Shown here: positions 1 through 64,000 of the stretch, piece by piece
Position numbering within the stretch: the stretch's first letter is position 1
How the letters are laid out: each line of letters starts with the position of its first letter
From: Candidatus Bathyarchaeota archaeon
GTDB taxonomy: Archaea > Thermoproteota > Bathyarchaeia > Bathyarchaeales > Bathycorpusculaceae
DNA: 64,000 nt
Direction of reading: 5' to 3'
Assembly: GCA_018396675.1 (NCBI GenBank)
Contig: JAGTQX010000003.1
Location: 248,001 to 312,000, forward strand
The notes under the pieces: model-generated
The model's database searches: none
What the model was told of the DNA's origin: nothing
Seen by the model: only the letters and a program-made list of their open reading frames with translations
Translations under genes and position numbers: made by a program

Positions 1-13
1 ACCAAAAAATAAA

Positions 14-1291
14 CTAGCCCAGTTTTCTTTCTTCCAAGCTCTGTTTCAGGAACACTGCGGTGTCGGACGGCAAATCACGGTGAACAACAACATTTGGCCC
101 AATCCAACAGTTGTTTCCAATTTTTACGCCCGGCATAAAAAGCGCGTTTATCCCTGTTTTAACGTTGTCGCCTAAAATTGCACCAAGTTTTCTTCTGCCA
201 CTGTCAACAAGCTTACCTTTAACCATCACCTTCACTGTTCCAGCGTCAAAACGGTAATTAGCCGTTATAGTTCCAGCACCAAGATTGCAGTTTTCGCCGA
301 TTATGCTGTCGCCAACATAGGACAAATGCCCAACATGCACGCCGTCCATGAGTATGCTGTTTTTTATTTCACACGCGTTTCCAACGCGCACTTTTCTGCC
401 GATGCTCGTGAATGGGCGTATATAACAGTTAGGCCCTACGTCACTGTTCTCACCTATGTATGCAGGCCCTTCAATGTAGGCTCCGGAGCGTATACGCGCG
501 GTCTCAGCAACCGTTACAGGCCCAATTATATGCGCGCCTTCTTCTATCCAGCCAAGCGTTTTATGTTCCATCCGAGCCAGCATCCAACTGTTTGCTTCAA
601 GCAAATCCCAAGGTTTACCAACATCAAACCAGTCGCTTTGTGAAATTTCAACGGCGAAAACAGGTTTTCCTTCTTCAGCCAAAAGAGTAATAGCGTCTGT
701 GATTTCCCATTCGCCTCTCGAAGAAGCAATTATCTTTTTTGCCTTCTCGAAAATTTCTGTTGAAAAAACATAAAGTCCCGCATTAGCCAAGTTTGTAGGT
801 GCTTCTCCGCGACTTGGCTTTTCAACAATCCGCCTTAAGCGTCCTTCAGCATCAAGCTCCACTATGCCATAGTTTTCTGGATAATCAACGGGAACAACAG
901 CCATAGAAGCCGCTGGCTTCTTTGCGAAATGCAAGTCTAAAACTTTTTTTAGGGCTTCGGGCGTGAAGAGTAAATCTCCGTAAACAAGCAAGAAATCCTC
1001 GCCCACATAGGGCTCAACAACGCTAACTGCGTTTCCAGTTCCTAAAACGGACGGTTGCGTTACGTACTCTATTTTTAGCCCAAGCTTTTCTCCAGAGCCT
1101 AAAAATTTGCGGATAGAATCAGCCATATAATGAACTACGATTATAACATCGCTTATTCCACATGTTTTAACGGTTTCTAAACAGTGCTCGAGTATCGGTT
1201 TTCCGCCGACGCTTAACAAATGTTTAGGCCGAGTTGAAGTTAATGGTTGAAGTCTAATGCCTTCTCCAGCAGCCAAAACCACAGCTTTCAT
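14..1291 (-). CDS. glmU: Bifunctional sugar-1-phosphate nucleotidylyltransferase/acetyltransferase (GlmU-like)
   Basis: 425 aa. The N-terminal Rossmann-like nucleotidyltransferase domain opens with MKAVVLAAGEGIRLQPLT followed by RPK, the signature of sugar-1-phosphate nucleotidylyltransferases. From about residue 245 there are hexapeptide repeats of a left-handed beta-helix, ending in an acetyltransferase-type segment (GAGTITANYRFD, about 340-350). This two-domain layout matches the archaeal ST0452-type enzymes that acetylate glucosamine-1-phosphate and transfer UTP to give UDP-GlcNAc. Its start overlaps the stop of the upstream glmM gene by 4 nt (ATGA), so the two are one transcription unit catalysing consecutive steps. 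Substrate preference (GlcNAc-1-P against glucose-1-P) is not proven by sequence. Confidence 0.88.
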   Translation of the reverse strand: MKAVVLAAGEGIRLQPLTSTRPKHLLSVGGKPILEHCLETVKTCGISDVIIVVHYMADSIRKFLGSGEKLGLKIEYVTQPSVLGTGNAVSVVEPYVGEDFLLVYGDLLFTPEALKKVLDLHFAKKPAASMAVVPVDYPENYGIVELDAEGRLRRIVEKPSRGEAPTNLANAGLYVFSTEIFEKAKKIIASSRGEWEITDAITLLAEEGKPVFAVEISQSDWFDVGKPWDLLEANSWMLARMEHKTLGWIEEGAHIIGPVTVAETARIRSGAYIEGPAYIGENSDVGPNCYIRPFTSIGRKVRVGNACEIKNSILMDGVHVGHLSYVGDSIIGENCNLGAGTITANYRFDAGTVKVMVKGKLVDSGRRKLGAILGDNVKTGINALFMPGVKIGNNCWIGPNVVVHRDLPSDTAVFLKQSLEERKLG

Positions 1292-2652
1292 TTCACATAA
1301 CCCTCCACAACCTTCTCCACCAAGCTTGCAGCCTTTTCCATTATTTTGTTGGCAACTTTTAAAGATTCACCCTCCACTGTTAAACGGATAAGCGGTTCAG
1401 TGCCTGAAGCCCTAACCAAAACCCACCCATCATCAAGAACCAAACGCGCGCCATCAACCTCAGAAAACTCTTTATATTTAGGAAAAGAGGCTTGCAAAAG
1501 CTTCCCAGCTTTTTTGACAACCGCATGTTTCTCTATGCTTTTGCATGGAACATTTTTTCTAACAACATTGTAAGCGGGAACTTCTGCGATAAATTCTGAA
1601 AGACTTCTGTTTTCGTCTTCTAACGCCTTCAGCAAAAGCGCCGACGAGAGCATCCCATCTGGACAATAATGATGCTGCGGATGTATCCATGCTCCGCAAG
1701 GTTCTCCGCCAAAAACAGCGTCAAATTTTTTAACTGCTTCAGCAACGTAAACGTCTCCGACTCTTGTTCTAACAACTTTACCACCGTAAGACTCCACCAT
1801 TTTCTCAATGCACATCGAAGCCTCAACATTTGTAACAACAGTTTCGCCACGCTTCTTCCTCATAATATACGCAGCATAAGCGGCTAAAACCCTGTCAAAA
1901 TCCACAAAACCGCCTTTCTCATCGATAAAAGCAGCTCTGTCACCGTCGCCATCATAGGCTATTCCAACATCCGCCTTCAAAGCTTTCACAATTCTGGCCA
2001 AAGGCATAAGCGACTCCGCGTTAGGCTCTGAACTACGCGCCGGAAAGAAACCGTCAGGCTGAGCATTCACAGCAATAACATCACAGTTTAGGCTCTTGAA
2101 AACTGCCGGCGCCAAGCGGCTGGTTGCGCCGCATCCAGGATCAACTGCCACGCGCCATTTCTTTTTTAGCCGCACACTTTTTTGAACCATTTCCAAGTAC
2201 ACGCCGCCTTCGTCGCCATGTTCAGCCTTGCTTACGTCTTGCCATCTCGCCAGCTTGAAGTTGCTCTCTTTAATGATTTTTTCAATTTCGCCTTGGCTTT
2301 TCTCGTTGTACGCCATGCCGCTGCCGTCGAAAACTTTTATCCCGTTATATTGTGGGGGATTATGCGAAGCCGTAATCATGACACCAGCATCAGCGCCAAG
2401 CCTACCTGTCAGATACGCCAGAACCGGCGTCGGCAAAACATCGAAACAGCAGACTTTGGCTCCACACGCCAACAAGCCGGAAACCAAAGCGTTTTCCAGC
2501 ATCAAACCAGAAGTCCGCGTGTCCCTAGCAACAAAAACCCTCCCAGCCTTATTGAAAGTGCCGACAGCCATGCCAACTCGAACAGCCAAAGTAGGAGTCA
2601 AATCCGCATTAACTAGACCGCGCAGTCCAGAACTGCCAAACAGCTTCGCCAT
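1288..2652 (-). CDS. glmM: Phosphoglucosamine mutase / phosphohexomutase
   Basis: 454 aa from the ATG at 2652. An ATG at 2658 is also possible, but GGAGG at 2659-2663 lies 6 nt from the 2652 start and directly abuts the 2658 start. It is an alpha-D-phosphohexomutase: the phosphoserine loop is TASHNPP, the metal-binding loop DGDGDR, the substrate loop GGEPCGA, and the C-terminal phosphate-binding loop RASGTEPLIR. The gene is followed by the GlmU-like enzyme with a 4-nt overlap, which supports glucosamine-6-P to glucosamine-1-P isomerisation. A second paralogue lies at 45007-46389. Confidence 0.88.
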   Translation of the reverse strand: MAKLFGSSGLRGLVNADLTPTLAVRVGMAVGTFNKAGRVFVARDTRTSGLMLENALVSGLLACGAKVCCFDVLPTPVLAYLTGRLGADAGVMITASHNPPQYNGIKVFDGSGMAYNEKSQGEIEKIIKESNFKLARWQDVSKAEHGDEGGVYLEMVQKSVRLKKKWRVAVDPGCGATSRLAPAVFKSLNCDVIAVNAQPDGFFPARSSEPNAESLMPLARIVKALKADVGIAYDGDGDRAAFIDEKGGFVDFDRVLAAYAAYIMRKKRGETVVTNVEASMCIEKMVESYGGKVVRTRVGDVYVAEAVKKFDAVFGGEPCGAWIHPQHHYCPDGMLSSALLLKALEDENRSLSEFIAEVPAYNVVRKNVPCKSIEKHAVVKKAGKLLQASFPKYKEFSEVDGARLVLDDGWVLVRASGTEPLIRLTVEGESLKVANKIMEKAASLVEKVVEGYVK

Positions 2653-2785
2653 ACTCATCCTCCAAACATTCTGTGAATAAATGACTAACACGACTTAAAT
2701 AATTTGAGCAGAAAAACAAGTAGGCTGGACTATACGCAACTGAAAATTAATATTACGTGTCAACAATAATCTTCATGATGGAACG

Positions 2786-3106
2786 ATGGATGCGGCAGAA
2801 GCAGCAGCCTTCGTTTTTCTGATAGCATTAACAATCATGGCGGTCATCCTTTGGCTTAGACAGTGGAGGCATCTGATTAGGGCAAGGATGAAAAGCAAAG
2901 TTGGAATCATGACGTTCAAGGATGCCTTAGCATTCATAATCATGTGTTCCGCTCTATTAACGGGCAGCATAGGTGCCTTATGGATATACTTCGAAGGCTG
3001 GCAAGACTTGCCACGGATTCTCCTAATATGCGTGAGCTTCGGACTGCTGATGGGAGTCACCGCAGCATCAATTTTTTACTTAATAAACAGAGCAACCCGC
3101 GCATGA
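2786..3106 (+). CDS. Small three-helix membrane protein, unknown function
   Basis: 106 aa. I do not recognise the family. Three hydrophobic segments are visible at about residues 6-24, 46-69 and 77-100, joined by a basic cytoplasmic-type loop (RQWRHLIRARMKSK). It is transcribed divergently from glmM; the 5' region between them (2692-2785) is AT-rich and must hold both promoters. The antisense reading frame over the same stretch lacks protein-like composition, so this strand is preferred. Confidence 0.6.
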   Translation: MDAAEAAAFVFLIALTIMAVILWLRQWRHLIRARMKSKVGIMTFKDALAFIIMCSALLTGSIGALWIYFEGWQDLPRILLICVSFGLLMGVTAASIFYLINRATRA

Positions 3107-3196
3107 TGAAAACAGATTCTCCTCGAGAAAGCATGCAAAATTGCTAATAAAACGCTTGACAACGTTAACGTAAACAACTCATATGACAAACGTAAG

Positions 3197-3271
3197 TGGG
3201 CCGGACCGGATTTGAACCGGTGACCTTCCGCACGTCAAGCGGATGTCCTAACCGAGCTAGACTACCGGCCC
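3197..3271 (-). tRNA. tRNA-Val (GAC)
   Basis: Reading the minus strand, a full cloverleaf folds: acceptor GGGCCGG/CCGGCCC, anticodon stem TCCGC/GCGGA around the loop TTGACGT (anticodon GAC), T-stem ACCGG/CCGGT with loop TTCAAAT, and discriminator A. No intron is present and the 3' CCA is not encoded. The gene lies head-to-head with tRNA-Ser 87 bp away. Confidence 0.95.
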
Positions 3272-3358
3272 ATCGAAATAGTCTACTTACATTTCCCATA
3301 TATAGCCACTTCGGCTAAAGATTTAAGGGCTAAAAGAATGTTAGGAAATAACGTTTAA
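3272..3358. promoter_or_regulatory. Shared promoter region for the divergent tRNA-Val and tRNA-Ser genes
   Basis: The 87-bp spacer holds a TATA element reading TATATATGG on the minus strand (about 3298-3306), 27-35 bp before the tRNA-Val 5' end. A second one, TTTAAG, lies on the plus strand at 3322-3327, 32-37 bp before the tRNA-Ser 5' end. Both distances suit archaeal TBP/TFB promoters. Assignment is by position and composition only. Confidence 0.6.
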
Positions 3359-3446
3359 GCCGGGATGGCGGAGTGGATAACGCGCAGGCCTTGAGAGCCT
3401 GTGGCCCTTCTGGGCCGCGTGGGTTCAAATCCCACTCCCGGCGCCA
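3359..3446 (+). tRNA. tRNA-Ser (TGA)
   Basis: Type II tRNA: acceptor GCCGGGA/TCCCGGC, anticodon stem CAGGC/GCCTG around the loop CTTGAGA (anticodon TGA, reads UCA), a long variable arm with GGCCC/GGGCC stem, T-stem GTGGG/CCCAC, discriminator G. The 3' CCA is encoded (3444-3446), unlike the other three tRNAs here. No intron. Confidence 0.95.
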
Positions 3447-3480
3447 TGACCTGCGTTTAGCCTTGGGGGCGAATTGTTTT

Positions 3481-3870
3481 ATGCGATGTTCGAATTGTGG
3501 GAAATGTTGCGAAAATACTGAAATGGAGCTTTCAAGCGAAGATGTTGAAAGGTTGATGGCGGTTGGCTATAGCACAAAGGAGTTCGTGATTGTACGCGGT
3601 GGTGTGCCCCGTCTGAGAAACGTTGATGGGTGGTGTTATTTTTATAGTCGCGCGGATAAGAAATGCCGTGTTTATGAAAAAAGACCGCTTGGATGCCGTG
3701 TTTATCCGGTTGTTTACGTGGAAGGCGAGGGCTTCGCAATAGATGAATTATGCCCTATGGGCTATACGGTTTCGGAGAAAGAATTAAAAAGGAAAATGCA
3801 GACGCTAAAGAAATTGTTGGAGAAAATAGACAAAGAACGGGAAATGCGTCTCTCTGAAAAACAAGAATAA
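3481..3870 (+). CDS. YkgJ-family cysteine-cluster protein
   Basis: 129 aa from the ATG at 3481; a longer frame reading back to 3373 would run through tRNA-Ser and is not credible. The N-terminus MRCSNCGKCC gives the CxxCxxCC signature of the YkgJ/UPF0153 family of putative zinc- or iron-sulfur-binding proteins. Further cysteines follow (GWCYFY, KCRVYEKRPLGCRVYP, ELCPMG), and the Rx3GCRxYP element is typical of the family. Function in the family is unproven; metal binding is inferred from the cysteines. Confidence 0.8.
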   Translation: MRCSNCGKCCENTEMELSSEDVERLMAVGYSTKEFVIVRGGVPRLRNVDGWCYFYSRADKKCRVYEKRPLGCRVYPVVYVEGEGFAIDELCPMGYTVSEKELKRKMQTLKKLLEKIDKEREMRLSEKQE

Positions 3871-3885
3871 GCATAGCCGACTGTT

Positions 3886-4068
3886 TTAGCGTTTTATGGT
3901 TACTACGGTTTTCATTTGTCTGCGTTCTTCTTCGACTCTGACAACCTTCACTTTTAGACTTTTAAGAAACTCTTTTGCCGCTATTCGGGCTTCTCTTCTT
4001 GTCGGGTACGCATCCTTTAATTCAATCCAAGGCAAAGTTTCGTCAATTTTTATCCAAACCGCGTACAA
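3886..4068 (-). CDS. Small conserved-looking basic protein, unknown function
   Basis: 60 aa with a TTG start at 4068 preceded by GGTGA. The sequence is alternating beta/alpha in character (AVWIKID near the start, then a basic helix TRREARIAAKEFLKSLK and a strand VKVVRV). It reads as a genuine globular protein, whereas the overlapping plus-strand frame does not. It converges with the YkgJ-family gene, leaving a 15-nt spacer. No family recognised. Confidence 0.5.
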   Translation of the reverse strand: MYAVWIKIDETLPWIELKDAYPTRREARIAAKEFLKSLKVKVVRVEEERRQMKTVVTIKR

Positions 4069-4127
4069 CTCTTTTTCACCAACTGCTGAGGTAGTGGGAA
4101 TTTAGAGGATTAGTAATTAAAACGGTT

Positions 4128-4370
4128 ATGAATTTGAAATATGAATTGCAGCTGTGTGAAAAATTAATTAAGGCGATTATCCACCACTTTAAAGGTTTGG
4201 GAGCGAAACAAGAAGTGGAGTCTGAGGGCGCTGTTGAAGCGGCTCTGTTGAAGGAGTGCCCATGGATGGAAAAGAGCAGGGAAAACCTAGAAGGCGAAGA
4301 TGATGAAGCTAGCCAACAGCATAGACAAGTGCGGAAACAACAATCGTCAACCGCCCAGACTGAGCCCTAA
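4128..4370 (+). CDS. Possible small acidic protein, unknown
   Basis: 80 aa. The N-terminal third could form an amphipathic helix (residues 3-25); the rest is hydrophilic, rich in E, Q and S, and probably disordered. A GAGGA sequence lies about 17 nt before the ATG. No family is recognised and the coding nature is uncertain; it is listed because it is the only plausible gene between 4069 and 4472. Confidence 0.3.
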   Translation: MNLKYELQLCEKLIKAIIHHFKGLGAKQEVESEGAVEAALLKECPWMEKSRENLEGEDDEASQQHRQVRKQQSSTAQTEP

Positions 4371-4472
4371 AAGTTTCTATTTAGATTCAAGAACAAAACA
4401 AATTCGGCTTCTGGTGTGCTGCACAACTTTTTTGGGAATTCTTTGTTCAACATTTCACGTGGGAGACAGGCA

Positions 4473-5705
4473 ATGATGTCAAGTATAAAGCTCAATTTTA
4501 ATGCAGCAGTAAAACAGTCATTGATTGCTTACACGTTTAACATTGTTGGCATAGTTGCAGGAACATTAATTGCGTATTATTCTGGGCTTTTTGAAAAAGC
4601 ACCATGGGCGGTTGTAATTTATCCACCCATCTTAAGCGCTAGAGGAGTTATCGGCGGCTTGTTTTGTGGAAGATTAAGCACAGCTTTACATCTTGGAACA
4701 ATTAAGCCACGTTTTTTCGGGAATACGAGAAGCTTCCAAATGCTTTTCCAAGCGATTGTAGTTATAACGTTTGAAGCAAGCATTATGATGAGTTTAATTG
4801 CGGCGCTTTTCAGAGGAATCTACCAGGGAATATACGTCGGGGACGTTTTGAACCTCATAAACGTGTTTATGGCGACTATGACTTTGGCTTTAATTGTTAT
4901 TTCCCCGTTAACGTTAACTGTTTCCTTCCTTTCTTTTAAACACGGTTTAGACCCGGACATAATCTTGTATCCCGTTGAATCCACAGTGGCAGACCTTCTT
5001 ATAACCTGCATATATGTTTCTGTGCTTAACCTCCACATTGCCCATAGTTTCTCTTGGCTTGTGCTGGCCATGCCAAGCCTAGCCTTACTGACGATAACGA
5101 TATTCCTTTTGATGAGAGGTATGCGAAAACCAGAATTTATCCAAACTTTGAAGGAGTCTTTTTTGACGCTTGTTTTAGTCTCATTCATAGTTAACATTGC
5201 CGGCGCCACTTTAGGCAAAGTTGACGAGCTGATACGTGGAAAGCAAGAACTTTACGGAAACTATCCGGTCTACGTCGTTTATCCAGCACTAATAGACACA
5301 ATAGGTGATGTGGGGGCAACAGTAGGCTCAACAGCAACCACGAAACTTGCGCTTGGCACATTAAAACCATCATTCTCATCCATAAAACACCATTCAACGG
5401 AAATTTACGGCGCTTGGACAGCCTCCCTAATCATGTATTTCATATATGCAGTTTTGGCCTTGATTATTCAGGGATCTCTGCAACCAGTGAACCTATTAAA
5501 GTTTACAATTCTGCTGTTCACAGCTAACGTGCTTGCAGCGGCATTAATAATAATAATTTCTTATTCAGTCGCAATTCTGACTTATCATAGAGGTTTAGAT
5601 CCAGATAATTTTGAGATTCCCATTGAGAGCTCTCTTGCAGATAGCATAACGACTATTTCTCTGCTTGCCTCATTGATTCTGTGGGCGGGAATCTTGGCCG
5701 TTTAG
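4473..5705 (+). CDS. SLC41/MgtE-type divalent cation permease (COG1824-like)
   Basis: 410 aa from the ATG at 4473, preceded by GGGAG 7 nt upstream (a frame extending to 4416 lacks this site). It is almost wholly hydrophobic, with two homologous halves of about five helices each. Each half carries the repeat signature of MgtE/SLC41 channels: YPPILSARGVIGGLFCGRLS near residue 45 and YPALIDTIGDVGATVGSTAT near 270, each followed by a GLDPD loop (HGLDPDIILYP, RGLDPDNFEIP). It lacks the cytosolic N- and CBS domains of bacterial MgtE. The two PhoU-TrkA_C proteins immediately downstream are the usual partners of this archaeal permease family, so Mg2+ or another divalent cation is the likely substrate (inference). 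Confidence 0.8.
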   Translation: MMSSIKLNFNAAVKQSLIAYTFNIVGIVAGTLIAYYSGLFEKAPWAVVIYPPILSARGVIGGLFCGRLSTALHLGTIKPRFFGNTRSFQMLFQAIVVITFEASIMMSLIAALFRGIYQGIYVGDVLNLINVFMATMTLALIVISPLTLTVSFLSFKHGLDPDIILYPVESTVADLLITCIYVSVLNLHIAHSFSWLVLAMPSLALLTITIFLLMRGMRKPEFIQTLKESFLTLVLVSFIVNIAGATLGKVDELIRGKQELYGNYPVYVVYPALIDTIGDVGATVGSTATTKLALGTLKPSFSSIKHHSTEIYGAWTASLIMYFIYAVLALIIQGSLQPVNLLKFTILLFTANVLAAALIIIISYSVAILTYHRGLDPDNFEIPIESSLADSITTISLLASLILWAGILAV

Positions 5706-5760
5706 GATAAGGGTTAAAATATTTGTTATTTCAATATTTGCGTGGAGAGCCAAAAACGCT

Positions 5761-6369
5761 ATGCCTCCATTCGAAAAAATTGAGTACAAGCCTATACCAG
5801 CCAGAGAACTTCTCCGCGAAATAAAAGACCTCTCTGAACTCATGATTGACTTGGCCTATTCAGCCGCCCTATTCAACGACAGAGACTTGGCGGAAGATGT
5901 CCTAGAACTTGAGAAACGAATAGACACGTTGGCTTATCACTTGGAGATGGTAACAATGATTGCCGCAAGAGACGCGAAAGACGCTGAAGCGCTTGTTGGC
6001 ATTTCGAAAGTAGCATCTGCAGCAGACAAAATCTCGGATGCGGCGGCAGACATAGCGGCAATCGTAACACAGAATATAGGAGTCCATCCAATCGTAAGTG
6101 AAATCTTCGAAAAAGTTGAAGAACACTTAGCAAAAGCCAAAGTGCATCCAACCTCGATACTTGTCGGAAAGGAAATAGGTGAGCTTAAATTAGCCCCAAG
6201 AATGGGCGCCGACATAATTGCCATCTTGAGAGAAAAAGATTGGATAATAAATCCGAAAGAAAACGAGAAAATCAAGGCGGACGATGTTCTAATTTTCCGC
6301 GGCGTCAGTGAAGGATTAAAAGAGCTCAAGGAATTATGCGAAGGAACTTTGAAAAAACTGGAGGATTAG
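5761..6369 (+). CDS. PhoU / TrkA_C (RCK_C) domain protein, first copy
   Basis: 202 aa. Residues about 15-115 form a PhoU-like helical bundle (LSELMIDLAYSAALFNDRDLAEDVLELE), and residues about 120-195 a TrkA_C/RCK_C ligand-binding domain (APRMGADIIAILREKDWIINP, KADDVLIFRG). This combination is the COG3273 family, found beside SLC41-like permeases in archaea and thought to regulate transport by sensing an ion or small ligand. It starts 55 nt after the permease and is followed by a paralogue with almost no gap. Confidence 0.85.
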   Translation: MPPFEKIEYKPIPARELLREIKDLSELMIDLAYSAALFNDRDLAEDVLELEKRIDTLAYHLEMVTMIAARDAKDAEALVGISKVASAADKISDAAADIAAIVTQNIGVHPIVSEIFEKVEEHLAKAKVHPTSILVGKEIGELKLAPRMGADIIAILREKDWIINPKENEKIKADDVLIFRGVSEGLKELKELCEGTLKKLED

Positions 6370-6371
6370 GT

Positions 6372-6956
6372 GTGAGCATACCCAAGAAAAACGAGGAAAA
6401 ATTCAAAGAAATAATGGAGCGCTTCGTTGAGCTAAAAGACACCTCAGAGTTAATGATTGACCTGGCCTATTCATCTTTACTGTTAAACAATAAAGATTTG
6501 GCGGAAGAAGTTCAAAAACTTGAAGAGTACGTGGATAAACTGCACACGGAATTTGAGTTGATGGTGCTTTCAAGTGGATTCAAAAAAGAGGAAACCAAAG
6601 GCCTTCTCGGGCTGATAAGGCTCGGCGTCGTAACAGAAAAAATTTCCGATGCCGCCGCGCAGATAGCGGAAGTAGTTTTAAGAGAGATAGAACCTCACCC
6701 GATTCTGAAACTTGCAATAGAAGAAGCACAAGAGACAATAACCTATACTCCTGTAACTGAAAACTCTCCACTAGCAAACAAAACTCTGCGTGATGCTAGA
6801 ATACCAGAGGAAACAGGAATGTGGATTCTAGCCATAAAAAGGGGAAACAAATGCATAAGACCAAAACCTGACACACAAATTCAAGTTGGCGATGTCCTAA
6901 TTGCTTCAGGCTACGCGGAAGGTGAAGAAGACCTCAAAAAACTTGCATCTCCATAA
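6372..6956 (+). CDS. PhoU / TrkA_C (RCK_C) domain protein, second copy
   Basis: 194 aa from the GTG at 6372, preceded by GGAGG-like sequence at the end of the upstream gene; an ATG at 6336 would give a longer overlap and no matching N-terminus. It has the same architecture as its neighbour: PhoU bundle (TSELMIDLAYSSLLLNNKDL at about 22-41) and TrkA_C domain (IPEETGMWILAIKRGNKCI, VGDVLIASG). Tandem duplication followed by divergence suggests a heteromeric regulator of the permease at 4473-5705. Confidence 0.85.
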   Translation: MSIPKKNEEKFKEIMERFVELKDTSELMIDLAYSSLLLNNKDLAEEVQKLEEYVDKLHTEFELMVLSSGFKKEETKGLLGLIRLGVVTEKISDAAAQIAEVVLREIEPHPILKLAIEEAQETITYTPVTENSPLANKTLRDARIPEETGMWILAIKRGNKCIRPKPDTQIQVGDVLIASGYAEGEEDLKKLASP

Positions 6957-7051
6957 AACTCCTATTTCCAAACTGAAAATGGTAGTTTGGATAAGTATTT
7001 TGGATTCATCAACACTATAAGCTCGGAATCCAATTCTAATTTAAAGGAGGA

Positions 7052-7477
7052 TTGTCTACGCGAAAGAAAAGGGAAGACCATGCAGAAAATCAAGGTGACG
7101 CTTACACTTGCCAAAATCCCTTATGCAGAAAAACTTTCGCAAGCCCAATAAAAGTGGAGAACGTAAGCTCAAAACCTCATGTAACCTACGAAGCCTGCCC
7201 TTACTGCCTAACACAAATAGTTGTGGAAGAAACAGTGCCTGTTCCAAAAGAGCAAAAGACAACACCAGCTAAAGGAAAAATTGAAGCTCAGATAGAAACA
7301 GAACAGCTTGAAAAAATCAAAAAGCCAGAGCAACAATTAAACGATGCGGACGAGACGAAAGGTTGCAAGCACTATTTTGGGTATTTAAGTAAACGTTCAA
7401 CAAAAGAGGGAACCCCAGAAGAGTGCATGCTCTGCGAGAAAGTAGTACAATGCATGCTGAAAAGCGTATCTGAGTAG
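7052..7477 (+). CDS. Zinc-ribbon protein, unknown function
   Basis: 141 aa. The TTG start at 7052 directly follows a strong AAAGGAGG (7043-7050), leaving unusually short spacing, but no other in-frame start follows. Two metal sites can be seen: C20-x4-C25 with C49-x2-C52, and C105-x-H107 with C125-x2-C128 and C134. A charged E/K-rich linker (about 60-100) joins them. It is probably a cytosolic adaptor or nucleic-acid-binding protein, but I do not recognise the family. Confidence 0.65.
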   Translation: MSTRKKREDHAENQGDAYTCQNPLCRKTFASPIKVENVSSKPHVTYEACPYCLTQIVVEETVPVPKEQKTTPAKGKIEAQIETEQLEKIKKPEQQLNDADETKGCKHYFGYLSKRSTKEGTPEECMLCEKVVQCMLKSVSE

Positions 7478-7552
7478 GTTGGTTGCCGATGATACACACA
7501 CGACCTTTTAAACTTGTAAAAAGCACTTAAGCATGGTTAGGAGACGCTATAA

Positions 7553-7930
7553 TTGTCAGCAGCAGCCTTGCAAAAAAGGACCCCGGGTGTTGTGACACAG
7601 ACAACTCCGCAGGTTAAGAAGTTGAACGCCGAATCAGTTACAGCCATAGCTACAGGTTTCCTTAAAAGAATAGGGCATAAGGGAGGTTTAAAACCTAAAA
7701 GAGTTTCGCTTGAAGAAGGAGTTTACTTAGTTGAAGTGGAAATGAAAAAATTAAGCGCAATTATCCGCGTTGACGCTGAAACACAAGAAATAGCGGCGTA
7801 TGAGATTCAGTCAAAAGGAGAAGAAACATCGTTTATTTCGATTTCTCCGAAAGCACTGCTTGTTATTGTTGGCATAGCTGCAGCCATAAACGTCGCATTT
7901 CATTTTGTCTTTGGAATGCTTGGTTTGTAA
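7553..7930 (+). CDS. Small C-terminally membrane-anchored protein, PepSY-like core
   Basis: 125 aa with a TTG start at 7553. The soluble part (about 28-90) has the helix-strand-strand pattern of PepSY-type domains (VSLEEGVYLVEVEM, AIIRVDAETQEIAAYEI). Residues about 100-122 form one transmembrane helix at the C-terminus. The PepSY resemblance is by eye and weak. It converges with the membrane gene that ends at 7934. Confidence 0.55.
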   Translation: MSAAALQKRTPGVVTQTTPQVKKLNAESVTAIATGFLKRIGHKGGLKPKRVSLEEGVYLVEVEMKKLSAIIRVDAETQEIAAYEIQSKGEETSFISISPKALLVIVGIAAAINVAFHFVFGMLGL

Positions 7931-7933
7931 GCT

Positions 7934-8278
7934 CTATTTTTCGCTTTTGCCTTTCTTTTCTGGTTTCTTTTCCTCTTTAGGCTCTGTTTCTTCCTTGGCG
8001 GCTTCAGCTGTTTCCTCTTTCTTCTCTTCCTCTATTTCGCTTGTGATTTCTTCTATAGGTTTCGGCGGAGGCGTAGTAGCCATTGTCCAACCAATCCACG
8101 CGCCTATACCCATAACGGCGATAAATGCTACAAATACTGGTATCGCAATCAGCGTGAAAGAAAGCCCCCAGTCAAACGGGTTTCCACCGAAATAAAACAG
8201 CCCGACAGTGTATAATATGCCTATAATTACGCACACCGCAAATATTATTCCACCAATTGTTTGATCTTTACTGACCAT
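7934..8278 (-). CDS. Two-helix membrane protein with charged C-terminal tail
   Basis: 114 aa. Hydrophobic helices at about 8-29 and 40-68 are followed by a 45-residue tail of almost only E, K, P and A, which is probably disordered and cytosolic. No family recognised. It is separated by 68 nt from the start-side of the ahcY stop codon and reads in the same direction as the ahcY/amidohydrolase pair. Confidence 0.6.
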   Translation of the reverse strand: MVSKDQTIGGIIFAVCVIIGILYTVGLFYFGGNPFDWGLSFTLIAIPVFVAFIAVMGIGAWIGWTMATTPPPKPIEEITSEIEEEKKEETAEAAKEETEPKEEKKPEKKGKSEK

Positions 8279-8346
8279 TCAGATTCCACCATTTTCAAGC
8301 CAATGTTTTATTTCGTTATACTTTAAAAACTTTACCGTAATTTTCG

Positions 8347-9624
8347 TTATGTAGTTCCCATCTCCCATGTTGACAAGTACTTTTTCTGCTCCTCTGTCAG
8401 CGTGTCTATTTTTATGCCCATGGCTTCCAGTTTTAACTTTGCCACCATCTCGTCAATTTCTTTTGGCACAGCGTAAACTTTAGGCGGCATTTTTTTAGTT
8501 TTAACAAGATATTCAACGCTTAAGGCTTGATTTGCAAATGACATGTCCATAACTTCAGACGGGTGCCCTTCAGCCGCGGCAAGATTCACAAGTCTGCCTT
8601 CAGCTAGAACATACAGTCTTCTGCCGTCTTTCAACGTGTATTCTTCGAGGTTCGGCCTCACGGTTCTTTTTGAAACAGCAAGCTCCTCAAGGTCTTTTAG
8701 GCTTATTTCCACGTTAAAGTGGCCGCTGTTGGCAAGCACCGCGCCGTCTTTCATCTTTTGCATATGCTCTTTTCTTATCACACTTGTGTCGCCGGTTGCG
8801 GTCACAAAGATGTCACCGACATTTGCCGCTTCGGCTATTGGCATCACGTTAAATCCGTCCATAACTGCTTCAAGAGCGCGTAGAGGATTAACTTCGGTGA
8901 CTGTCACATTCGCGCCCATCCCACGTGCCTTTAACGCAATGCCTCTTCCACACCAGCCGTAACCACAAACAACAAAGTTTTTCCCAGCAAACAGAAGGTT
9001 TGTAGCCCTTAGGATGCCATCTAGTGTACTTTGGCCAGTTCCGTAGCGGTTATCGAAGAGGTATTTTGTGTAAGCATCGTTAACGGCGATTATGGCGTAT
9101 TTCAAAGCGCCGGTTTTTTCCATTGATTTCAGCCTTAAAACGCCTGTTGTTGTCTCTTCTGTTCCGCCTTTAACGTCTTGTATAATTTCGGTTCGTTTAC
9201 CGTGAATGGTGCTTACAAGGTCTGCGCCGTCATCTAAAGTTATCATTGGCTTGCAGTCTAACGTCTTTTCGATGCACCAGTAATATTCTTCGGTTGTTTG
9301 TCCACGCCACGCATAAACGCGAACCCCCATCTTAGCCAACGCCGCCGCAACATCGTCCTGTGTGGAAAGCGGGTTTGAACCACATAATGCAACTTCTGCT
9401 CCACCAGCCAGCAAGGCATCCACCAAAACGGCTGTCTCTTTTGTAACATGCAAGCATGCGCCGATTTTCACGCCGTTTAAGGGTTTCTCTTCGCTGAACC
9501 TCTTTTTTATTTGATTTAAAACTGGCATGTGCCTCGAAGCCCATTCTATTTGCAGAAAGCCTTTCTCAGCTAAAAACTCATCCTTAACTTTAAAACTTTC
9601 CAACGAATTCACTTCCCCATCCAA
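8347..9624 (-). CDS. ahcY: Adenosylhomocysteinase
   Basis: 425 aa, the usual length for the archaeal/bacterial short form. It hydrolyses S-adenosylhomocysteine to adenosine and homocysteine, removing the product of methyltransferases. Visible hallmarks are the NAD-binding stretch [19 protein letters not shown], the ligand-binding stretches [26 protein letters not shown] and TLDDGADLV, and the conserved GHFNVEI. It lies 14 nt downstream of an amidohydrolase of the SAH/MTA deaminase family in one transcription unit, so the two act on the same metabolite pool. Confidence 0.95.
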
Positions 9625-9638
9625 ATTTTACAACTACT

Positions 9639-10994
9639 CTATTTAACGTTACGCTCAAGCCGCTCCAAAAGGCGACTTTTCGCTTTTTCCGCCATTTCCA
9701 TAACCTCTTCAACATTTAAAGTGTTCAATTGCCGATTTTCCATTACCATTTCGCCGTTTATTATAACTGTTTCAACATCCGCTGCGTTTGCTGCATAAAC
9801 CAAATGGCTTACCTCATTGTAAACTGGACAAAGATGCGGTTTCGCAAAGTTGACTATGGCTATGTCCGCTTTCTTGCCAACTTCTATTGAGCCTATGCAA
9901 TTATTCCAAGACAAAGCTTCCGCGCCGCCCAAGGTCGCCATACGCAAAACTTGCTGTGCATTCATCAGCGTCGGGTTTCGGTTAACGCCCTTATGCAGTA
10001 TGGCTGCGGTTTTCATCACTTCAAACATGTCTGCAGAATTGTTAGAGCATGGACTGTCCGTGCCTAGAGAAACCGTCACGTCTTGCTCCAGCATTTTTGG
10101 AACAGGACTTACGCCGGAAGCAAGTTTAAGATTTGAAATTGGGTTATGGGAAACCTTGACCTGTTTATCCCGCATAACAGTGATGTCTTTTTCTTTTAAT
10201 GCCACACAATGTGCCGCAATAACATGTTCATCTAAAACGCTTAAAGAATCAAGATAATCCATGATGCCTCCTTTCAAATCAACATTGAAGGCTTTTTTAA
10301 TCTTATCAGGCTCATCACTTGTTTCAGCAACATGAATATGCCAAATTACAGGTGCTTCCTTTGAGCCGTACTTCTCGTTAAGTTCCGCGCACACCACCTT
10401 GAGTTCTTTCATGTATTCTGGATCAACAGTGTAAGGTGCATGCGGATCAACACTTACACGAATAAGTCCACCAGACTTACCGTGCCAGTTTTTGGCTAAA
10501 TTCTCCAACATTTTCTTGTCATCTTCTTTTCGCCATGAAAAACAAACGTGACCGACAACTCCTCTTAAGCCAGCGTCAGCAAAAGCCTTCGCCTCATTTT
10601 CTTCCGGCATGTAATGGTACATGGTGTTAACCGTTGTCGTGCCACCCATAATGGATTCTACCGCTGTAAGTAGAGCGCCTACATAGATGTCGTTGGCAGT
10701 CATGTGCTCTTCTATGGGCCAAATCCACTTTTCAAGCCATTCTCGCAGAGGTAAATCGTCAGCGTATCCTCTTAAAAGGCTCATGGCAGCGTGTTGATGC
10801 GTGTTAACAAGACCAGGGATTACAACTTTGCCTTTCGCGTTTACTTTTTCATATCCATCGCCGTGTCTTCGCAAAATTTCTCTAGTTTTTCCAACATCGA
10901 TTATTGTTCCGTTCTCAATTACCACTGCGCCTTCGCGAATTATCTCGCCATCTCGCATTGTTATTATGGTTCCATCGTGAATGATAATGTTCAT
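9639..10994 (-). CDS. mtaD: 5-methylthioadenosine/S-adenosylhomocysteine deaminase-type amidohydrolase
   Basis: 451 aa. Amidohydrolase superfamily metal ligands are visible: HQH in NTHQHAAMSLLRGYADD, HIHVAETSDE, AAHCVAL and GTDSPCSNNSADMFE. The motif set matches the TrzN/SsnA/MtaD group, which deaminates adenosine-type nucleosides (MTA, SAH, 5'-deoxyadenosine). Linkage to ahcY supports a role in SAH and adenosine recycling; the exact nucleoside cannot be told from sequence. The C-terminal ends in a typical composite domain strand (VETVIINGEMVMENRQ). Confidence 0.85.
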   Translation of the reverse strand: MNIIIHDGTIITMRDGEIIREGAVVIENGTIIDVGKTREILRRHGDGYEKVNAKGKVVIPGLVNTHQHAAMSLLRGYADDLPLREWLEKWIWPIEEHMTANDIYVGALLTAVESIMGGTTTVNTMYHYMPEENEAKAFADAGLRGVVGHVCFSWRKEDDKKMLENLAKNWHGKSGGLIRVSVDPHAPYTVDPEYMKELKVVCAELNEKYGSKEAPVIWHIHVAETSDEPDKIKKAFNVDLKGGIMDYLDSLSVLDEHVIAAHCVALKEKDITVMRDKQVKVSHNPISNLKLASGVSPVPKMLEQDVTVSLGTDSPCSNNSADMFEVMKTAAILHKGVNRNPTLMNAQQVLRMATLGGAEALSWNNCIGSIEVGKKADIAIVNFAKPHLCPVYNEVSHLVYAANAADVETVIINGEMVMENRQLNTLNVEEVMEMAEKAKSRLLERLERNVK

Positions 10995-10998
10995 AACG

Positions 10999-11193
10999 TT
11001 AACCTTTTTTCGTGTTGTTAAGGCGAGTAGCTATAAACAAGGTTATGCCCGCTGTTAGGAATATTGCTTCAAAGAATTCGTGATGCAACATGTCGCCGAT
11101 GTCGAAGGGACGTTGCCAAAAAATGATGTGATGAATTATCAGTGAGACTCCCAAAAGAATAAAGAATAAACCTATCACATCTGCCTTTTTCAT
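10999..11193 (-). CDS. Small two-helix membrane protein
   Basis: 64 aa with ATG start. Two hydrophobic segments (about 6-25 and 41-57) are separated by a short His-rich loop (HHIIFWQRPFDIGDMLHHEFFE). It ends 4 nt before the amidohydrolase start and is the first gene of that unit. No family recognised. Confidence 0.5.
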   Translation of the reverse strand: MKKADVIGLFFILLGVSLIIHHIIFWQRPFDIGDMLHHEFFEAIFLTAGITLFIATRLNNTKKG

Positions 11194-11306
11194 GCCTTCA
11201 CACCCGTGTCTGATTCACTTTGAGTTTGACGTTTTCTACGGCTTTTAAATTTTCCTTCTCCTTAAAAAAGCATTTTTCGCTAGACTTATAACAAGTTTTA
11301 GACCTT

Positions 11307-11936
11307 ATGTTACCTTGCGCCAGAGAGGGAAAGTTTTTGGCTTGCACAAAATTTCGAGTAATAAAGCCTGAAATCCGCGTGTTAGGAATCGATGATGGAA
11401 TGTTTAAACCGCACACGAAAGGCCTTGTTCCAGTCGTCGGCGTCGTTTTTCGCGGCGGATACTGGCTTGATGGTGTGATGCATACGCGAGTCAGGGTTGA
11501 CGGTTTTGAGGCTACAAACAAAATCGCTTTGATGATAACAAATTCACCTCACTACAAACAGTTGAGAGTTATAATGCTTGACGGAATAACCTTCGCAGGC
11601 TTCAACATTATAGACATAAAAGAGCTTAACGCTAAAACAAGTCTTCCAGTTATAGCGGTGACAAGGGAAAAACCGGATTTCAACAAAATCCATGAAGCCT
11701 TAAAAAACCTTAAAAGAAGCGAGGAACGATGGAAAGCTATTCTAAACGCTGGAGAAACAATTGAAGTACCAGTTAGAGGCGAGAAAGAGAAAATTTACAT
11801 GCAGATATCTGGGATATGCGAATATGACGCAAGGAGAATTTTGGAATTAACTTCTACACGGAGCAACGTGCCAGAAGCACTGCGTGTGGCACATTTGATT
11901 GCATCCGGCCTTAGCAAAGCTGAGTTTAAATCGTAA
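11307..11936 (+). CDS. DUF99 (UPF0215) family protein, endonuclease V-like fold
   Basis: 209 aa. The core starts at about residue 24 (IRVLGIDDGMF), followed by GVVFRGGYWLDGVM and VIMLDGITFAGFN, which match the DUF99/UPF0215 family of archaeal proteins with an endonuclease V-like RNase H fold. The true start is uncertain: the TTG at 11337 would remove ten residues that look untidy. The role in vivo is unknown; a nucleic-acid-related function is inferred from the fold. A bona fide endonuclease V is at 34534-35211. Confidence 0.8.
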   Translation: MLPCAREGKFLACTKFRVIKPEIRVLGIDDGMFKPHTKGLVPVVGVVFRGGYWLDGVMHTRVRVDGFEATNKIALMITNSPHYKQLRVIMLDGITFAGFNIIDIKELNAKTSLPVIAVTREKPDFNKIHEALKNLKRSEERWKAILNAGETIEVPVRGEKEKIYMQISGICEYDARRILELTSTRSNVPEALRVAHLIASGLSKAEFKS

Positions 11937-12005
11937 TTGTAACGAGAAAAAGTTTAAAAGGCACCGCGACATGGGAAAACAAACAGAAAACCGGAGCAGG
12001 AAACA

Positions 12006-12359
12006 ATGGAATTTTGTCCAAAATGTGGAACCCGACTTGTGCCAAAGAAGGGAAAATCCGGAAAAAAGGAAACTCTAGTTCTTGCTTGCCCAAAATGCGG
12101 ATATAAGAAACATATGGAATGTGAAAAGGCAACACCAAAAGTTGCAAAACTTATACAGCATAACCCACAACAAACTGTAGCAGTCATAAGCAAAGAGGAA
12201 CAAAAACTGCGAACACTCCCCACAGTCAGGATTGAATGCCCAAAATGTGGAAACAATCTGGCATACGTTTGGCAGGTGCAAACAAGAGGAGCAGACGAGT
12301 CATCAACCCAATTCCTACGCTGCACGAAATGCGGCTACACATTCAGAGAATACAGCTAA
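12006..12359 (+). CDS. tfs: Transcription factor S (TFIIS/RPB9-like)
   Basis: 117 aa, typical length. The N-terminal zinc ribbon is CPKCGTRL...CPKCGY (residues about 4-32), and the C-terminal TFIIS-type ribbon is CPKCGN...LRCTKCGYTFRE (about 78-115), with the expected acidic pair in RGADESS that promotes RNA cleavage by stalled polymerase. It lies 101 nt upstream of pcn, an arrangement seen in other archaea. Confidence 0.93.
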   Translation: MEFCPKCGTRLVPKKGKSGKKETLVLACPKCGYKKHMECEKATPKVAKLIQHNPQQTVAVISKEEQKLRTLPTVRIECPKCGNNLAYVWQVQTRGADESSTQFLRCTKCGYTFREYS

Positions 12360-12460
12360 AAAAGAATACGCCTCTTCTAAAATGCACACATAATTTAGCG
12401 TCATATTTAAGTGCATAAAGTTTTATAACAATAGAACATCACCATTAGAAAGGGAACAGA

Positions 12461-13216
12461 ATGTTCAAGCTTAAAGTTTCAGACGCCAAACTCCTAAGAG
12501 ACATGGCGACAGCCATATCAATCCTCGTTGACGAAGCCACATTCCAAATAACCCCAGAAAGCCTAAAACTACGCGCCATGGACCCGTCACGGGTAGCCAT
12601 GGTAGACTTCGAATGGCCTAAAACAGTTTTCGAGGAATACATGTGTAATCAACCAACAAAAATGTGCATAAACATAAGTGAACTGCTAAAACTTCTCAGA
12701 AGAGTCGGCAAAGATGAAGCTGTGGAGCTTGCCCTTGACGAAAAAACAGGACGTCTACAGGTGAAAATAACTGGAAAGTACACTCGAAACTTCACGATGC
12801 CAACACTCGAAGCCTCTGAAGAAGAAGTGCCAACGCCGAAAATAACGTTCAACGTTAGGGCTAAAGCAACAACTGAAGGATTACGCCAAGCCATAGAAGA
12901 CGCTGAACTAGTAAGCGACCATGTGCGCATAGAAGCAGACAACGAAAAACTCGTCTTCCAGGCAACCGGCGACTTAATGGGTGCAACCATAGAAATAAAG
13001 AAAGGAAGCGATGCACTATTAGACTTGGAAGCAAAAGAAACTTCAAAAGCCACCTTCAGCTTAAGCTACCTCTCCGAAATAATTAAGGCTGCATCAGCAA
13101 CATCCGACATTGCAACTCTTGAATTCTCATCAGACATGCCGATAAAAATAGACTTCCAGCAATCAAAAGATGGAAAACTGACTTTCTACTTGGCGCCAAG
13201 AATCGAAACAGCATAG
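12461..13216 (+). CDS. pcn: DNA polymerase sliding clamp (PCNA)
   Basis: 251 aa, standard clamp length. The N-terminal domain (MFKLKVSDAKLLRDMATAI, then LRAMDPSRVAMVDFEW), the interdomain connector (about 115-130) and the C-terminal domain (TFSLSYLSEIIKAA, PIKIDF, TFYLAPRIE) are all present. It encircles DNA and tethers polymerase and other factors. An AT-rich promoter with CATATTTAAG and TTTTATAAC lies upstream. Its stop overlaps the GTG start of priL by one base, so clamp and primase subunit are co-transcribed. Confidence 0.95.
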   Translation: MFKLKVSDAKLLRDMATAISILVDEATFQITPESLKLRAMDPSRVAMVDFEWPKTVFEEYMCNQPTKMCINISELLKLLRRVGKDEAVELALDEKTGRLQVKITGKYTRNFTMPTLEASEEEVPTPKITFNVRAKATTEGLRQAIEDAELVSDHVRIEADNEKLVFQATGDLMGATIEIKKGSDALLDLEAKETSKATFSLSYLSEIIKAASATSDIATLEFSSDMPIKIDFQQSKDGKLTFYLAPRIETA

Positions 13217-14259
13217 TGCAAAAAATGCAGAAATCAACGTTAAAATTCACCAAAAATGACTTAGCAAAATATCCTTTTCTAAAAGAAGCAGCAGAATACG
13301 TGAAAAGCCTAGACTTAAAAGTAGAGGACTTAACAAGCACAGATTACGCCAGAATTCTTGAACGTGCAGAAGAAAGAATTGAAGAAGCAATTTTGTACAC
13401 GATTGTAAGCAGAAAGCTCCAAAACGAAGAAATAGAAATCTTATCCTTTCCAACAGCAATAATGATTGCAGCAGCCACAAAAAACGCATTCATAAAAAGA
13501 CGATACGCCTTAGCAGAAGCAAAACAGACGTACAACGACCTAAAACTAGAGCCAAAAGAAAAAATTTTGGCAATCACACAAAACTTTCAATGGAACATTG
13601 CGCCAAATATAGGAGAGTCAGAAGCAGCATACGAGTTTAAACTTCACTTTACTGATTATCTAAAAAACACGGCAAACTTGCGCGAGAAAAAATGGAAACT
13701 TGTAAACAGATTAATGACCAATGGAAATGTTTACTTAACAAGAAACGAAACTGCTAGGCTACTAAGCGAAGAAGTTAAGAGACATATAGAAAAACGCTTA
13801 GACATAAAAGAACTCCCAAGACTCCCGGAAAAAATAATGGAGAAAGCCGAAAAACTTAACGGTCTAACGCTTGAGAAAATAGGCAAAGCCGAAATTGAAG
13901 GCATCCCTAAAACAATAATCAAAGAGGCTTTTCCACCATGCATAAAAGCGCTATACGATTCAGCAGCATCAGGACGACACCTATCACACATAGGAAGGTT
14001 CACATTAACATCCTTCCTTGTGAATATAGGAATGCCAACGGAAAACATAATTGAACAATTCAAGGGATTCTCAGACTTTAACGAGCGTTTAACACGCTAT
14101 CAAGTAGAACACATAGCTGGCGAAAGAGGCTCCAGAACACGCTACAAACCACCAAACTGCCAAACTTTAAAGACACACGGAGTCTGCATAAGCCAAAATG
14201 ACCTATGCAAGACGATAAGGCACCCACTGGAACATTACAGAAAAAGTATAAGACGCTAA
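13216..14259 (+). CDS. priL: DNA primase large subunit PriL
   Basis: 347 aa from the GTG at 13216 (an ATG three codons on is the alternative). The N-terminal helical domain binds PriS; the C-terminal domain holds four cysteines for the 4Fe-4S cluster: one in FPPCIKALYD and three in NCQTLKTHGVC and DLCK. RHLSHIGRFTLTSFL is the conserved helix following the first ligand. It is translationally coupled to pcn. Its partner priS lies 6.3 kb downstream at 20518. Confidence 0.93.
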   Translation: MQKMQKSTLKFTKNDLAKYPFLKEAAEYVKSLDLKVEDLTSTDYARILERAEERIEEAILYTIVSRKLQNEEIEILSFPTAIMIAAATKNAFIKRRYALAEAKQTYNDLKLEPKEKILAITQNFQWNIAPNIGESEAAYEFKLHFTDYLKNTANLREKKWKLVNRLMTNGNVYLTRNETARLLSEEVKRHIEKRLDIKELPRLPEKIMEKAEKLNGLTLEKIGKAEIEGIPKTIIKEAFPPCIKALYDSAASGRHLSHIGRFTLTSFLVNIGMPTENIIEQFKGFSDFNERLTRYQVEHIAGERGSRTRYKPPNCQTLKTHGVCISQNDLCKTIRHPLEHYRKSIRR

Positions 14260-14353
14260 CCCAACCTAATAAATCATTCCAACAGACTTGGAAACAAGTA
14301 GAATTTAAATAATAAATGCTAGGAATTAGTAATGCCTTATAAGGCGAATATCA

Positions 14354-15184
14354 ATGAAAAATTCTAAAAAAAGCTGCTGCCCAGCAAGTTCAAAAACCGA
14401 TGAAGAGGCAAAAACAGTTAACGATGATATTTTTCATGTAACAATAGAAGGAAACTTGAACATAAATTCTGAAATTGGATTGATTTTACCAACATATTGC
14501 GAAGCAACAAACATTGAAAAAATAATACGGGAAATCGAAAAGCTAAACCTAAAAACATCTATTCTTGTAATAGACGATTCCAGCCCAGACGGAACAAGCG
14601 AAATTGTAAGGAAAATGCAAAAAGAATACGACAACATTCTGCTTGCAGTTAGACCCAAAAAAATGGGTCTTGGAACGGCAATAACAGACGGCTTCAGAAT
14701 ATTCATGTCATTGAGAAACCCGCCTAAATACGTGGTGACTATGGATGCTGACCATTCACATGACCCAAAAGAAATTCCTAAATTGATTTCGCCAATAAAG
14801 CAGGGCTATCACCTATGCATCGGAAGCCGCTACCGTCGCGGTAGCATAATAAAAAATTGGGGAATCATGAGAAGAGCCATAAGCAAAATTGCAAACCTCA
14901 CAGCAAAATTTGTAATCGGTGCGAAAATATCCGATTACACAAGCGGAATGCGTTGCTACTCCATGGGTTTGATAAAAAGCATGATAAATGAATTGCACAG
15001 CAGAACATACGAGATACAGATAGAAACGATAAGACAGGCACACTTACGGAAATTCAAAATAACAGAAATCCCTGTAACATTCACCAACAGAAAAAAAGGA
15101 AAATCAAAACTTTCAATAAACGAAATAACCGATTTCATTTCATACACACTTTCAATAAACAAAAAACCAAAATGGCAAAAATAG
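14354..15184 (+). CDS. Glycosyltransferase family 2, dolichol-phosphate mannosyltransferase-like
   Basis: 276 aa. The GT2 core runs from about residue 38 (LILPTYCEATNIEKIIREI) with the nucleotide-sugar aspartates in VIDDSSPDGTSEIV and the DxD-type TMDADHSHDP. GSRYRRGS and the TSGMRCY segment are typical of DPM1/polyprenyl-phosphate sugar transferases. There is no C-terminal membrane anchor, so it is the soluble single-domain type. A Cys- and Lys-rich 35-residue N-terminal extension is unusual. It probably charges a lipid carrier for the surface-glycan genes downstream. Confidence 0.83.
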   Translation: MKNSKKSCCPASSKTDEEAKTVNDDIFHVTIEGNLNINSEIGLILPTYCEATNIEKIIREIEKLNLKTSILVIDDSSPDGTSEIVRKMQKEYDNILLAVRPKKMGLGTAITDGFRIFMSLRNPPKYVVTMDADHSHDPKEIPKLISPIKQGYHLCIGSRYRRGSIIKNWGIMRRAISKIANLTAKFVIGAKISDYTSGMRCYSMGLIKSMINELHSRTYEIQIETIRQAHLRKFKITEIPVTFTNRKKGKSKLSINEITDFISYTLSINKKPKWQK

Positions 15185-15231
15185 GAAACGTTTCATAAAC
15201 ATTAAAACTGTAAAAATCAATCCAGTATTAC

Positions 15232-17271
15232 ATGGTTGGTAATAGGAGAATGTTAGATTCTCTTGAAAGAACAAGCATCATCGAAAAAATTGAAGAGACA
15301 CTGTCGCGTAAGGTATTATGGACAGATTTAAGCACTTTAATTACAATTTTGATGGTCTGTTCATATGCACTTTCCTTTTCGTGCTTCACCATTATGAAGC
15401 ATAATGCGTTCAGAACGTATGCTTGGGATCTAGGCATATTCAATCAAGCATTTTGGACAACTGTAAAATATGGTAAGCTTTTTTATAATACACCTGAAAT
15501 ATTTATTAATCCTTCTGGAAGTTTCCTAGGGACACATTTCAGTCCAATCCTTTTCCTCATATTGCCAATTTACGCCATTTATCCTGCACCAGAAACACTT
15601 CTTGTTATTCAATCGCTTATATTGGCCCTAGGTGCGGTTCCACTTTACAAGTTGAGCATGCACGTTTTGAAGAACAGGATAGCGTCCCTAACATTTGTTT
15701 TGGCATATTTGCTCTATCCGCCGCTCCAAGGGGTAAACTGGTTTGATTTTCATGTTCAAGCTTTTTTACCACTTTTCTTTTTGTCAAGCATTTATTTTCT
15801 GGAAAAAAAGAACTGGAAAATGTACTTCGTTTTCATAATTCTCGCCTTAGCATGCGAAGAACATGCCGCTTTTATTGTGATTTTTATTGGACTTTTTATC
15901 GCTTTACGAAACAGAATACATTTGAAAGAAGCTCTGAAAACTAAAAATTTCAGAGATACTGTCTTCTTAACTGCAACAGCTACAGCAATGCTCGCAATAA
16001 TTTGGTATTTTACAACATTATGGATACGGGAAACATTTTTTCCAGTGAACACAACGTTCATTTCAGTGTTTAAAGCATCAGCAAACTGGAGTATTCTCGG
16101 CGCACCGGATCCAATTTTGATCCCAGCATATATAATTCTGTATCCTCAAAGGGCTATTGCCGCCCTTCAATACGAGTTTTTAATAAAAATTGGATACATT
16201 GTCATATTGTTTTGCCCTCTTGCCTTTTTTTCATTTCACAAAGTTGAATTTCTCCTTCCAACATTGCCGTGGTTTGTTTATTCGCTTTTCTCTAATTATC
16301 AATCGTATTATGTCATTTATGATCAATATCCCGCCTATGTTGCAGCCTTTATATTTATTTCTGCATTGTATTCACTTTCTGGTTTAAGTTTGACGAAGGC
16401 CAAGACACGCAGGCTAATAGCGATTTTTTTGTGCAGTTTAGTGTCGTTTTCGGTCGCATCTCCCACAAGTTCTATTGTGAGTACTTTTTACGACACTGGG
16501 ATAAGACCGCCGACATGTCATGAACAGTTTATACAGGAAGTTTTGTCTTACGTTCCCGCCAACGCATCAATAATAACGCAAAATAATATTTTTGTTCATG
16601 TTTCAGACAGAATTGACGCTTATGTTGTTCCAATAGATATTTTGTGGAACAAGAAAAACGAGGAATGTGAAAAATTCGTAAATGATGTTTTGGAAAATGT
16701 GGATTACGTGTTAGTCGACATAAAGTCTGATGGGTCTGCCGCTATGAAACTGTTTAGCGTCTTGAATAAAAGAGCAGATTTTAAAGTTTTAGTTTCAGCA
16801 GATGGTGTTGTTCTCTTCAAGAAAAACTATGAGGGAAACGCGTTAATGCTTGCACCATATAATTTCACCTATTTCAGCAGCGACCTTAATCTTTACGCAG
16901 GCGAGATAGTCACAGAATTAAATGCAACAGACTTGGGCATACTACATTTTAACGGTTCACTGGGAGGAGCGCCACTTTCATGGAGCAGCCCACGTACCCT
17001 TCTACCGCCAGGCAACTACATCATATCATTGAAAATGAAAATCAACGGCACAAGTGAACTATTTACGCTAGAATTATGCTCGAATAATGGTCAAAGTGTT
17101 TTGAAGTCCGAGATTTTTTCTGAAATTGACATTACACCTAATTCTTGGATGAATTACACGCTTCAATTCAGCACAGAAAAACCGCTTGTGGACTTTGAGA
17201 TTAGAGCAGTGAACATCACTAGAAGTGCTGATTTTTATCTTTACTGCATTGAAGTGAAACAAACATCTTAA
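15232..17271 (+). CDS. DUF2079 family multi-pass membrane protein
   Basis: 679 aa. Around a dozen hydrophobic helices occupy residues 25-400. The signature AWDLGIFNQAFWTTVKYGK followed by GTHFSPILFLILPIY is typical of DUF2079 (COG3463), a family resembling GT-C glycosyltransferases that use lipid-linked sugars. Residues about 410-679 form an exported C-terminal region with a beta-sandwich-like end. Its place among glycosyltransferases suggests it transfers a sugar on the outer face of the membrane (inference). Confidence 0.85.
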   Translation: MVGNRRMLDSLERTSIIEKIEETLSRKVLWTDLSTLITILMVCSYALSFSCFTIMKHNAFRTYAWDLGIFNQAFWTTVKYGKLFYNTPEIFINPSGSFLGTHFSPILFLILPIYAIYPAPETLLVIQSLILALGAVPLYKLSMHVLKNRIASLTFVLAYLLYPPLQGVNWFDFHVQAFLPLFFLSSIYFLEKKNWKMYFVFIILALACEEHAAFIVIFIGLFIALRNRIHLKEALKTKNFRDTVFLTATATAMLAIIWYFTTLWIRETFFPVNTTFISVFKASANWSILGAPDPILIPAYIILYPQRAIAALQYEFLIKIGYIVILFCPLAFFSFHKVEFLLPTLPWFVYSLFSNYQSYYVIYDQYPAYVAAFIFISALYSLSGLSLTKAKTRRLIAIFLCSLVSFSVASPTSSIVSTFYDTGIRPPTCHEQFIQEVLSYVPANASIITQNNIFVHVSDRIDAYVVPIDILWNKKNEECEKFVNDVLENVDYVLVDIKSDGSAAMKLFSVLNKRADFKVLVSADGVVLFKKNYEGNALMLAPYNFTYFSSDLNLYAGEIVTELNATDLGILHFNGSLGGAPLSWSSPRTLLPPGNYIISLKMKINGTSELFTLELCSNNGQSVLKSEIFSEIDITPNSWMNYTLQFSTEKPLVDFEIRAVNITRSADFYLYCIEVKQTS

Positions 17272-17364
17272 CAGTTAAAGAATGGTTAAACATTTAAGTT
17301 GCACATCGAAAAGTAAAAACCGTCACAAAATAACACCATTAAAATGAGGACGTGAAAGTTCCGA

Positions 17365-18516
17365 ATGAAAATTGCACTTTGCCACTTATCTTTAAACTTC
17401 TTGGGAGGAGAAGAACACCTTTGTTTATCATTTATTAAAGCGCTTAAATGGCAAGGTCACAATGTTGCGCTTTTTACTGTTGAGAAAACAAATTGGGACA
17501 TCGTGAGCAAAGTTTTCGGCAATGTTACACGACCCGATGAAGAAGCGTTTATTACAGAGTTTCCAGTGCACGACGCCTTTAAGAGAACTTTTGTGCCTAT
17601 GCTTTCCTATTTAGGATATCTTGAAGGATTGTTTAGGCTTATTTCCAAGAGAAAATACGATGTTATAATAAACACGTATGGGGATATGTTCAACTCTATT
17701 GCTGACATAGCCTATGTTCATTTTCCAATAATTGCAACATTGGAATACCAGCAGACACCAGCTTTCACGTCAGCTGTCCAATGGAAAGTGTACACGCAAG
17801 CGTATAGAATTATGAGTTGTTTCATAAACGGCATTAGGCCAAGCATGCTTTTAGCAAACTCGAAATTCACACAACAAGCAATAAGGAAGTATTTACATAG
17901 AGACTCGCTGCTTCTGCATCCGCCAGTTGAAGTACAAAACTATTTGAGTGAAAATTCAAAAAGGAAAAATTACGTGATAACAGTTTCAAAATTCACCCCA
18001 AAAAGGCGTCTCCACAAAATTCCGTTAATAGCGCAACGAACACACAACGCGAAATTTATCATATCTGGCATCGCAGACCAGTATTCATTTGAAACTATTC
18101 GAAACCTTCACAAACTCATAAAAACCTGCAATGTTAAAGACCGCGTAACAATAATACCGAACGCGCCACGTTCAACACTCATCAAGCTACTGCAAACTGC
18201 AAAAGTGTACTTGCACGCCATGCCATTCGAACACTTTGGCATATCAATAATCGAAGCAATGGCGGCAGGCTGCGTTCCATTAGTTCACAGGTCTGGGGGG
18301 CCATGGATAGACATACTAGATCAACAACAGGGCAAAAACGGTTTTTCATACGCAACAATTGAAGAAGCTGCACAAACTATTGACCACGTGATGCATGAAG
18401 AAAAATTATACAAAACCGTTTCCAGCAATGCGCAAAAACGCGCAGCGCATTATGATATAAGGATCTTTGAAAAAAGAGTAAACACGCTAATCAAATCGTT
18501 TAAAGCAAATAGTTAA
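17365..18516 (+). CDS. Glycosyltransferase family 4
   Basis: 383 aa. GT-B fold: N-terminal GGEEHLCLSFIKALKWQGH acceptor domain, C-terminal donor domain with EHFGISIIEAMAAGCVP, the E-x7-E type signature of GT4. The middle strand KNYVITVSKFTPKRRLH marks the start of the donor domain. It probably builds part of a surface glycan with its GT2 neighbours; donor and acceptor are unknown. Confidence 0.85.
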   Translation: MKIALCHLSLNFLGGEEHLCLSFIKALKWQGHNVALFTVEKTNWDIVSKVFGNVTRPDEEAFITEFPVHDAFKRTFVPMLSYLGYLEGLFRLISKRKYDVIINTYGDMFNSIADIAYVHFPIIATLEYQQTPAFTSAVQWKVYTQAYRIMSCFINGIRPSMLLANSKFTQQAIRKYLHRDSLLLHPPVEVQNYLSENSKRKNYVITVSKFTPKRRLHKIPLIAQRTHNAKFIISGIADQYSFETIRNLHKLIKTCNVKDRVTIIPNAPRSTLIKLLQTAKVYLHAMPFEHFGISIIEAMAAGCVPLVHRSGGPWIDILDQQQGKNGFSYATIEEAAQTIDHVMHEEKLYKTVSSNAQKRAAHYDIRIFEKRVNTLIKSFKANS

Positions 18517-18575
18517 AAACTTAATCTAAACAAATAGGCGAAATCAGTTGTTGCACTCAAAATGGTGAACAAACG

Positions 18576-19343
18576 TTGAAGCCCCCAAAGCCGCCGTTAA
18601 TATCTATAATTGTACCAACATTAAACGAGGAAAAATACATAAGGCTACTAATCACGTCTATTAAACAGCAAAGATCTGCAAATTTTGAGATTTTGATAGT
18701 AGACGGCGGTAGCAGGGACAAAACTCTGGAGATAGCCAAAAAAGACGGTGCCAAAGTTTTCAAGTTCCCAGGGTACGGCGAGTTTATCTCAAGAAATATT
18801 GGAGCAAAAGAAGCAGAAGGCAAGTATTTGCTATTCACTTGTGCTGACATAATGTTTCCGGAAGACTTGCTACAAAAAATAACAGAAGAATTTCGAAAGA
18901 ATCCAATGCTTATAGCATTAACTGGACCAGGACATCCTTATGATGCGCCAGTGTTCGGTAAAGTGGAATACGTAATCTACAATGCTGTTCGTTTCATTCT
19001 TGCAAAAATGCCAAAGCCATTGAAACGATTCTCAACAAGCACCAACTTTCTAGTGGTGCGCAAGGACTATTTTGAGAAAACAGGAGGCTTTGCGGTTAAT
19101 GACATAAACGCGGATGGACTTATGGGCAGAACGTTGTTGAACATGGGCGAAGTGAAGTTTTCATGGAGAACTTGCTTTTATCTCTCGGCAAGACGAATGA
19201 AGAAAATGGGCTTTTGGAATTTTAATAAACATTACCTGTACGCTTTTGAGAATATTTTCTTTGGCCTTTCTAACACGCCTCTGCTTAATGCTATAAAAGG
19301 ACTTTCAAAAAGAAAACATGGAAAAATGCATGAAGCGACATAA
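18576..19343 (+). CDS. Glycosyltransferase family 2
   Basis: 255 aa with a TTG start at 18576. The N-terminus SIIVPTLNEEKYIRLLITSI and IVDGGSRDKTLEIAKKDGAK are GT2 hallmarks; the DxD position reads CADIMF, so the canonical pair is only partly kept. The C-terminal 60 residues are basic and amphipathic and may lie on the membrane. Same strand as the preceding glycosyltransferases, 59 nt after the GT4 gene. Confidence 0.83.
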   Translation: MKPPKPPLISIIVPTLNEEKYIRLLITSIKQQRSANFEILIVDGGSRDKTLEIAKKDGAKVFKFPGYGEFISRNIGAKEAEGKYLLFTCADIMFPEDLLQKITEEFRKNPMLIALTGPGHPYDAPVFGKVEYVIYNAVRFILAKMPKPLKRFSTSTNFLVVRKDYFEKTGGFAVNDINADGLMGRTLLNMGEVKFSWRTCFYLSARRMKKMGFWNFNKHYLYAFENIFFGLSNTPLLNAIKGLSKRKHGKMHEAT

Positions 19344-19349
19344 TAGCTT

Positions 19350-20330
19350 TTAGCTTTTGGCTATGACGGCCTCTTCCCTGCACATCATTTCTATCCACTT
19401 GTATGTTCTGCTTAAGCCTTCTTCAAGGGAAACTTGCGGCTCCCAGCCCAGAACTTTTCGAGCAACAGTAATGTCAGCGTTTCTGCCCCTTACTCCTTGG
19501 GGAGCTGAAAGGTCGTACAACTTTGTTATTTTTTTTCCTGATATTTTTATTATTATGTCTGCAAGTTCGTTGATTGTTACAAGTCTGTCAGAGCCTATGT
19601 TAACAGGCTTATCGTAATCAGAATCCATCAGCATGATTGTGCCTCGCACTGCATCATCAATGTAGCAGTAGCTTCGTGTTTGTTTTCCATCGCCCCATAT
19701 GGTTATTTTTCCAAGATTTGATGCTTCCGCCACTTTTCGGCACAGTGCAGCTATGGATTTTTCTCTTCCGCCTTTATAGGTTCCTTCTGGGCCGTAAACG
19801 TTGTGATAACGCACTATTCTGATCGACATTTGATAATCGCGTTGATATGCTTCGCAAAGCTTTTCGGTGTAGAGTTTTTCCCAGCCATAAAAACTGTCTG
19901 GTGCAGCGGGATACGCATCTTCCTCCTTGAGCCCCTTAACATCAGAGTCTTTTTGCAGAAATGTGGGGTACACGCAGGCTGAACTGCTGAATAGATACCT
20001 TTTGACTTTGTTCCGTCTTGAAGCCTCAAGCATGTAAATGTTTATCAAAGTGTTGTCATGCATTATTTCGGCGCCTACATTAGTTATGTAGCCAATTCCA
20101 CCCATGTTTGCAGCTAAATTGTAGACGTAGTCCATTCCTTTTGTGGCCATTAGACAATTTTCAAAACTTCTTAAGTCCAGCTGAACTTTTTCGCTGTAAT
20201 ACTTCTCCTTTATGTAATTGTCAAACTTTACGTCCACAACGCGGATAAAGTGACCTTGACGATAAAGTTCTCTCGCCAAATGGCTTCCGATGAAACCTCC
20301 ACCGCCTGTTACCAATATGCGACTCAACAC
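19350..20330 (-). CDS. NAD-dependent epimerase, GDP-mannose 3,5-epimerase-like
   Basis: 326 aa extended short-chain dehydrogenase/reductase. The NAD site is ILVTGGGGFIGSHLARELY; the catalytic set is SSSACVYP plus YGWEK (Y-x3-K). Several stretches match GDP-mannose 3,5-epimerase (GME) of plants and related bacterial proteins: NMGGIGYI, EEDAYPAAPDSFYGWEKLY, NVYGPEGTYKGGREKS, WGDGKQTRSY and PQGVRGRNAD. It converges with the GT2 gene, leaving a 6-nt gap. It probably supplies a modified GDP- or UDP-sugar to the neighbouring glycan block. Confidence 0.82.
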   Translation of the reverse strand: MLSRILVTGGGGFIGSHLARELYRQGHFIRVVDVKFDNYIKEKYYSEKVQLDLRSFENCLMATKGMDYVYNLAANMGGIGYITNVGAEIMHDNTLINIYMLEASRRNKVKRYLFSSSACVYPTFLQKDSDVKGLKEEDAYPAAPDSFYGWEKLYTEKLCEAYQRDYQMSIRIVRYHNVYGPEGTYKGGREKSIAALCRKVAEASNLGKITIWGDGKQTRSYCYIDDAVRGTIMLMDSDYDKPVNIGSDRLVTINELADIIIKISGKKITKLYDLSAPQGVRGRNADITVARKVLGWEPQVSLEEGLSRTYKWIEMMCREEAVIAKS

Positions 20331-20517
20331 AGCGTCCTCTCAAATTTTAAACTCGTTGTTTTTAGGTAGTAGTTAAATAGCGCATAAAACTCTTTCCAAA
20401 AATTTTGACGAAGTTCGTATATTATTAAAGAATTATCTTTTAGAAACAGGCCATCAGCACATAGTTTTTAGGTCTGTATGAAATTATTGAGAATCGGGTG
20501 GCAAGAGAAGAGAAGCG

Positions 20518-21747
20518 ATGAACCAGAAATCTCAAAGTTTTATTCAGGAAATGTTCAACGAATTTTACAGGCAAGAGTACACTCCAAAAGCGTTATCCAC
20601 CATAGAAAAACGTGAATTTGGTTTCATCTCACCTGAAGGCTTCATGATTCGCCATAAAAGCTTCAAGAACGTAGACGAACTAAAGAGTTATTTAGAAAAC
20701 TTGACTCCAACTGACGCTTATTATTCTTGCGCATATTACGAGAACCCGGAAGCGGAAATGGACAAAAAAGGATGGATTGGCGCAGATTTAATATTCGATG
20801 TCGACGCGGATCATATACCGACCAACTGCGACAAAGTGCATGACGAATGGAAATGCGGCAATTGCGGGTTTTCAGGAAAAGGCGTAACGCCTGAAAAATG
20901 TCCCATATGCAACGGTGAAAAGTTTAGCGCAACCTCATGGCCATGTGAAGCATGCTTGGAATCGGCTAAAGTGGAAACGATAAAGCTTTTGGATATGTTG
21001 ATGAACGACTTCGGCTTTTCAGATAAAGAAATTCACACATTCTTTTCAGGACATCGCGGCTATCATGTTCAAATCGAAAGAGAAAACGTGAGAACCCTAG
21101 ACGCCGTCGCTAGAAAGGAAATCGTTGATTATGTAACATGCCTAGGGTTAGAGATTCTGTCAAATTCTTACAAAAACAAAAAAATCGGAACTCGTGTATA
21201 CAGAAACTTGAAACTTGATGATTTTGGTTGGAATAGGCGGATAAAAGAAGGGACAATAAAATTTATTCTTGAAAGCAATGAAGAGGAATTGACAAAAATT
21301 AATTTGAAGAAGAATGTTGCCAAGGAAATTATTCAGAACAAAGAAACAGTAATAAAAAATTTAAAAATCGGAACATTGCGAAGCGTAAGGGGAGTGGGCG
21401 TTGAAACATGGAGAAAACTAATGGAGCATGTTGCAATAATGCAATCTGCAAAAATTGACACTGTAGTTACAACCGATATACATCGCTTAATTAGAATGCC
21501 GGAAACCTTGCATGGTAAAACAGGTTTCAGAAAAGTTGAGTTTCCTCCATCGAAAATTGACAGTTTTGACCCTTTTAAAGAAGCAATATCATTTAAAAGG
21601 AAAACGGCAACGGTTTTTGTTTCATCTGCCCCGAGATTTAGGCTGGATGAGGAAGTGTTTGGACCCTACAAGAATCAAAGGGTAACGTTGCCTGCAGCCG
21701 CAGCTATTCTATTAATATGCAAAGGTAAGGCGGAGGTTGCAGAGTAA
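20518..21747 (+). CDS. priS: DNA primase small (catalytic) subunit PriS
   Basis: 409 aa. The catalytic acidic motif is IFDVDADH (D94, D96), and a zinc-binding insertion runs C113-x2-C116...C128-x2-C131 with C143 and C146. FSGHRGYHVQIE is the conserved SxH nucleotide-binding motif of archaeo-eukaryotic primases, and DIHRLIRMPETLHGKTGF another family block. It synthesises primers together with PriL (13216-14259). The downstream gins51 gene starts at its stop codon. Confidence 0.95.
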   Translation: MNQKSQSFIQEMFNEFYRQEYTPKALSTIEKREFGFISPEGFMIRHKSFKNVDELKSYLENLTPTDAYYSCAYYENPEAEMDKKGWIGADLIFDVDADHIPTNCDKVHDEWKCGNCGFSGKGVTPEKCPICNGEKFSATSWPCEACLESAKVETIKLLDMLMNDFGFSDKEIHTFFSGHRGYHVQIERENVRTLDAVARKEIVDYVTCLGLEILSNSYKNKKIGTRVYRNLKLDDFGWNRRIKEGTIKFILESNEEELTKINLKKNVAKEIIQNKETVIKNLKIGTLRSVRGVGVETWRKLMEHVAIMQSAKIDTVVTTDIHRLIRMPETLHGKTGFRKVEFPPSKIDSFDPFKEAISFKRKTATVFVSSAPRFRLDEEVFGPYKNQRVTLPAAAAILLICKGKAEVAE

Positions 21748-21748
21748 A

Positions 21749-22294
21749 ATGTATATGGAAATTTACGAAGTTTGGCAAAAAGAGATGATGGAACCGGAAC
21801 TTGTGAAACTTTCGGATGATTTTTACTCTCGCATAGTCGATTATTTGAGGGAAATAAGAAGAGAAAGTCGGATGATTGATAAAAAAACAGTGAAGGCTTA
21901 CTTGTTACGGAGGGAATCTGATAACGTTAAACGTATGGTTCGTGAACTGGCACTGACACGTTGCAAAAAATTGTTAAAAAAAATAGCAAGTGGCGAAAAA
22001 ATACCAGTTGCATTATTAGCAGCAGACGAAAAGAAACTTTGTGCAAATATTTCATCATTTGCGGAAGCATACAGAGACTTTGTTAGAGTTCTCGTCCAAG
22101 GTCATTCTTTAAATCTCAATTCTGAGAAAAGAAAAAATGTGGTTTTACGGTTTTTAAAAGATGTTCCAGCGGTTATTGGCTCCGACCTCAAAACCTACGG
22201 TCCTTTTAAGGTTGAAGATGTTGCATCGTTACCCAGCGATAACGCTGATGCGCTAGTTAAAAGGGGCTTTGCTGAAAAAATTTCTTTCATCTAA
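21749..22294 (+). CDS. gins51: GINS complex subunit Gins51 (Gins15)
   Basis: 181 aa from the ATG at 21749; GGAGG at 21732-21736 lies 12 nt before it, and a TTG at 21737 would abut that site. The helical A domain (LVKLSDDFYSRIVDYLREI) is followed by the small C-terminal B domain (VIGSDLKTYGPFKVEDVASL, then LPSDNADALVKRGFAEKI), the order typical of Sld5/Psf1-type subunits. It pairs with Gins23 (28882-29490) to form the GINS tetramer that activates MCM. The priS-gins51 pairing is a recurrent archaeal arrangement. Confidence 0.88.
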   Translation: MYMEIYEVWQKEMMEPELVKLSDDFYSRIVDYLREIRRESRMIDKKTVKAYLLRRESDNVKRMVRELALTRCKKLLKKIASGEKIPVALLAADEKKLCANISSFAEAYRDFVRVLVQGHSLNLNSEKRKNVVLRFLKDVPAVIGSDLKTYGPFKVEDVASLPSDNADALVKRGFAEKISFI

Positions 22295-22298
22295 ATGG

Positions 22299-23342
22299 TT
22301 AATTTGGCTCTGTAACTTGCGATGTTTCTCTTTTCTTATTCTTCAATTTTTTCCATAAAGTGTCTAATGCGATTATTATTAGTGGATAAGCCATAATCCA
22401 TGTAATAGAATAGAGCGGGCCGTAATAGTCATGGAAACGCGTCCATTGAGCAGATCCCACACCATAGTTTAGCCCTGTAATCAAAATTGTAACTATTCTT
22501 AAAACATTTATAAAGTAGGTTATGACGGCGCCAATTATGAAACAGCCAATTAATTGTTTTCGTGAGAAGCCACTGTTTTTTAAGAACAATAGAACCGCAA
22601 CTGAATATATTATGAGGCTATCGATTCCGGAACATGGCCAAGCTATGCCTATTGACGGCATGCCATTAACTTTCAAAGAAGGAATAATACCGTAAGTGGA
22701 GCTATTTATCACCGTTACGGTTGTTTCGTACCCCATCAGGTTTAAGACGTTTGCTGCAAAGTGCGCTGTTGTTGGCACGATTATTTGAAATGGGGTGAAT
22801 CGCCCGTATGGGTACAGATTATCTATGGTGTATATGAAGCCGATGATTCCCAAGAAGAACGTTGAGAGAGCGTATTTGGATAAGTCATAGACGCTATACT
22901 CTGTGATGATAATCGCAGACAACATTATGGTAAAAACCAGATATTCAATTGCGAGAGGCATCATTTCAACAAAGGATATTGTGCTTCCTAGATTGTTTCT
23001 AAAATAGTCCATGCTTAAGGAGTTCAAACCGAGATAGTTAGCCGCAACCACGTAAATCGTTGGAAGAGCCAATACTATTGGGAATAGCACTGTTCTAAAG
23101 GATTTCAGTTGCCATTTGCTTGTTTTAAACTTGTCCCAGCTTGACAAGGTTTCCAAAAAAAGGAGCCAAATAAAAAATAGATAGTATGTTCTGCCCTTCC
23201 ATGTAATTTCAAAAGAGCCTGGGTAAAGATAATACAAAATTATGAAGGGAACAGCAAAAGCAAGTATTGGTGCGAGTCTCTTTGAAATCAAAATTGTTTT
23301 TGCAACAAAAGATTTGGTCAGATTGCGCACGTTTTCTCCCAT
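22299..23342 (-). CDS. Archaeosortase/exosortase family transmembrane transpeptidase
   Basis: 347 aa with about eight transmembrane helices. The catalytic triad of the exosortase/archaeosortase family is clear: Cys237 in IAWPCSGIDSL, Arg282 in YFINVLRIVTI and His304 in RFHDYYGPLYSITWI. Such enzymes cut C-terminal sorting signals of exported proteins and may attach them to a lipid. It converges with gins51, leaving a 4-nt gap. The substrate signal is not obvious in this window; the exported protein at 38663-40765 has a C-terminal helix plus basic tail but no known CTERM motif. Confidence 0.88.
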   Translation of the reverse strand: MGENVRNLTKSFVAKTILISKRLAPILAFAVPFIILYYLYPGSFEITWKGRTYYLFFIWLLFLETLSSWDKFKTSKWQLKSFRTVLFPIVLALPTIYVVAANYLGLNSLSMDYFRNNLGSTISFVEMMPLAIEYLVFTIMLSAIIITEYSVYDLSKYALSTFFLGIIGFIYTIDNLYPYGRFTPFQIIVPTTAHFAANVLNLMGYETTVTVINSSTYGIIPSLKVNGMPSIGIAWPCSGIDSLIIYSVAVLLFLKNSGFSRKQLIGCFIIGAVITYFINVLRIVTILITGLNYGVGSAQWTRFHDYYGPLYSITWIMAYPLIIIALDTLWKKLKNKKRETSQVTEPN

Positions 23343-23519
23343 CTTATGTGAATTTGCGTTGTTTACACTTCTTATGAAGAAAGTGCCAATTTAAATGTTG
23401 TTCATAATGGCTTGAAACATTGAAGGCGCTAACCGCCACAGTGATTGTTAAGGCAAAGGGGCATTGTAAATCTTAAATAGCATTTTGTCGTAGAACATTG
23501 TCAATTGTTGAGGGATAAG

Positions 23520-23741
23520 ATGAAGGAAAAAGATGGCTTCATAAGCGCATTTTTAGTTTTTGGCTTTGTAATGTTAGTTGTTGGTTTTTTGGCTGGAATT
23601 TTGGCAATATCACTAGTTAATTCAGAACTAGATTCAGGCGTGCTTATTCTGGTTTTTTCGGTAGGCTTTTTAGTTGGAATGTTGGCCGTAGCCTTGGTGT
23701 TAACGGTAATAAGGCTAAACGAATTGAGAAAGACCGCTTAG
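23520..23741 (+). CDS. Small two-helix membrane protein
   Basis: 73 aa from the ATG at 23520, preceded by GAGGGAT; a TTG at 23505 is the alternative. Two Gly/Val/Leu-rich helices (about 8-32 and 40-63) and a short basic tail. No family recognised. It precedes the ribosomal block by 61 nt. Confidence 0.5.
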   Translation: MKEKDGFISAFLVFGFVMLVVGFLAGILAISLVNSELDSGVLILVFSVGFLVGMLAVALVLTVIRLNELRKTA

Positions 23742-23802
23742 GATTTACTGGAAAAGTATAAGTGTGCGTACGTTTTCTTATGGGAAGCTGAGAGTGATGC
23801 AA

Positions 23803-24078
23803 ATGAACGTTCCAAAGGAAATTAGAACCTATTGCCCACGATGTAAGACTTATCAAGTACATAGTGTTTCGCTTTATAAGGCTGGCAAGCGCAGAGCTCT
23901 AGCTAAAGGCGAACGTCACCACGAACGCGAAAAGAAGGGTTACGGTGGACAGAAGTACCCATTACAACACAAGTTTGCAAAGACGACTAAGAAGCAGACT
24001 TTGAAGTTGAAATGTAAAGTTTGTGGCTATACTCGGCATAAGAAGGGCATTAGATTAAGGAAACTTGTTATTGCCTAA
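23803..24078 (+). CDS. rpl44e: Large ribosomal subunit protein eL42 (L44e)
   Basis: 91 aa from the ATG at 23803, where the sequence begins MNVPKEIRTYCPRCKTY as in archaeal eL42. A zinc ribbon is formed by CPRC and CKVCGY. KGYGGQKYP and KCKVCGYTRHKKGIRL are family hallmarks. First gene of a conserved block with eS27, aIF2-alpha and Nop10. Confidence 0.96.
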   Translation: MNVPKEIRTYCPRCKTYQVHSVSLYKAGKRRALAKGERHHEREKKGYGGQKYPLQHKFAKTTKKQTLKLKCKVCGYTRHKKGIRLRKLVIA

Positions 24079-24096
24079 TCTGTGGAGGTGCACCTT

Positions 24097-24294
24097 ATGG
24101 TTGAGTGGGAGAAGCTTATTCCAAGTCCTAGAAGCGCTTTCATAAGGGTTAAATGTCAAAAATGTGGCAACGAACAGATAGTCTTCAGTCATGCAGTAAA
24201 CAAGGTTAACTGTAACGTTTGCGGTGCTGAGCTCGCAGAACCTTCAGGCGGCAAAGCAGTAATCAAAGGCGAGATTGTCGCGGTTTTTGAGTGA
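24097..24294 (+). CDS. rps27e: Small ribosomal subunit protein eS27
   Basis: 65 aa from the ATG at 24097; TGGAGGTG at 24082-24089 is its ribosome-binding site. Zinc-binding cysteines are in [13 protein letters not shown] and [10 protein letters not shown]. It lies 18 nt after eL42 and 14 nt before the aIF2-alpha start. Confidence 0.96.
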
Positions 24295-24308
24295 GAGATG
24301 AATATTTT

Positions 24309-25097
24309 ATGGCTTTTAAGAAGCAAGAGTGGCCTGAAGTTGGCGACTTGGTTATTGGCACCGTTGAGACTGTTACTGATTATGGTGCCTACGTTAGGCT
24401 TGACGAGTTTGACAAGAAGGGACTCCTACACATTTCCGAGGTTTCTTCTTCTTGGATTAGAAATATACGAGACTTTGTTAGAGAAGGCCAAAAGATTGTT
24501 TTGAAAGTTTTACGTGTTGATGTTGAAAAAGGACACATAGATCTGTCGCTCCGAAGAGTGACTAAAAGGGAAAAAATAGAGAAGATGCTTTCATGGAAAA
24601 GGGAGCGAAAGGCTGAGGCGCTTCTGAGAAGCGTAGCCGAGAAGATTGGCTTATCAGTTGAAGAAGTTTACGAGAAAGCTGGAGCGATTGTTGAAAAAGA
24701 ATATGGACTTTATGAAGGATTTGAGAAAGCGGCAAAAGACGGCGCAGAAGTTCTAACAAAAGTGGGCATATCAAGGGAGTTGGCAGAAGTTTTCGCTGAA
24801 GTTGCCAGAGAAAGAATACGTTTGCCAATGGTTAAAGTCAGCGGCATAGTTGAACTCCGCTGTCTGAAACCTGACGGAGTAAAAGTTATCAAGGAAGCTT
24901 TTTTAAACGCCAAGAAAACTGAGAAGACGCGAGAAGCGAAGGTTAGGTTTTATGTTATGGCGGCGCCTAAATACTGCATTGAGGTTTTAGCTGAGAACTA
25001 CAAGCATGCAGAAGCGACCTTGCAGAGAGTTGCAGAAAGCGTTGTTTCAAACGTTATTAAGGCTGGTGGGCAAGGAACATTTAGAAGGGAAAAGTAG
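24309..25097 (+). CDS. eif2a: Translation initiation factor aIF2 alpha subunit
   Basis: 262 aa from the ATG at 24309. The N-terminal S1/OB domain spans about 10-85 (GDLVIGTVETVTDYGAYVRL, KGLLHISEVSS), followed by the central helical domain and the C-terminal alpha-beta domain (about 175-262) that contacts the gamma subunit. It helps deliver initiator tRNA. Its TAG stop overlaps the GTG start of nop10 by one base. Confidence 0.95.
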   Translation: MAFKKQEWPEVGDLVIGTVETVTDYGAYVRLDEFDKKGLLHISEVSSSWIRNIRDFVREGQKIVLKVLRVDVEKGHIDLSLRRVTKREKIEKMLSWKRERKAEALLRSVAEKIGLSVEEVYEKAGAIVEKEYGLYEGFEKAAKDGAEVLTKVGISRELAEVFAEVARERIRLPMVKVSGIVELRCLKPDGVKVIKEAFLNAKKTEKTREAKVRFYVMAAPKYCIEVLAENYKHAEATLQRVAESVVSNVIKAGGQGTFRREK

Positions 25098-25258
25098 TGG
25101 CTTGGCTTCTGAGAAAATGCAAAAAATGCGGAAAATACACGTTGAAAACGGATAAGTGTCCATACTGCGGCGATGCATTAAGAGTGCCGCATCCTCCGAA
25201 GTTTTCTCCAGACGACAAATACCTTAGATATAGAATGGCTTTAAAGAGGGAGGCGTAA
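25097..25258 (+). CDS. nop10: rRNA pseudouridylation protein Nop10
   Basis: 53 aa, too short for usual length cut-offs. The GTG start overlaps the aIF2-alpha stop. The zinc ribbon is CKKCGKYTL...CPYCGD; PHPPKFSPDDKYLRYR is the conserved basic core that binds Cbf5 and H/ACA RNA. Part of the conserved eL42-eS27-aIF2-alpha-Nop10 block. Confidence 0.93.
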   Translation: MAWLLRKCKKCGKYTLKTDKCPYCGDALRVPHPPKFSPDDKYLRYRMALKREA

Positions 25259-25260
25259 CG

Positions 25261-26034
25261 TTGAAGGAGACATCCATTAAAGAACTCGCTAAGATTGAAC
25301 TTAAAAATCCAATAATGATTGAGGGACTGCCCGGGCTTGGACTTGTTGGAAAGATTGCTACACGTTACTTGATTAAGCAGTTGAAAGCCCGGAAATTTGC
25401 ATATTTGTACTCACCGCATTTCCCATATTTTGTGCTGGTAAACAAGAAGGGAAGCGTAAGGCTTTTGCGCGGTACATTCTATTTCTGGAAAAACGAGAAA
25501 GGAGAGAACGACTTAATTTTGTTCACTGGAGACAGCCAAGCGCAAACAATTGAGGGACAATACGAGATTTCGAACGTCATACTAGACTTCGCTCAGAGAA
25601 ACAACGTCAAGCTTATCGTAACGATAGGTGGCTACAGAGTGGAAGCAAAAGATAAGCCTAAGGTTATAGCTGCAGCCACAAACTCGATTCTTCTTGACCG
25701 CGCCATCAAAGCGGAAGCCTTGACAAGCCCTATGGGAAGCCCAATCGTCGGCACCGCAGGATTGATTCTAGGTTTAGCACCGTTCAGAAAGATGGACGCC
25801 CTTTGCCTTCTAGGCGAAACACGCGGGTATCTGCCAGACCCGAAGGCGGCTAAAAGCGTTTTAGAGGTTTTGCTGAAATTTTTGAACATAAATGTTGATT
25901 TATCTGGTTTAAATGACGAAATCGCCAAAGCAGAAAACATGGTCGCCAGGTTACAAAAAATAGAAGAAAAAAGGGCGTTACAAGCTGAGGAAATAAGAAA
26001 AGAAGAAGATAAGAAAATCACTTACATTTCCTAA
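25261..26034 (+). CDS. PAC2 family (proteasome assembly chaperone-like) protein
   Basis: 257 aa with TTG start at 25261, preceded by GGAGG 7 nt upstream and 2 nt after the nop10 stop. MIEGLPGLGLVGKIATRYLI and the later SPMGSPIVGTAGLILGLAP and GETRGYLPDPKAAKSVLEVL match the COG2047/PAC2 family. The last 35 residues form a charged helix. Its position after nop10 suggests it is transcribed with the translation block; the archaeal function of the family is not established. Confidence 0.87.
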   Translation: MKETSIKELAKIELKNPIMIEGLPGLGLVGKIATRYLIKQLKARKFAYLYSPHFPYFVLVNKKGSVRLLRGTFYFWKNEKGENDLILFTGDSQAQTIEGQYEISNVILDFAQRNNVKLIVTIGGYRVEAKDKPKVIAAATNSILLDRAIKAEALTSPMGSPIVGTAGLILGLAPFRKMDALCLLGETRGYLPDPKAAKSVLEVLLKFLNINVDLSGLNDEIAKAENMVARLQKIEEKRALQAEEIRKEEDKKITYIS

Positions 26035-26238
26035 AACTTTCATCCAGAATCATCGCGCGACGTTATTTAAATAAAAAACTTGATTTTTGATATTTAATTC
26101 CGATTTTTTAAAATAATTCAAAATTACGGTCAATTGTTTGAATAAAAATTGTTAGATTGCTTCTTTTATGTGACGTGCAAACGGTATTAATTTTCTTTTC
26201 CATTTAAAATGCTCAATAAACTCAAGATGGGATAAACT
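26035..26238. promoter_or_regulatory. AT-rich intergenic region upstream of the pilin-like gene
   Basis: About 200 bp with no reading frame. It contains ATTTAAATAAA and TTAAAATAATT stretches that could serve as TATA elements, and a Shine-Dalgarno-poor leader before 26239. No palindrome or repeat that would mark an operator was seen. Confidence 0.35.
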
Positions 26239-26820
26239 ATGTTGGCGCGTTTGTCAAAAAAGAAGATGGGCTTAAGCACAGTGGTAACAACCCTCATAAT
26301 ACTTGTAGTGTCAGTGCTTTTAGCATCTGTTGTTACATTCTATGCCATAAACGTCGCCACAACCAGAGTTCAAGAAGAATCACTGCTACTTACAAAACAA
26401 CACATATGGTATAACGCAACCGGAGACTGGTCCGTCGCAGCGCTACTGATATTGAACACTGGCGGAAGAGACGTGGTAATAGACAAGATTTCAGTAAGAG
26501 GACAAGAATGCCAATGGGAAAATGTGCGCTTCTGGAAGACATCTGGCATAACTGTGTCAGCCGATTTGAACGTGACAAGCGTTCCTGTAGCAGAAATGAC
26601 TGACGATATGTGGAGGGAGACGTTCGGATACCTTGGCGACACCGAAACATTTGAGACAGCCACTGCTGACTTGACTTTAAGGTCAGGTTGGGTTCTAGTG
26701 GTATACATTCATAACCCAGACAGCATATCATCCAACGACGTTGGCAGAACAATAGGCATGACTGTGTTCACAGTAAATGCACAGTATTACGTGGAAGTTA
26801 ACGTTGAAGCTTGCGGTTAG
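26239..26820 (+). CDS. Type IV pilin-like / archaellin-like exported protein
   Basis: 193 aa. It begins with a class III signal peptide: basic stretch RLSKKKMG followed by the hydrophobic helix LSTVVTTLIILVVSVLLASV, with the prepilin peptidase cut expected after the glycine. The rest (about 50-193) is a beta-rich extracellular domain. It is preceded by a 204-bp AT-rich region that holds no gene. It converges with mcm, so it is a single-gene unit. Confidence 0.72.
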   Translation: MLARLSKKKMGLSTVVTTLIILVVSVLLASVVTFYAINVATTRVQEESLLLTKQHIWYNATGDWSVAALLILNTGGRDVVIDKISVRGQECQWENVRFWKTSGITVSADLNVTSVPVAEMTDDMWRETFGYLGDTETFETATADLTLRSGWVLVVYIHNPDSISSNDVGRTIGMTVFTVNAQYYVEVNVEACG

Positions 26821-26851
26821 CCATTCATAACTTGGATAGACTACATCAGCC

Positions 26852-28885
26852 CTATGTCCTCTTCAAGTAACCCTCTCTAGGTTCATAAATTGTTCCTTCG
26901 CGTTGCAGCTGTCCTATCAAACGTTCTGCCTCATTTCTTGGAATTTTATATTCTGCTTCTAACCTATTCAATAAGGCGATTTTTTCAACAAGCCCAGTCT
27001 CTCTTTCCATTTCCGTTAACAGTGAAAGCACCGCTTGCAGCTTATCCCGCAGGCTTTTCGGTTTTCCAGTCATTATTATGTCGATGTCAAACTTGTAAGA
27101 TGAGAGGTCTATTCCAACTTCTTCTAGGGATTTTTTCATAATGTTTATGGCTGCTTCGGCGTCTTCTGCCAGAACTTCTTTTCGTAGACAAGCGCGTGCT
27201 CTGGCTTCAGCTAGTCTTATGAGCGATTCGAGCTGTCGGGCGGTTATAGCCACAGGAGAGCCTTCTGTTTCGCTGACTGAACGCATAGCCAGATAAAAAT
27301 CCTTTAAGCGTTGCAATGCGTCGTTTGTTAAAACGGGTTTTATTCCTTTGGCGTAGCTTATGTATTTGCGTAGAAGTTCAAGCGGTATAGGTGGCTCGGT
27401 TGGAGTTAAACCTTTTTTGTGAATTTCAAGGATGTGCTCTGACATTTTGCCGTCAACTTCTTTGTTGGGGACGTCTCTCAACACGAATATCAGGTCAAAT
27501 CTTGAAAGGATAGTCACGGGCAACGAAATGTTTTCAGCAACAGTGCGATGCGGTTCATATCTTCCCAACGACGGGTTTGCAGCTGCAAGGATGGCGGTTC
27601 TAGCATTAAGAGTTGCTACAATACCGCCTTTCGCCACAGAAACCGTGTGCTGTTCCATAGCTTCATGTATGGCAACGCGGTCTTCGGGACGCATCTTATC
27701 CATCTCATCGATGCATGCAACACCTTTATCTGCAAGCACCAAAGCCCCAGCTTCAAGACTCATCCCACCGCCTTTTTCGCGTAGAACAGCCGCTGTTAAG
27801 CCAGCCGCAGTTGTCCCTCTTCCAGAAGTGTAAAGTCCACGTGGAGCCAGTCTGGCTACATACTGCAGAAGTTGCGATTTGGCTGTTCCAGGGTCACCAA
27901 CCAAGAGAACGTTAAGCTCGCCTCGCACGGTTATGTCTGAAAGAGTTTTGGGAACGCCGCCGAAAAGGAGATACATTATTGCCTCTTTTATGTACTCATA
28001 TCCATAGATTGACGGCGCAATTGAGTTTATTATCTTTCTATGTATCCATGGGTCTCTTGCAAGCTCCAAGATCTGCTTTTCTTCTTCCGGAGAAGGCATA
28101 GTTGCCTCTGGTTCCTTTCCTAAAACCTCGATTGAGTTAGCATCCACATGCAAAATGAAAGTTCGAAGTTTACCAGCTCTAGGCATCGTCGGCGCAATCG
28201 CACGCACTACACCGACAATTGAAACGTGGTCACCTGGACGCGCAACATCAACTATCTCGCTTCCAACAAGCTTGACACGTAAAGTGCGTGGAAGTTGCCC
28301 CGGCGGAAGGTCTTCTGGACGTTCTTGAACGCGGAGGTCTTGCGAATCTATGAAAGTTGACTCTTCCTGTATGAAATCGAATGGCCCCTTCCTCCTGCAT
28401 GATGGGTCAGCGCATGCGAATGGCGCTTTAAGGAATGGCCCTGTTTGGTCCACATAGGTGACGTTGCCACATCCTCGGCATTTAAAGGCAGCTCTTAAAA
28501 CCATTGGGCGAACTGGCGTTGAACGCACAACTATGCCTTCAACCATCACCAGTTTTCCGATGTGCGCAGCGCCGAGTCTTCGCAGTGGAGTCGGTTCAAT
28601 CAGCTTAACTATTCTAACGATTATTTTTTGTTTTTCCGCATATTCTGGAGCTTCTATCTCAAGCTGGTTTTGCGCCGCGTTTTCCGCATGCGCCAAATAT
28701 TCTTCTGGTTTTTCCAAAAGTTTGTCCGCAAGCCTATGGTCGAAAGTCAGAACATCATCAAAATCAACAATTAAGGATGTTTTTCCAGAAACTGCCAATT
28801 GTGAGATTTTTTGGCGATATTTCTCCGTTTTAAAAAGTTCCAAAAATCGTTCCTGTGGGTCTATTACCTCTAGTTCTTCAGTCAT
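26852..28885 (-). CDS. mcm: Replicative DNA helicase MCM
   Basis: 677 aa, standard length. The N-terminal domain holds a zinc site (C136, C139, C158, C163). The AAA+ domain has Walker A GDPGTAKS (330-337), Walker B IDEMD (392-396), sensor 1 AAANPSLGRYEP and arginine finger SRFD (R462). A C-terminal winged helix ends the protein. It unwinds DNA at the fork with GINS. Translationally coupled to gins23 (4-nt overlap). No intein is present. Confidence 0.96.
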   Translation of the reverse strand: MTEELEVIDPQERFLELFKTEKYRQKISQLAVSGKTSLIVDFDDVLTFDHRLADKLLEKPEEYLAHAENAAQNQLEIEAPEYAEKQKIIVRIVKLIEPTPLRRLGAAHIGKLVMVEGIVVRSTPVRPMVLRAAFKCRGCGNVTYVDQTGPFLKAPFACADPSCRRKGPFDFIQEESTFIDSQDLRVQERPEDLPPGQLPRTLRVKLVGSEIVDVARPGDHVSIVGVVRAIAPTMPRAGKLRTFILHVDANSIEVLGKEPEATMPSPEEEKQILELARDPWIHRKIINSIAPSIYGYEYIKEAIMYLLFGGVPKTLSDITVRGELNVLLVGDPGTAKSQLLQYVARLAPRGLYTSGRGTTAAGLTAAVLREKGGGMSLEAGALVLADKGVACIDEMDKMRPEDRVAIHEAMEQHTVSVAKGGIVATLNARTAILAAANPSLGRYEPHRTVAENISLPVTILSRFDLIFVLRDVPNKEVDGKMSEHILEIHKKGLTPTEPPIPLELLRKYISYAKGIKPVLTNDALQRLKDFYLAMRSVSETEGSPVAITARQLESLIRLAEARARACLRKEVLAEDAEAAINIMKKSLEEVGIDLSSYKFDIDIIMTGKPKSLRDKLQAVLSLLTEMERETGLVEKIALLNRLEAEYKIPRNEAERLIGQLQREGTIYEPREGYLKRT

Positions 28886-29490
28886 TTTTCTTCATCCCCA
28901 CACTCTAACAGTTCAGCTTTCCACGTATTGAGAAGTTTGTAAAGTTGCTCGTAGAGAAGACGTTCCTCCACAGTAAAATTTCGCAGAATTTGCTCGGTCT
29001 GAGCAGGTGCAGAGGCGATTGAAACAATTTTCTTTAATCTTAAGTTTAAGACGTCCAACGCCAACTGCCTCGCCTTTTCAAAATCCTTTATCTTCTCCGG
29101 ATGCTTAGCTGCTTCAGATTTTAGTTCTGCAAGAAGCCTACAAAGTTTTGGATAAAAGTCTCTGGGAAGTTCAGAAATTTGTCCAGTGGTTTGAACACGT
29201 TCTTTCCAGTGGATTTTGTGAAGTCTGGCCAAGTCGAATGTTTCTTCATCTCTGAAACGGGCGACTCCGAATTTTTGAAGTTCAAGTGCCACCCAGTATG
29301 GCACTTCGTAATCGTTTCCTTCCTCAAAAGGGCCTATGGTTAACCCGGCCAGTTTGATTTCGGGACAATTGCGGTTGGCGATTATCTTCGCTGGCGAATT
29401 CTCGAAGACGAAGTCTAGAGCCTTGATTTTGCCTGCTACGCCCACCTGCAAACTGTCTCCGTTCTCCTCTTCAGTTGATTCTACTCTCAT
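28882..29490 (-). CDS. gins23: GINS complex subunit Gins23
   Basis: 202 aa. The B domain comes first (AKIIANRNCPEIKLAGLTIG then GNDYEVPYWVALELQKFGVA) and the helical A domain follows (ISELPRDFYPKLCRLLAEL), the order typical of Psf2/Psf3-type subunits. It overlaps mcm by 4 nt, the arrangement known from Sulfolobus. A TATA-like TTTTTATAT lies only about 10-18 bp before the annotated ATG, so translation may begin at an internal GTG (29445). Confidence 0.87.
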   Translation of the reverse strand: MRVESTEEENGDSLQVGVAGKIKALDFVFENSPAKIIANRNCPEIKLAGLTIGPFEEGNDYEVPYWVALELQKFGVARFRDEETFDLARLHKIHWKERVQTTGQISELPRDFYPKLCRLLAELKSEAAKHPEKIKDFEKARQLALDVLNLRLKKIVSIASAPAQTEQILRNFTVEERLLYEQLYKLLNTWKAELLECGDEEK

Positions 29491-29722
29491 TAACCGAGAT
29501 ATAAAAAGTGTAGTCTAAAAAATGCGATACAAATGTTTAGATTTTTGTTTTCAAACTAGAGACTTAATGCCTATAGTCCAGCTTAATTCGTGTGCACCGA
29601 CAAAAATCTCTGATAGTGAAGCGGTAAATTTGAATGTTTAATATTTTGAGTTTTAACCGTAAGGCTTAATAATAGAGTAAAAAGTATGTCATCTCACTTT
29701 ACAAATGTAAAGGTGAAGATGT
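29491..29722. promoter_or_regulatory. Divergent gins23/gdhA promoter region with ACAAATGT sites
   Basis: A 232-bp AT-rich spacer. At 29697-29712 is the palindrome CTTTACAAATGTAAAG, just before the gdhA ribosome-binding site (AGGTGA, 29711-29716) and thus in its probable leader. A second ACAAATGT lies at 29529-29536 near gins23. The same 8-mer occurs twice in inverted orientation in the glnA/Lrp spacer (50680-50687, 50711-50718), so these may be sites for the Lrp-type regulator (inference). Confidence 0.5.
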
Positions 29723-30976
29723 ATGTCAAACGCCGAGAAAGGAAGCTTATATGAAGAAGCCTTGAAAACATTAAGAGAAGCAGCAGCCATACTGAAGTTA
29801 GAGCCAGAAATAGTTGACGCAATAGCCAACCCAGAACAAGCATTAATCGTTTCAATACCAATAAAAATGGATAATGGAAAAGTAAAAACGTTCACTGGCT
29901 ACCGTGTTCACCACAGCACGGCTCGAGGCCCAGCAAAAGGCGGCATTAGATACCATCCAAATGTTTGCCTAGATGAAGTTAAATCCTTAGCATTCTGGAT
30001 GAGCATAAAGAACGCGGTTGTCGGCATTCCATACGGCGGCGGAAAAGGCGGAATAGCATGTAATCCAAAAGAAATGTCACAAGGTGAACTTGAACGACTG
30101 ACAAGAGGATACTCGGCTGCAATAGCAAGATTCGTCGGCTCGGACATCGACATTCCAGCGCCAGACGTAGGAACAAACGCCCAAATCATGGGATGGTTTG
30201 CAGACGAATACTACAAAATCGCCGGAAAACACGAGCCGGGAGTCATAACCTCAAAACCTTTGTCAATCGGCGGTTCCCTTGGAAGAGTGACGGCAACTGG
30301 TCGCGGAGGTTTCTTTGTTACAGTTGAAGCTGCAAAAGCATTCAATATACCGCTTAAAGGTGCACGCGTTTCCATTCAGGGTTACGGAAACGTTGCCCAG
30401 CCAATAGCCCAGTATCTCCATGAACTTGGATGCAAAATTGTGGCAGTAAGCGACTCTGTCGGAGGCGTCTACAACCCTGAAGGCATGGACCCACTGAAAC
30501 TTGTTGAATACAAAGAAAAAACACGCAGCGTAAAGGGTTTTCCAGAAAGCAAAGAAATAAGCACAAATGACCCACTTACCGTTGACTGCGACATACTTGT
30601 ACCATCAGCCTTAGAAAACCAAATAACAAAGGAGAACGCCGACAAAATCAAGGCGAAAATTATAGTGGAATTAGCAAACGGACCTACAACGCCAGAAGCT
30701 GACAAAATATTGCAAGAGAAAGGAGTAATCGTGTTGCCTGACGTTTTAGCAAACGCTGGAGGAGTCACCGTCAGCTATTTTGAATGGGTTCAAAACCGCA
30801 TGGGGTACTACTGGACAGAGGAAGAAGTTGATGAAAAACTGAAACATGTCATGACAAAAGCTTTCAAAGAAGTTTACGAAATCGCCAAACAGTACAAAAT
30901 AAATCTGCGCACCGCAGCATACACGTTGGCGGTAAAGAAAATCTTCGAAGCAATGCAAGCCTTGGGGCGCATCTAA
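29723..30976 (+). CDS. gdhA: Glutamate dehydrogenase
   Basis: 417 aa, hexameric-type GDH length. The glutamate/2-oxoglutarate site is KGGIRYHP and the catalytic lysine is in PYGGGKGGI; the dinucleotide fold has VSIQGYGNVAQPIA. It interconverts glutamate with 2-oxoglutarate and ammonium. It is a single-gene unit with a palindrome in its leader (see the upstream region), consistent with nitrogen control. Confidence 0.96.
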   Translation: MSNAEKGSLYEEALKTLREAAAILKLEPEIVDAIANPEQALIVSIPIKMDNGKVKTFTGYRVHHSTARGPAKGGIRYHPNVCLDEVKSLAFWMSIKNAVVGIPYGGGKGGIACNPKEMSQGELERLTRGYSAAIARFVGSDIDIPAPDVGTNAQIMGWFADEYYKIAGKHEPGVITSKPLSIGGSLGRVTATGRGGFFVTVEAAKAFNIPLKGARVSIQGYGNVAQPIAQYLHELGCKIVAVSDSVGGVYNPEGMDPLKLVEYKEKTRSVKGFPESKEISTNDPLTVDCDILVPSALENQITKENADKIKAKIIVELANGPTTPEADKILQEKGVIVLPDVLANAGGVTVSYFEWVQNRMGYYWTEEEVDEKLKHVMTKAFKEVYEIAKQYKINLRTAAYTLAVKKIFEAMQALGRI

Positions 30977-31117
30977 AATCTCCCTCTTTTGTTCACCTAT
31001 ATTTTTAAACAAGACATAACAGCTCTTATAACGTTTATAATCAATTCCAAGCTTTTGCTGAACCAAACAATTATTTATTAACAGTTACCTCATTATGAAA
31101 GCTAGGAGGTTATAGAC

Positions 31118-32095
31118 TTGAGTTTTGAAATGTGGGCCGAAAAATACAGGCCTAAAACACTAGATGACATGGTAAATCAGAAAGAGATAGTGGAACGGTT
31201 GAAAAGTTTCGTAAAATCAAGAAATGTGCCCCATTGCATTTTTGCCGGACCGCCTGGAACGGGAAAGACAACAGCAGCGTTATGCCTTGCACGAGACCTT
31301 TACGGCGAGGCTTACCGCGAACACATTATGGAGTTGAACGCCAGCGACGAAAGAGGAATAGACGTTGTCCGTGAGACGGTGAAAACATTTGCCAGAGTGC
31401 GCTCCATAGGCGAAGTCCCATTCAAAATAATGATTTTGGATGAGGCAGATAACATGACAGCGGACGCTCAACAAGCCTTGAGGCGAACGATGGAGCGTTA
31501 CACAGAAACGTGCCGATTCATATTATGTGCAAACTATAGCGGAAAAATAATAGAGCCGATACAGTCCCGTTGCGCACCTTTTCGCTTTACACACTTGCCG
31601 CGAGAAGAACATGACAAATATTTGCAGTACATAGCCCAAAAAGAAGGACTAAAACTGTTAGACGACGGAGTAAACGCCATTTACGAAGTTTGCAGCGGAG
31701 ACCTACGACGAGCAATAAACACGCTTCAGGCTGCTGCTTCTCTTGGCAAACCAATTGACGCAAAAACCGTGTATTCCATCGCAGGAAAGGCTAACCCTGC
31801 AGACGTACAGAAGATGATTGAAACGGCAATGAAAGGCAACTTTTTAGAAGCAAGAAAACAGCTCCGCGACATGATTCAAAAATATGGCGTTGCTGGAAGT
31901 GACATAATCCGCCAAATACATACAGAAATCTTTCGAACAGAAGTACCAGAACCATGGAAAATAAAACTAGCTGACATAGTAGGAGAAATAGACTATAGGC
32001 TTGTTGAAGGCGCAGACGAGGAAGTTCAATTAAGTGCACTGCTAGCTAGACTTGTCGAGGCAGCCCATGAAATGAAAGACGCAAAAAAGGTGTAA
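31118..32095 (+). CDS. rfcS: Replication factor C small subunit
   Basis: 325 aa with TTG start at 31118, preceded by GGAGG (31104-31108). AAA+ clamp loader: Walker A GPPGTGKTT, Walker B DEADNM, and the SRC arginine finger in IQSRCAPFRF. The C-terminal collar domain is complete. Four copies join one RFC large subunit to load PCNA. The large-subunit gene starts 3 nt after its stop. Confidence 0.96.
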   Translation: MSFEMWAEKYRPKTLDDMVNQKEIVERLKSFVKSRNVPHCIFAGPPGTGKTTAALCLARDLYGEAYREHIMELNASDERGIDVVRETVKTFARVRSIGEVPFKIMILDEADNMTADAQQALRRTMERYTETCRFILCANYSGKIIEPIQSRCAPFRFTHLPREEHDKYLQYIAQKEGLKLLDDGVNAIYEVCSGDLRRAINTLQAAASLGKPIDAKTVYSIAGKANPADVQKMIETAMKGNFLEARKQLRDMIQKYGVAGSDIIRQIHTEIFRTEVPEPWKIKLADIVGEIDYRLVEGADEEVQLSALLARLVEAAHEMKDAKKV

Positions 32096-32098
32096 AAA

Positions 32099-33358
32099 GT
32101 GTATTTTCCATGGACTGAAAAGTATAAACCGAAAACTTTGAAAGAAGTTGTGGGAAACCCGGATGCTATACAAAAGTTTGTTGAATGGGTAAAATCATGG
32201 GATAAAGGCGTTCCAAAAAAGAGGGCAGCCTTCATTTATGGGCCGCCTGGCACGGGGAAGACGGTTACCGTCGAGGCTTTGGCGAATGATTTGAAAATGG
32301 AGCTTGTGGAGAAAAACGCTAGTGATTATCGAACAGAAGAAGCTGTGAAGCGCTTCGCTGGTTTAGCCTCGCAGTACGGTTCACTGTTTGGCACGAAAAG
32401 AATTATTCTTTTTGACGAGCTTGACGGTTTGACTGGAACAGCGGATAAAGGCGGAGTTAAAGCGATAACGGACATAATAAAGACGGCGCAATGTCCAATC
32501 GTGCTTGTCGCCAACAACGCTTATGACCCCAGATTCATTAACATCCGCAACAACTGCTTACTAATAGAGTTTAAGAAACCGTCGCCAACTGAAGTTCTGA
32601 AACATTTGAAGGGTATATGCCAAAAAGAGGGAATAGCCGCCGAAGAAAACGCGTTAAAATTTATAGCTCAACGTTCAGAAGGTGACATACGCTCAGCAGT
32701 AAACGATTTGCAAGCCTTGGCACAGGGCAAAAAACGTTTAACGTATGATGACGTTTCCTGGCTAGGCTACAGAGACCGGCAAGAAACAATTTTTACTGTT
32801 ATGCGGATGATTCTGTACGGAAAAACATGCGAAGGCGCGAAACGCGCAGTGGATATGGCAGACGTCGATGTTGACATGCTTTTTGAATGGATTTACGAGA
32901 ATGCTCCGGCTCATTTGACAGACCCACATGATTTGGCGAGAGCAATGGATGCGCTTTCAATGGCCGATGTTTACCGTGGAAGAATACGCAACACACAGGA
33001 CTGGAGCCTCATGCGGTATGTAGTCGACTTCATGACGGCGGGAGTAGCCATGGCAAGAGTAAACACCAAAACTTCCGGGTGGACACCATTTCATTTTCCA
33101 GAACGCATACAAGCGCTCTCACGAACCAGAGAAGAGCGTGCAATGCAACTGGAAATCGGACGGAAACTGAAACGGAGATGTCACATTTCAGCAAAGAGAG
33201 CCTCAAAGGAGGTTCTTCCATACTTGCGAATAATATTCAAGAATAACGCTGAAATGGCGGCTGGACTGTCAAAATGGCTTGATCTAAATATGGAAATGAT
33301 TGAATATTTGGCGGGAAGCAAGGAAAAAACTGAAGCAATAAGCAGGTTGTTAGGCTAA
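32099..33358 (+). CDS. rfcL: Replication factor C large subunit
   Basis: 419 aa with GTG start at 32099. Walker A GPPGTGKTVT, Walker B DELDGL; the SRC motif is absent (NIRNNCLLIEF), as expected for the large subunit. The collar domain follows. The C-terminus ends in EAISRLLG and carries no recognisable PCNA-interacting QxxLxxFF box, unlike many archaeal homologues. Translationally coupled to rfcS. Confidence 0.94.
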   Translation: MYFPWTEKYKPKTLKEVVGNPDAIQKFVEWVKSWDKGVPKKRAAFIYGPPGTGKTVTVEALANDLKMELVEKNASDYRTEEAVKRFAGLASQYGSLFGTKRIILFDELDGLTGTADKGGVKAITDIIKTAQCPIVLVANNAYDPRFINIRNNCLLIEFKKPSPTEVLKHLKGICQKEGIAAEENALKFIAQRSEGDIRSAVNDLQALAQGKKRLTYDDVSWLGYRDRQETIFTVMRMILYGKTCEGAKRAVDMADVDVDMLFEWIYENAPAHLTDPHDLARAMDALSMADVYRGRIRNTQDWSLMRYVVDFMTAGVAMARVNTKTSGWTPFHFPERIQALSRTREERAMQLEIGRKLKRRCHISAKRASKEVLPYLRIIFKNNAEMAAGLSKWLDLNMEMIEYLAGSKEKTEAISRLLG

Positions 33359-33362
33359 AGGT

Positions 33363-33689
33363 TTAGTGGATTTTGCTTCCTTCACAAATGTCCTTTTCCG
33401 GCTGCAATGCCACAACGTTGCCATTTTCGTCCTCAGCTGCCAAAATCATGCATTGTGATTCAACGCCCATAAACTTTCTCCTCTGAAGATTTAAAATGAA
33501 GGCAAATTTTTTGCCCACAAGATCTTCTGGCTTATACCATTGTAAGAGCCCAGCGACCGCTTGTCTTTTTTCTGTTCCGAAATCCACAATCATCCTTATT
33601 AGGTTCCGTGAACCTGGAATTTGATTTGCTTCCAAAACTTTTCCGATTCGCATGTCTAGCTTCTGAAACTCTTCAAATGTTATTTCCAT
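33363..33689 (-). CDS. tRNA-binding OB-fold protein (MetG C-terminal/Arc1p-like)
   Basis: 108 aa stand-alone EMAP-II/Trbp-type domain: FQKLDMRIGKVLEAN, then SRNLIRMIVDFGTEKRQAVAG and ILNLQRRKFMGVESQCMIL. It corresponds to the free beta subunit of methionyl-tRNA synthetase in archaea, which binds tRNA non-specifically. It converges with rfcL. Confidence 0.88.
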   Translation of the reverse strand: MEITFEEFQKLDMRIGKVLEANQIPGSRNLIRMIVDFGTEKRQAVAGLLQWYKPEDLVGKKFAFILNLQRRKFMGVESQCMILAAEDENGNVVALQPEKDICEGSKIH

Positions 33690-33727
33690 GTTTCGGCACC
33701 TTGTAAATTTCGTGTTTGCAAATGCTT

Positions 33728-34444
33728 TTAAGTTTTGTGTGCGGTTCTTTTCCGTTTTATTCTTTCAAGCGCCTTTGCCACGCCTTCCCAACCTTCGACC
33801 GTCTTCGAACAAATTATTTCGAAAGCTTCCTTCGAGGTTAAGCCATGCGGTTCTTCGCCGACAGCTTTTCTACACAAATATGAAGCCGCGTTAAGAACCT
33901 CACCGTTTAAACGCGAATCCATCAAATCTGCCAAGTGACAAATCAAAGCCTCAACAGTGTGCGGTCTTATTGGACCGTAATCACCGTGATGCGCTGAAAC
34001 CACGTGAATCACCTCTAACGGGAAATCTCTCCGAACGAGTTCTGCAACAACAAGAGATAAATGATCCATATAATCAGCCAAACTTGATGAACCGTAGCTT
34101 CCGTTTTCATTAACAACATATGTTGCCGGCTTGAAAACGTCGTGAAGTAAAACACCAGCAATAACTATGTCACGATTAACTTTTCCATGATAAACCTTTT
34201 CAACAGAACTGCACATTGCCAAAGCTAAATTAGCCGTGGACACCACATGTTCAACATAGCCGCCGGGATAACAGTGATGATGCGACAAGCCAGCAGGCGA
34301 AACATCAAGCGGCAAACCTGAATACACCTTTCCGCCAACCTCGAAAACAGGATTCTCGAGAAACTCTATCACTTTTCGCCTAAGCTCGCCGTCCCGAATT
34401 CTGTTGGCTAAAGCCTTAAGCCTATAATTTAGCAATTTTTGCAC
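33728..34444 (-). CDS. HD-domain phosphohydrolase
   Basis: 238 aa. The metal-binding HD set is visible: H66 in GGYVEHVVST, H101-D102 in LLHDVFKP, H152-H153 in AHHGDYG and D173 in HLADLMDSRL. Substrate unknown; related archaeal proteins are thought to act on nucleotides or RNA ends. A TATA-like AAAATATAATAAT (minus strand) lies in the 89-bp spacer upstream. Confidence 0.75.
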   Translation of the reverse strand: MQKLLNYRLKALANRIRDGELRRKVIEFLENPVFEVGGKVYSGLPLDVSPAGLSHHHCYPGGYVEHVVSTANLALAMCSSVEKVYHGKVNRDIVIAGVLLHDVFKPATYVVNENGSYGSSSLADYMDHLSLVVAELVRRDFPLEVIHVVSAHHGDYGPIRPHTVEALICHLADLMDSRLNGEVLNAASYLCRKAVGEEPHGLTSKEAFEIICSKTVEGWEGVAKALERIKRKRTAHKT

Positions 34445-34533
34445 ACACCCATATGCATGAACAGTTCACGTCTATTTTACGTTTCAGCATTATTATATTT
34501 TCACAATTGGAACAAATGCGGCAAAAACGCTTT

Positions 34534-35211
34534 TTAATGCAAAGTTTGGATTCTCCTTTTCGCGGCAGCCGCCAATTGGTGAGCTTTTTTTATTGGTTGG
34601 GGAATACGGCTGAACTGTGTACAATGTTTAACGATTTTGATGGCGGTTTCAAGTGAAACCATATGTCCAACGCTGACAAAAACTGGTTTGCTTTCAGGTA
34701 TAGTTTTAACCATAGCCCCAATAATTTCGCCGTTATGCTTCAAATAGGCAAAATCTTTTTTGGCAGAATATTCAATTTCGCCGACAAGTTTGCTTTTTGC
34801 GACACCTATAGTTGGTTTGTCTAAAACAACTCCAAGATGGCTTGCAAAGCCACATCGGTACGGATGTGCAAAACCCTGTCCATCAACAAGAAATAAGTCT
34901 GGTTGTTTTTTCAACTTTTTAATGCACATCAAAACTGGCGGCAGTTCCCTGAACGAAAGAAGCGTTGGCAAATAGGGCATAGTTGTTCTAGATATCGCCG
35001 TTTGTGCTTCAATCAAGCTTAACTTATCATAATCTAGAACAGCAACTGCACCTATAGACAAATTTTTTACGTATGCGACATCAACTCCGGCGACGCAGCA
35101 GATTTTCTCTGGCAACCTATCTTCAAAAATTATCTTTTTGGCCAATTGTAACTGCGATTTGTGCGCTTTTTCAATTGAAAAATTTAGCAAGTTTGCTGCT
35201 GAAGGGTTCAT
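34534..35211 (-). CDS. nfi: Endonuclease V (deoxyinosine 3' endonuclease)
   Basis: 225 aa. Catalytic acids: D44 in CVAGVDVAYVKN, E89 in LLSFRELPP, D110 in FLVDGQGFAHPY, with H116 nearby and GVAKSKLVGE following. The family cuts DNA or RNA next to inosine. Its start codon directly abuts the stop of the translin-like gene, so the two are co-transcribed and translationally coupled. Confidence 0.93.
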   Translation of the reverse strand: MNPSAANLLNFSIEKAHKSQLQLAKKIIFEDRLPEKICCVAGVDVAYVKNLSIGAVAVLDYDKLSLIEAQTAISRTTMPYLPTLLSFRELPPVLMCIKKLKKQPDLFLVDGQGFAHPYRCGFASHLGVVLDKPTIGVAKSKLVGEIEYSAKKDFAYLKHNGEIIGAMVKTIPESKPVFVSVGHMVSLETAIKIVKHCTQFSRIPQPIKKAHQLAAAAKRRIQTLH

Positions 35212-35868
35212 CTATTTTTCCTTTTTGGACAAATGCAAACTTTTTTCCAATTTTTCGAAACGCTTCATGTATTTTTCAAGCGACTGTCTACGCACTTCAT
35301 GAGTTACGTCTCCACGTGTTGTTTCAATTATTTTTCTTGCAATGTCGCATTTTCTTCGAAGCCCAGGAACCAGCATGTAGGCTTCATCCATAGCCATTAA
35401 TTCAGTGTAAATCTCATCCATTATATGTAAGCACTCTTCGCTTTTCCTAGCGTCTCCTTCTCGCAAAGCATCAAGCGCCAAGCGTCTATACTCGCCTATA
35501 ACATCAGCCAAACCAAGCACATAATCTATGGAAGGCACACCTATCTCTTCAGGTGTGACAAACCGTGACTCTTTAATCAAAGTTAGGAAAATGTTCGCCT
35601 CAGAATATTCCTGAAGAGCTGTACTGTATAAACCGCTGTGAATTATTTCGGGATATTCCCTTGCAAGCGCGTTAAGCTCTGATATGGTTGCGGCAGCCTT
35701 CCCAAGAAGTTTTCTAGCGTCTTGAAACCTTTTCTGGTGTATTAGAAGTATTGCCTGTTTAGAAACACTTGTCATTTTTCGCATATCAGCTTGAGCTTTC
35801 TCACGTACTTTATCTTTTTCTCTAAGCTCTTTTCTAATCTTTTTTAAAACAGTTTTTAATGAGGACAT
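35212..35868 (-). CDS. Translin family RNA/ssDNA-binding protein
   Basis: 218 aa, almost all helical. The order of helices and the segment EYSEANIFLTLIKESRFVTP match the archaeal translin/TRAX family (COG2178), as does the later GLADVIGEYRRLALDALREG with the EE pair in SEECLHIMDEIY. Eukaryotic translin-TRAX binds and trims RNA. Coupling to endonuclease V suggests a shared nucleic-acid-processing role (inference). Confidence 0.82.
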   Translation of the reverse strand: MSSLKTVLKKIRKELREKDKVREKAQADMRKMTSVSKQAILLIHQKRFQDARKLLGKAAATISELNALAREYPEIIHSGLYSTALQEYSEANIFLTLIKESRFVTPEEIGVPSIDYVLGLADVIGEYRRLALDALREGDARKSEECLHIMDEIYTELMAMDEAYMLVPGLRRKCDIARKIIETTRGDVTHEVRRQSLEKYMKRFEKLEKSLHLSKKEK

Positions 35869-35971
35869 CTTTCAACACTCGTTTATTTAGAAGTGATGCG
35901 AACAACTATTTTATTGTTGCCCGAAAAGAATTGGGGGCTTGAGATGGCGCCAATTCTGCTTATGGTGGACT

Positions 35972-36172
35972 TTAGCTGTTTTGCTGTGTTTCTTGCTGAA
36001 CCCATCGCTCTATTATTAGCTTGTCGTCTCCGAGTCTGAAGCTGACTTTCACAAATATAGAGTCTGAGCCTTTAAACGGGAACATGCTGTCTTCAGCTAA
36101 GTCTTTTGGCAGATATATGAGGAACTTGCCATCTTTCCGCCTGAACAGTCGACCTCGTCCCTCGCTAACCAT
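35972..36172 (-). CDS. Small AbrB/SpoVT-like protein
   Basis: 66 aa. The pattern RRKDGKFLIYLPKDLAED followed by a hydrophobic, polar, then IFVKVSF and KLIIERW strand resembles the swapped-hairpin AbrB fold used by small DNA-binding regulators. The resemblance is by eye. It lies in a 103-nt to 88-nt bordered slot as its own unit. Confidence 0.5.
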   Translation of the reverse strand: MVSEGRGRLFRRKDGKFLIYLPKDLAEDSMFPFKGSDSIFVKVSFRLGDDKLIIERWVQQETQQNS

Positions 36173-36260
36173 GATTGCACCTCAACTGGATGTTTTGAAT
36201 TGCAATGAATAAAATGGTGCGCTATTTAACCTTTACTCCCACCGTTGTAAGAGTAGACCA

Positions 36261-37220
36261 CTAACCAGTTGAAAACCGTATAGGTTTTTCAAGCCTACTG
36301 AGCAGCACAACGCGGCTTTCTTCTGACTCGTCAACCAGTTTATACCCAGTTTCTCTTGCAAGTTGCAATGCGAAATCGCGAATTTCATTATGGCTCGGCA
36401 TGTGTTCATAACCCAAACGCAGTCTGGAAAAGCCTACATGCATGAAAGCTTTGGGCTCGACATAAGTTGGATTAGTCTTCTCTATGAGTTTGGCATAATC
36501 CTTAACATTTATCATGTTTAGCCCACGCACGGCGGTTATGCGAAAAACCGTTGGGCAATGGAAACTAGGCAGAAGCGCCAATGTTTCGTTAAGCTTTTCC
36601 CACGCGTCTGGAATAATTGGACGACAAACTTTACGGTAAGCCTCCTTATTCGGAGCACAAACAGAAATATAAAGCTGAGTTGGCTCGTGACTCAAGTTAG
36701 CCAAAGCCGAGGGAACCGTTCCATTGGATACCAAGAACGTTGTAAAACCCCTTTTATGGAAGCCATGTATAAGCTCGCTTAAAGAGTCGTAAAGCGTAGG
36801 TTCACCAGTTAAACTTATCGCAGCGTGCCTCGGCCTTAAAGCTTCTTTAAATTTTTGAGGGTCTGCCTTGGGGTTTCCCTTGTAACCGCTCAAGATTTCA
36901 AGCTGTGCTTTTATGCTATGCTCAACTATTTCTTCTGGGGAATCCCACTTTGGCAGTTTAGCTTCTGCCCATTTGATTTGAAGGTCGCCGCTTTGGGCTC
37001 GCCAACAGAAAAGACATTGTTGTGTACAGTAGAAAAGCGCAGGGGTCATTTGAATACACTGGTGCGTCTTTATTCCAAAAAACTTCTGTTTATAACACGG
37101 CCTATTATTGACTAACGATTCGTATAACCACTTACATCTTTTAACGGCTGAATGCCTTCCGACAATGTGGTACTTGTGCTTCTTTAGGGCGTTAATCAGC
37201 GCTTCTGGGACAAGACTCAT
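36261..37220 (-). CDS. taw1: 4-demethylwyosine synthase (Taw1/TYW1)
   Basis: 319 aa radical SAM enzyme. The SAM cluster cysteines are C65, C69 and C72 in FYCTQQCLFCWRA; a second cluster is held by C29, C42 and C55, spaced 13 apart as in Pyrococcus TYW1. SLTGEPTLY is the GEP-type SAM-binding motif. It builds the tricyclic wyosine precursor at G37 of tRNA-Phe from N1-methylguanosine. The Trm5-like methyltransferase that supplies m1G37 lies at 41474. Confidence 0.93.
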   Translation of the reverse strand: MSLVPEALINALKKHKYHIVGRHSAVKRCKWLYESLVNNRPCYKQKFFGIKTHQCIQMTPALFYCTQQCLFCWRAQSGDLQIKWAEAKLPKWDSPEEIVEHSIKAQLEILSGYKGNPKADPQKFKEALRPRHAAISLTGEPTLYDSLSELIHGFHKRGFTTFLVSNGTVPSALANLSHEPTQLYISVCAPNKEAYRKVCRPIIPDAWEKLNETLALLPSFHCPTVFRITAVRGLNMINVKDYAKLIEKTNPTYVEPKAFMHVGFSRLRLGYEHMPSHNEIRDFALQLARETGYKLVDESEESRVVLLSRLEKPIRFSTG

Positions 37221-37293
37221 TGTTTTTTACCACTTAAGGACTCACATTCTAAATGAAAAGACGTTTTTATAAAAAGATATGCATCTCTCATCT

Positions 37294-38508
37294 TCATTGC
37301 TCAAAACAATATTCGATATTTGGAAAATCTGAACGAAGCTTAGCAACTTCTTTTTTTATTTTTTCCGGGCTTTCTCGGTCTAGAACGACTCTTTTAATAA
37401 GTTCAGCAATTTTCGCCATTTCCGCTTCTTTCATTCCACGCCGTGTGACCTCGCATGTTCCAAGTCTTATGACACAGTCAACAATTATGCTTGCTTCTTG
37501 AAGTTTTTCAGCTACCTTTCTGCCTCGCTTGTAATCTCCAAAGTCAAGAATCACTTGATGGGATTGAGTGAAACCAAAGTCTGAGCATTTAACTGGAAAA
37601 CCATAATCGTGCAAGTTTTCTGCTAAAGCCTTAGAGTTTTGAATAACTTGTTTCGCGTAACTTTTGCCAAAATTTTTCGTTTCAGCTAACGCTAAAGTTA
37701 ATGCGGCTATACGGTTCCAGTGAGCATTATCAACAAAACGTGGGTATATTCTATCCTTCAAAATTTCGCCATGTTCTTTGTCAGCCAAGATTATTCCGCC
37801 TTGAGGACCAAACAAAGACTTATGCGTTGAACCAAAAAGTGCACAAGCACCTTCCCTCAACGGATCTTGGAACTGTCCACCAGCTATAAGTCCCATCACA
37901 TGCGAACCGTCAAAACCGACAAGTGCGCCGTTTTCATAAGCAACGGTGGCTAATTCTTTGACTGGATGCGGGAAAAGGATTAGGCTCGCGCCAAAAATAA
38001 CAATTTTGGGCTTTACGTGCTTAATAGCGTCTTCTGCTTTTTCAACATCAACACTCATTCTCTCATTTGAAAAAGGCAGCGGAACCGCCTTTAAGCCTAA
38101 AAGTCCAGCTAAACCATCATTCCACAATCCCGGATAGCCGCCGTTCTCTGGAGAAACACACATCAACACATCACCGGGCTTTGTGAAACAAGCCAGAAAA
38201 ATAGTGTCAGCAATGTGACCTGAAAGCGGACGCAAGTCAGCAACTTCAGCACCAAAAACGCTTTTCGCCAGTTCCTCGCCATACTGTTCAATCTCATCCA
38301 AGAAACGGGTACCCATGTAGAAGCGATCTCTTGCAGTATAACGGTGTCCAAGCTCTGAAGCAAGAAGACTGCGCACGGTTGGACTCATGATGTTTTCAGA
38401 GGGAATAAGGTTCAAGCATTCTTTCCCACGCCACTGCTCATGTGAATTAACTAAGCTTAAGATTTCGTCAATCAACCGTATACGCTCCGGCACATACAAG
38501 CAGTGCAT
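37294..38508 (-). CDS. glyA: Serine hydroxymethyltransferase family enzyme
   Basis: 404 aa, slightly shorter than bacterial GlyA. The PLP lysine is in FGSTHKSLFGPQGG; NLIPSENIMSP, GHRYTARDRFYMGT and RLGTCEVTRRGMKEAEM are family blocks. It interconverts serine and glycine with a folate- or pterin-type C1 carrier. The SENIMSP variant of the usual SENYxS and the shorter length suggest a divergent archaeal form. Confidence 0.87.
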   Translation of the reverse strand: MHCLYVPERIRLIDEILSLVNSHEQWRGKECLNLIPSENIMSPTVRSLLASELGHRYTARDRFYMGTRFLDEIEQYGEELAKSVFGAEVADLRPLSGHIADTIFLACFTKPGDVLMCVSPENGGYPGLWNDGLAGLLGLKAVPLPFSNERMSVDVEKAEDAIKHVKPKIVIFGASLILFPHPVKELATVAYENGALVGFDGSHVMGLIAGGQFQDPLREGACALFGSTHKSLFGPQGGIILADKEHGEILKDRIYPRFVDNAHWNRIAALTLALAETKNFGKSYAKQVIQNSKALAENLHDYGFPVKCSDFGFTQSHQVILDFGDYKRGRKVAEKLQEASIIVDCVIRLGTCEVTRRGMKEAEMAKIAELIKRVVLDRESPEKIKKEVAKLRSDFPNIEYCFEQ

Positions 38509-38548
38509 TTTAATGATTTAAATGATTCCTTGAAAACGTCCAAAATTC

Positions 38549-38565
38549 AGGGGTCAATATCCCCT
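38549..38565. other. Short hairpin upstream of the large surface-protein gene
   Basis: AGGGG and CCCCT form a 5-bp stem around a 7-nt loop, followed by TTTATAG. A full TAAGGAGG lies just after (38572-38579) with no nearby long gene; the first ATG after it (38599) opens only four codons. It could be a leader structure of the gene starting at 38663 or a chance stem. Confidence 0.25.
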
Positions 38566-38662
38566 TTATAGTTAAGGAGGAAAAAGGTAAAGTTTAAAAT
38601 GTTCGCTTTATAGTAAATGTTTCACATCCAAAGCAAAAACACAAGAACGGAGAGTAACACGT

Positions 38663-40765
38663 TTGAAGAAAAAAGCACTTGTAACCGCGTTAATAGTTTT
38701 GTTAACTCTAATGGTTTTCTCGCAGATAATTTCTTTAAATGTAAACGCTATAGACGTGAAAATAACTTCTATTTCACCTTCCACGCGAACTGGAAAAGTT
38801 GGAGATAACGTGACAATTGTTGGAACAATAAACACGACAAACGGAGCATATCATGTTTGGTTTGGCAGTGAACTAATTGTAAATGGAACTGCTTCGGAAA
38901 ATGATGTGAACTGTTCATTCATGGTCCCAACGCTTCCAAATGGAAACTACACGATAACTCTGCAAGACATCACTGCAAACGCTAATGCCACATCATGGTT
39001 CTTGATACAAACCGCCTATTACATTAAGGTAACTGAAATCACAGACTTTGGACAACTCCAAGAAGGAGAAACCGTCAACATTTCAATAAGCATAACCGGA
39101 GGAGAAGCCAATACGGTTTACAAGGCAAATGTAACAGTTGAAACGCCGAACGCTAGCGAGACATACTCGAAAATTGTTTCATTAACAAACACGACAGACA
39201 CCGGCATAGCAAATGCGACATTAATGTATCCAAGTGATTTCGGAAACGACGCACATACGAATTACACCGGAACATATACTGTTTACTTTAACAGTACTCT
39301 GTCATCACAAACATTTTTTGTAGGAATAACAGATCTTAAGGAGTATCATAGAGGAGAGCAGATAAGGATAAGAGCAGTTGGCTATTCAGAATTCACGAAC
39401 GTAAACATAACAGTAAAATCTGGAAACAACATCATTGACGAATTTTCCGTCAACGTTACAGACGGAATTGTCACCGCAAACTGGACTGTGCCGAACAGTG
39501 TAACTGTTGGAAACTACAGTTTAAGCATCACTCCAGTTCCAACGTCGAAAAAAGTCAATGACACACAGACATTTGAGGTTCCAGGATTTAAAGCTATGAT
39601 TTTTCCACGCAACCTTGCCAGCGAGATAGTCTCCAATGTTCTTTTAAAGATTTATGATAAAGAAGCAAACCAGACTTACGAAATCACAAGCGAAAATGGG
39701 ACCGCAAAAATTCAGCTCGAAACTGGGGAATATAATTCCACAGCCTACTTCAAGAAAGTTAAGGTTGGGGAAATTCCAACGTTCAATGTGACTGGAGAAT
39801 TGGAGTTAAACATCACTTGCCAACTTACAAACTTGAAAATAACTGTAGTTAGCGAACAGAATGCTGTTTTAAAAATTCCATTTGCGTCTTTAAACGTGAC
39901 CTACGCATATACTACAGAATTGAATGGCGAAGAAAACAAGAACGAAACTACCAGTGCACAAACAGACATTACTGGAACCGCCATGTTAAGTTCTTTTCTC
40001 TTAAACGCTTCTTACACTGTGAACGCTTCCCGCTACGGCCAAGTTTTTAACCAAAACAATAACACTTTATCCAGTTTGGAACCGCTTGCATGGAATGACA
40101 TAGTGATAATGTGTCCAGAGAAAACACTATATGTAAACGTTATAGACGCAAACAGTCAACCAATAGCAAACGCGAAAGTGGAAGCTACAGAGCTTATGGG
40201 CGGCTTACGTTATTCGGATTACACAACACAAAATGGAAACGTAACATTAAACTGCATCATCGGAGTTTACCGTGTTAAAGTTTATTATAACGGAGTATTT
40301 TTGAATGAAGGAACAGTTGAATTATTTGACGAAAACACAACGACAATACGCTGCAGTCTTTACAACTTGCCAATATTCATTAAGGTAGTTGACTATTTCG
40401 GCCAACCTATTCCAAAAGTAAATGTCGTTTTAGAAAGAAACGGAGTTCAAATTGGTTCGAAGCTCACAGAAGCAGACGGCATAGCAGAGTTCACGGAAAT
40501 TGGAGGAGAACTGACAATAAAAGTTTATTTAGCAAACCAAGATCAGCCAATAGCAGCCTTCAAATGTTCCATTCTTGAAGCTAGAAACGAAGCGAACCCG
40601 CTAACGGTTAAAATCGGAAGTTACATTGTTTTAGCGGGCTTTTTAGTTGAAACCGCTCAATTTACAACAATTATTTTGATTGTTGCCGCGCTAGTGCTTT
40701 TTGCCGTGATAGAAATTGTTAGAAGAAGACGTTTTAAAAAAGTGGAGACTGAAGCTGAAGCGTGA
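38663..40765 (+). CDS. Large exported surface protein with Ig-like repeats and C-terminal membrane anchor
   Basis: 700 aa with TTG start at 38663 and GGAG 11 nt upstream. Residues 1-30 are a signal peptide (KKKALVTALIVLLTLMVFSQ). The body is made of beta-sandwich domains rich in N-x-S/T sequons; the last two resemble carboxypeptidase-regulatory repeats (VIDANSQPIANAKVEATEL, VVDYFGQPIPKVNVVLERN). A helix at about 664-684 is followed by a basic tail RRRRFKK and 7 more residues. It is probably cell-surface anchored and heavily glycosylated. Whether the archaeosortase at 22299 processes it is unknown. Confidence 0.8.
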   Translation: MKKKALVTALIVLLTLMVFSQIISLNVNAIDVKITSISPSTRTGKVGDNVTIVGTINTTNGAYHVWFGSELIVNGTASENDVNCSFMVPTLPNGNYTITLQDITANANATSWFLIQTAYYIKVTEITDFGQLQEGETVNISISITGGEANTVYKANVTVETPNASETYSKIVSLTNTTDTGIANATLMYPSDFGNDAHTNYTGTYTVYFNSTLSSQTFFVGITDLKEYHRGEQIRIRAVGYSEFTNVNITVKSGNNIIDEFSVNVTDGIVTANWTVPNSVTVGNYSLSITPVPTSKKVNDTQTFEVPGFKAMIFPRNLASEIVSNVLLKIYDKEANQTYEITSENGTAKIQLETGEYNSTAYFKKVKVGEIPTFNVTGELELNITCQLTNLKITVVSEQNAVLKIPFASLNVTYAYTTELNGEENKNETTSAQTDITGTAMLSSFLLNASYTVNASRYGQVFNQNNNTLSSLEPLAWNDIVIMCPEKTLYVNVIDANSQPIANAKVEATELMGGLRYSDYTTQNGNVTLNCIIGVYRVKVYYNGVFLNEGTVELFDENTTTIRCSLYNLPIFIKVVDYFGQPIPKVNVVLERNGVQIGSKLTEADGIAEFTEIGGELTIKVYLANQDQPIAAFKCSILEARNEANPLTVKIGSYIVLAGFLVETAQFTTIILIVAALVLFAVIEIVRRRRFKKVETEAEA

Positions 40766-40864
40766 ATATGAAGCCTTACGGGAAAAACTTTATATCAATT
40801 TTAAGAGCAGAATTATCAGAGAAGAGCAAATGCACGAATGGTTTTGTAAAGGCTTAAAAGGATC

Positions 40865-41161
40865 GTGTCTGCATTGGCGCAAGTAAAAATGTGTTCTCCC
40901 ACATGTGAACTGTTCAAATGTGGCAAAAACGCTGCTGTTTTCCGCAGAGACGGAGTATGGTGCAGATGGACAGAGGACATGTGCAACGTAGCAAACTGCT
41001 CATATGCACTATGCGTTAAGAGACGATTGCTCCCGAGAGGGATATGCGGCGAAACCGTGAAACGAAAAACAACCGAGAAACAGCCAGAAGAAGTCGTTAG
41101 ACCAGCAATAAAACTTCGAGGAAGAGCCCTCCGAAAAATAGGAGAAAAAGAACTCTTCTAA
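40865..41161 (+). CDS. Cysteine-rich small protein, unknown function
   Basis: 98 aa with GTG start. Eight cysteines sit in the first 61 residues (C10, C14, C19, C33, C40, C45, C50, C61), and no histidine ligands are needed for a two-metal or Fe-S arrangement. The C-terminal third is basic. A TATA-like CTTTATATC lies about 75-85 nt upstream. No family recognised; metal binding is inferred. Confidence 0.62.
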   Translation: MSALAQVKMCSPTCELFKCGKNAAVFRRDGVWCRWTEDMCNVANCSYALCVKRRLLPRGICGETVKRKTTEKQPEEVVRPAIKLRGRALRKIGEKELF

Positions 41162-41231
41162 AAACTTGGACACGCACTGAACAACCATTTAAAACAAAAA
41201 AGGCTACTACCGCGCTGAAAACGCACAATGT

Positions 41232-41399
41232 TTACTTAGCCGGAACCCGCTTAACAACAGGCGGCCTTATTTTTTTGAGGACCCTGTACCCGCAGACAGT
41301 GCATTTAACTTCTCCGCCACGGATTTCAAGTTCCTCTGTTGAAACTTTGGCGCCGCATCTTAAGCATTCGTAAACTACTCCGGTTGTTATTTTTTCCAT
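41232..41399 (-). CDS. rpo12: DNA-directed RNA polymerase subunit Rpo12 (RpoP)
   Basis: 55 aa, too short for usual length cut-offs. The ATG at 41399 follows AGAGGT. The zinc ribbon is YECLRCGAKVS and CTVCGYRVLKK, and the tail IRPPVVKRVPAK is typical of RpoP, a small subunit needed for assembly of the archaeal polymerase. It is transcribed divergently from the trm5-like gene. Confidence 0.92.
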   Translation of the reverse strand: MEKITTGVVYECLRCGAKVSTEELEIRGGEVKCTVCGYRVLKKIRPPVVKRVPAK

Positions 41400-41473
41400 G
41401 GTCTACCTCTTCTACAAATGAGAACTGTTTGCTTTTAAGCGTTTCTTAACACTATACCTAATTGTGACGCGCA

Positions 41474-42322
41474 GTGAAGAAACTTAAAGAGATACTTTCA
41501 AAAACGCTTTCCCCGGAAGAAATATCCTACATTTACGGTTCCTATGACATTGTTGGGGATATAGCAATTATACGCGTGACCGAAAATTCGAAAAAATACA
41601 GCCAAAGAATAGCTGAAACCATAATGCGTGTTCATAAAAACGTTAAAACGGTGCTTGCACAAACAAGCCCTGTTCTTGGGGATTTCAGGCTTAGAAAGCT
41701 TGAACATTTGGCTGGCGAAAAGAAAACCGTAACAGTTCACAAGGAGTCCGGATGTTTGTTTACTGTTGATGTGGAAAAATGCTATTTTTCGCCTAGGCTT
41801 TTCTATGAAAGAAAGCGAATTGCAGAACTGGTTAAAAATAAAGAAACCATTGTGAACATGTTTGCTGGAGTAGGATGTTTCTCGATAGTTATTGCCAAGA
41901 ACTCAAATGTAAACAAAATTTACTCGATAGACTTGAATCCAACGGCCGTACAATACATGCAGGAAAACATTAGAATTAATAGGGTTTATGGAAAGGTGGT
42001 CGCGTTAGAAGGAGATGCAAAAGAAATAGTTCAGAAAAGTCTTTGCGCGATTGCAGATAGGGTTCTCATGCCATTACCAGAAAAAGCTTTAGAGTACTTG
42101 CCATACGCTTTAATCGCCTTAAAAAACAGCGGTGGTTGGATACATTACTATGCTTTTGAACATGCAACAAAAGAAGAAAATCCAATTGAAAAAGGCAAAG
42201 CGAAAGTTGCAGAAAGACTGGAAACCTTAAACACAAATTTCGAAATACAATTTGGACGCGTAGTCAGAGCAACCGGCCCAAACTGGTATCAAATTGTTTT
42301 AGACATCAGTGTTAAGAAATGA
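41474..42322 (+). CDS. trm5: tRNA (guanine37-N1)-methyltransferase Trm5-like
   Basis: 282 aa with GTG start at 41474. SAM-binding motif is NMFAGVGCFSIVIAK, acidic residue IYSIDLNP and catalytic-loop region RVLMPLPEKALEYL; the preceding block FSPRLFYERKRI is typical of Trm5/Trm5-like enzymes. The N-terminal D1 domain of the longest archaeal forms is absent. It makes m1G37, the substrate of Taw1 (36261-37220). Trm112 follows immediately. Confidence 0.88.
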   Translation: MKKLKEILSKTLSPEEISYIYGSYDIVGDIAIIRVTENSKKYSQRIAETIMRVHKNVKTVLAQTSPVLGDFRLRKLEHLAGEKKTVTVHKESGCLFTVDVEKCYFSPRLFYERKRIAELVKNKETIVNMFAGVGCFSIVIAKNSNVNKIYSIDLNPTAVQYMQENIRINRVYGKVVALEGDAKEIVQKSLCAIADRVLMPLPEKALEYLPYALIALKNSGGWIHYYAFEHATKEENPIEKGKAKVAERLETLNTNFEIQFGRVVRATGPNWYQIVLDISVKK

Positions 42323-42334
42323 TTGGGAAATTTA

Positions 42335-42350
42335 ATAAGCGCTTATATAT
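42335..42350 (+). promoter_or_regulatory. Palindrome overlapping a TATA element before trm112
   Basis: ATAAGCGCTTAT (42335-42346) is a perfect 12-bp palindrome that runs into TTATATAT (42343-42350). A start site about 25 nt on would fall next to the trm112 ATG, so trm112 may have its own nearly leaderless transcript although it also follows trm5 closely. Confidence 0.4.
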
Positions 42351-42373
42351 TCTATGTTAAAAGAGGAACATAT

Positions 42374-42646
42374 ATGAAGAGAAAGTTAATGGAGTTGCTT
42401 GCCTGCCCAATCGATAAGCACCACCCTCTAGAACTCTATGTTTTCGAGGAAAAAAGTGAGATAGTTGAAGGCATAATTGTGTGTCCAAAATGTTTACGTT
42501 GGTACCCGATTCGCGAAGAGATCCCGGAGATGCTTCCAGACGAATTGCGCAAGGAAAATGAGGACTTACCATTCTTAAAAAAATGGAAAGAGAAAATTCC
42601 GGAAAAAATTATTTTAGAAGGGAAACCTTTCAACCTTAAAAAGTAG
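42374..42646 (+). CDS. Trm112 family zinc-binding protein
   Basis: 90 aa from the ATG at 42374 (AAGAGG 8 nt upstream). Zinc-knuckle: LACPIDKHHPLEL and VCPKCLRWYPIREEIPEML, the signature of Trm112p, which activates several methyltransferases acting on tRNA and release factors. The adjacent Trm5-like gene suggests co-expression of methylation factors; Trm5 itself is not a known Trm112 client. Confidence 0.9.
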   Translation: MKRKLMELLACPIDKHHPLELYVFEEKSEIVEGIIVCPKCLRWYPIREEIPEMLPDELRKENEDLPFLKKWKEKIPEKIILEGKPFNLKK

Positions 42647-42651
42647 CACTT

Positions 42652-43602
42652 TTACATCAGCAGCTTAACAAGTTTGCCTGTTTTCGAAGATTTTAGTGCG
42701 GCCTCGGCGATTTTAAGAGCTTTTAAACCATCAACGCCAGTTACCAGTGGTTTTTCCTTCCCGAAAATACATCTTATGAAATGTTGAAGCTCAAGCTTAA
42801 GCGGTTCCTGCCATATTATCCTCGGTTGAACGGTTTCTTTTGCATCTTCTATTGTCAACTCCTGTGTGATGTAGTCAAGTTTTACTATGGCTTCGCTTCC
42901 GGTAACGATTAAAACCCGTGTTTTATACGGAGTCAACCAGTTGGATTCAATAAAAGCGTTTTTTCCCTTCTCAAACGTTAGCATAATGTGTGCATAATCT
43001 TCGAATTTTTTGTGTTTCATGTTGCCGGTTTTCGCATAAACAGCCACGGGATCGCTATTGAATAGGTATCGCATCATGTCTATGTCGTGGATTGCCAAGT
43101 CTTTTACGACGCCGACATCGCCTATTCGCTCTGGCCACTGAGAAACCCTTTTTGCAGTTGCACAGACAAGTTCGCCTATTTCCCTGTTTTCCACAGCCTT
43201 CTTGATGTACTGGATGCCCGGAATGAAGCGCATGAGAAAGCCGACAGTTAGGGTTAATCCTTCTTTTTCTGCTGTTTTGATTAAAACTTCTGCTTGCTTT
43301 GAGTTAGCCGCCATAGGTTTTTCAACTAGAACATGTTTTCCGGCTTTTAAAGCCTTTAAAGCCTCTTTTGCAAGCGACGTTGACCATGTGCAAATACTTA
43401 CAGCTTCAATGTCTCTTCTTTTTAGCATTCTCCCAATGTTCGTGTAGGCTTCGGCGCCGAATTGAGATGCGGTTTTCTTCGCTCTTTCAGCGTTAATGTC
43501 GCAGACGGCGACAAGCTTTGTTTCCTCTAACTCGTTGAAGACTCGCGCATGGTTTTTTCCCCAGAAACCAGTGCCAACAACGGCTACTCCGAGTTTACTC
43601 AT
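42652..43602 (-). CDS. Gfo/Idh/MocA oxidoreductase, WlbA-like
   Basis: 316 aa. NAD fold GVAVVGTGFWGKNHARVF; the catalytic EKP lysine is in VLVEKPMAAN and the histidine in DLAIHDIDMMRYL. This is the pattern of UDP-N-acetylglucosamine(uronate) 3-dehydrogenases. It overlaps the upstream dehydrogenase-like gene by 8 nt and ends the four-gene nucleotide-sugar unit 42652-47485. No matching aminotransferase (WlbC) is in the window. Confidence 0.83.
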   Translation of the reverse strand: MSKLGVAVVGTGFWGKNHARVFNELEETKLVAVCDINAERAKKTASQFGAEAYTNIGRMLKRRDIEAVSICTWSTSLAKEALKALKAGKHVLVEKPMAANSKQAEVLIKTAEKEGLTLTVGFLMRFIPGIQYIKKAVENREIGELVCATAKRVSQWPERIGDVGVVKDLAIHDIDMMRYLFNSDPVAVYAKTGNMKHKKFEDYAHIMLTFEKGKNAFIESNWLTPYKTRVLIVTGSEAIVKLDYITQELTIEDAKETVQPRIIWQEPLKLELQHFIRCIFGKEKPLVTGVDGLKALKIAEAALKSSKTGKLVKLLM

Positions 43603-44974
43603 TTTTCAACACTCCTCTTCCAAAGCCACGATATATGAAACCTTCTGCTTCAACCTTTGAAGGATCCAAAACTCCCTCAAAATCGACAAAACCAGTAGGC
43701 ATACGCGTTAAAAGTTTGATTCGCCTCAAATTCAGACGTTTAAACTGATCATGCCCTGTAAATATCACAATACAGTCGGCTCCCTCTACAGATTCAGCCA
43801 AACTTTTCTTAAAAATCGCCTTTTCCATCTCTGAAGGAGGTTTACCCAAAAAATATGGGTCGTAAAATGTTATTTTGGCACCCTTAAGCGAAAGATCCTT
43901 TTCAAGTTTTATGATACAGCTTTTAGGAACATCCATGGCATTTGGCGTTTGCGACACTCCAAGTATGGAGATTTTCGCTCTTCTCAAAGCTTTTCCACAA
44001 TTTTTAAGTACGTCTCGAATTAAGTTTAGTGCGTGTCGCGAAAATTCTTCATTTACATCTAACGCGGCAGTTGAAACTCGAAGTTTTACGTTCAAGTTTT
44101 CAGCTTCATTCAGCAACAACTGGCATTCGTCACAACCACTCTCACAAAACAATGTCTGCCGCCCTAATTCACTATCAACGGTAGCGCTAAAAAGATTTTG
44201 CACTGCCAAGTAATCTACGCCGGTTTTATCGCAGAAAACAGCGAATTCTCGAGCTAATGCTCGTTGAGTATATCTATGTACTGTTTCGAAGAGCACTGCA
44301 GCTTCTGCGGCTTTTAAGTTTAAAGTTTTAACAATTTCCGATTTCGTTATTGACCCCAAAATATTTGATGCAAAGTCTAAACTTTTTTTGTCAATCGCCG
44401 CAACAATCCGCTTGCATGAAGGTAATGTTTTCAATGTTTGTCTTTCCTGAAATGGAACTGGACTATACGCCAAATAGAAGCCCGTGCCAGCCTTTAATCC
44501 AGAAGCGTTCTCCAATACGTTTTTGAGAAACCCTTCGGTTGCGCCTATCCCAACGGTACTCACAATAAGGATTAATGTTTCTCTTCGCATGTTTGAACTT
44601 AGATTTTTCAACACTCGTTCTATGACCGAATAGTCAGCATCATTTCTTTTGTTAACGGTAGCTGGCACAGCAATCACCAGAACACCGCTTTGAGCTGCAA
44701 CAGCCTTGAAATCGTTTAAAGGTTTCAGTTTTCCGGTTTCCAAGTTTTTCCGGAGAAGAGGTTCTATTTCATGTTTCAAAAAGTTGGTTTTACCCTTCGA
44801 GATACGCTCTATTGCTGCTTGGTCAGTGTCGACACAAAATACTTTAAAACCAGCCTCTGCAAGCAAGCATGCGTGGAGAACACCAACACGGTTGCAGCCA
44901 ACTATGCCAATAGTGAGATTTCCAAAACGATTATTTTGCATTTCCAAAGTTTTCGTACATTCTGGCGATGCCAT
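43595..44974 (-). CDS. UDP-sugar 6-dehydrogenase-like protein with altered active site
   Basis: 459 aa with the three-part layout of the UDP-glucose/UDP-ManNAc dehydrogenase family: NAD domain (IGIVGCNRVGVLHACLLAEA), central helix, and C-terminal UDP-binding domain (FYDPYF, CIVIFTGHDQFK). The central helix reads AEAAVLFETVHRYTQRALARE, where active enzymes have Lys and Asn (AEAAKL...N). The catalytic GG-x-C-P-DP loop is replaced by CESGCDECQLLL. It may be catalytically inactive or use a different chemistry. It lies between the mutase and the Gfo/Idh/MocA gene. Confidence 0.78.
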   Translation of the reverse strand: MASPECTKTLEMQNNRFGNLTIGIVGCNRVGVLHACLLAEAGFKVFCVDTDQAAIERISKGKTNFLKHEIEPLLRKNLETGKLKPLNDFKAVAAQSGVLVIAVPATVNKRNDADYSVIERVLKNLSSNMRRETLILIVSTVGIGATEGFLKNVLENASGLKAGTGFYLAYSPVPFQERQTLKTLPSCKRIVAAIDKKSLDFASNILGSITKSEIVKTLNLKAAEAAVLFETVHRYTQRALAREFAVFCDKTGVDYLAVQNLFSATVDSELGRQTLFCESGCDECQLLLNEAENLNVKLRVSTAALDVNEEFSRHALNLIRDVLKNCGKALRRAKISILGVSQTPNAMDVPKSCIIKLEKDLSLKGAKITFYDPYFLGKPPSEMEKAIFKKSLAESVEGADCIVIFTGHDQFKRLNLRRIKLLTRMPTGFVDFEGVLDPSKVEAEGFIYRGFGRGVLKNE

Positions 44975-45006
44975 TCGACCTTCTCCATACCTAGTGAAGC
45001 CCAGCT

Positions 45007-46389
45007 TTAGCTTTTTAGACCGCTGATTAGCCTTTTAAGTTTTAAACTGTATTCTTGAACGAGGTTACTTGCTCTTTCTTTTGTTTTGGCTTCTGCGTAA
45101 AGTCTGTAGATTGGTTCAGTTCCGCTTGGCCTCATTAAAATTGAGCTTTTGTCGTCGAACCATATTTTAACTCCGTCGATTGTGCTTACATTCAGCCCCT
45201 TCACTTGTTCAACAAGTTTTTTCAAGGCTTTATCTTTAAGCTCGCTTGGGCATTCCACACTACTCTTTTCAATGTGGTATTTGGGCAGTTGACCGAGCAG
45301 AGTGGAAAGGGACGCGTTTGTTTCAGCCATTATGCCTAAGATTAGGGCTGTTGCCATTGCTCCATCTCTAACCGCTTGATGCGGACCGTAGAAGATTCCG
45401 CCATTTTCTTCACCGCCAAGTTTTGCTTTCAGTTTTTTCATTGTTTGTGAAACTGTCACACTTCCAACTTTTGTCCAAACAATTTCTCCACCATAATCGT
45501 CCGCAATATCCTTAACAAGAGTTGAAGAACTAATCGGAGAGACTATTTTTTCACCGGGATTCTTAATCAAAAAATGTTTTTCGACAAGTGCAAATGTTTT
45601 GTCTCCCCAGTGAATTTCGCCTTTCTCATCTACAAATATTGAACGATCAGCGTCACCGTCAAAAGCGACACCCAAGTCTGCGCCAACAGCCCTAACAGTC
45701 AACGCTAAATTTGCGAGGTTTTCTGGGCGAGGTTCTGGTAGTCTTCCAGGAAAAGTTCCATCAATGTTCGCGTTTATTGTTGTAACTTTGCATCCCATGT
45801 CCCTGAGAAGTTTGGGTGCGGTGAGTGCCGCAACACTGTTTGCAGCGTCAACAACAACATGATAACGTTTGCGAATTATTTCAGATACATCAACATGTTT
45901 TTTGATGGCCTCTACATATTCGTCGATGATTCCGGTGAGCATCTGCAGGGTGCCTATCCTGTTCCATTCGGCATAGAGTATTTTTTTATCAAAAAAAATG
46001 TCTTCAATCGCTATTTCTTGTTCGCGTGAAATTTCTATGCCGTCATTCCAGACTACTTTTATTCCGTTGTATTCTGGCGGGTTGTGAGACGCTGTTATTA
46101 TTACCGCACCGTCTGTTTTGTGCTTCTTCACAGCGTATTGCAGTGTTGGTGTTGGCGCCATGCCAGGAAATAGGACATTGCAGCCTGTCGCTGTTAATCC
46201 GGCAATCACAGCCTTTGCAAGCATGGGACTGCTTATTCTTGCGTCGTAGCCAACTATTAGGGTTCCATGGTTAAAGTATGTTCCTATGGCGCTGCCGATG
46301 TCTGTCGCCATTTCTACGGTCAAATCCTTGTTGGTTACTCCTCGAATCCCGTTTGTTCCGAAAAGTCGTCTATTGCTTAACACACTCAT
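45007..46389 (-). CDS. glmM: Phosphoglucosamine mutase / phosphomannomutase, second copy
   Basis: 460 aa. Phosphohexomutase hallmarks: RLFGTNGIRGVTN, phosphoserine loop TASHNPP, metal loop DGDADR, substrate loop GGEENGG, and RPSGTEPIYRLY. It lies 13 nt after a GDP-mannose-pyrophosphorylase-like gene. The other mutase (1288-2652) pairs with a GlmU-like enzyme, so this copy may serve mannose- or glucose-1-P supply; the exact hexose is unclear. Confidence 0.87.
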   Translation of the reverse strand: MSVLSNRRLFGTNGIRGVTNKDLTVEMATDIGSAIGTYFNHGTLIVGYDARISSPMLAKAVIAGLTATGCNVLFPGMAPTPTLQYAVKKHKTDGAVIITASHNPPEYNGIKVVWNDGIEISREQEIAIEDIFFDKKILYAEWNRIGTLQMLTGIIDEYVEAIKKHVDVSEIIRKRYHVVVDAANSVAALTAPKLLRDMGCKVTTINANIDGTFPGRLPEPRPENLANLALTVRAVGADLGVAFDGDADRSIFVDEKGEIHWGDKTFALVEKHFLIKNPGEKIVSPISSSTLVKDIADDYGGEIVWTKVGSVTVSQTMKKLKAKLGGEENGGIFYGPHQAVRDGAMATALILGIMAETNASLSTLLGQLPKYHIEKSSVECPSELKDKALKKLVEQVKGLNVSTIDGVKIWFDDKSSILMRPSGTEPIYRLYAEAKTKERASNLVQEYSLKLKRLISGLKS

Positions 46390-46402
46390 ACGCTCTCCAT
46401 TT

Positions 46403-47485
46403 TCACATAACGCATCTTGATGCTGTTATATTTTCAGAAACTTCTTTTGCTGGACAGACTGAAACGCCTTTCGCTAAAAAGATATTATCACGTATAACTG
46501 CGTAATCACCTATCACACAGTTTTCTTCAATTTTAACATTTTTGCCTATTACTGCCTTTTCGCCGATTACAACTCCGCTAATTGAAGCATAATCAGCTAT
46601 GGAAGCTTCAGGAAATATCACAGAATTTTCTACATGCACGTGTTTTCCAATTTTGACATTCCGTCCCAAAACCACATGAGGACCAATAATTGAAAATTTG
46701 CCAATATGTGGACGGCCTTCAATAATTACGGGTTCCCTGATGTTTTCGTTGCTACCTACAATTTTTTTCTCAAAAAAATGTGAATCAAGCAAAACGCGGT
46801 TTAGCTTCAGATAGTCTTCCACTCTGCCTATGTCAGTCCATAAACCACTAAAAACATAGCCGTAAAGTCCACCCTCTTCAGCAAGCCTCGTAAAAATTTC
46901 TCTCTCCATGGAGACCTTTCGTCCTTTCGGGATATACCTAAAAATTTCAGGACTTAAAACATAAACCCCAGCATTTATCAAATTTGTCGGTGCTTTTCCT
47001 AGAGGCGGTTTCTCGATGAATTTTTTGATTCGTCCGTTTTCTGTGAGTTCTGCAACTCCGAACCTGCTTGGGTCATCAACTCTGCAGAGAGCTATCGTCG
47101 CAACAGCTTTTTTCTCCTTATGGAATTTTGCGATTTCAGAGTAATCCAAGCTCGTGAAGATGTCACCATTGACAACAAGAAAGTCTTCGGCGCCAATGAA
47201 CTTTTCAGCTTTTTTGACTGGTCCGCCGGTTCCCAACGGTTTCTTGGGCGGGTCACATGAATAAACAATTTTGAGTTCGCCAGCATCAACATTGAAACTT
47301 TTTATTTGAAAGCGTGTTTGACGGCTGACAGCCATTATAATATATTTTACGCCGCTTTTCGCGAGTTTTTCGAAAGTCCACTGCAACAGAGGCTTGTTAA
47401 GTATTGGAAATAGGCTTTTAGGTCTTGTACAGCTCAGTGGTCTGAGCCTTGTTCCGAATCCTCCGGCAAGAATTACTGCCTTCAA
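46403..47485 (-). CDS. Sugar-1-phosphate nucleotidylyltransferase, GDP-mannose pyrophosphorylase-like
   Basis: 360 aa. The N-terminal domain starts MKAVILAGGFGTRLRPLSCT and RPK; VVNGDIFTSLD and FIEKPPLG follow. The C-terminal left-handed beta-helix of hexapeptide repeats is about 105 residues. This is the MPG1-type layout, used for mannose- or glucose-1-P. First gene of the four-gene nucleotide-sugar unit. Confidence 0.85.
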   Translation of the reverse strand: MKAVILAGGFGTRLRPLSCTRPKSLFPILNKPLLQWTFEKLAKSGVKYIIMAVSRQTRFQIKSFNVDAGELKIVYSCDPPKKPLGTGGPVKKAEKFIGAEDFLVVNGDIFTSLDYSEIAKFHKEKKAVATIALCRVDDPSRFGVAELTENGRIKKFIEKPPLGKAPTNLINAGVYVLSPEIFRYIPKGRKVSMEREIFTRLAEEGGLYGYVFSGLWTDIGRVEDYLKLNRVLLDSHFFEKKIVGSNENIREPVIIEGRPHIGKFSIIGPHVVLGRNVKIGKHVHVENSVIFPEASIADYASISGVVIGEKAVIGKNVKIEENCVIGDYAVIRDNIFLAKGVSVCPAKEVSENITASRCVM

Positions 47486-47602
47486 AAGAGCCTCATTCTC
47501 CTCTAAAGTTTCAAGAGTTGCAAGTTTATATTCAAATGCTTCCTAATAAAACAGTTTCGTGGAAAAAACAAGAGATGAAAACTAGTCGTATGCAGAAATG
47601 GG

Positions 47603-49147
47603 TTATTCCCATTCTATTGTTGCCGGCGGCTTATGGGTCACATCATAAACGACACGGACAACTTCAGGAATTTCGTTGGTTATTCTTGTGGAAATTTTCT
47701 CTAAAATCTTATAGGGAATTCTCGCAAAACTTGCGGTCATAGCTTCACGACTCTCCACAACTCTAACAGCAACAACATAACCATAAGCCCGTGCGTCCCC
47801 CTTAACGCCGGTGGCTTTAGTATCTGTCAAAACAGCAAAATACTGCCATAATTTGTCTTTAAATCCGGTTTTGTCTATTTCTTCGCGCACAATTTTGTCG
47901 GCTTTCCTAACAATTTCAACCTTTTCCTTGGTTACTTCACCGATAATCCTCACAGCTAATCCCGGACCTGGAAACGGTTGTCTAAAAACAATTTCTTTTG
48001 GCAATCCAAGCATTTGAGCCGCCTTTCTAACTTCGTCTTTGTAAAGGTCACGCAGTGGCTCAACAATTTTCTTGAACTTCATTTTTGTAGGCAATCCCGC
48101 CACGTTATGATGCGTTTTAATTTTATCTGAAAACTTTCTGAAACCAGACTCAATTCTGTCTGGATAAATTGTTCCCTGAATCAGATATTCCGCGCCTGCT
48201 CTTTCCGCCACTTCTTCGAAAACGTGTATAAACTCCTCGCCTATAATCTTCCTTTTTTTCTCGGGATCCGCTACGCCTTTAAGTCTTTCAAGAAAACGCT
48301 CTTGCGCTTTGACTATTATCAAGTTCAGTTTAAATTTTCGGAAAGTGTTTTCAACGAATTCCGGCTCGTTTTCCCGCATAAACCCGTGGTCAACGAAAAC
48401 CGCTGTTAGTCTGTCGCCAACGGCTTTGGCGGCTACTGCTGTGGCTACGCTTGAGTCTATGCCTCCGCTTAGAGCGATTATGGCCTTGCCAGCATCAACT
48501 TCCATTCGTACTTCTTCAACCATTCTTTCTATTACATCTTCCATTTTCCAGTTTGCGGTGCATCCACATACTTCGAAGATAAAATTTCGAATCATCCGCA
48601 TGCCATTCACAGTGTGCACAACTTCGGGATGCCACTGCAAACCGTAAATTGGCTTTGTTTTATGTTTAAATGCGGCGACTGGACAGCTTTGAGTGCGCGC
48701 TAAAACTTCGAACTCTGATGGCAAAGAAAACACTGTGTCACTGTGACTCATCCAAACCCTTTCTTTTCTTCCTAAATTTTTGAGGACGCCGATTGGTTTG
48801 TCTATGGTTACATGGGCATATCCGTATTCTCTCCGCTTAGCGGGCTTAACTGTTCCTCCGAAAATTTGTGCTATAAGCTGATGCCCATAACATAAACCGA
48901 GAACTGGCACGCCCAAATCAAAAATGTATGTATTAGGTTTCGGTGCATTCTCGTCGAAAACGCTTGCTGGACCGCCGGATAGGATTATTCCTTTAAGGTT
49001 AATTTTTTCGTCTAGAGCTTTTATTTCTTCGATTTTTATGTCGTGTGGAACAATTTCTGAATAGACACCGTTTTCTCTTACACGTCTTCCGATAAGGTGG
49101 CAGTACTGTCCACCAAAGTCTAACACAAGTATGGTGTCATACTTCAT
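47603..49147 (-). CDS. guaA: GMP synthase (glutamine-hydrolysing), single-chain
   Basis: 514 aa. The N-terminal class I amidotransferase has the nucleophile in LGLCYGHQLIAQIFGG and the His-Glu pair in LQWHPEVVHT. The ATP pyrophosphatase domain has the PP-loop ALSGGIDSSVATAV, and the dimerisation domain ends the protein. It converts XMP to GMP. Many archaea split this enzyme into two polypeptides; here both parts are one chain. Confidence 0.95.
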   Translation of the reverse strand: MKYDTILVLDFGGQYCHLIGRRVRENGVYSEIVPHDIKIEEIKALDEKINLKGIILSGGPASVFDENAPKPNTYIFDLGVPVLGLCYGHQLIAQIFGGTVKPAKRREYGYAHVTIDKPIGVLKNLGRKERVWMSHSDTVFSLPSEFEVLARTQSCPVAAFKHKTKPIYGLQWHPEVVHTVNGMRMIRNFIFEVCGCTANWKMEDVIERMVEEVRMEVDAGKAIIALSGGIDSSVATAVAAKAVGDRLTAVFVDHGFMRENEPEFVENTFRKFKLNLIIVKAQERFLERLKGVADPEKKRKIIGEEFIHVFEEVAERAGAEYLIQGTIYPDRIESGFRKFSDKIKTHHNVAGLPTKMKFKKIVEPLRDLYKDEVRKAAQMLGLPKEIVFRQPFPGPGLAVRIIGEVTKEKVEIVRKADKIVREEIDKTGFKDKLWQYFAVLTDTKATGVKGDARAYGYVVAVRVVESREAMTASFARIPYKILEKISTRITNEIPEVVRVVYDVTHKPPATIEWE

Positions 49148-49207
49148 TGCTTATACGCACGCTTAATGATTTCAGACATAAAAGTGGACATGGTGATTTA
49201 AGGTTTG

Positions 49208-50599
49208 TTAGGCGTAAATGTACTTCTGCAGCTCCCAATTTGTTACCTCATTTTTGTCTTTTGGAACATGCGGCTCGTACTCCCGCCATTCCTGCATCTT
49301 AAGCTCCAAATATTTCTCAGCGATACCTCTTCCCAAAGCTTTAAAGCATATTTCATCGCTTTTCCACTCTTCAAGAGCCTCCTTAAGCGAGCCGGGCAAA
49401 ACTTTGATTCCAAGCTCTTTCCGTTTTGCTTCGCTTAAATGATAAACGTTAACATTAACCGGGTCGCTGGGCTCAATTTTCCTTTTGATACCATCAAGAC
49501 CGGCTTCGAATATGACGGCGTAAGCCAAGTAAGGGTTGCATAGCGGGTCTGGACAGCGAAACTCTATTCTGGCTTCGTTTTCTTTTCCTGGAAAGTACTC
49601 GGGCACTCTTATTAGGGCTGAACGGTTTTTCTTACTCCATGTGACATAAACCGGAGCTTCATAGCCGGGCACAAGCCGCTTATAGCTGTTCACTGTTGGC
49701 GCTACAATTGCGCATAAGGCTCTTGCATGTTCAAGAATGCCACCAACGAAGTAACGGCATTTTTGCGAAAGGTAAGCATAGCCATTTTTATCGTAAAACA
49801 GATTTTTGCCAGTTTTTGAGCTGAAAAGTCCAAGGTGAACGTGCATGCCGCTTCCAGGTTTTCCATGCCATGGTTTAGGCATAAAAGTGGCTATCCAACC
49901 GTATTTTCTGTCTGCAATTGCTTTGGCTGCAAACTTGTATCTCATTATGTTGTCTGATGTTGTTGCTGGGTCGGAGTATCGGAATGTCAACTCATTTTGA
50001 GCCGCACCAACTTCGTGATGTTGCCGTTCAACTTCTATACCCATCGTGAAAAGCGCGTTTGTTAAATCCATCCTAAAAGTTTCGGTGACGTCTCTGCCAG
50101 GTGTAATATCAAAATATCTTTGCTTGTCTATCAAATGGTTTTCGACAGGCTGAAAAGCGCCGTCCGCTGTTTTATGTGCAAGATAAAACTCAAGCTCCGC
50201 AGCGGCTGTTGGCTCGTATCCCTCGTTTCTCAACCTCTCCAAAGTTTTTTGGCAGAGGTATCTGGGGTCGCCATCAAAGGGTTTACCATCAGGTGTGTAC
50301 AGGCCACATATGAAGCTTACAACGCTCTTGTCATAGAAATAGTAGGGACAGACTGTGAAGGTGGCGATGTCCGGTTTCATAATCATGTCGCTTTCTTCTA
50401 TGCCGACTCCGCCAATTAGAGATGAACCGTCAAAACCGACGCCTTCAGCTATGACGTTTTCCGCTTCTTCGGCTGGAACTGTTCTTCCTTTAAAAAAGCC
50501 AAGCAAATCAGTAAAATGCAACAAGACATGGTCTGCGTTTTTCAGCAGTTTGAAGCAGAGTTCAACGTTTGAGTTAGTTTTATGCAACGCGTTTCTCAC
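49208..50599 (-). CDS. glnA: Glutamine synthetase, type I
   Basis: 463 aa. Visible active-site blocks are GFDGSSLIGGVGIEESDM, HHEVGAAQNELTF, MPKPWHGKPGSGMHVHLGLF and KNRSALIRVPEYF. The adenylylation tyrosine loop of GSI-beta is not seen, so it is the non-adenylylated GSI-alpha type. A TATA element (ATATATAAGG on plus, 50651-50660) lies about 55 nt upstream, with an ACAAATGT site 22 bp beyond it. Divergent from an Lrp-type regulator. Confidence 0.95.
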   Translation of the reverse strand: MRNALHKTNSNVELCFKLLKNADHVLLHFTDLLGFFKGRTVPAEEAENVIAEGVGFDGSSLIGGVGIEESDMIMKPDIATFTVCPYYFYDKSVVSFICGLYTPDGKPFDGDPRYLCQKTLERLRNEGYEPTAAAELEFYLAHKTADGAFQPVENHLIDKQRYFDITPGRDVTETFRMDLTNALFTMGIEVERQHHEVGAAQNELTFRYSDPATTSDNIMRYKFAAKAIADRKYGWIATFMPKPWHGKPGSGMHVHLGLFSSKTGKNLFYDKNGYAYLSQKCRYFVGGILEHARALCAIVAPTVNSYKRLVPGYEAPVYVTWSKKNRSALIRVPEYFPGKENEARIEFRCPDPLCNPYLAYAVIFEAGLDGIKRKIEPSDPVNVNVYHLSEAKRKELGIKVLPGSLKEALEEWKSDEICFKALGRGIAEKYLELKMQEWREYEPHVPKDKNEVTNWELQKYIYA

Positions 50600-50744
50600 A
50601 TTGTTTCCTCGCGTGGTTATTTTTTATGTCAGAATAGGGTTTGATTGTAAATATATAAGGTTTTTTCACAAAAAATACGACAAATGTTAAATATAGTAGC
50701 GTTTAATTATACATTTGTTGAATTAGTTATGGAGCGCGCATGAA
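50600..50744. promoter_or_regulatory. Divergent glnA/Lrp regulator control region
   Basis: The 145-bp spacer holds two inverted 8-bp sites, ACAAATGT (50680-50687) and ACATTTGT (50711-50718), 31 bp apart centre to centre (about three helical turns). The left one lies about 22 bp upstream of the glnA TATA element (50652-50657, minus), as for an activator. The right one overlaps the probable TATA/start region of the regulator gene, as for autorepression. The same motif recurs near gdhA. Confidence 0.5.
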
Positions 50745-51257
50745 ATGAAAGATTCACGTGTACGGAATCCGACATCTAAAGGAAAAGCGGGGACAAAAAC
50801 AGCTAAACAAGAGGAGACCAAAAGCGAGATTGACGAGAAAATACTGAAAGCTTTAACTTTGGACGCTCGGTTGTCTTCAAGGCAGTTGGCGAGGCAATGC
50901 AACATATCGACAAGCACGGCTTTATCTAGGGTGAAAAGGCTTGAGGAAAAGGGCATAATAAAAGGTTACACGGCGCTGGTGGACCATGAAAAACTGGGAT
51001 ACACGCTAACCGTCGTAAGCGAAATAACAGTTTCGAAAGGTCGACTTCTAGAAGTGGAGAACGAAATTGCAAAACTACCAAACGTCTGCTGCGTCTACGA
51101 CGTGACAGGCTTAATAGACGCCGTGATAATCGCCAAATTCAAAAACAGGGAAGAACTAAGCAAATTCGCAAAACGTTTGCTAGCAATGCCATACGTGGAA
51201 AGAACAAACACACACGTGGTATTAACAACCATAAAAGAAGATTTCAGACTAATATAA
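50745..51257 (+). CDS. Lrp/AsnC family transcription regulator
   Basis: 170 aa. A 28-residue basic N-terminal extension precedes the HTH (KILKALTLDARLSSRQLARQ, then CNISTSTALSRVKRLEEKG) and the RAM ligand-binding domain (LTVVSEITVSKGRLLEVENE, CCVYDVTGLIDAVIIAKF). Family members sense amino acids. Divergence from glnA and matching ACAAATGT sites suggest it controls glutamine synthesis and possibly gdhA. Confidence 0.88.
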   Translation: MKDSRVRNPTSKGKAGTKTAKQEETKSEIDEKILKALTLDARLSSRQLARQCNISTSTALSRVKRLEEKGIIKGYTALVDHEKLGYTLTVVSEITVSKGRLLEVENEIAKLPNVCCVYDVTGLIDAVIIAKFKNREELSKFAKRLLAMPYVERTNTHVVLTTIKEDFRLI

Positions 51258-51330
51258 AACCAATAGCCTAACACGAAAAGGAAGATTTAATTCCGACAAT
51301 AAAAATAAAGAAAAAACACAGCATGCCAAA

Positions 51331-51440
51331 GCGGGGGTTGCCAAGCCTGGCCAAAGGCGCAGCCCTGAGGAGAAAAACGCCAAAAAATCGCAGAACGGCT
51401 GTCCCATAGGGGTTCGTGGGTTCAAATCCCACCCCCCGCA
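51331..51440 (+). tRNA. tRNA-Leu (GAG) with 25-nt intron at position 37/38
   Basis: Mature cloverleaf: acceptor GCGGGGG/CCCCCGC, D-stem GCC/GGC, anticodon stem CAGCC (51360-51364)/GGCTG (51397-51401), loop CTGAGG plus C after splicing (anticodon GAG, 51367-51369), type II variable arm CCC/GGG, T-stem GTGGG/CCCAC, discriminator A; CCA not encoded. The intron is 51371-51395. The bulge-helix-bulge is relaxed: CTG pairs with CAG, with one A-G mismatch and a weak outer stem. Confidence 0.9.
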
Positions 51441-51472
51441 CTAAATCTCGCTTGGCGGTTTAAAACTGTCAG
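51431..51472 (+). repeat. Left copy of an imperfect direct repeat at the tRNA-Leu 3' end
   Basis: This stretch covers the last ten bases of tRNA-Leu and its flank and recurs imperfectly at 52797-52836. Shared blocks are ACCCCC, CGCACT, AATC, GGTTTA and AACTG. Its segment TTTAAAACTGTCA (51459-51471) also has an exact inverted copy at 52768-52780. Together they bracket the membrane-protein gene at 51550-52650. Confidence 0.55.
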
Positions 51473-51549
51473 CTTCTACAGTCGCTTCTAAGCTCCTTTC
51501 TTGTTGGAAAATCAAAAGCGGAGTTTGTTTGGGGCAATTTACCAAAATG

Positions 51550-52650
51550 TCAAGGCGTAGGTAATATTTCTAGATGTTCCAGATAGAAGATTGTGTTGAG
51601 GTTTTCTGCTTGTTCGCAGTGGACAATTACTTTAGCGGAATAATCTGTGGCGTTTATGTTTTGGTAAGTTGATTCCAGATGATAGCTTCCCACAGGAACA
51701 GCCATCAAAGCTGATTCGCCTTCCTTTATCTCTTCTATAAATTCAGTTGTTGTCCACTCGAAAGGTCTATAGGAAGAATTTGAGCTTGGCGGTTTAAGGA
51801 AGTAGAATGTTACGATGACATTTTTTGCTGTTGCTGTTCCATTATTTCGAATTTCAATAAGCGTATAAGTATAGGATACATAGAAATCAGCCAACTCAAA
51901 GGATGATTTGCCTTGTTGCTCACTGTTATTAATGATTAAGTTGTACATGGGTTGTGTAAGACTAATAGTGAGAGCGATCGTGCTTAAGATAACAGCAATT
52001 ACAGATAAGTTTGGTCTAGTTTTCATCCATTTAGGTAGTGTTAGTTTCGTTAACTTCACAAAGACTAATGCATAAATGATGTCGATGACAATGACAGCTG
52101 AAAATAAATAGCTGTAAGCCTCAGAAACCGAAGGTACCGAATCGATAAAAAAACCGAAATTTTGACCACCAGCAACAAAATTCAGAAACCCAAGATATAG
52201 TGTTAAAACAGTTATTACAATAGCAACCAAAATTGCATATGTTTGTTTGACCTTGAACAAAAGCAAATAAGTGAAGACCATTGCAGGGACATAGAATATT
52301 AAAGCTCCCAAGGCTCCAAACGGCCAGCCTAAAGGATTCTGCTCAGCGGCAACTCCTAGAACATCAATGGCATAGTAAGTGCTACCGATGTCAAATACCC
52401 AACAAGCAAATGAAACGCCATACGTAGAAATCAGAATTTGCCTTAACCTATGCAAACGGTTCACGTTTTTCTTTCCTGTTTTCCAGTTCCAACCCTCATA
52501 GGCTACAATTGAAATAGGAATGATTAAAATCAGAAGAAAAATCAAAGCCGCCAAGGTCTTTCCCAACACAAAAAATGTGATGATATTCAAAATCCAAATA
52601 ATGACTGTCATCACGAGAAAACCATTAGCAAAATCGCTTAATGAACTCAT
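51550..52650 (-). CDS. Multi-pass membrane protein with exported C-terminal beta domain, unknown
   Basis: 366 aa. About seven transmembrane helices (11-29, 33-51, 73-97, 112-132, 138-158, 178-199, 214-235) are followed by a 130-residue extracellular domain with CARDB-like character (YVSYTYTLIEIRNNGTATAK) and several N-x-S/T sequons. The segment FDIGSTYYAIDVLGVAAEQN with NPLGWPFG resembles DUF5658-like membrane proteins. It sits alone between two intron-bearing tRNA genes and is bracketed by tRNA-Leu-derived repeats. Confidence 0.7.
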   Translation of the reverse strand: MSSLSDFANGFLVMTVIIWILNIITFFVLGKTLAALIFLLILIIPISIVAYEGWNWKTGKKNVNRLHRLRQILISTYGVSFACWVFDIGSTYYAIDVLGVAAEQNPLGWPFGALGALIFYVPAMVFTYLLLFKVKQTYAILVAIVITVLTLYLGFLNFVAGGQNFGFFIDSVPSVSEAYSYLFSAVIVIDIIYALVFVKLTKLTLPKWMKTRPNLSVIAVILSTIALTISLTQPMYNLIINNSEQQGKSSFELADFYVSYTYTLIEIRNNGTATAKNVIVTFYFLKPPSSNSSYRPFEWTTTEFIEEIKEGESALMAVPVGSYHLESTYQNINATDYSAKVIVHCEQAENLNTIFYLEHLEILPTP

Positions 52651-52973
52651 AGTGTCACCTAATTCAATCCGTCTCCGCCCTTAGTGCCTAATTAAAAACT
52701 GTGTGTCCCTACGTGCTATGCACGGCATTCGTTAAGCAAACAGAAACGTCTAAACTTCAACAGAACTTGACAGTTTTAAACGACAGTATAAACCTAACCC
52801 CCGCACTGAATCGCAATTGAAGGTTTAGAACTGCCAATAAGTCTAAATCACCTTCTCATGCGGCAGTATACTGAGCATAAGTCATTAATTGCACTTCTGT
52901 TGAAAGCATTTTTATGTGGTCACAAAAAGAAACTGCTGAGCTCACGACAATAAAGGCGTATTTTTAACAAAAG
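52651..52973. other. 323-bp intergenic region with tRNA-Leu-derived repeats
   Basis: No reading frame of note. It holds the promoter of the membrane-protein gene (minus), the inverted 13-mer TGACAGTTTTAAA (52768-52780), and the degenerate copy of the tRNA-Leu 3' end (52797-52836). The two form an imperfect inverted pair (TGACAGTTTTAAAC against GTTTAGAACTGCCA) around the CCCCCGCACT core. The rest (52840-52973) shows nothing recognisable. Confidence 0.5.
52797..52836 (+). repeat. Right copy of the tRNA-Leu 3'-end direct repeat
   Basis: ACCCCCGCACTGAATC followed by GGTTTAGAACTGCCA matches the tRNA-Leu 3' end and flank at 51431-51472 with small gaps. No T-arm or anticodon part accompanies it, so it is not a tRNA gene remnant of full length. 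An old attachment-site duplication is one explanation. Confidence 0.5.
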
Positions 52974-53079
52974 CGGGCCCGCGGGGATTTGAACCCCGGT
53001 TCTCCGGCTCCGGAGGCTTACGCACACACTATAGCGTGAAGTGTGTTCGGCGCCTTAATCCATACTGGGCTACGGGCCC
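52974..53079 (-). tRNA. tRNA-Arg (CCG) with 30-nt intron at non-canonical position 29/30
   Basis: Minus strand. Acceptor GGGCCCG/CGGGCCC, T-stem CGGGG/CCCCG, variable AGAAC, discriminator G, CCA not encoded. The anticodon stem CCGGC/GCCGG and loop CTCCGGA (anticodon CCG) form only if 53018-53047 is removed, between positions 29 and 30. The junctions make a canonical bulge-helix-bulge: 4-bp helix GCGC/GCGT flanked by 3-nt bulges CGA and AAG, each cut between the second and third base. The intron also has its own ACACACT/AGTGTGT stem. Confidence 0.92.
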
Positions 53080-53125
53080 ACGCAATAAGTAAGATTTTGT
53101 CCGAATTAATGATTATTGTCTCTTT

Positions 53126-53626
53126 TTAGGTTTCTATGAATTCCTCGTTTATCCACCAAGCTTTTTTCTTGCCTATTTTCTCGCCTGGATAATAAGTTAT
53201 TATTGATTTGCCGAGTTGTTTTTGTGAAGTTTTTTCTATTTTTCTTAGTCTGTTTAGGATTAGCCACCTGTTTGTTTTAAGGTATTCTGCCAGTTCAGGT
53301 GTGGTTGCGCCTTTGTAATGTATCAGATAGTCTATTATTTTGTGGTCTAGTTCATCGGTGCAGAAGGCGTGTAAATCAATTTTTCCTTTGTCATAGGCGA
53401 GTAGTTCCAAATCTGCAAGGTATTTTCTCATTTGGGAGAACTCGGCTTCAAGTTTTTCTAGTCGCTGTTCCATTTCGAGGAGCTTGTCGGGTTTTGGTGT
53501 TTTTTGAAGCTTTTCTATTATGGCGTCTCTTATGAAGTTGCTTCTTTCACCTTCTGGAACTCGCAGAACCATTTCTTTGTACACTTCGTCGGGTATTTTT
53601 ACGGAAATAACCCTCAATTCGTTCAT
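53126..53626 (-). CDS. Ribbon-helix-helix/winged-helix transcription regulator
   Basis: 166 aa from the ATG at 53626; upstream ATG (53635) and GTG (53641) codons are possible. The N-terminal strand and helices (RVISVKIPDEVYKEMVLRV, GERSNFIRDAIIEKL) form an RHH/CopG-type DNA-binding domain. A coiled coil follows (about 52-80), then a winged-helix-like C-terminal domain (TTPELAEYLKTNRWLILNRL). Divergent from the FBP aldolase/phosphatase gene, whose promoter has tandem 9-bp repeats that it may bind. Confidence 0.75.
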   Translation of the reverse strand: MNELRVISVKIPDEVYKEMVLRVPEGERSNFIRDAIIEKLQKTPKPDKLLEMEQRLEKLEAEFSQMRKYLADLELLAYDKGKIDLHAFCTDELDHKIIDYLIHYKGATTPELAEYLKTNRWLILNRLRKIEKTSQKQLGKSIITYYPGEKIGKKKAWWINEEFIET

Positions 53627-53694
53627 GAACGTCATCCACACAGTTTCTATGTTGACTATTTTCTATTTCTTTCGGAAATCTTTTAAACGCTAAA

Positions 53695-53721
53695 GTTTCA
53701 ACTCTAAAACGGGTTTCAACT
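53695..53721 (+). promoter_or_regulatory. Tandem GTTTCAACT repeats in the fbp promoter
   Basis: GTTTCAACT occurs at 53695-53703 and again at 53713-53721, 18 bp apart, between a TTTTAAAC TATA-like element (53681-53688) and the ATG at 53735. RHH regulators commonly bind tandem direct repeats, and such a gene is divergently adjacent, so this is a candidate operator. Confidence 0.45.
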
Positions 53722-53734
53722 AGAAGGGGTATAG

Positions 53735-54856
53735 ATGCCCAAAAAAACCACAATTTCACTCATAAAATGTGATGTGGGCTCCCTAGCTGGACACCATGTC
53801 GTTCCTAAACCGCTCCTTGACGTAGGAGAAAAAAACCTTAAAGTAGCTAAAGAGAATGGGTTGATAAACAGCTATTACGTTTTCAATGTTGGGGACGATT
53901 TACAACTTCTCATGGTGCATGAAAAAGGCGAATCAAACTCTGAAATTCACCAACTTGCATGGAACACTTTCCAAGAAGCGGCAAACAAAGCCATGAAACT
54001 GAAGCTTTACGGGGCTGGGCAAGACTTGCTAAAAAACGCGTTCAGCGGCAACATACGAGGACTGGGACCAGGAGTTGCCGAAATGGAAATTGAAGAAAGA
54101 AAATCAGACCCAATAGTAGTCTTCGCAGCCGACAAAACCTCCGCTGGAAGCTTCAACCTGCCATTATTCCGAATATTCGCCGACCCAATGAACACAGCAG
54201 GCCTCATAATTGACCCGGAGATGGCTGGAGGCTTCAAATTCGAGGTTGTAGACGCCCAAGAAGGAAAAAAAGTTGTTCTAAAATGTCCAGAAGAAATGTA
54301 CGAACTCATCGCCCTGATTGGAACCGTGGAACGTTACATAGTTTCAAGGGTTTGGCGCGCCAGAGACGACTTATTGTGCGCTTCAAGCAGTGTGACACGG
54401 CTGTCATTAATTGCTGGTAAATACGTTGGAAAAGACGACCCAGTCATGATTGTACGTGGACAACATGGGCTTCCCGCAGTCGGGGAAATACTTGCACCAT
54501 TCATGCACAGCTATCTTGTAGCAGGATGGATGCGCGGAAGCCACTGGGGTCCAATAATGCCAGTAGGATTAAAAGATGCCAGATGTACGCTTTTCGATGG
54601 TCCGCCGAGGATGGTAGCGTTGGGACTCCAAATATCTAATGGCGGGATAGCATGTGATGATGAAGGAAAACCTATGATAGCAGACTTGTTTGCGGACCCG
54701 GCGTTTGACTTGTCAAGAAAGGAAACACTGAAATGTGCTTCCATGCTTAGGCGCATGGGCGAGTTTGAACCAGCACGTTTAAGCGTTGAATCTATGGAAT
54801 ACACAACATTGCCGCAGGTTATCGCGAAGCTCAAGGAGAGATTCCAGCCAATCTAG
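53735..54856 (+). CDS. fbp: Bifunctional fructose-1,6-bisphosphate aldolase/phosphatase
   Basis: 373 aa, class V FBPase. Metal and substrate blocks: CDVGSLAGHHVVPKP, FAADKTSAGSFNLPLFRIFA, LIAGKYVGKDDPVMIVRGQ (with the Schiff-base lysine) and MEYTTLPQ (with the catalytic tyrosine). It joins triose phosphates and dephosphorylates the product, driving gluconeogenesis one way. Its stop codon overlaps that of the convergent regulator gene in a shared CTAG. Confidence 0.95.
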   Translation: MPKKTTISLIKCDVGSLAGHHVVPKPLLDVGEKNLKVAKENGLINSYYVFNVGDDLQLLMVHEKGESNSEIHQLAWNTFQEAANKAMKLKLYGAGQDLLKNAFSGNIRGLGPGVAEMEIEERKSDPIVVFAADKTSAGSFNLPLFRIFADPMNTAGLIIDPEMAGGFKFEVVDAQEGKKVVLKCPEEMYELIALIGTVERYIVSRVWRARDDLLCASSSVTRLSLIAGKYVGKDDPVMIVRGQHGLPAVGEILAPFMHSYLVAGWMRGSHWGPIMPVGLKDARCTLFDGPPRMVALGLQISNGGIACDDEGKPMIADLFADPAFDLSRKETLKCASMLRRMGEFEPARLSVESMEYTTLPQVIAKLKERFQPI

Positions 54857-55473
54857 GCTGATGACAATTGTTGCCTTATTAGAGCCAGCTCTTCACATCG
54901 GTTTTTAACGACTTCGTAGAGCTTTCTCCGAAGCTCCTCTCCAGACAGTTCAAGTTCTTTGATAAAAGCTGTTTTTCTGCTGAGCTCTGCGTCTCCTAAC
55001 CCGGTGAACCATGCTTCAAAGTCACCTCTGTTCAAATGAAACTCTATTGAGGTTACGTCAACCTTCTGAATTTTGTCACAGAAATCTCTCAAGCCGGCAG
55101 CGTAAATGTTAAGCGGCTTTCCGATGTCTGCGTAGAAATGAAAGGATTTTTCCACTGGCACATAAGCCAAAATTTGTTTGGCTTTCTCGCCGTCAACTGT
55201 TGGCAAGCCGAGAACTTCCCGTCCCTTTACAGTTATGACATAATAGCCCTTTTTGACGGTTTCAACATAGCCTTTTTTGGCGAGGCCGATTACATGCATC
55301 ATAACAGTTGGAAAGCCAAGCCCAACCTCATCCGCCACTTCTACTGGTTTGACAGGCTTGTTAAGCATCCAGATGGTTTCCAGAATTAGCCTCTTCACAG
55401 GTGATAAACTCAAGTTTAGCGCCACCTCAAAAACTATATATTGTGAGTTTGAGTTTTTCAGACTTTCGCTCAC
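54853..55473 (-). CDS. Winged-helix protein with DUF5752-like C-terminal domain
   Basis: 206 aa. Residues about 20-85 form a wHTH (LILETIWMLNKPVKPVEVAD, GFPTVMMHVIGLAKKGYVE). The C-terminal half (SFHFYADIGKPLNIYAAGLR, then EFHLNRGDFEAWFTGLGDAE) resembles DUF5752, a domain often beside carbohydrate enzymes. It is divergent from the glycosyltransferase at 55666 and convergent with fbp, so a role in sugar-linked regulation is plausible. Confidence 0.65.
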   Translation of the reverse strand: MSESLKNSNSQYIVFEVALNLSLSPVKRLILETIWMLNKPVKPVEVADEVGLGFPTVMMHVIGLAKKGYVETVKKGYYVITVKGREVLGLPTVDGEKAKQILAYVPVEKSFHFYADIGKPLNIYAAGLRDFCDKIQKVDVTSIEFHLNRGDFEAWFTGLGDAELSRKTAFIKELELSGEELRRKLYEVVKNRCEELALIRQQLSSA

Positions 55474-55665
55474 CTAGGGTTACAGCTTCTGTTGAAACAG
55501 TGCCGTGAACCATTATTTTAACCGTTTGAAACGTGCACTCGCAGAAGATGTTTAAACACAGCACATAAAACGGATAACCTCGTAACCAGCGCATCTCTCC
55601 GAAAACATAAATAGGAGCCGTTAAACTACATTAGCCTACAACAGTCTATAAAATGGGAAACTATC

Positions 55666-56916
55666 ATGAAAATGGCTGTGCTTGTCTACGAGTATCCGCC
55701 GAAAATTGTTGGTGGCTTAGGAACATACGCCGCGGAAATCACCCGAAAGTTCGTCTTAATGGACCACGATGTCACAGTTTTCACCATGAACGACGATGAA
55801 GGCAGCTTACCGACACGCGAGATTTGGCGCGGCATAGAAATTCACCGACCACTCCACATCGACATTTCAGATTCCCTGCCAGATGTGGTGGCTGAAGACG
55901 TTAGAAAATGGGGCAGAGGAATCCAACTTTTCTCAAAAATTCTGGTTTACAATTACTTGAGTGCTTCAAAACTTGTTAACGAGTTGATGGGAAAAGAAGG
56001 GTTCAAATATGACCTTGTGATTGCTCACGACTGGCTTTCAGTTATCGCTGGTATAACCATAAAAAGGGAGACTGGACTACCATTAGTTTTTCATGTTCAC
56101 TCAACAGAGAAGGGCAGAACTCTTGGAAACGGTTCTGAAGTTGTAAGCAACATTGAACTTCGCGGCGCGCAAGCAGCAAACATGATTGTGACGGTTTCAT
56201 ATGCCATGAAAGACGAGTTGATAAAACTTGGTTTTCCACGTGAAAAAATCGAAGTGTGTCATAATGGTGTCGACCCGCAAAAGTATAATCCCGACGACAT
56301 TAACCAAGAACAAATAGCGAAAATCAGAGAATTTTATGGCATAAAACCAGAAGACTCGATGATTCTCTTCATCGGAAGACTGGTGGGCGTTAAAGGCGTT
56401 GACAAACTAATAATGGCTATGCCGCACATACTGCATAAAATCCCAAACGCGAAACTTGTCATTCTCGGTTTAGGCGACTTGCAAGATTACCTAGTTAACC
56501 TTGTTAGAACAATGAAGCTTCAAGACTTCGTCAAATTTAATTTTGAATTCGTGCCAGAAGAAGAACGCATACTTCACTACGCGGCATGCGATGTTGCAGT
56601 TTTCCCAAGTCTATACGAGCCTTTTGGAATAGTTGCCTTAGAAGCAATGAGTATGGAACGCCCAGTAGTAGTCGGCGCAGCCGGAGTAAGTGGAATGCGT
56701 GAAATAGTAATACCATGCGGTGAGGAACAGTGCGGCTTCCACATAAACCCAAGCAACCCCGCTGACATAGCATGGGGAGTTACAAGCGCTTTAGAAAGCC
56801 CTGAAAAAAAGAAATGGTTAGGAAAAAATGGAAGACGCCGAGTGTTAAGCGAGTTCACATGGGATAGAATAGCCGAAAAAACACTTCAACTCTATGAAAA
56901 AGTGATTAAACGTTAA
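55666..56916 (+). CDS. Glycosyltransferase, glycogen synthase-like GT4
   Basis: 416 aa. The N-terminal YEYPPKIVGGLGTYAAEITR has the K-x-GG-type loop of starch/glycogen synthases and GT4 enzymes; IAHDWLSVIAGI and the donor-domain motif YEPFGIVALEAMSMERPVV complete the GT-B active site. It may make glycogen or a related glucan. The DUF5752-like regulator is divergently adjacent. Confidence 0.83.
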   Translation: MKMAVLVYEYPPKIVGGLGTYAAEITRKFVLMDHDVTVFTMNDDEGSLPTREIWRGIEIHRPLHIDISDSLPDVVAEDVRKWGRGIQLFSKILVYNYLSASKLVNELMGKEGFKYDLVIAHDWLSVIAGITIKRETGLPLVFHVHSTEKGRTLGNGSEVVSNIELRGAQAANMIVTVSYAMKDELIKLGFPREKIEVCHNGVDPQKYNPDDINQEQIAKIREFYGIKPEDSMILFIGRLVGVKGVDKLIMAMPHILHKIPNAKLVILGLGDLQDYLVNLVRTMKLQDFVKFNFEFVPEEERILHYAACDVAVFPSLYEPFGIVALEAMSMERPVVVGAAGVSGMREIVIPCGEEQCGFHINPSNPADIAWGVTSALESPEKKKWLGKNGRRRVLSEFTWDRIAEKTLQLYEKVIKR

Positions 56917-56952
56917 CCACAAATACAGGCAAGAACTCGGTGAAAAATAGGC

Positions 56953-57567
56953 TTGAAAGCTTCTACAAGCCTTAAAAAGAAAGTGGCAAGAGAAGCCGCC
57001 GCCCTATTATATTTTGGAATTGAAAAAGAGTATAAACAAGCAAAAACTAGAGCCGCAAAAACTTTAGGCGTAAACTTTCTGCCGTCAAATCTTGAAGTGG
57101 CTGTTGAATTTGATAAGCTCGCTGAAGAAAATGAAGGCTCTGGCCGTCAGGAACGTTTAGTTCAAATGCGTAAAAAAGCGTTAGAAATGATGAAACTTCT
57201 TGCAGAATACAATCCTAAACTGGTTGGAAGTGTTTGGCGTGGAACAATACACCGTGAAAGCGATACAGATATAACGCTTTATTGCAACGATCCACAGGAA
57301 GTATTGGAAAAACTAAGGCAGAATAAACTAAGGGTTATTGAAAGCGAATGGGTGGCCGTAACAAAAAAGGGAAAAAGAAAAAAAGCTTTCCGTATAATTG
57401 TGGAATTGCCCTCAAATGAAAAAATTGAGTTAACAGTTCGAGAAACAGAAGAAGCAAGTATAAAGGAGCGCTGCGAAATTTACGGAGACACAATTTCTGG
57501 ATTAAGCATCCAAGATTTGGAAAAACTGCTTTCAGAAAATCCAACCAAACGTTTTATCCCGATTTAA
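56953..57567 (+). CDS. Nucleotidyltransferase-fold protein (COG2413-like)
   Basis: 204 aa with TTG start at 56953. The pol beta/NTase motif GSVWRGTIHRESDTDITLY provides the GS and DxD catalytic residues; a third acidic strand is in IVELPSNEKIELTV. The N-terminal 85 residues are helical and basic. Substrate unknown; it lies 36 nt after the glycosyltransferase. Confidence 0.75.
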   Translation: MKASTSLKKKVAREAAALLYFGIEKEYKQAKTRAAKTLGVNFLPSNLEVAVEFDKLAEENEGSGRQERLVQMRKKALEMMKLLAEYNPKLVGSVWRGTIHRESDTDITLYCNDPQEVLEKLRQNKLRVIESEWVAVTKKGKRKKAFRIIVELPSNEKIELTVRETEEASIKERCEIYGDTISGLSIQDLEKLLSENPTKRFIPI

Positions 57568-57644
57568 ACGCTTTTCCACTTTACTACATTTAAATATGTG
57601 GCTGGCAATACATGAAATAGACAAAACTAACTGAAGGCACTAAA

Positions 57645-57995
57645 GTGGAGTTTGACAAAGAAACCTTCAAAAAAATGTTTCCAAATCTAGCTAGAGAACT
57701 TGAATCCGGAGAAAACAAAGTCTGCATGAACTCCGTGCGGACAGACGCGAAAGCCGGAGAAAAAATCGCCTCAAAACAGTTTACACATTACGATCCAGAC
57801 GTAATCGACTTCATAAGACGTTGTGACACAGAGGAGCAGGCTGAAGAAATAATAAATTACATGGAAAAAAGAGGCGAAATAACAAAGGATTATGCCAACA
57901 AGCTGAGAAAACAGCTCAAAGATAAAGGCGTCAGAAGCTTTGGTCCAAAGAAGGAGGAGAACTATTACCTGAAACACGGTGGAATACTAAAGTAA
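57645..57995 (+). CDS. DUF2095 family protein
   Basis: 116 aa with GTG start. FKKMFPNLARELESGENKV and the C-terminal KGVRSFGPKKEENYYLKHG are the recognisable blocks of DUF2095, a small archaeal family of unknown function. The middle is helical (about 55-95). It follows the nucleotidyltransferase gene by 77 nt. Confidence 0.75.
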   Translation: MEFDKETFKKMFPNLARELESGENKVCMNSVRTDAKAGEKIASKQFTHYDPDVIDFIRRCDTEEQAEEIINYMEKRGEITKDYANKLRKQLKDKGVRSFGPKKEENYYLKHGGILK

Positions 57996-58154
57996 GACCT
58001 TCAATTTTACTTATAATCTCTTGTTTTATAGTGTTTTTCTAGGTTTCCAAATATGAAAGCGCATCTGCAAAAAGTGCATTAGTTTCTAAAAGTAAATAAG
58101 TAGGTCTTCTGATATTAAAAGGACAGATTTCAAAATCCAGCGGAGGAACCTCGG

Positions 58155-59882
58155 TTGAAAAAAGGAGCAAAGATGTTTACCATCTTGACAGCCGCCGTGT
58201 TAATTCTCGGATTAACTGCATTATGCGTGAGAACCGTGAAGTCTGAAACAGCATACAACGTAGAGTGGGTTAACCACAGAGTGGAAGTCTTATACGACGG
58301 CTACATATTCGTGAATGATACAATAAAAATAAACGGTGAAACGCCGAACAGTTTCATGATAGGTTTTCCATACGAATACGGTGATTATGTTATCCGCTGC
58401 ATAGCTTACGACCCGTCCAATCAGTCGCAGAAATATCGTGTGACTACTAATGTGCCGTTAGAGGAAGGACGCATGGGTTTTTATGGGATTAACGTAAGCC
58501 TTAACCCTCAACCTACGAATGGCATTTTTACTGTTGGGTTTGTACTCTTGAACAGCCTAATTGAGCAGAACTCTGGAAACACTAGTCTTTTCACTTTGAA
58601 TTTTCCAGCATATCCAAGCCTAACAGTGAACGCGTCGGCATGTAACGCTTCTGTCATTTTGCCTCGAACAGCAGAATACCTCAGCGGCACGATTGAAAAC
58701 TTTGATTACGCAGAAAACAAAGAATTGGAATCTTTTGCTTACCAGCCGGCGAACGTGACCTTCCGATTAACCACTGGCGAAATACAGCTTTTCACTGTGG
58801 AAGAGTTCAAGCGTGAAATTAGCGTGAGCAGCACTGGAGAAGTTGAAATTTCCGACAATTATTATGTAAAAAGCCGAGCGCGTAATAGGATCACCAGTCT
58901 TAAAGTTGCTGTTCTGCCAAACGCGTCAAATTTGGTGGTTGAAGATGAATTTGGAAGAAAAGGTAGCTCACCAACGCTGAGTGACACCGAAAAGAACCTT
59001 TACAACGTGACTTTGCCGATGGCGCTTGAAGCTGGAGGAGCAACAAGATTTATTGTGAAGTACTCTCTCCCGAGCAGTATATACGCTTGCCAAAGTGAAA
59101 ACGGTGGTACAGAATTAAGTTTTGAACCGTTCAAGAACATAAATTATTATATTGAAAACGCGTGGATAACATTCAGTTTTCCGGAGGGAGCTAGAGTAGT
59201 TGATATTTCAACTAACACGCTTTATGAGGTGACGAAGGGAGTATTCCAAGAAACTTTTACTGCGCGCACACAAAACGTCTTATTTTTAGATGATGTAACA
59301 ATCAAAATAGTGTATGCCTTTAATCCTTTGTGGTTGTCTCTTCGCCCGACGCTTTGGGTCTGGGCATTGGCGACATTTGGATGCGTCATTGCACTAGTTT
59401 GGAAGAGACCGAAAGCGCCGACACCAGTGCAGGTTACTGTGCCCACTACAACGTCTAGGTTTAGTCCAGAGATGATCAAGTCCTTCGTTGATGCTTACGA
59501 AGAAAGGAGAAAGATAGCTTCAGACATGAAATCTTTAGAAAATGCGGTGAATAGGGGGAGAATCCCGAGGCAAAGATACAAGGTGCAAAGGAAAACTTTG
59601 GAAACTCGCCTTGGCACAGTGTCAAAAAATCTGGATGATTTGAGGTTGAGGTTGCGAGCAGTGGGCGGGCGATATATGGATTTGATGCATCAGCTTGAGG
59701 TTGCAGAGACCGAGCTCAAGGAAGTTGAAGCTAACGTCAAAAGTATAGAAGCACGCCACAAAAGAGGAGAATTGACCCTTGAAGCCTATCGTAAGCTTCT
59801 CTCCGATTACGAGCGGAGAAAAGAAAAGGCTGAAACAACTATCAACGGAATTTTAGTGAGACTACGTGAAGAAATTCGCTAG
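58155..59882 (+). CDS. Exported membrane protein with cytoplasmic coiled-coil tail
   Basis: 575 aa with TTG start at 58155, GGAGG 7-11 nt upstream. Signal helix at 5-27; a beta-rich, sequon-bearing ectodomain to about 390; one transmembrane helix at about 396-414 (WVWALATFGCVIALVW); then a 160-residue cytoplasmic part that is mostly coiled coil (about 440-575, heptads around LGTVSKNLDDLRLRLRAVGG). Layout suggests a transmembrane sensor or scaffold. No family recognised. Confidence 0.75.
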   Translation: MKKGAKMFTILTAAVLILGLTALCVRTVKSETAYNVEWVNHRVEVLYDGYIFVNDTIKINGETPNSFMIGFPYEYGDYVIRCIAYDPSNQSQKYRVTTNVPLEEGRMGFYGINVSLNPQPTNGIFTVGFVLLNSLIEQNSGNTSLFTLNFPAYPSLTVNASACNASVILPRTAEYLSGTIENFDYAENKELESFAYQPANVTFRLTTGEIQLFTVEEFKREISVSSTGEVEISDNYYVKSRARNRITSLKVAVLPNASNLVVEDEFGRKGSSPTLSDTEKNLYNVTLPMALEAGGATRFIVKYSLPSSIYACQSENGGTELSFEPFKNINYYIENAWITFSFPEGARVVDISTNTLYEVTKGVFQETFTARTQNVLFLDDVTIKIVYAFNPLWLSLRPTLWVWALATFGCVIALVWKRPKAPTPVQVTVPTTTSRFSPEMIKSFVDAYEERRKIASDMKSLENAVNRGRIPRQRYKVQRKTLETRLGTVSKNLDDLRLRLRAVGGRYMDLMHQLEVAETELKEVEANVKSIEARHKRGELTLEAYRKLLSDYERRKEKAETTINGILVRLREEIR

Positions 59883-59943
59883 CACACCTAAACACTTTTA
59901 TTTCACCAGTTAAATCTGAAGGAAATCTGGTTGAAGGAGGAAA

Positions 59944-60132
59944 ATGGAGATGGTGAAAATAGTTGTTGACAACCACAAGTGCACCGGATGCGGAACATGC
60001 GTTGACACATGCCCGGTTGGCGTCTACGAAATAAAAGACGGAAAATCCGTCCCAGTAAAAGTCGAAGAGTGTCTTGTCTGCAGAGCATGCGAAGCACAAT
60101 GCCCAGAAGGCGCAATTCAAGTAATCGAATAA
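59944..60132 (+). CDS. Small 2[4Fe-4S] ferredoxin
   Basis: 62 aa; ATG at 59944 or, two codons on, 59950, with AAGGAGG (59934-59940) favouring 59950. Two cluster motifs are CTGCGTCVDTCP and CLVCRACEAQCP, the bacterial-type 2[4Fe-4S] arrangement. Electron carrier; partner oxidoreductase not in the window. Confidence 0.92.
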   Translation: MEMVKIVVDNHKCTGCGTCVDTCPVGVYEIKDGKSVPVKVEECLVCRACEAQCPEGAIQVIE

Positions 60133-60149
60133 CACGCACCATTTCCTTT

Positions 60150-61598
60150 TTATTCTTTCAAGCAATCTTGAAAGAGCCTATCCAAAAACTGTTTTAGGGA
60201 GAGTTTCTCGCGTTTCGCCAGTTTTTTTATGGCTTTACTGACTCCTGTGGCATACTGAATAGCCTTTTTGGGTCTATATGCGATCTGCGGTGGTAAGCCC
60301 ATTTTTTCAGCAGTTTTTCTTAAAACAGCTTTACGGAGCAAATCGTTTCTCGACTCTATTTTAAGATTTAACGGGAGCTTCATTGCAAAATTTACAAGCG
60401 GATAAGTGGCGAAAGGCAACCGAAGTTCCACATTGTTAAAGCTGCAGATTTTGCTGTCCCTTTCAAAATTGGCTTCATGCATTCTTGAAACATCATATAT
60501 GATTGCTTTTTCCGCTAAGGATTCGCCATAACGCGAATATAATGTTAGGTAACGTTTGTAGCCTCCGAAAAGTTCGTCTGCGCCTTGCCCAGAAGACAGC
60601 ATATTTAAGCCTAATTCGCTTGCTTTTTCAGCAGCCCAAAAAAGGGGAACGCCGATGCTGACGTTTAATGGTTCTGCGTTCTCTGTTGCCAATAAAACAG
60701 CGGGAATTGTTTGCTTCAAGTCTTCTTCGCTATAGGTATAAGTGTGCAATGGCAAGTCAAGCATAGTTGCTGCTTCTTTAGCTTGTAATGTTTCAGCTTG
60801 ATTTTCTAGGCTCACGTGAATTAGGCACGTTTTAACTCCGGCTTTTTTGGCTAAAAACGCGGTTAGGCTGCTGTCTAAACCGCCAGAGAAAGCCACGGCA
60901 ACCGTTTTTAAACCTGAAAACCTCTGTTTAGCCGACTCTTCTAAAAGCAGTTTTAGGTTTTTAACCGCTTCATCCATGGTTACGCAGCGTTTGCAGTGAT
61001 TTTTTGCAGGTTTAATTGTTGTTGTTTTTACGCCTTTTTCACCGACAACAAAAATGTGCCTCGGCGGGAAAGAAAACGTTTTATTGATGCCGATTTTCCA
61101 TAATGCTTTGCGTTCGGACGCCACGGCAAACGTATCTTTGTTTTCGCCGTAATAAAGTGGGTATAAACCTAATGAATCTCTTCCCACGATTAGTTGTTTT
61201 GGTTTGGCTATGGCAAAGGCGAAGCTTCCGTCAGAAACGCACATTAAAGCATTCACGCCAGCTTCTACATCGTCTTCAATCGCGTTTACCACCGATTCGA
61301 TATCAGAGAATTCTTGAGGCTGGTAAATTCTTCCGTCGAAAACTAGTGCGGTGCTTTCCAGCATTATAGGTTGCGGTTTATCGTCAGCCAAAATTTTTGT
61401 AAAAACGTGTCCCACAGCGGTTTGGGATTCAAGCTCTTGTATCCGCAACTTTTCCGGTTCAGCTTTCAAGTCTATGCTAGTTGGTGTTGCCAGTCCAAAA
61501 GTGTCGGCGCCCTTTTGCTTTAATGTTTTAAGCATGATGGCTGCTTTTCTTGTTGCTTGTCCGCCTTTTTTGTCGAAAACAGCTACAATCGACCGCAT
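60150..61598 (-). CDS. Asparagine synthase-like protein lacking the glutaminase cysteine
   Basis: 482 aa from the ATG at 61598 (an upstream ATG at 61637 adds 13 residues). The N-terminal class II amidotransferase-like domain begins MRSIVAVFDKKG, so the Cys2 nucleophile of AsnB is missing in either start. The synthetase domain has an intact PP-loop (VAFSGGLDSSLTAFLAKKAG) and SSGQGADELFGGYKRY. It may use free ammonia or adenylate another carboxylate. Divergent from purB. Confidence 0.82.
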   Translation of the reverse strand: MRSIVAVFDKKGGQATRKAAIMLKTLKQKGADTFGLATPTSIDLKAEPEKLRIQELESQTAVGHVFTKILADDKPQPIMLESTALVFDGRIYQPQEFSDIESVVNAIEDDVEAGVNALMCVSDGSFAFAIAKPKQLIVGRDSLGLYPLYYGENKDTFAVASERKALWKIGINKTFSFPPRHIFVVGEKGVKTTTIKPAKNHCKRCVTMDEAVKNLKLLLEESAKQRFSGLKTVAVAFSGGLDSSLTAFLAKKAGVKTCLIHVSLENQAETLQAKEAATMLDLPLHTYTYSEEDLKQTIPAVLLATENAEPLNVSIGVPLFWAAEKASELGLNMLSSGQGADELFGGYKRYLTLYSRYGESLAEKAIIYDVSRMHEANFERDSKICSFNNVELRLPFATYPLVNFAMKLPLNLKIESRNDLLRKAVLRKTAEKMGLPPQIAYRPKKAIQYATGVSKAIKKLAKREKLSLKQFLDRLFQDCLKE

Positions 61599-61687
61599 TT
61601 CTTGTGAACCTTGCCGCCGGCAAATTTTGATTGACACTAGTAAAGCATTAATCTTTAATCAGTCTATCTGTTTCGGGGGATGAATAT

Positions 61688-63055
61688 TTGCCAATACTTC
61701 CCATCGACACTGGACGTTATGGCACGCCGGAAATGCGCAGAATTTTTGAGGAAGAATCGCGTGTCCAAAAAATGTTGGATGTAGAAGCTGCACTAGCCTG
61801 GGCGCACGCTGAAGTTGGCAATATCCCACGAGAAGACGCTGAAAAAATCATGGCTGCGGCTTCTTTGAAACATGTTAAACTATCACGGATAAAAGAAATT
61901 GAACGTGAAATAAAACATGATGTTGCCGCACTTGTAAGAGCTTTAGCTGAGGAAAGCGGCTCAAGCGGTGCTTACGTGCATCTTGGCGCCACAAGCTACG
62001 ACATTGTGGATACCACCAACGCTCTTCAGTTGAAAGAGGCTTTAGACGTAATTGAAAATAAGCTGAACGATTTCGAGAAGATTCTGATGGAAAAAGCGTT
62101 AAAGTATAAAGAAACCTTGATGATTGGGCGAACGCACGGACAACACGCTTTACCCATAACTTTGGGTTTCAAGTTTGCCGTTTGGATGCGGGAAATCTCA
62201 CGGCACATCGAAAGGATTAGGCAGTGCCGCGAACGCGCAATAGTTGGCAAAATGAGCGGAGCCGTCGGCACTCAAGCTGGACTTGGTGAACATGCCACGC
62301 GTATACAGGAGCTTGTGATGCAAAAGCTTGGAATTAAAGCAGCAGACATCTCCACGCAGATCGTGCAAAGAGACCGTCACGCTGAACTTGTCTGTTTGTT
62401 AGCGCTTATTGCTTCGAGTCTCGAAAACTTTGCAATTGAAATCCGTGAACTGCAACGACCAGAAATAGGCGAGCTCTTCGAACCCTTCGAAGCTGAAAAG
62501 CAGGTGGGCAGTTCAACAATGCCTCATAAGCAAAACCCGGAAACATGTGAAAGAATATGCGGTTTGGCAAGAATAATTCGAAGCTTAACAATTCCAGCAT
62601 TAGAAAACGTTGTGACTTGGCATGAAAGAGACTTAACACAGTCTTCTGCTGAACGCTTCACAATACCCGAAGCATGCATACTGACAGACTACATATTGTT
62701 TCTAATGAACAACATTGTCGCTAACATACGCGTAGACGAAGAGCGAATGCTGAAAAATACAGAGCTTACTCAAGGACGAGCAATGTCAGAAGCCGTGATG
62801 ATAGCGTTAACAAAGAAAGGTGTAAGCCGACAGGAGGCCCATGAACTATTAAGAAAATTAACAATTAAAAGCCAGACGGAAAACAAGCATTTCAAGGAGG
62901 TTCTTTTAGAAGACAAGCTTGTGCGTAGCAAACTGAGCGAGAAAGAAATTGCGGAAGCATTAAAGCCTAAAAACTATTTGGGAACAGCCAAAAAGCAAGT
63001 GGTTCGCATGGTTAAAAAAACCATGAAAGAACGAAAAGCTAGAGGATTAGTCTAG
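61688..63055 (+). CDS. purB: Adenylosuccinate lyase
   Basis: 455 aa with TTG start at 61688. Signature GSSTMPHKQNPETCE, with further blocks LGATSYDIVDT, IGRTHGQHALPITLGFKFA and KMSGAVGTQA. It cleaves SAICAR and adenylosuccinate in purine synthesis. Its stop overlaps that of the convergent Hel308 gene in a shared CTAG. Confidence 0.95.
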   Translation: MPILPIDTGRYGTPEMRRIFEEESRVQKMLDVEAALAWAHAEVGNIPREDAEKIMAAASLKHVKLSRIKEIEREIKHDVAALVRALAEESGSSGAYVHLGATSYDIVDTTNALQLKEALDVIENKLNDFEKILMEKALKYKETLMIGRTHGQHALPITLGFKFAVWMREISRHIERIRQCRERAIVGKMSGAVGTQAGLGEHATRIQELVMQKLGIKAADISTQIVQRDRHAELVCLLALIASSLENFAIEIRELQRPEIGELFEPFEAEKQVGSSTMPHKQNPETCERICGLARIIRSLTIPALENVVTWHERDLTQSSAERFTIPEACILTDYILFLMNNIVANIRVDEERMLKNTELTQGRAMSEAVMIALTKKGVSRQEAHELLRKLTIKSQTENKHFKEVLLEDKLVRSKLSEKEIAEALKPKNYLGTAKKQVVRMVKKTMKERKARGLV

Positions 63056-64000
63056 TATTCTGTTAGGGCTTTTTGTTTCCACTCATTATTTTTTTCAAGT
63101 TTCGTCCATGTTTCCTTTTTCACGTAACCGCCAACCTGTTCTTTGATTTTCTTTGCCAATTTAGCGCCTATCAACGGTAAATTCATCAAGTTTTCAATTT
63201 GTGCATGTTTTATGTCTTCTATTGTTTTGTATCCAGCGTTGTAAAGTATGCGTCCACGAACCCTTCCCACGCCTTCAAGCTTGACTATCGGTAAAAGTTC
63301 CTTTTTAACGCCTTTTTCCACTCTTTCCATCAGTTCTAAAGTTAACGGTTGCAGTTCTTTGTTGCCGAAAAGCGTGGCTAACTCGTTGGTTGCATACAAC
63401 AGCCACTTCGCGTTTTCAATTGTTCGGTAAAGGTCGCCTGGCTGAACTCGGAAACGTTCCATTATCTCATCTTCGCTTGCCTCTTCAATCCAAGCCTTCA
63501 AAACCATAGCCGTTTTCACTTCGCCAAGAAACTCCTCGTAGTTAACGCGGTCTTCCCACTCGTCTGGCGCGGGCATCATAAACTCGTCCTTGTGTTCCTC
63601 CATGAAAACCGCTATCTTTTCCAACTCGCTTGCGTAAGGGCGAAGCATTGGACGCATGTCCGGCGTGTGGGAAATCAATTGAAGCAAGCTCAAGTCAGTT
63701 AGAAAACTGGGTCTATGTCTAAACGCGTTGCGAATTACAACCGCTGAAACTGGGTCTATGTATAGCTCGCTTACCCGTTTTCCAAACCGCGTTGCGTATA
63801 TGCTGTTTCCACTTACGTCAATCATTTCCTCGTCGTAAAGGTATTTGAGGATTTTAGCAATAACCGATTTTATCGCCACAATATCGTATTGGTGAGCGTA
63901 AAAAGTTCTGCCGAAAAACTCGTAAATTCCAGCTTCAGTATGAGCATAATCAGCAGCAACCGTCGCCAACACGTGTGAACGCAAAATCCGTTCAACAGCC
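63052..64000 (-). CDS. hel308: Hel308-type superfamily 2 helicase, C-terminal part (runs off the right edge)
   Basis: About 315 residues are present; the frame continues past 64000 with no stop, so the start and RecA domains lie outside. What remains is the winged helix (RSHVLATVAADYAHTEAGIY, IYATRFGKRVSELYIDP), the ratchet helical domain (about 90-215 of this part) and a helix-hairpin-helix end (EGVGRVRGRILYNAGYKTIE). Hel308 unwinds lagging-strand forks in archaeal repair. Confidence 0.9.
   Translation of the reverse strand, partial: AVERILRSHVLATVAADYAHTEAGIYEFFGRTFYAHQYDIVAIKSVIAKILKYLYDEEMIDVSGNSIYATRFGKRVSELYIDPVSAVVIRNAFRHRPSFLTDLSLLQLISHTPDMRPMLRPYASELEKIAVFMEEHKDEFMMPAPDEWEDRVNYEEFLGEVKTAMVLKAWIEEASEDEIMERFRVQPGDLYRTIENAKWLLYATNELATLFGNKELQPLTLELMERVEKGVKKELLPIVKLEGVGRVRGRILYNAGYKTIEDIKHAQIENLMNLPLIGAKLAKKIKEQVGGYVKKETWTKLEKNNEWKQKALTEY

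Follow-up and report, generated by a model that had tools for sequence, protein, structure and literature searches.

A degenerate nucleotide-sugar dehydrogenase homologue, predicted to be a pseudoenzyme, encoded beside a Gfo/Idh/MocA oxidoreductase in Bathyarchaeia

What might a dehydrogenase homologue still do for its host when the residues with which its relatives carry out catalysis have been replaced? This question is raised by an open reading frame (ORF) within a 64,000-nt stretch of a Candidatus Bathyarchaeota archaeon contig (JAGTQX010000003.1, positions 248,001 to 312,000; referred to as the window), encoding a protein that resembles NDP-sugar dehydrogenases (NSDHs). The original prediction held that Val and Thr take the place of the catalytic Lys and Asn in the central helix and that the Cys loop is rewritten, and proposed either a pseudo-enzyme partner of the neighboring Gfo/Idh/MocA oxidoreductase (Gfo) or new chemistry. 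It named structure prediction as a check, and an alignment with shifted but functional Lys, Asn and Cys residues as the result that would speak against it. The locus reads as follows:

42652..43602, minus strand: Gfo/Idh/MocA oxidoreductase, EKP and DxxxHxxD motifs intact, overlapping the NSDH-like ORF by 8 nt
43595..44974, minus strand: degenerate NSDH homologue and predicted pseudoenzyme, 459 aa, ATG start
45007..46389, minus strand: archaeal phosphoglucosamine mutase GlmM, above its NCBIfam cut-off
46403..47485, minus strand: sugar-1-phosphate nucleotidyltransferase with a hexapeptide-repeat (left-handed beta-helix) tail, from domain matches

The affiliation of the window protein was clear. 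Pfam recognized the N-terminal Rossmann domain for NAD (PF03721, E=2e-28) and the C-terminal domain for UDP (PF03720, E=4e-15), the central domain (PF00984) reaching 21.8 bits, i.e., below its cut-off of 25.4. The nucleotide sugar dehydrogenase model TIGR03026 gave 223.6 bits, above its cut-off of 189.8. All NCBIfam equivalog models for NSDHs scored the protein far under their cut-offs, including the one for archaeal UDP-N-acetylmannosamine dehydrogenase (NF040825; 168 bits vs. a cut-off of 750). An AlphaFold2 model built from a 40-sequence alignment displayed a three-domain fold (mean pLDDT 89.3, pTM 0.85), with low confidence in the N-terminal tail, the former Cys loop and the extreme C-terminus. 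When this model was submitted to Foldseek, the best PDB matches were all NSDHs, headed by the UDP-ManNAc dehydrogenase of Pyrococcus horikoshii (4r16; TM 0.91 by target length, 27% identity). By ancestry and fold, the protein is a member of the NDP-sugar dehydrogenase superfamily, and the structure prediction proposed at the outset thus returned a fold that is predicted to be intact.

In NSDHs, Lys204 and Asn208 position the substrate for hydride transfer, Cys260 is the covalent nucleophile, Asp264 the general base and Lys320 the diphosphate Lys. As the reference for an active enzyme we took the 18 residues that are invariant across 229 NSDHs (PMC4794789), against which the window protein was scored after alignment with canonical paralogues. 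Seven are left (G7, G12, S117, T118, P140, E201 and N287) and 11 are gone (G9, T83, E141, K204, N208, N219, G257, G258, C260, D264 and K320). Specifically, Lys204 and Asn208 are replaced by V227 and T231, as originally predicted, Glu141 by V173, Lys320 by T343, Asn219 by R242, Gly9 by N28 and Thr83 by A105. The Cys loop proved to be rewritten as well, Gly257 and Gly258 aligning with C277 and E278, Cys260 with a gap and Asp264 with E283, and the Cys260 nucleophile of the GGxC loop is missing from the window protein and from the members of its family examined. The NAD site departs from the canonical pattern, its GxGxxG reading G26, N28 and G31 and its Thr83 being A105. The segments concerned are:

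44882..44908, minus strand: Rossmann loop GIVGCNRVG (aa 23-31), with Asn28 for the middle Gly of GxGxxG, from sequence and alignment
44444..44470, minus strand: AYSPVPFQE (aa 169-177), Pro140 present and Glu141 replaced by Val173, from sequence and alignment
44270..44308, minus strand: central helix AEAAVLFETVHRY (aa 223-235), Glu201 present, Lys204 replaced by Val227 and Asn208 by Thr231, from sequence and alignment
44111..44146, minus strand: rewritten Cys loop CESGCDECQLLL (aa 277-288) without the catalytic Cys260, from alignment and model

In the AlphaFold2 model, the Cys-loop region was modeled poorly (blocks 261-280, mean pLDDT 63-69). The Cys residues of its CESGCDEC stretch are absent in relatives, except for a Cys near position 277 in one sub-branch, and judging from the alignment they are not a clade-wide substitute for Cys260. 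A shifted but functional Lys, Asn or Cys, the finding that would have spoken against the original prediction, was searched for by alignment of the window protein with relatives and canonical paralogues, and none was found. Tested against the features that define an active NDP-sugar dehydrogenase, the protein fails by its residues, and the labels UDP-glucose or UDP-ManNAc dehydrogenase should not be given to it on such a predicted active site.

A homologue was present in 57 of the 61 genomes of relatives searched. Across the class, which named records identify as Bathyarchaeia, an NSDH-type match (alignment model, E≤0.001, canonical paralogues counted in) was obtained in 219 of 251 genomes, and in 111 of 120 when high-quality genomes were considered. 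The orthologous NSDH-like clade spans Bathyarchaeia and a few neighboring lineages; similar proteins, some with and some without the Cys and left off the tree described below, occur in a few genomes that belong to the phylum but not to the class.

This maximum-likelihood tree comprised 114 sequences (from a short search, with SH-aLRT as the sole measure of support and many forks unresolved) and placed the window protein in a clade of 85 sequences with a support of 99, all of which have lost Glu141. Loss of the active site was graded. In canonical paralogues, 16-18 of the invariant residues are present; sister orders retain Cys and Lys, with Asp264 changed to Asn or Tyr and Asn208 often missing; basal members of the window's order retain Lys, Asn and Asp while the Cys is gone (GGHIPKD for GGHCLPKD); and just 5-9 of the 18 remain in the window's family. 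The fewest changes required on the tree were 2 for Glu141, 3 for Cys260, 6 for Lys204, 8 for Asp264, 9 for Asn208 and 10 for Lys320, which are most naturally read as losses given the canonical outgroups, parsimony alone being unable to separate gain from loss. Since the same class of losses is found family-wide in independent genomes, those in the window protein are not a matter of chance.

In genomes of family f24 that encode a canonical NSDH (18 of 18 residues), a further copy that abuts Gfo has just 3-4 of them left. These extremely degenerate second copies (L228:8350-9660, L229:5118-6374, L234:7358-8503 and L235:1204-2460) share about 27% identity with relatives, and the one scanned (L228) was not recognized by Pfam; at L228 and L234 its ORF and the Gfo gene share 4 nt, with a canonical NSDH nearby. 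Elsewhere in the class, an NSDH-like gene (L233:10887-12869, genome G062) carries an intein at the catalytic Cys of its GGHC loop (Pfam Intein_splicing, E=9e-11), resulting in an ORF of 660 aa. In a separate group from the same phylum (L205, L207 and L249-L254), Glu141, Lys204 and Cys260 are retained, but Gly stands at Asn208, Tyr at Asp264 and, except in L252, Arg at Lys320; judging by these residues, the group may represent another NSDH variant whose chemistry has changed.

The NSDH-like gene is under purifying selection. Six pairs of sequences within the window's family gave NG86 dN/dS values of about 0.09, 0.17, 0.17, 0.19, 0.19 and 0.23, although in nearly all of these pairs the constraint was looser than on Gfo and GlmM. 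It also evolves faster, the median identity to the window within the family being 46% for the NSDH-like protein vs. 78% for Gfo. With a catalytic motif lost throughout a conserved clade under purifying selection, the protein qualifies as a predicted pseudoenzyme. This part of the original prediction is strongly supported by the graded loss of catalytic residues across the class, the intact predicted fold and the selection regime.

Its putative role has to be sought in its gene context. Most loci in the window's family repeat the order nucleotidyltransferase, GlmM, NSDH-like and Gfo. Of the 116 genomes for which matches to both NSDH-like and Gfo were listed, 110 have Gfo as the next gene downstream, on the same strand. 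Overlap between the two ORFs was seen in 40 of the 45 loci examined and mostly measured 4, 8 or 13 nt, compared to gaps of mostly 20-60 nt between GlmM and the NSDH-like gene. The top NCBIfam match of the window Gfo was UDP-GlcNAc 3-dehydrogenase (NF040723), yet its 324 bits stay below the cut-off of 450, so that this best model does not establish the substrate. Loci without Gfo often contain a PF00953 GT4 (GlcNAc-1-P-transferase type), and sister-order loci carry GT4 and DUF354. Because of the best match of Gfo and the GT4 and DUF354 at these other loci, the locus points to a role in UDP-GlcNAc and lipid-linked glycan synthesis.

The partner half of the original prediction fared less evenly, since it draws on gene context only. 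Adjacency and overlap speak for it, as does the degenerate second copy beside Gfo in family f24; against it stand the faster evolution of the NSDH-like protein compared to Gfo and near-complete genomes that have the NSDH-like protein but no Gfo match at 1e-40 (G041, G054, G056, G060 and G040), and distance-matrix covariation yielded no specific signal between NSDH-like protein and Gfo (partial r 0.09, vs. 0.6 for Gfo and GlmM). Fusions of the two were absent among the matches listed.

Other genes around the operon were also recorded. Beside it, at 41474-42646, a gene for a TRM5/TYW2-type methyltransferase adjoins one for a Trm112-like zinc protein, and the two stay paired at this place across the window's order. 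A predicted secreted, membrane-anchored protein of 700 aa is encoded at 38663-40765; family members share 36-61% identity and the position near the locus is conserved. A DegT-type aminotransferase of the same genome (best NCBIfam match PseC, below cut-off) was considered as the downstream 3-keto-sugar enzyme and rejected, being unlinked to the NSDH-like locus.

The explanation we favor, to which we assign an about even chance, is that of a non-catalytic scaffold or regulatory pseudoenzyme of a UDP-GlcNAc/lipid-linked-glycan locus, most likely acting with Gfo. Its ancestor would have been a WbpA-like 6-dehydrogenase acting just before a WbpB-like Gfo 3-dehydrogenase. Once C6 oxidation was no longer needed by the pathway, the protein may have been retained as a subunit without catalytic function, probably homo-oligomeric, by which the adjacent UDP-GlcNAc-handling enzymes, most likely the Gfo of the overlapping gene, are scaffolded, stabilized or regulated. 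The product probably enters a lipid-linked glycan. Its fold notwithstanding, the predicted pseudoenzyme would be unable to oxidize a UDP-sugar in the two NAD-dependent steps. That parallel lineages lost different catalytic residues while fold and operon stayed constant implies that the retained function needs no NSDH chemistry. A farther-reaching version, i.e., an obligate non-catalytic subunit of Gfo (or of a UDP-GlcNAc/lipid-linked-sugar complex) throughout the class, with the catalytic site dismantled independently in several lineages, is tentative and would sooner prove wrong than right. A role as prozyme for an active NSDH paralogue was rejected, as many genomes have no other NSDH match: none was found in the window's genome (88% complete) or in near-complete ones such as G022 (100% complete), where there is no NSDH to activate.

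The main rival to a Gfo partner is a ligand-binding sensor or regulator that would act on UDP-GlcNAc/lipid-linked glycan synthesis via GlmM or the GT4 GlcNAc-1-P-transferase, with Gfo a mere neighbor. In lineages without Gfo at the locus (L031, L044, L067, L112 and L114) the NSDH-like gene indeed adjoins a PF00953 GT4, the nucleotidyltransferase and GlmM are usually upstream, and within the window's family the conservation of Asp49, a residue of the NAD site, reaches 95%. Nevertheless, Gly9, Thr83 and Lys320 are largely lost in the family, which makes both canonical ligand sites look damaged, and adjacency to GT4 is far less constant than the overlap with Gfo. We consider this reading unlikely, albeit worth serious attention.

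Less likely still, and rather improbable, is an active enzyme that has recruited different residues in the old pocket. Positions that are strongly conserved in the window's family but unlike canonical NSDHs (including C27, R332, P350, E397, K440 and E442) would suit such an enzyme and suggest, as far as conservation can tell, new constraint instead of simple decay. However, the active-site loop, besides being poorly modeled, is among the least conserved parts within the family, and relatives differ freely in what replaces Lys204, Asn208 and the Cys loop. The new chemistry of the original prediction gained no positive support; it is least improbable for the sister orders, which keep Lys204 and Cys260 but have Glu141, Asp264 and often Asn208 altered.

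That the gene is a relic about to be lost, or a product of faulty assembly, as the fast evolution and a stop codon in a few copies could suggest, is very improbable: more than 100 genomes carry it, nearly all with an uninterrupted ORF, the dN/dS is about 0.09-0.23, the operon position is conserved and the predicted fold is intact. A normal UDP-sugar dehydrogenase with merely misaligned or shifted catalytic residues is hardly credible: C277, C281 and C284 do lie in or near the loop, but the helix motif positions hold neither Lys nor Asn, no Cys is clade-wide, and the alignment of GGHIPKD in basal relatives with GGHCLPKD is unambiguous.

To our knowledge, a pseudoenzyme derived from an NDP-sugar dehydrogenase has yet to be described, and searches of the available literature for an inactive NSDH or for this locus returned nothing relevant. 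Within the family, the active site can be seen at several degrees of dismantling, with 18, 16, 14, 7 and 3 of the 18 invariant residues left at constant fold and operon position, making it a natural series in which to ask what a dead dehydrogenase still does. Moreover, an annotation as 'UDP-glucose dehydrogenase' in Bathyarchaeia need not mean UDP-uronic acid synthesis.

Among known systems, the UDP-ManNAc dehydrogenase of P. horikoshii (PDB 4r16; NF040825) has in common with the window protein its three-domain fold and the C-terminal motif FRGxGRG/YRGxGRG, but the latter is without the catalytic and most of the ligand-binding residues. In bacterial O-antigen synthesis, WbpA and WbpB are a UDP-GlcNAc 6-dehydrogenase and the Gfo/Idh/MocA 3-dehydrogenase that follows it. 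There as in the window, an NSDH-fold gene adjoins that of a Gfo/Idh/MocA sugar 3-dehydrogenase homologue, although the first partner in the window is, unlike WbpA, predicted to be catalytically impaired. Finally, trypanosomatid deoxyhypusine synthase is reported to be activated by a catalytically dead paralogue (PMC3663545), i.e., a degenerate homologue is likewise retained beside an active enzyme; the partner there is the active paralogue, whereas many genomes with the NSDH-like protein have no active NSDH paralogue, and its partner would most likely be Gfo.
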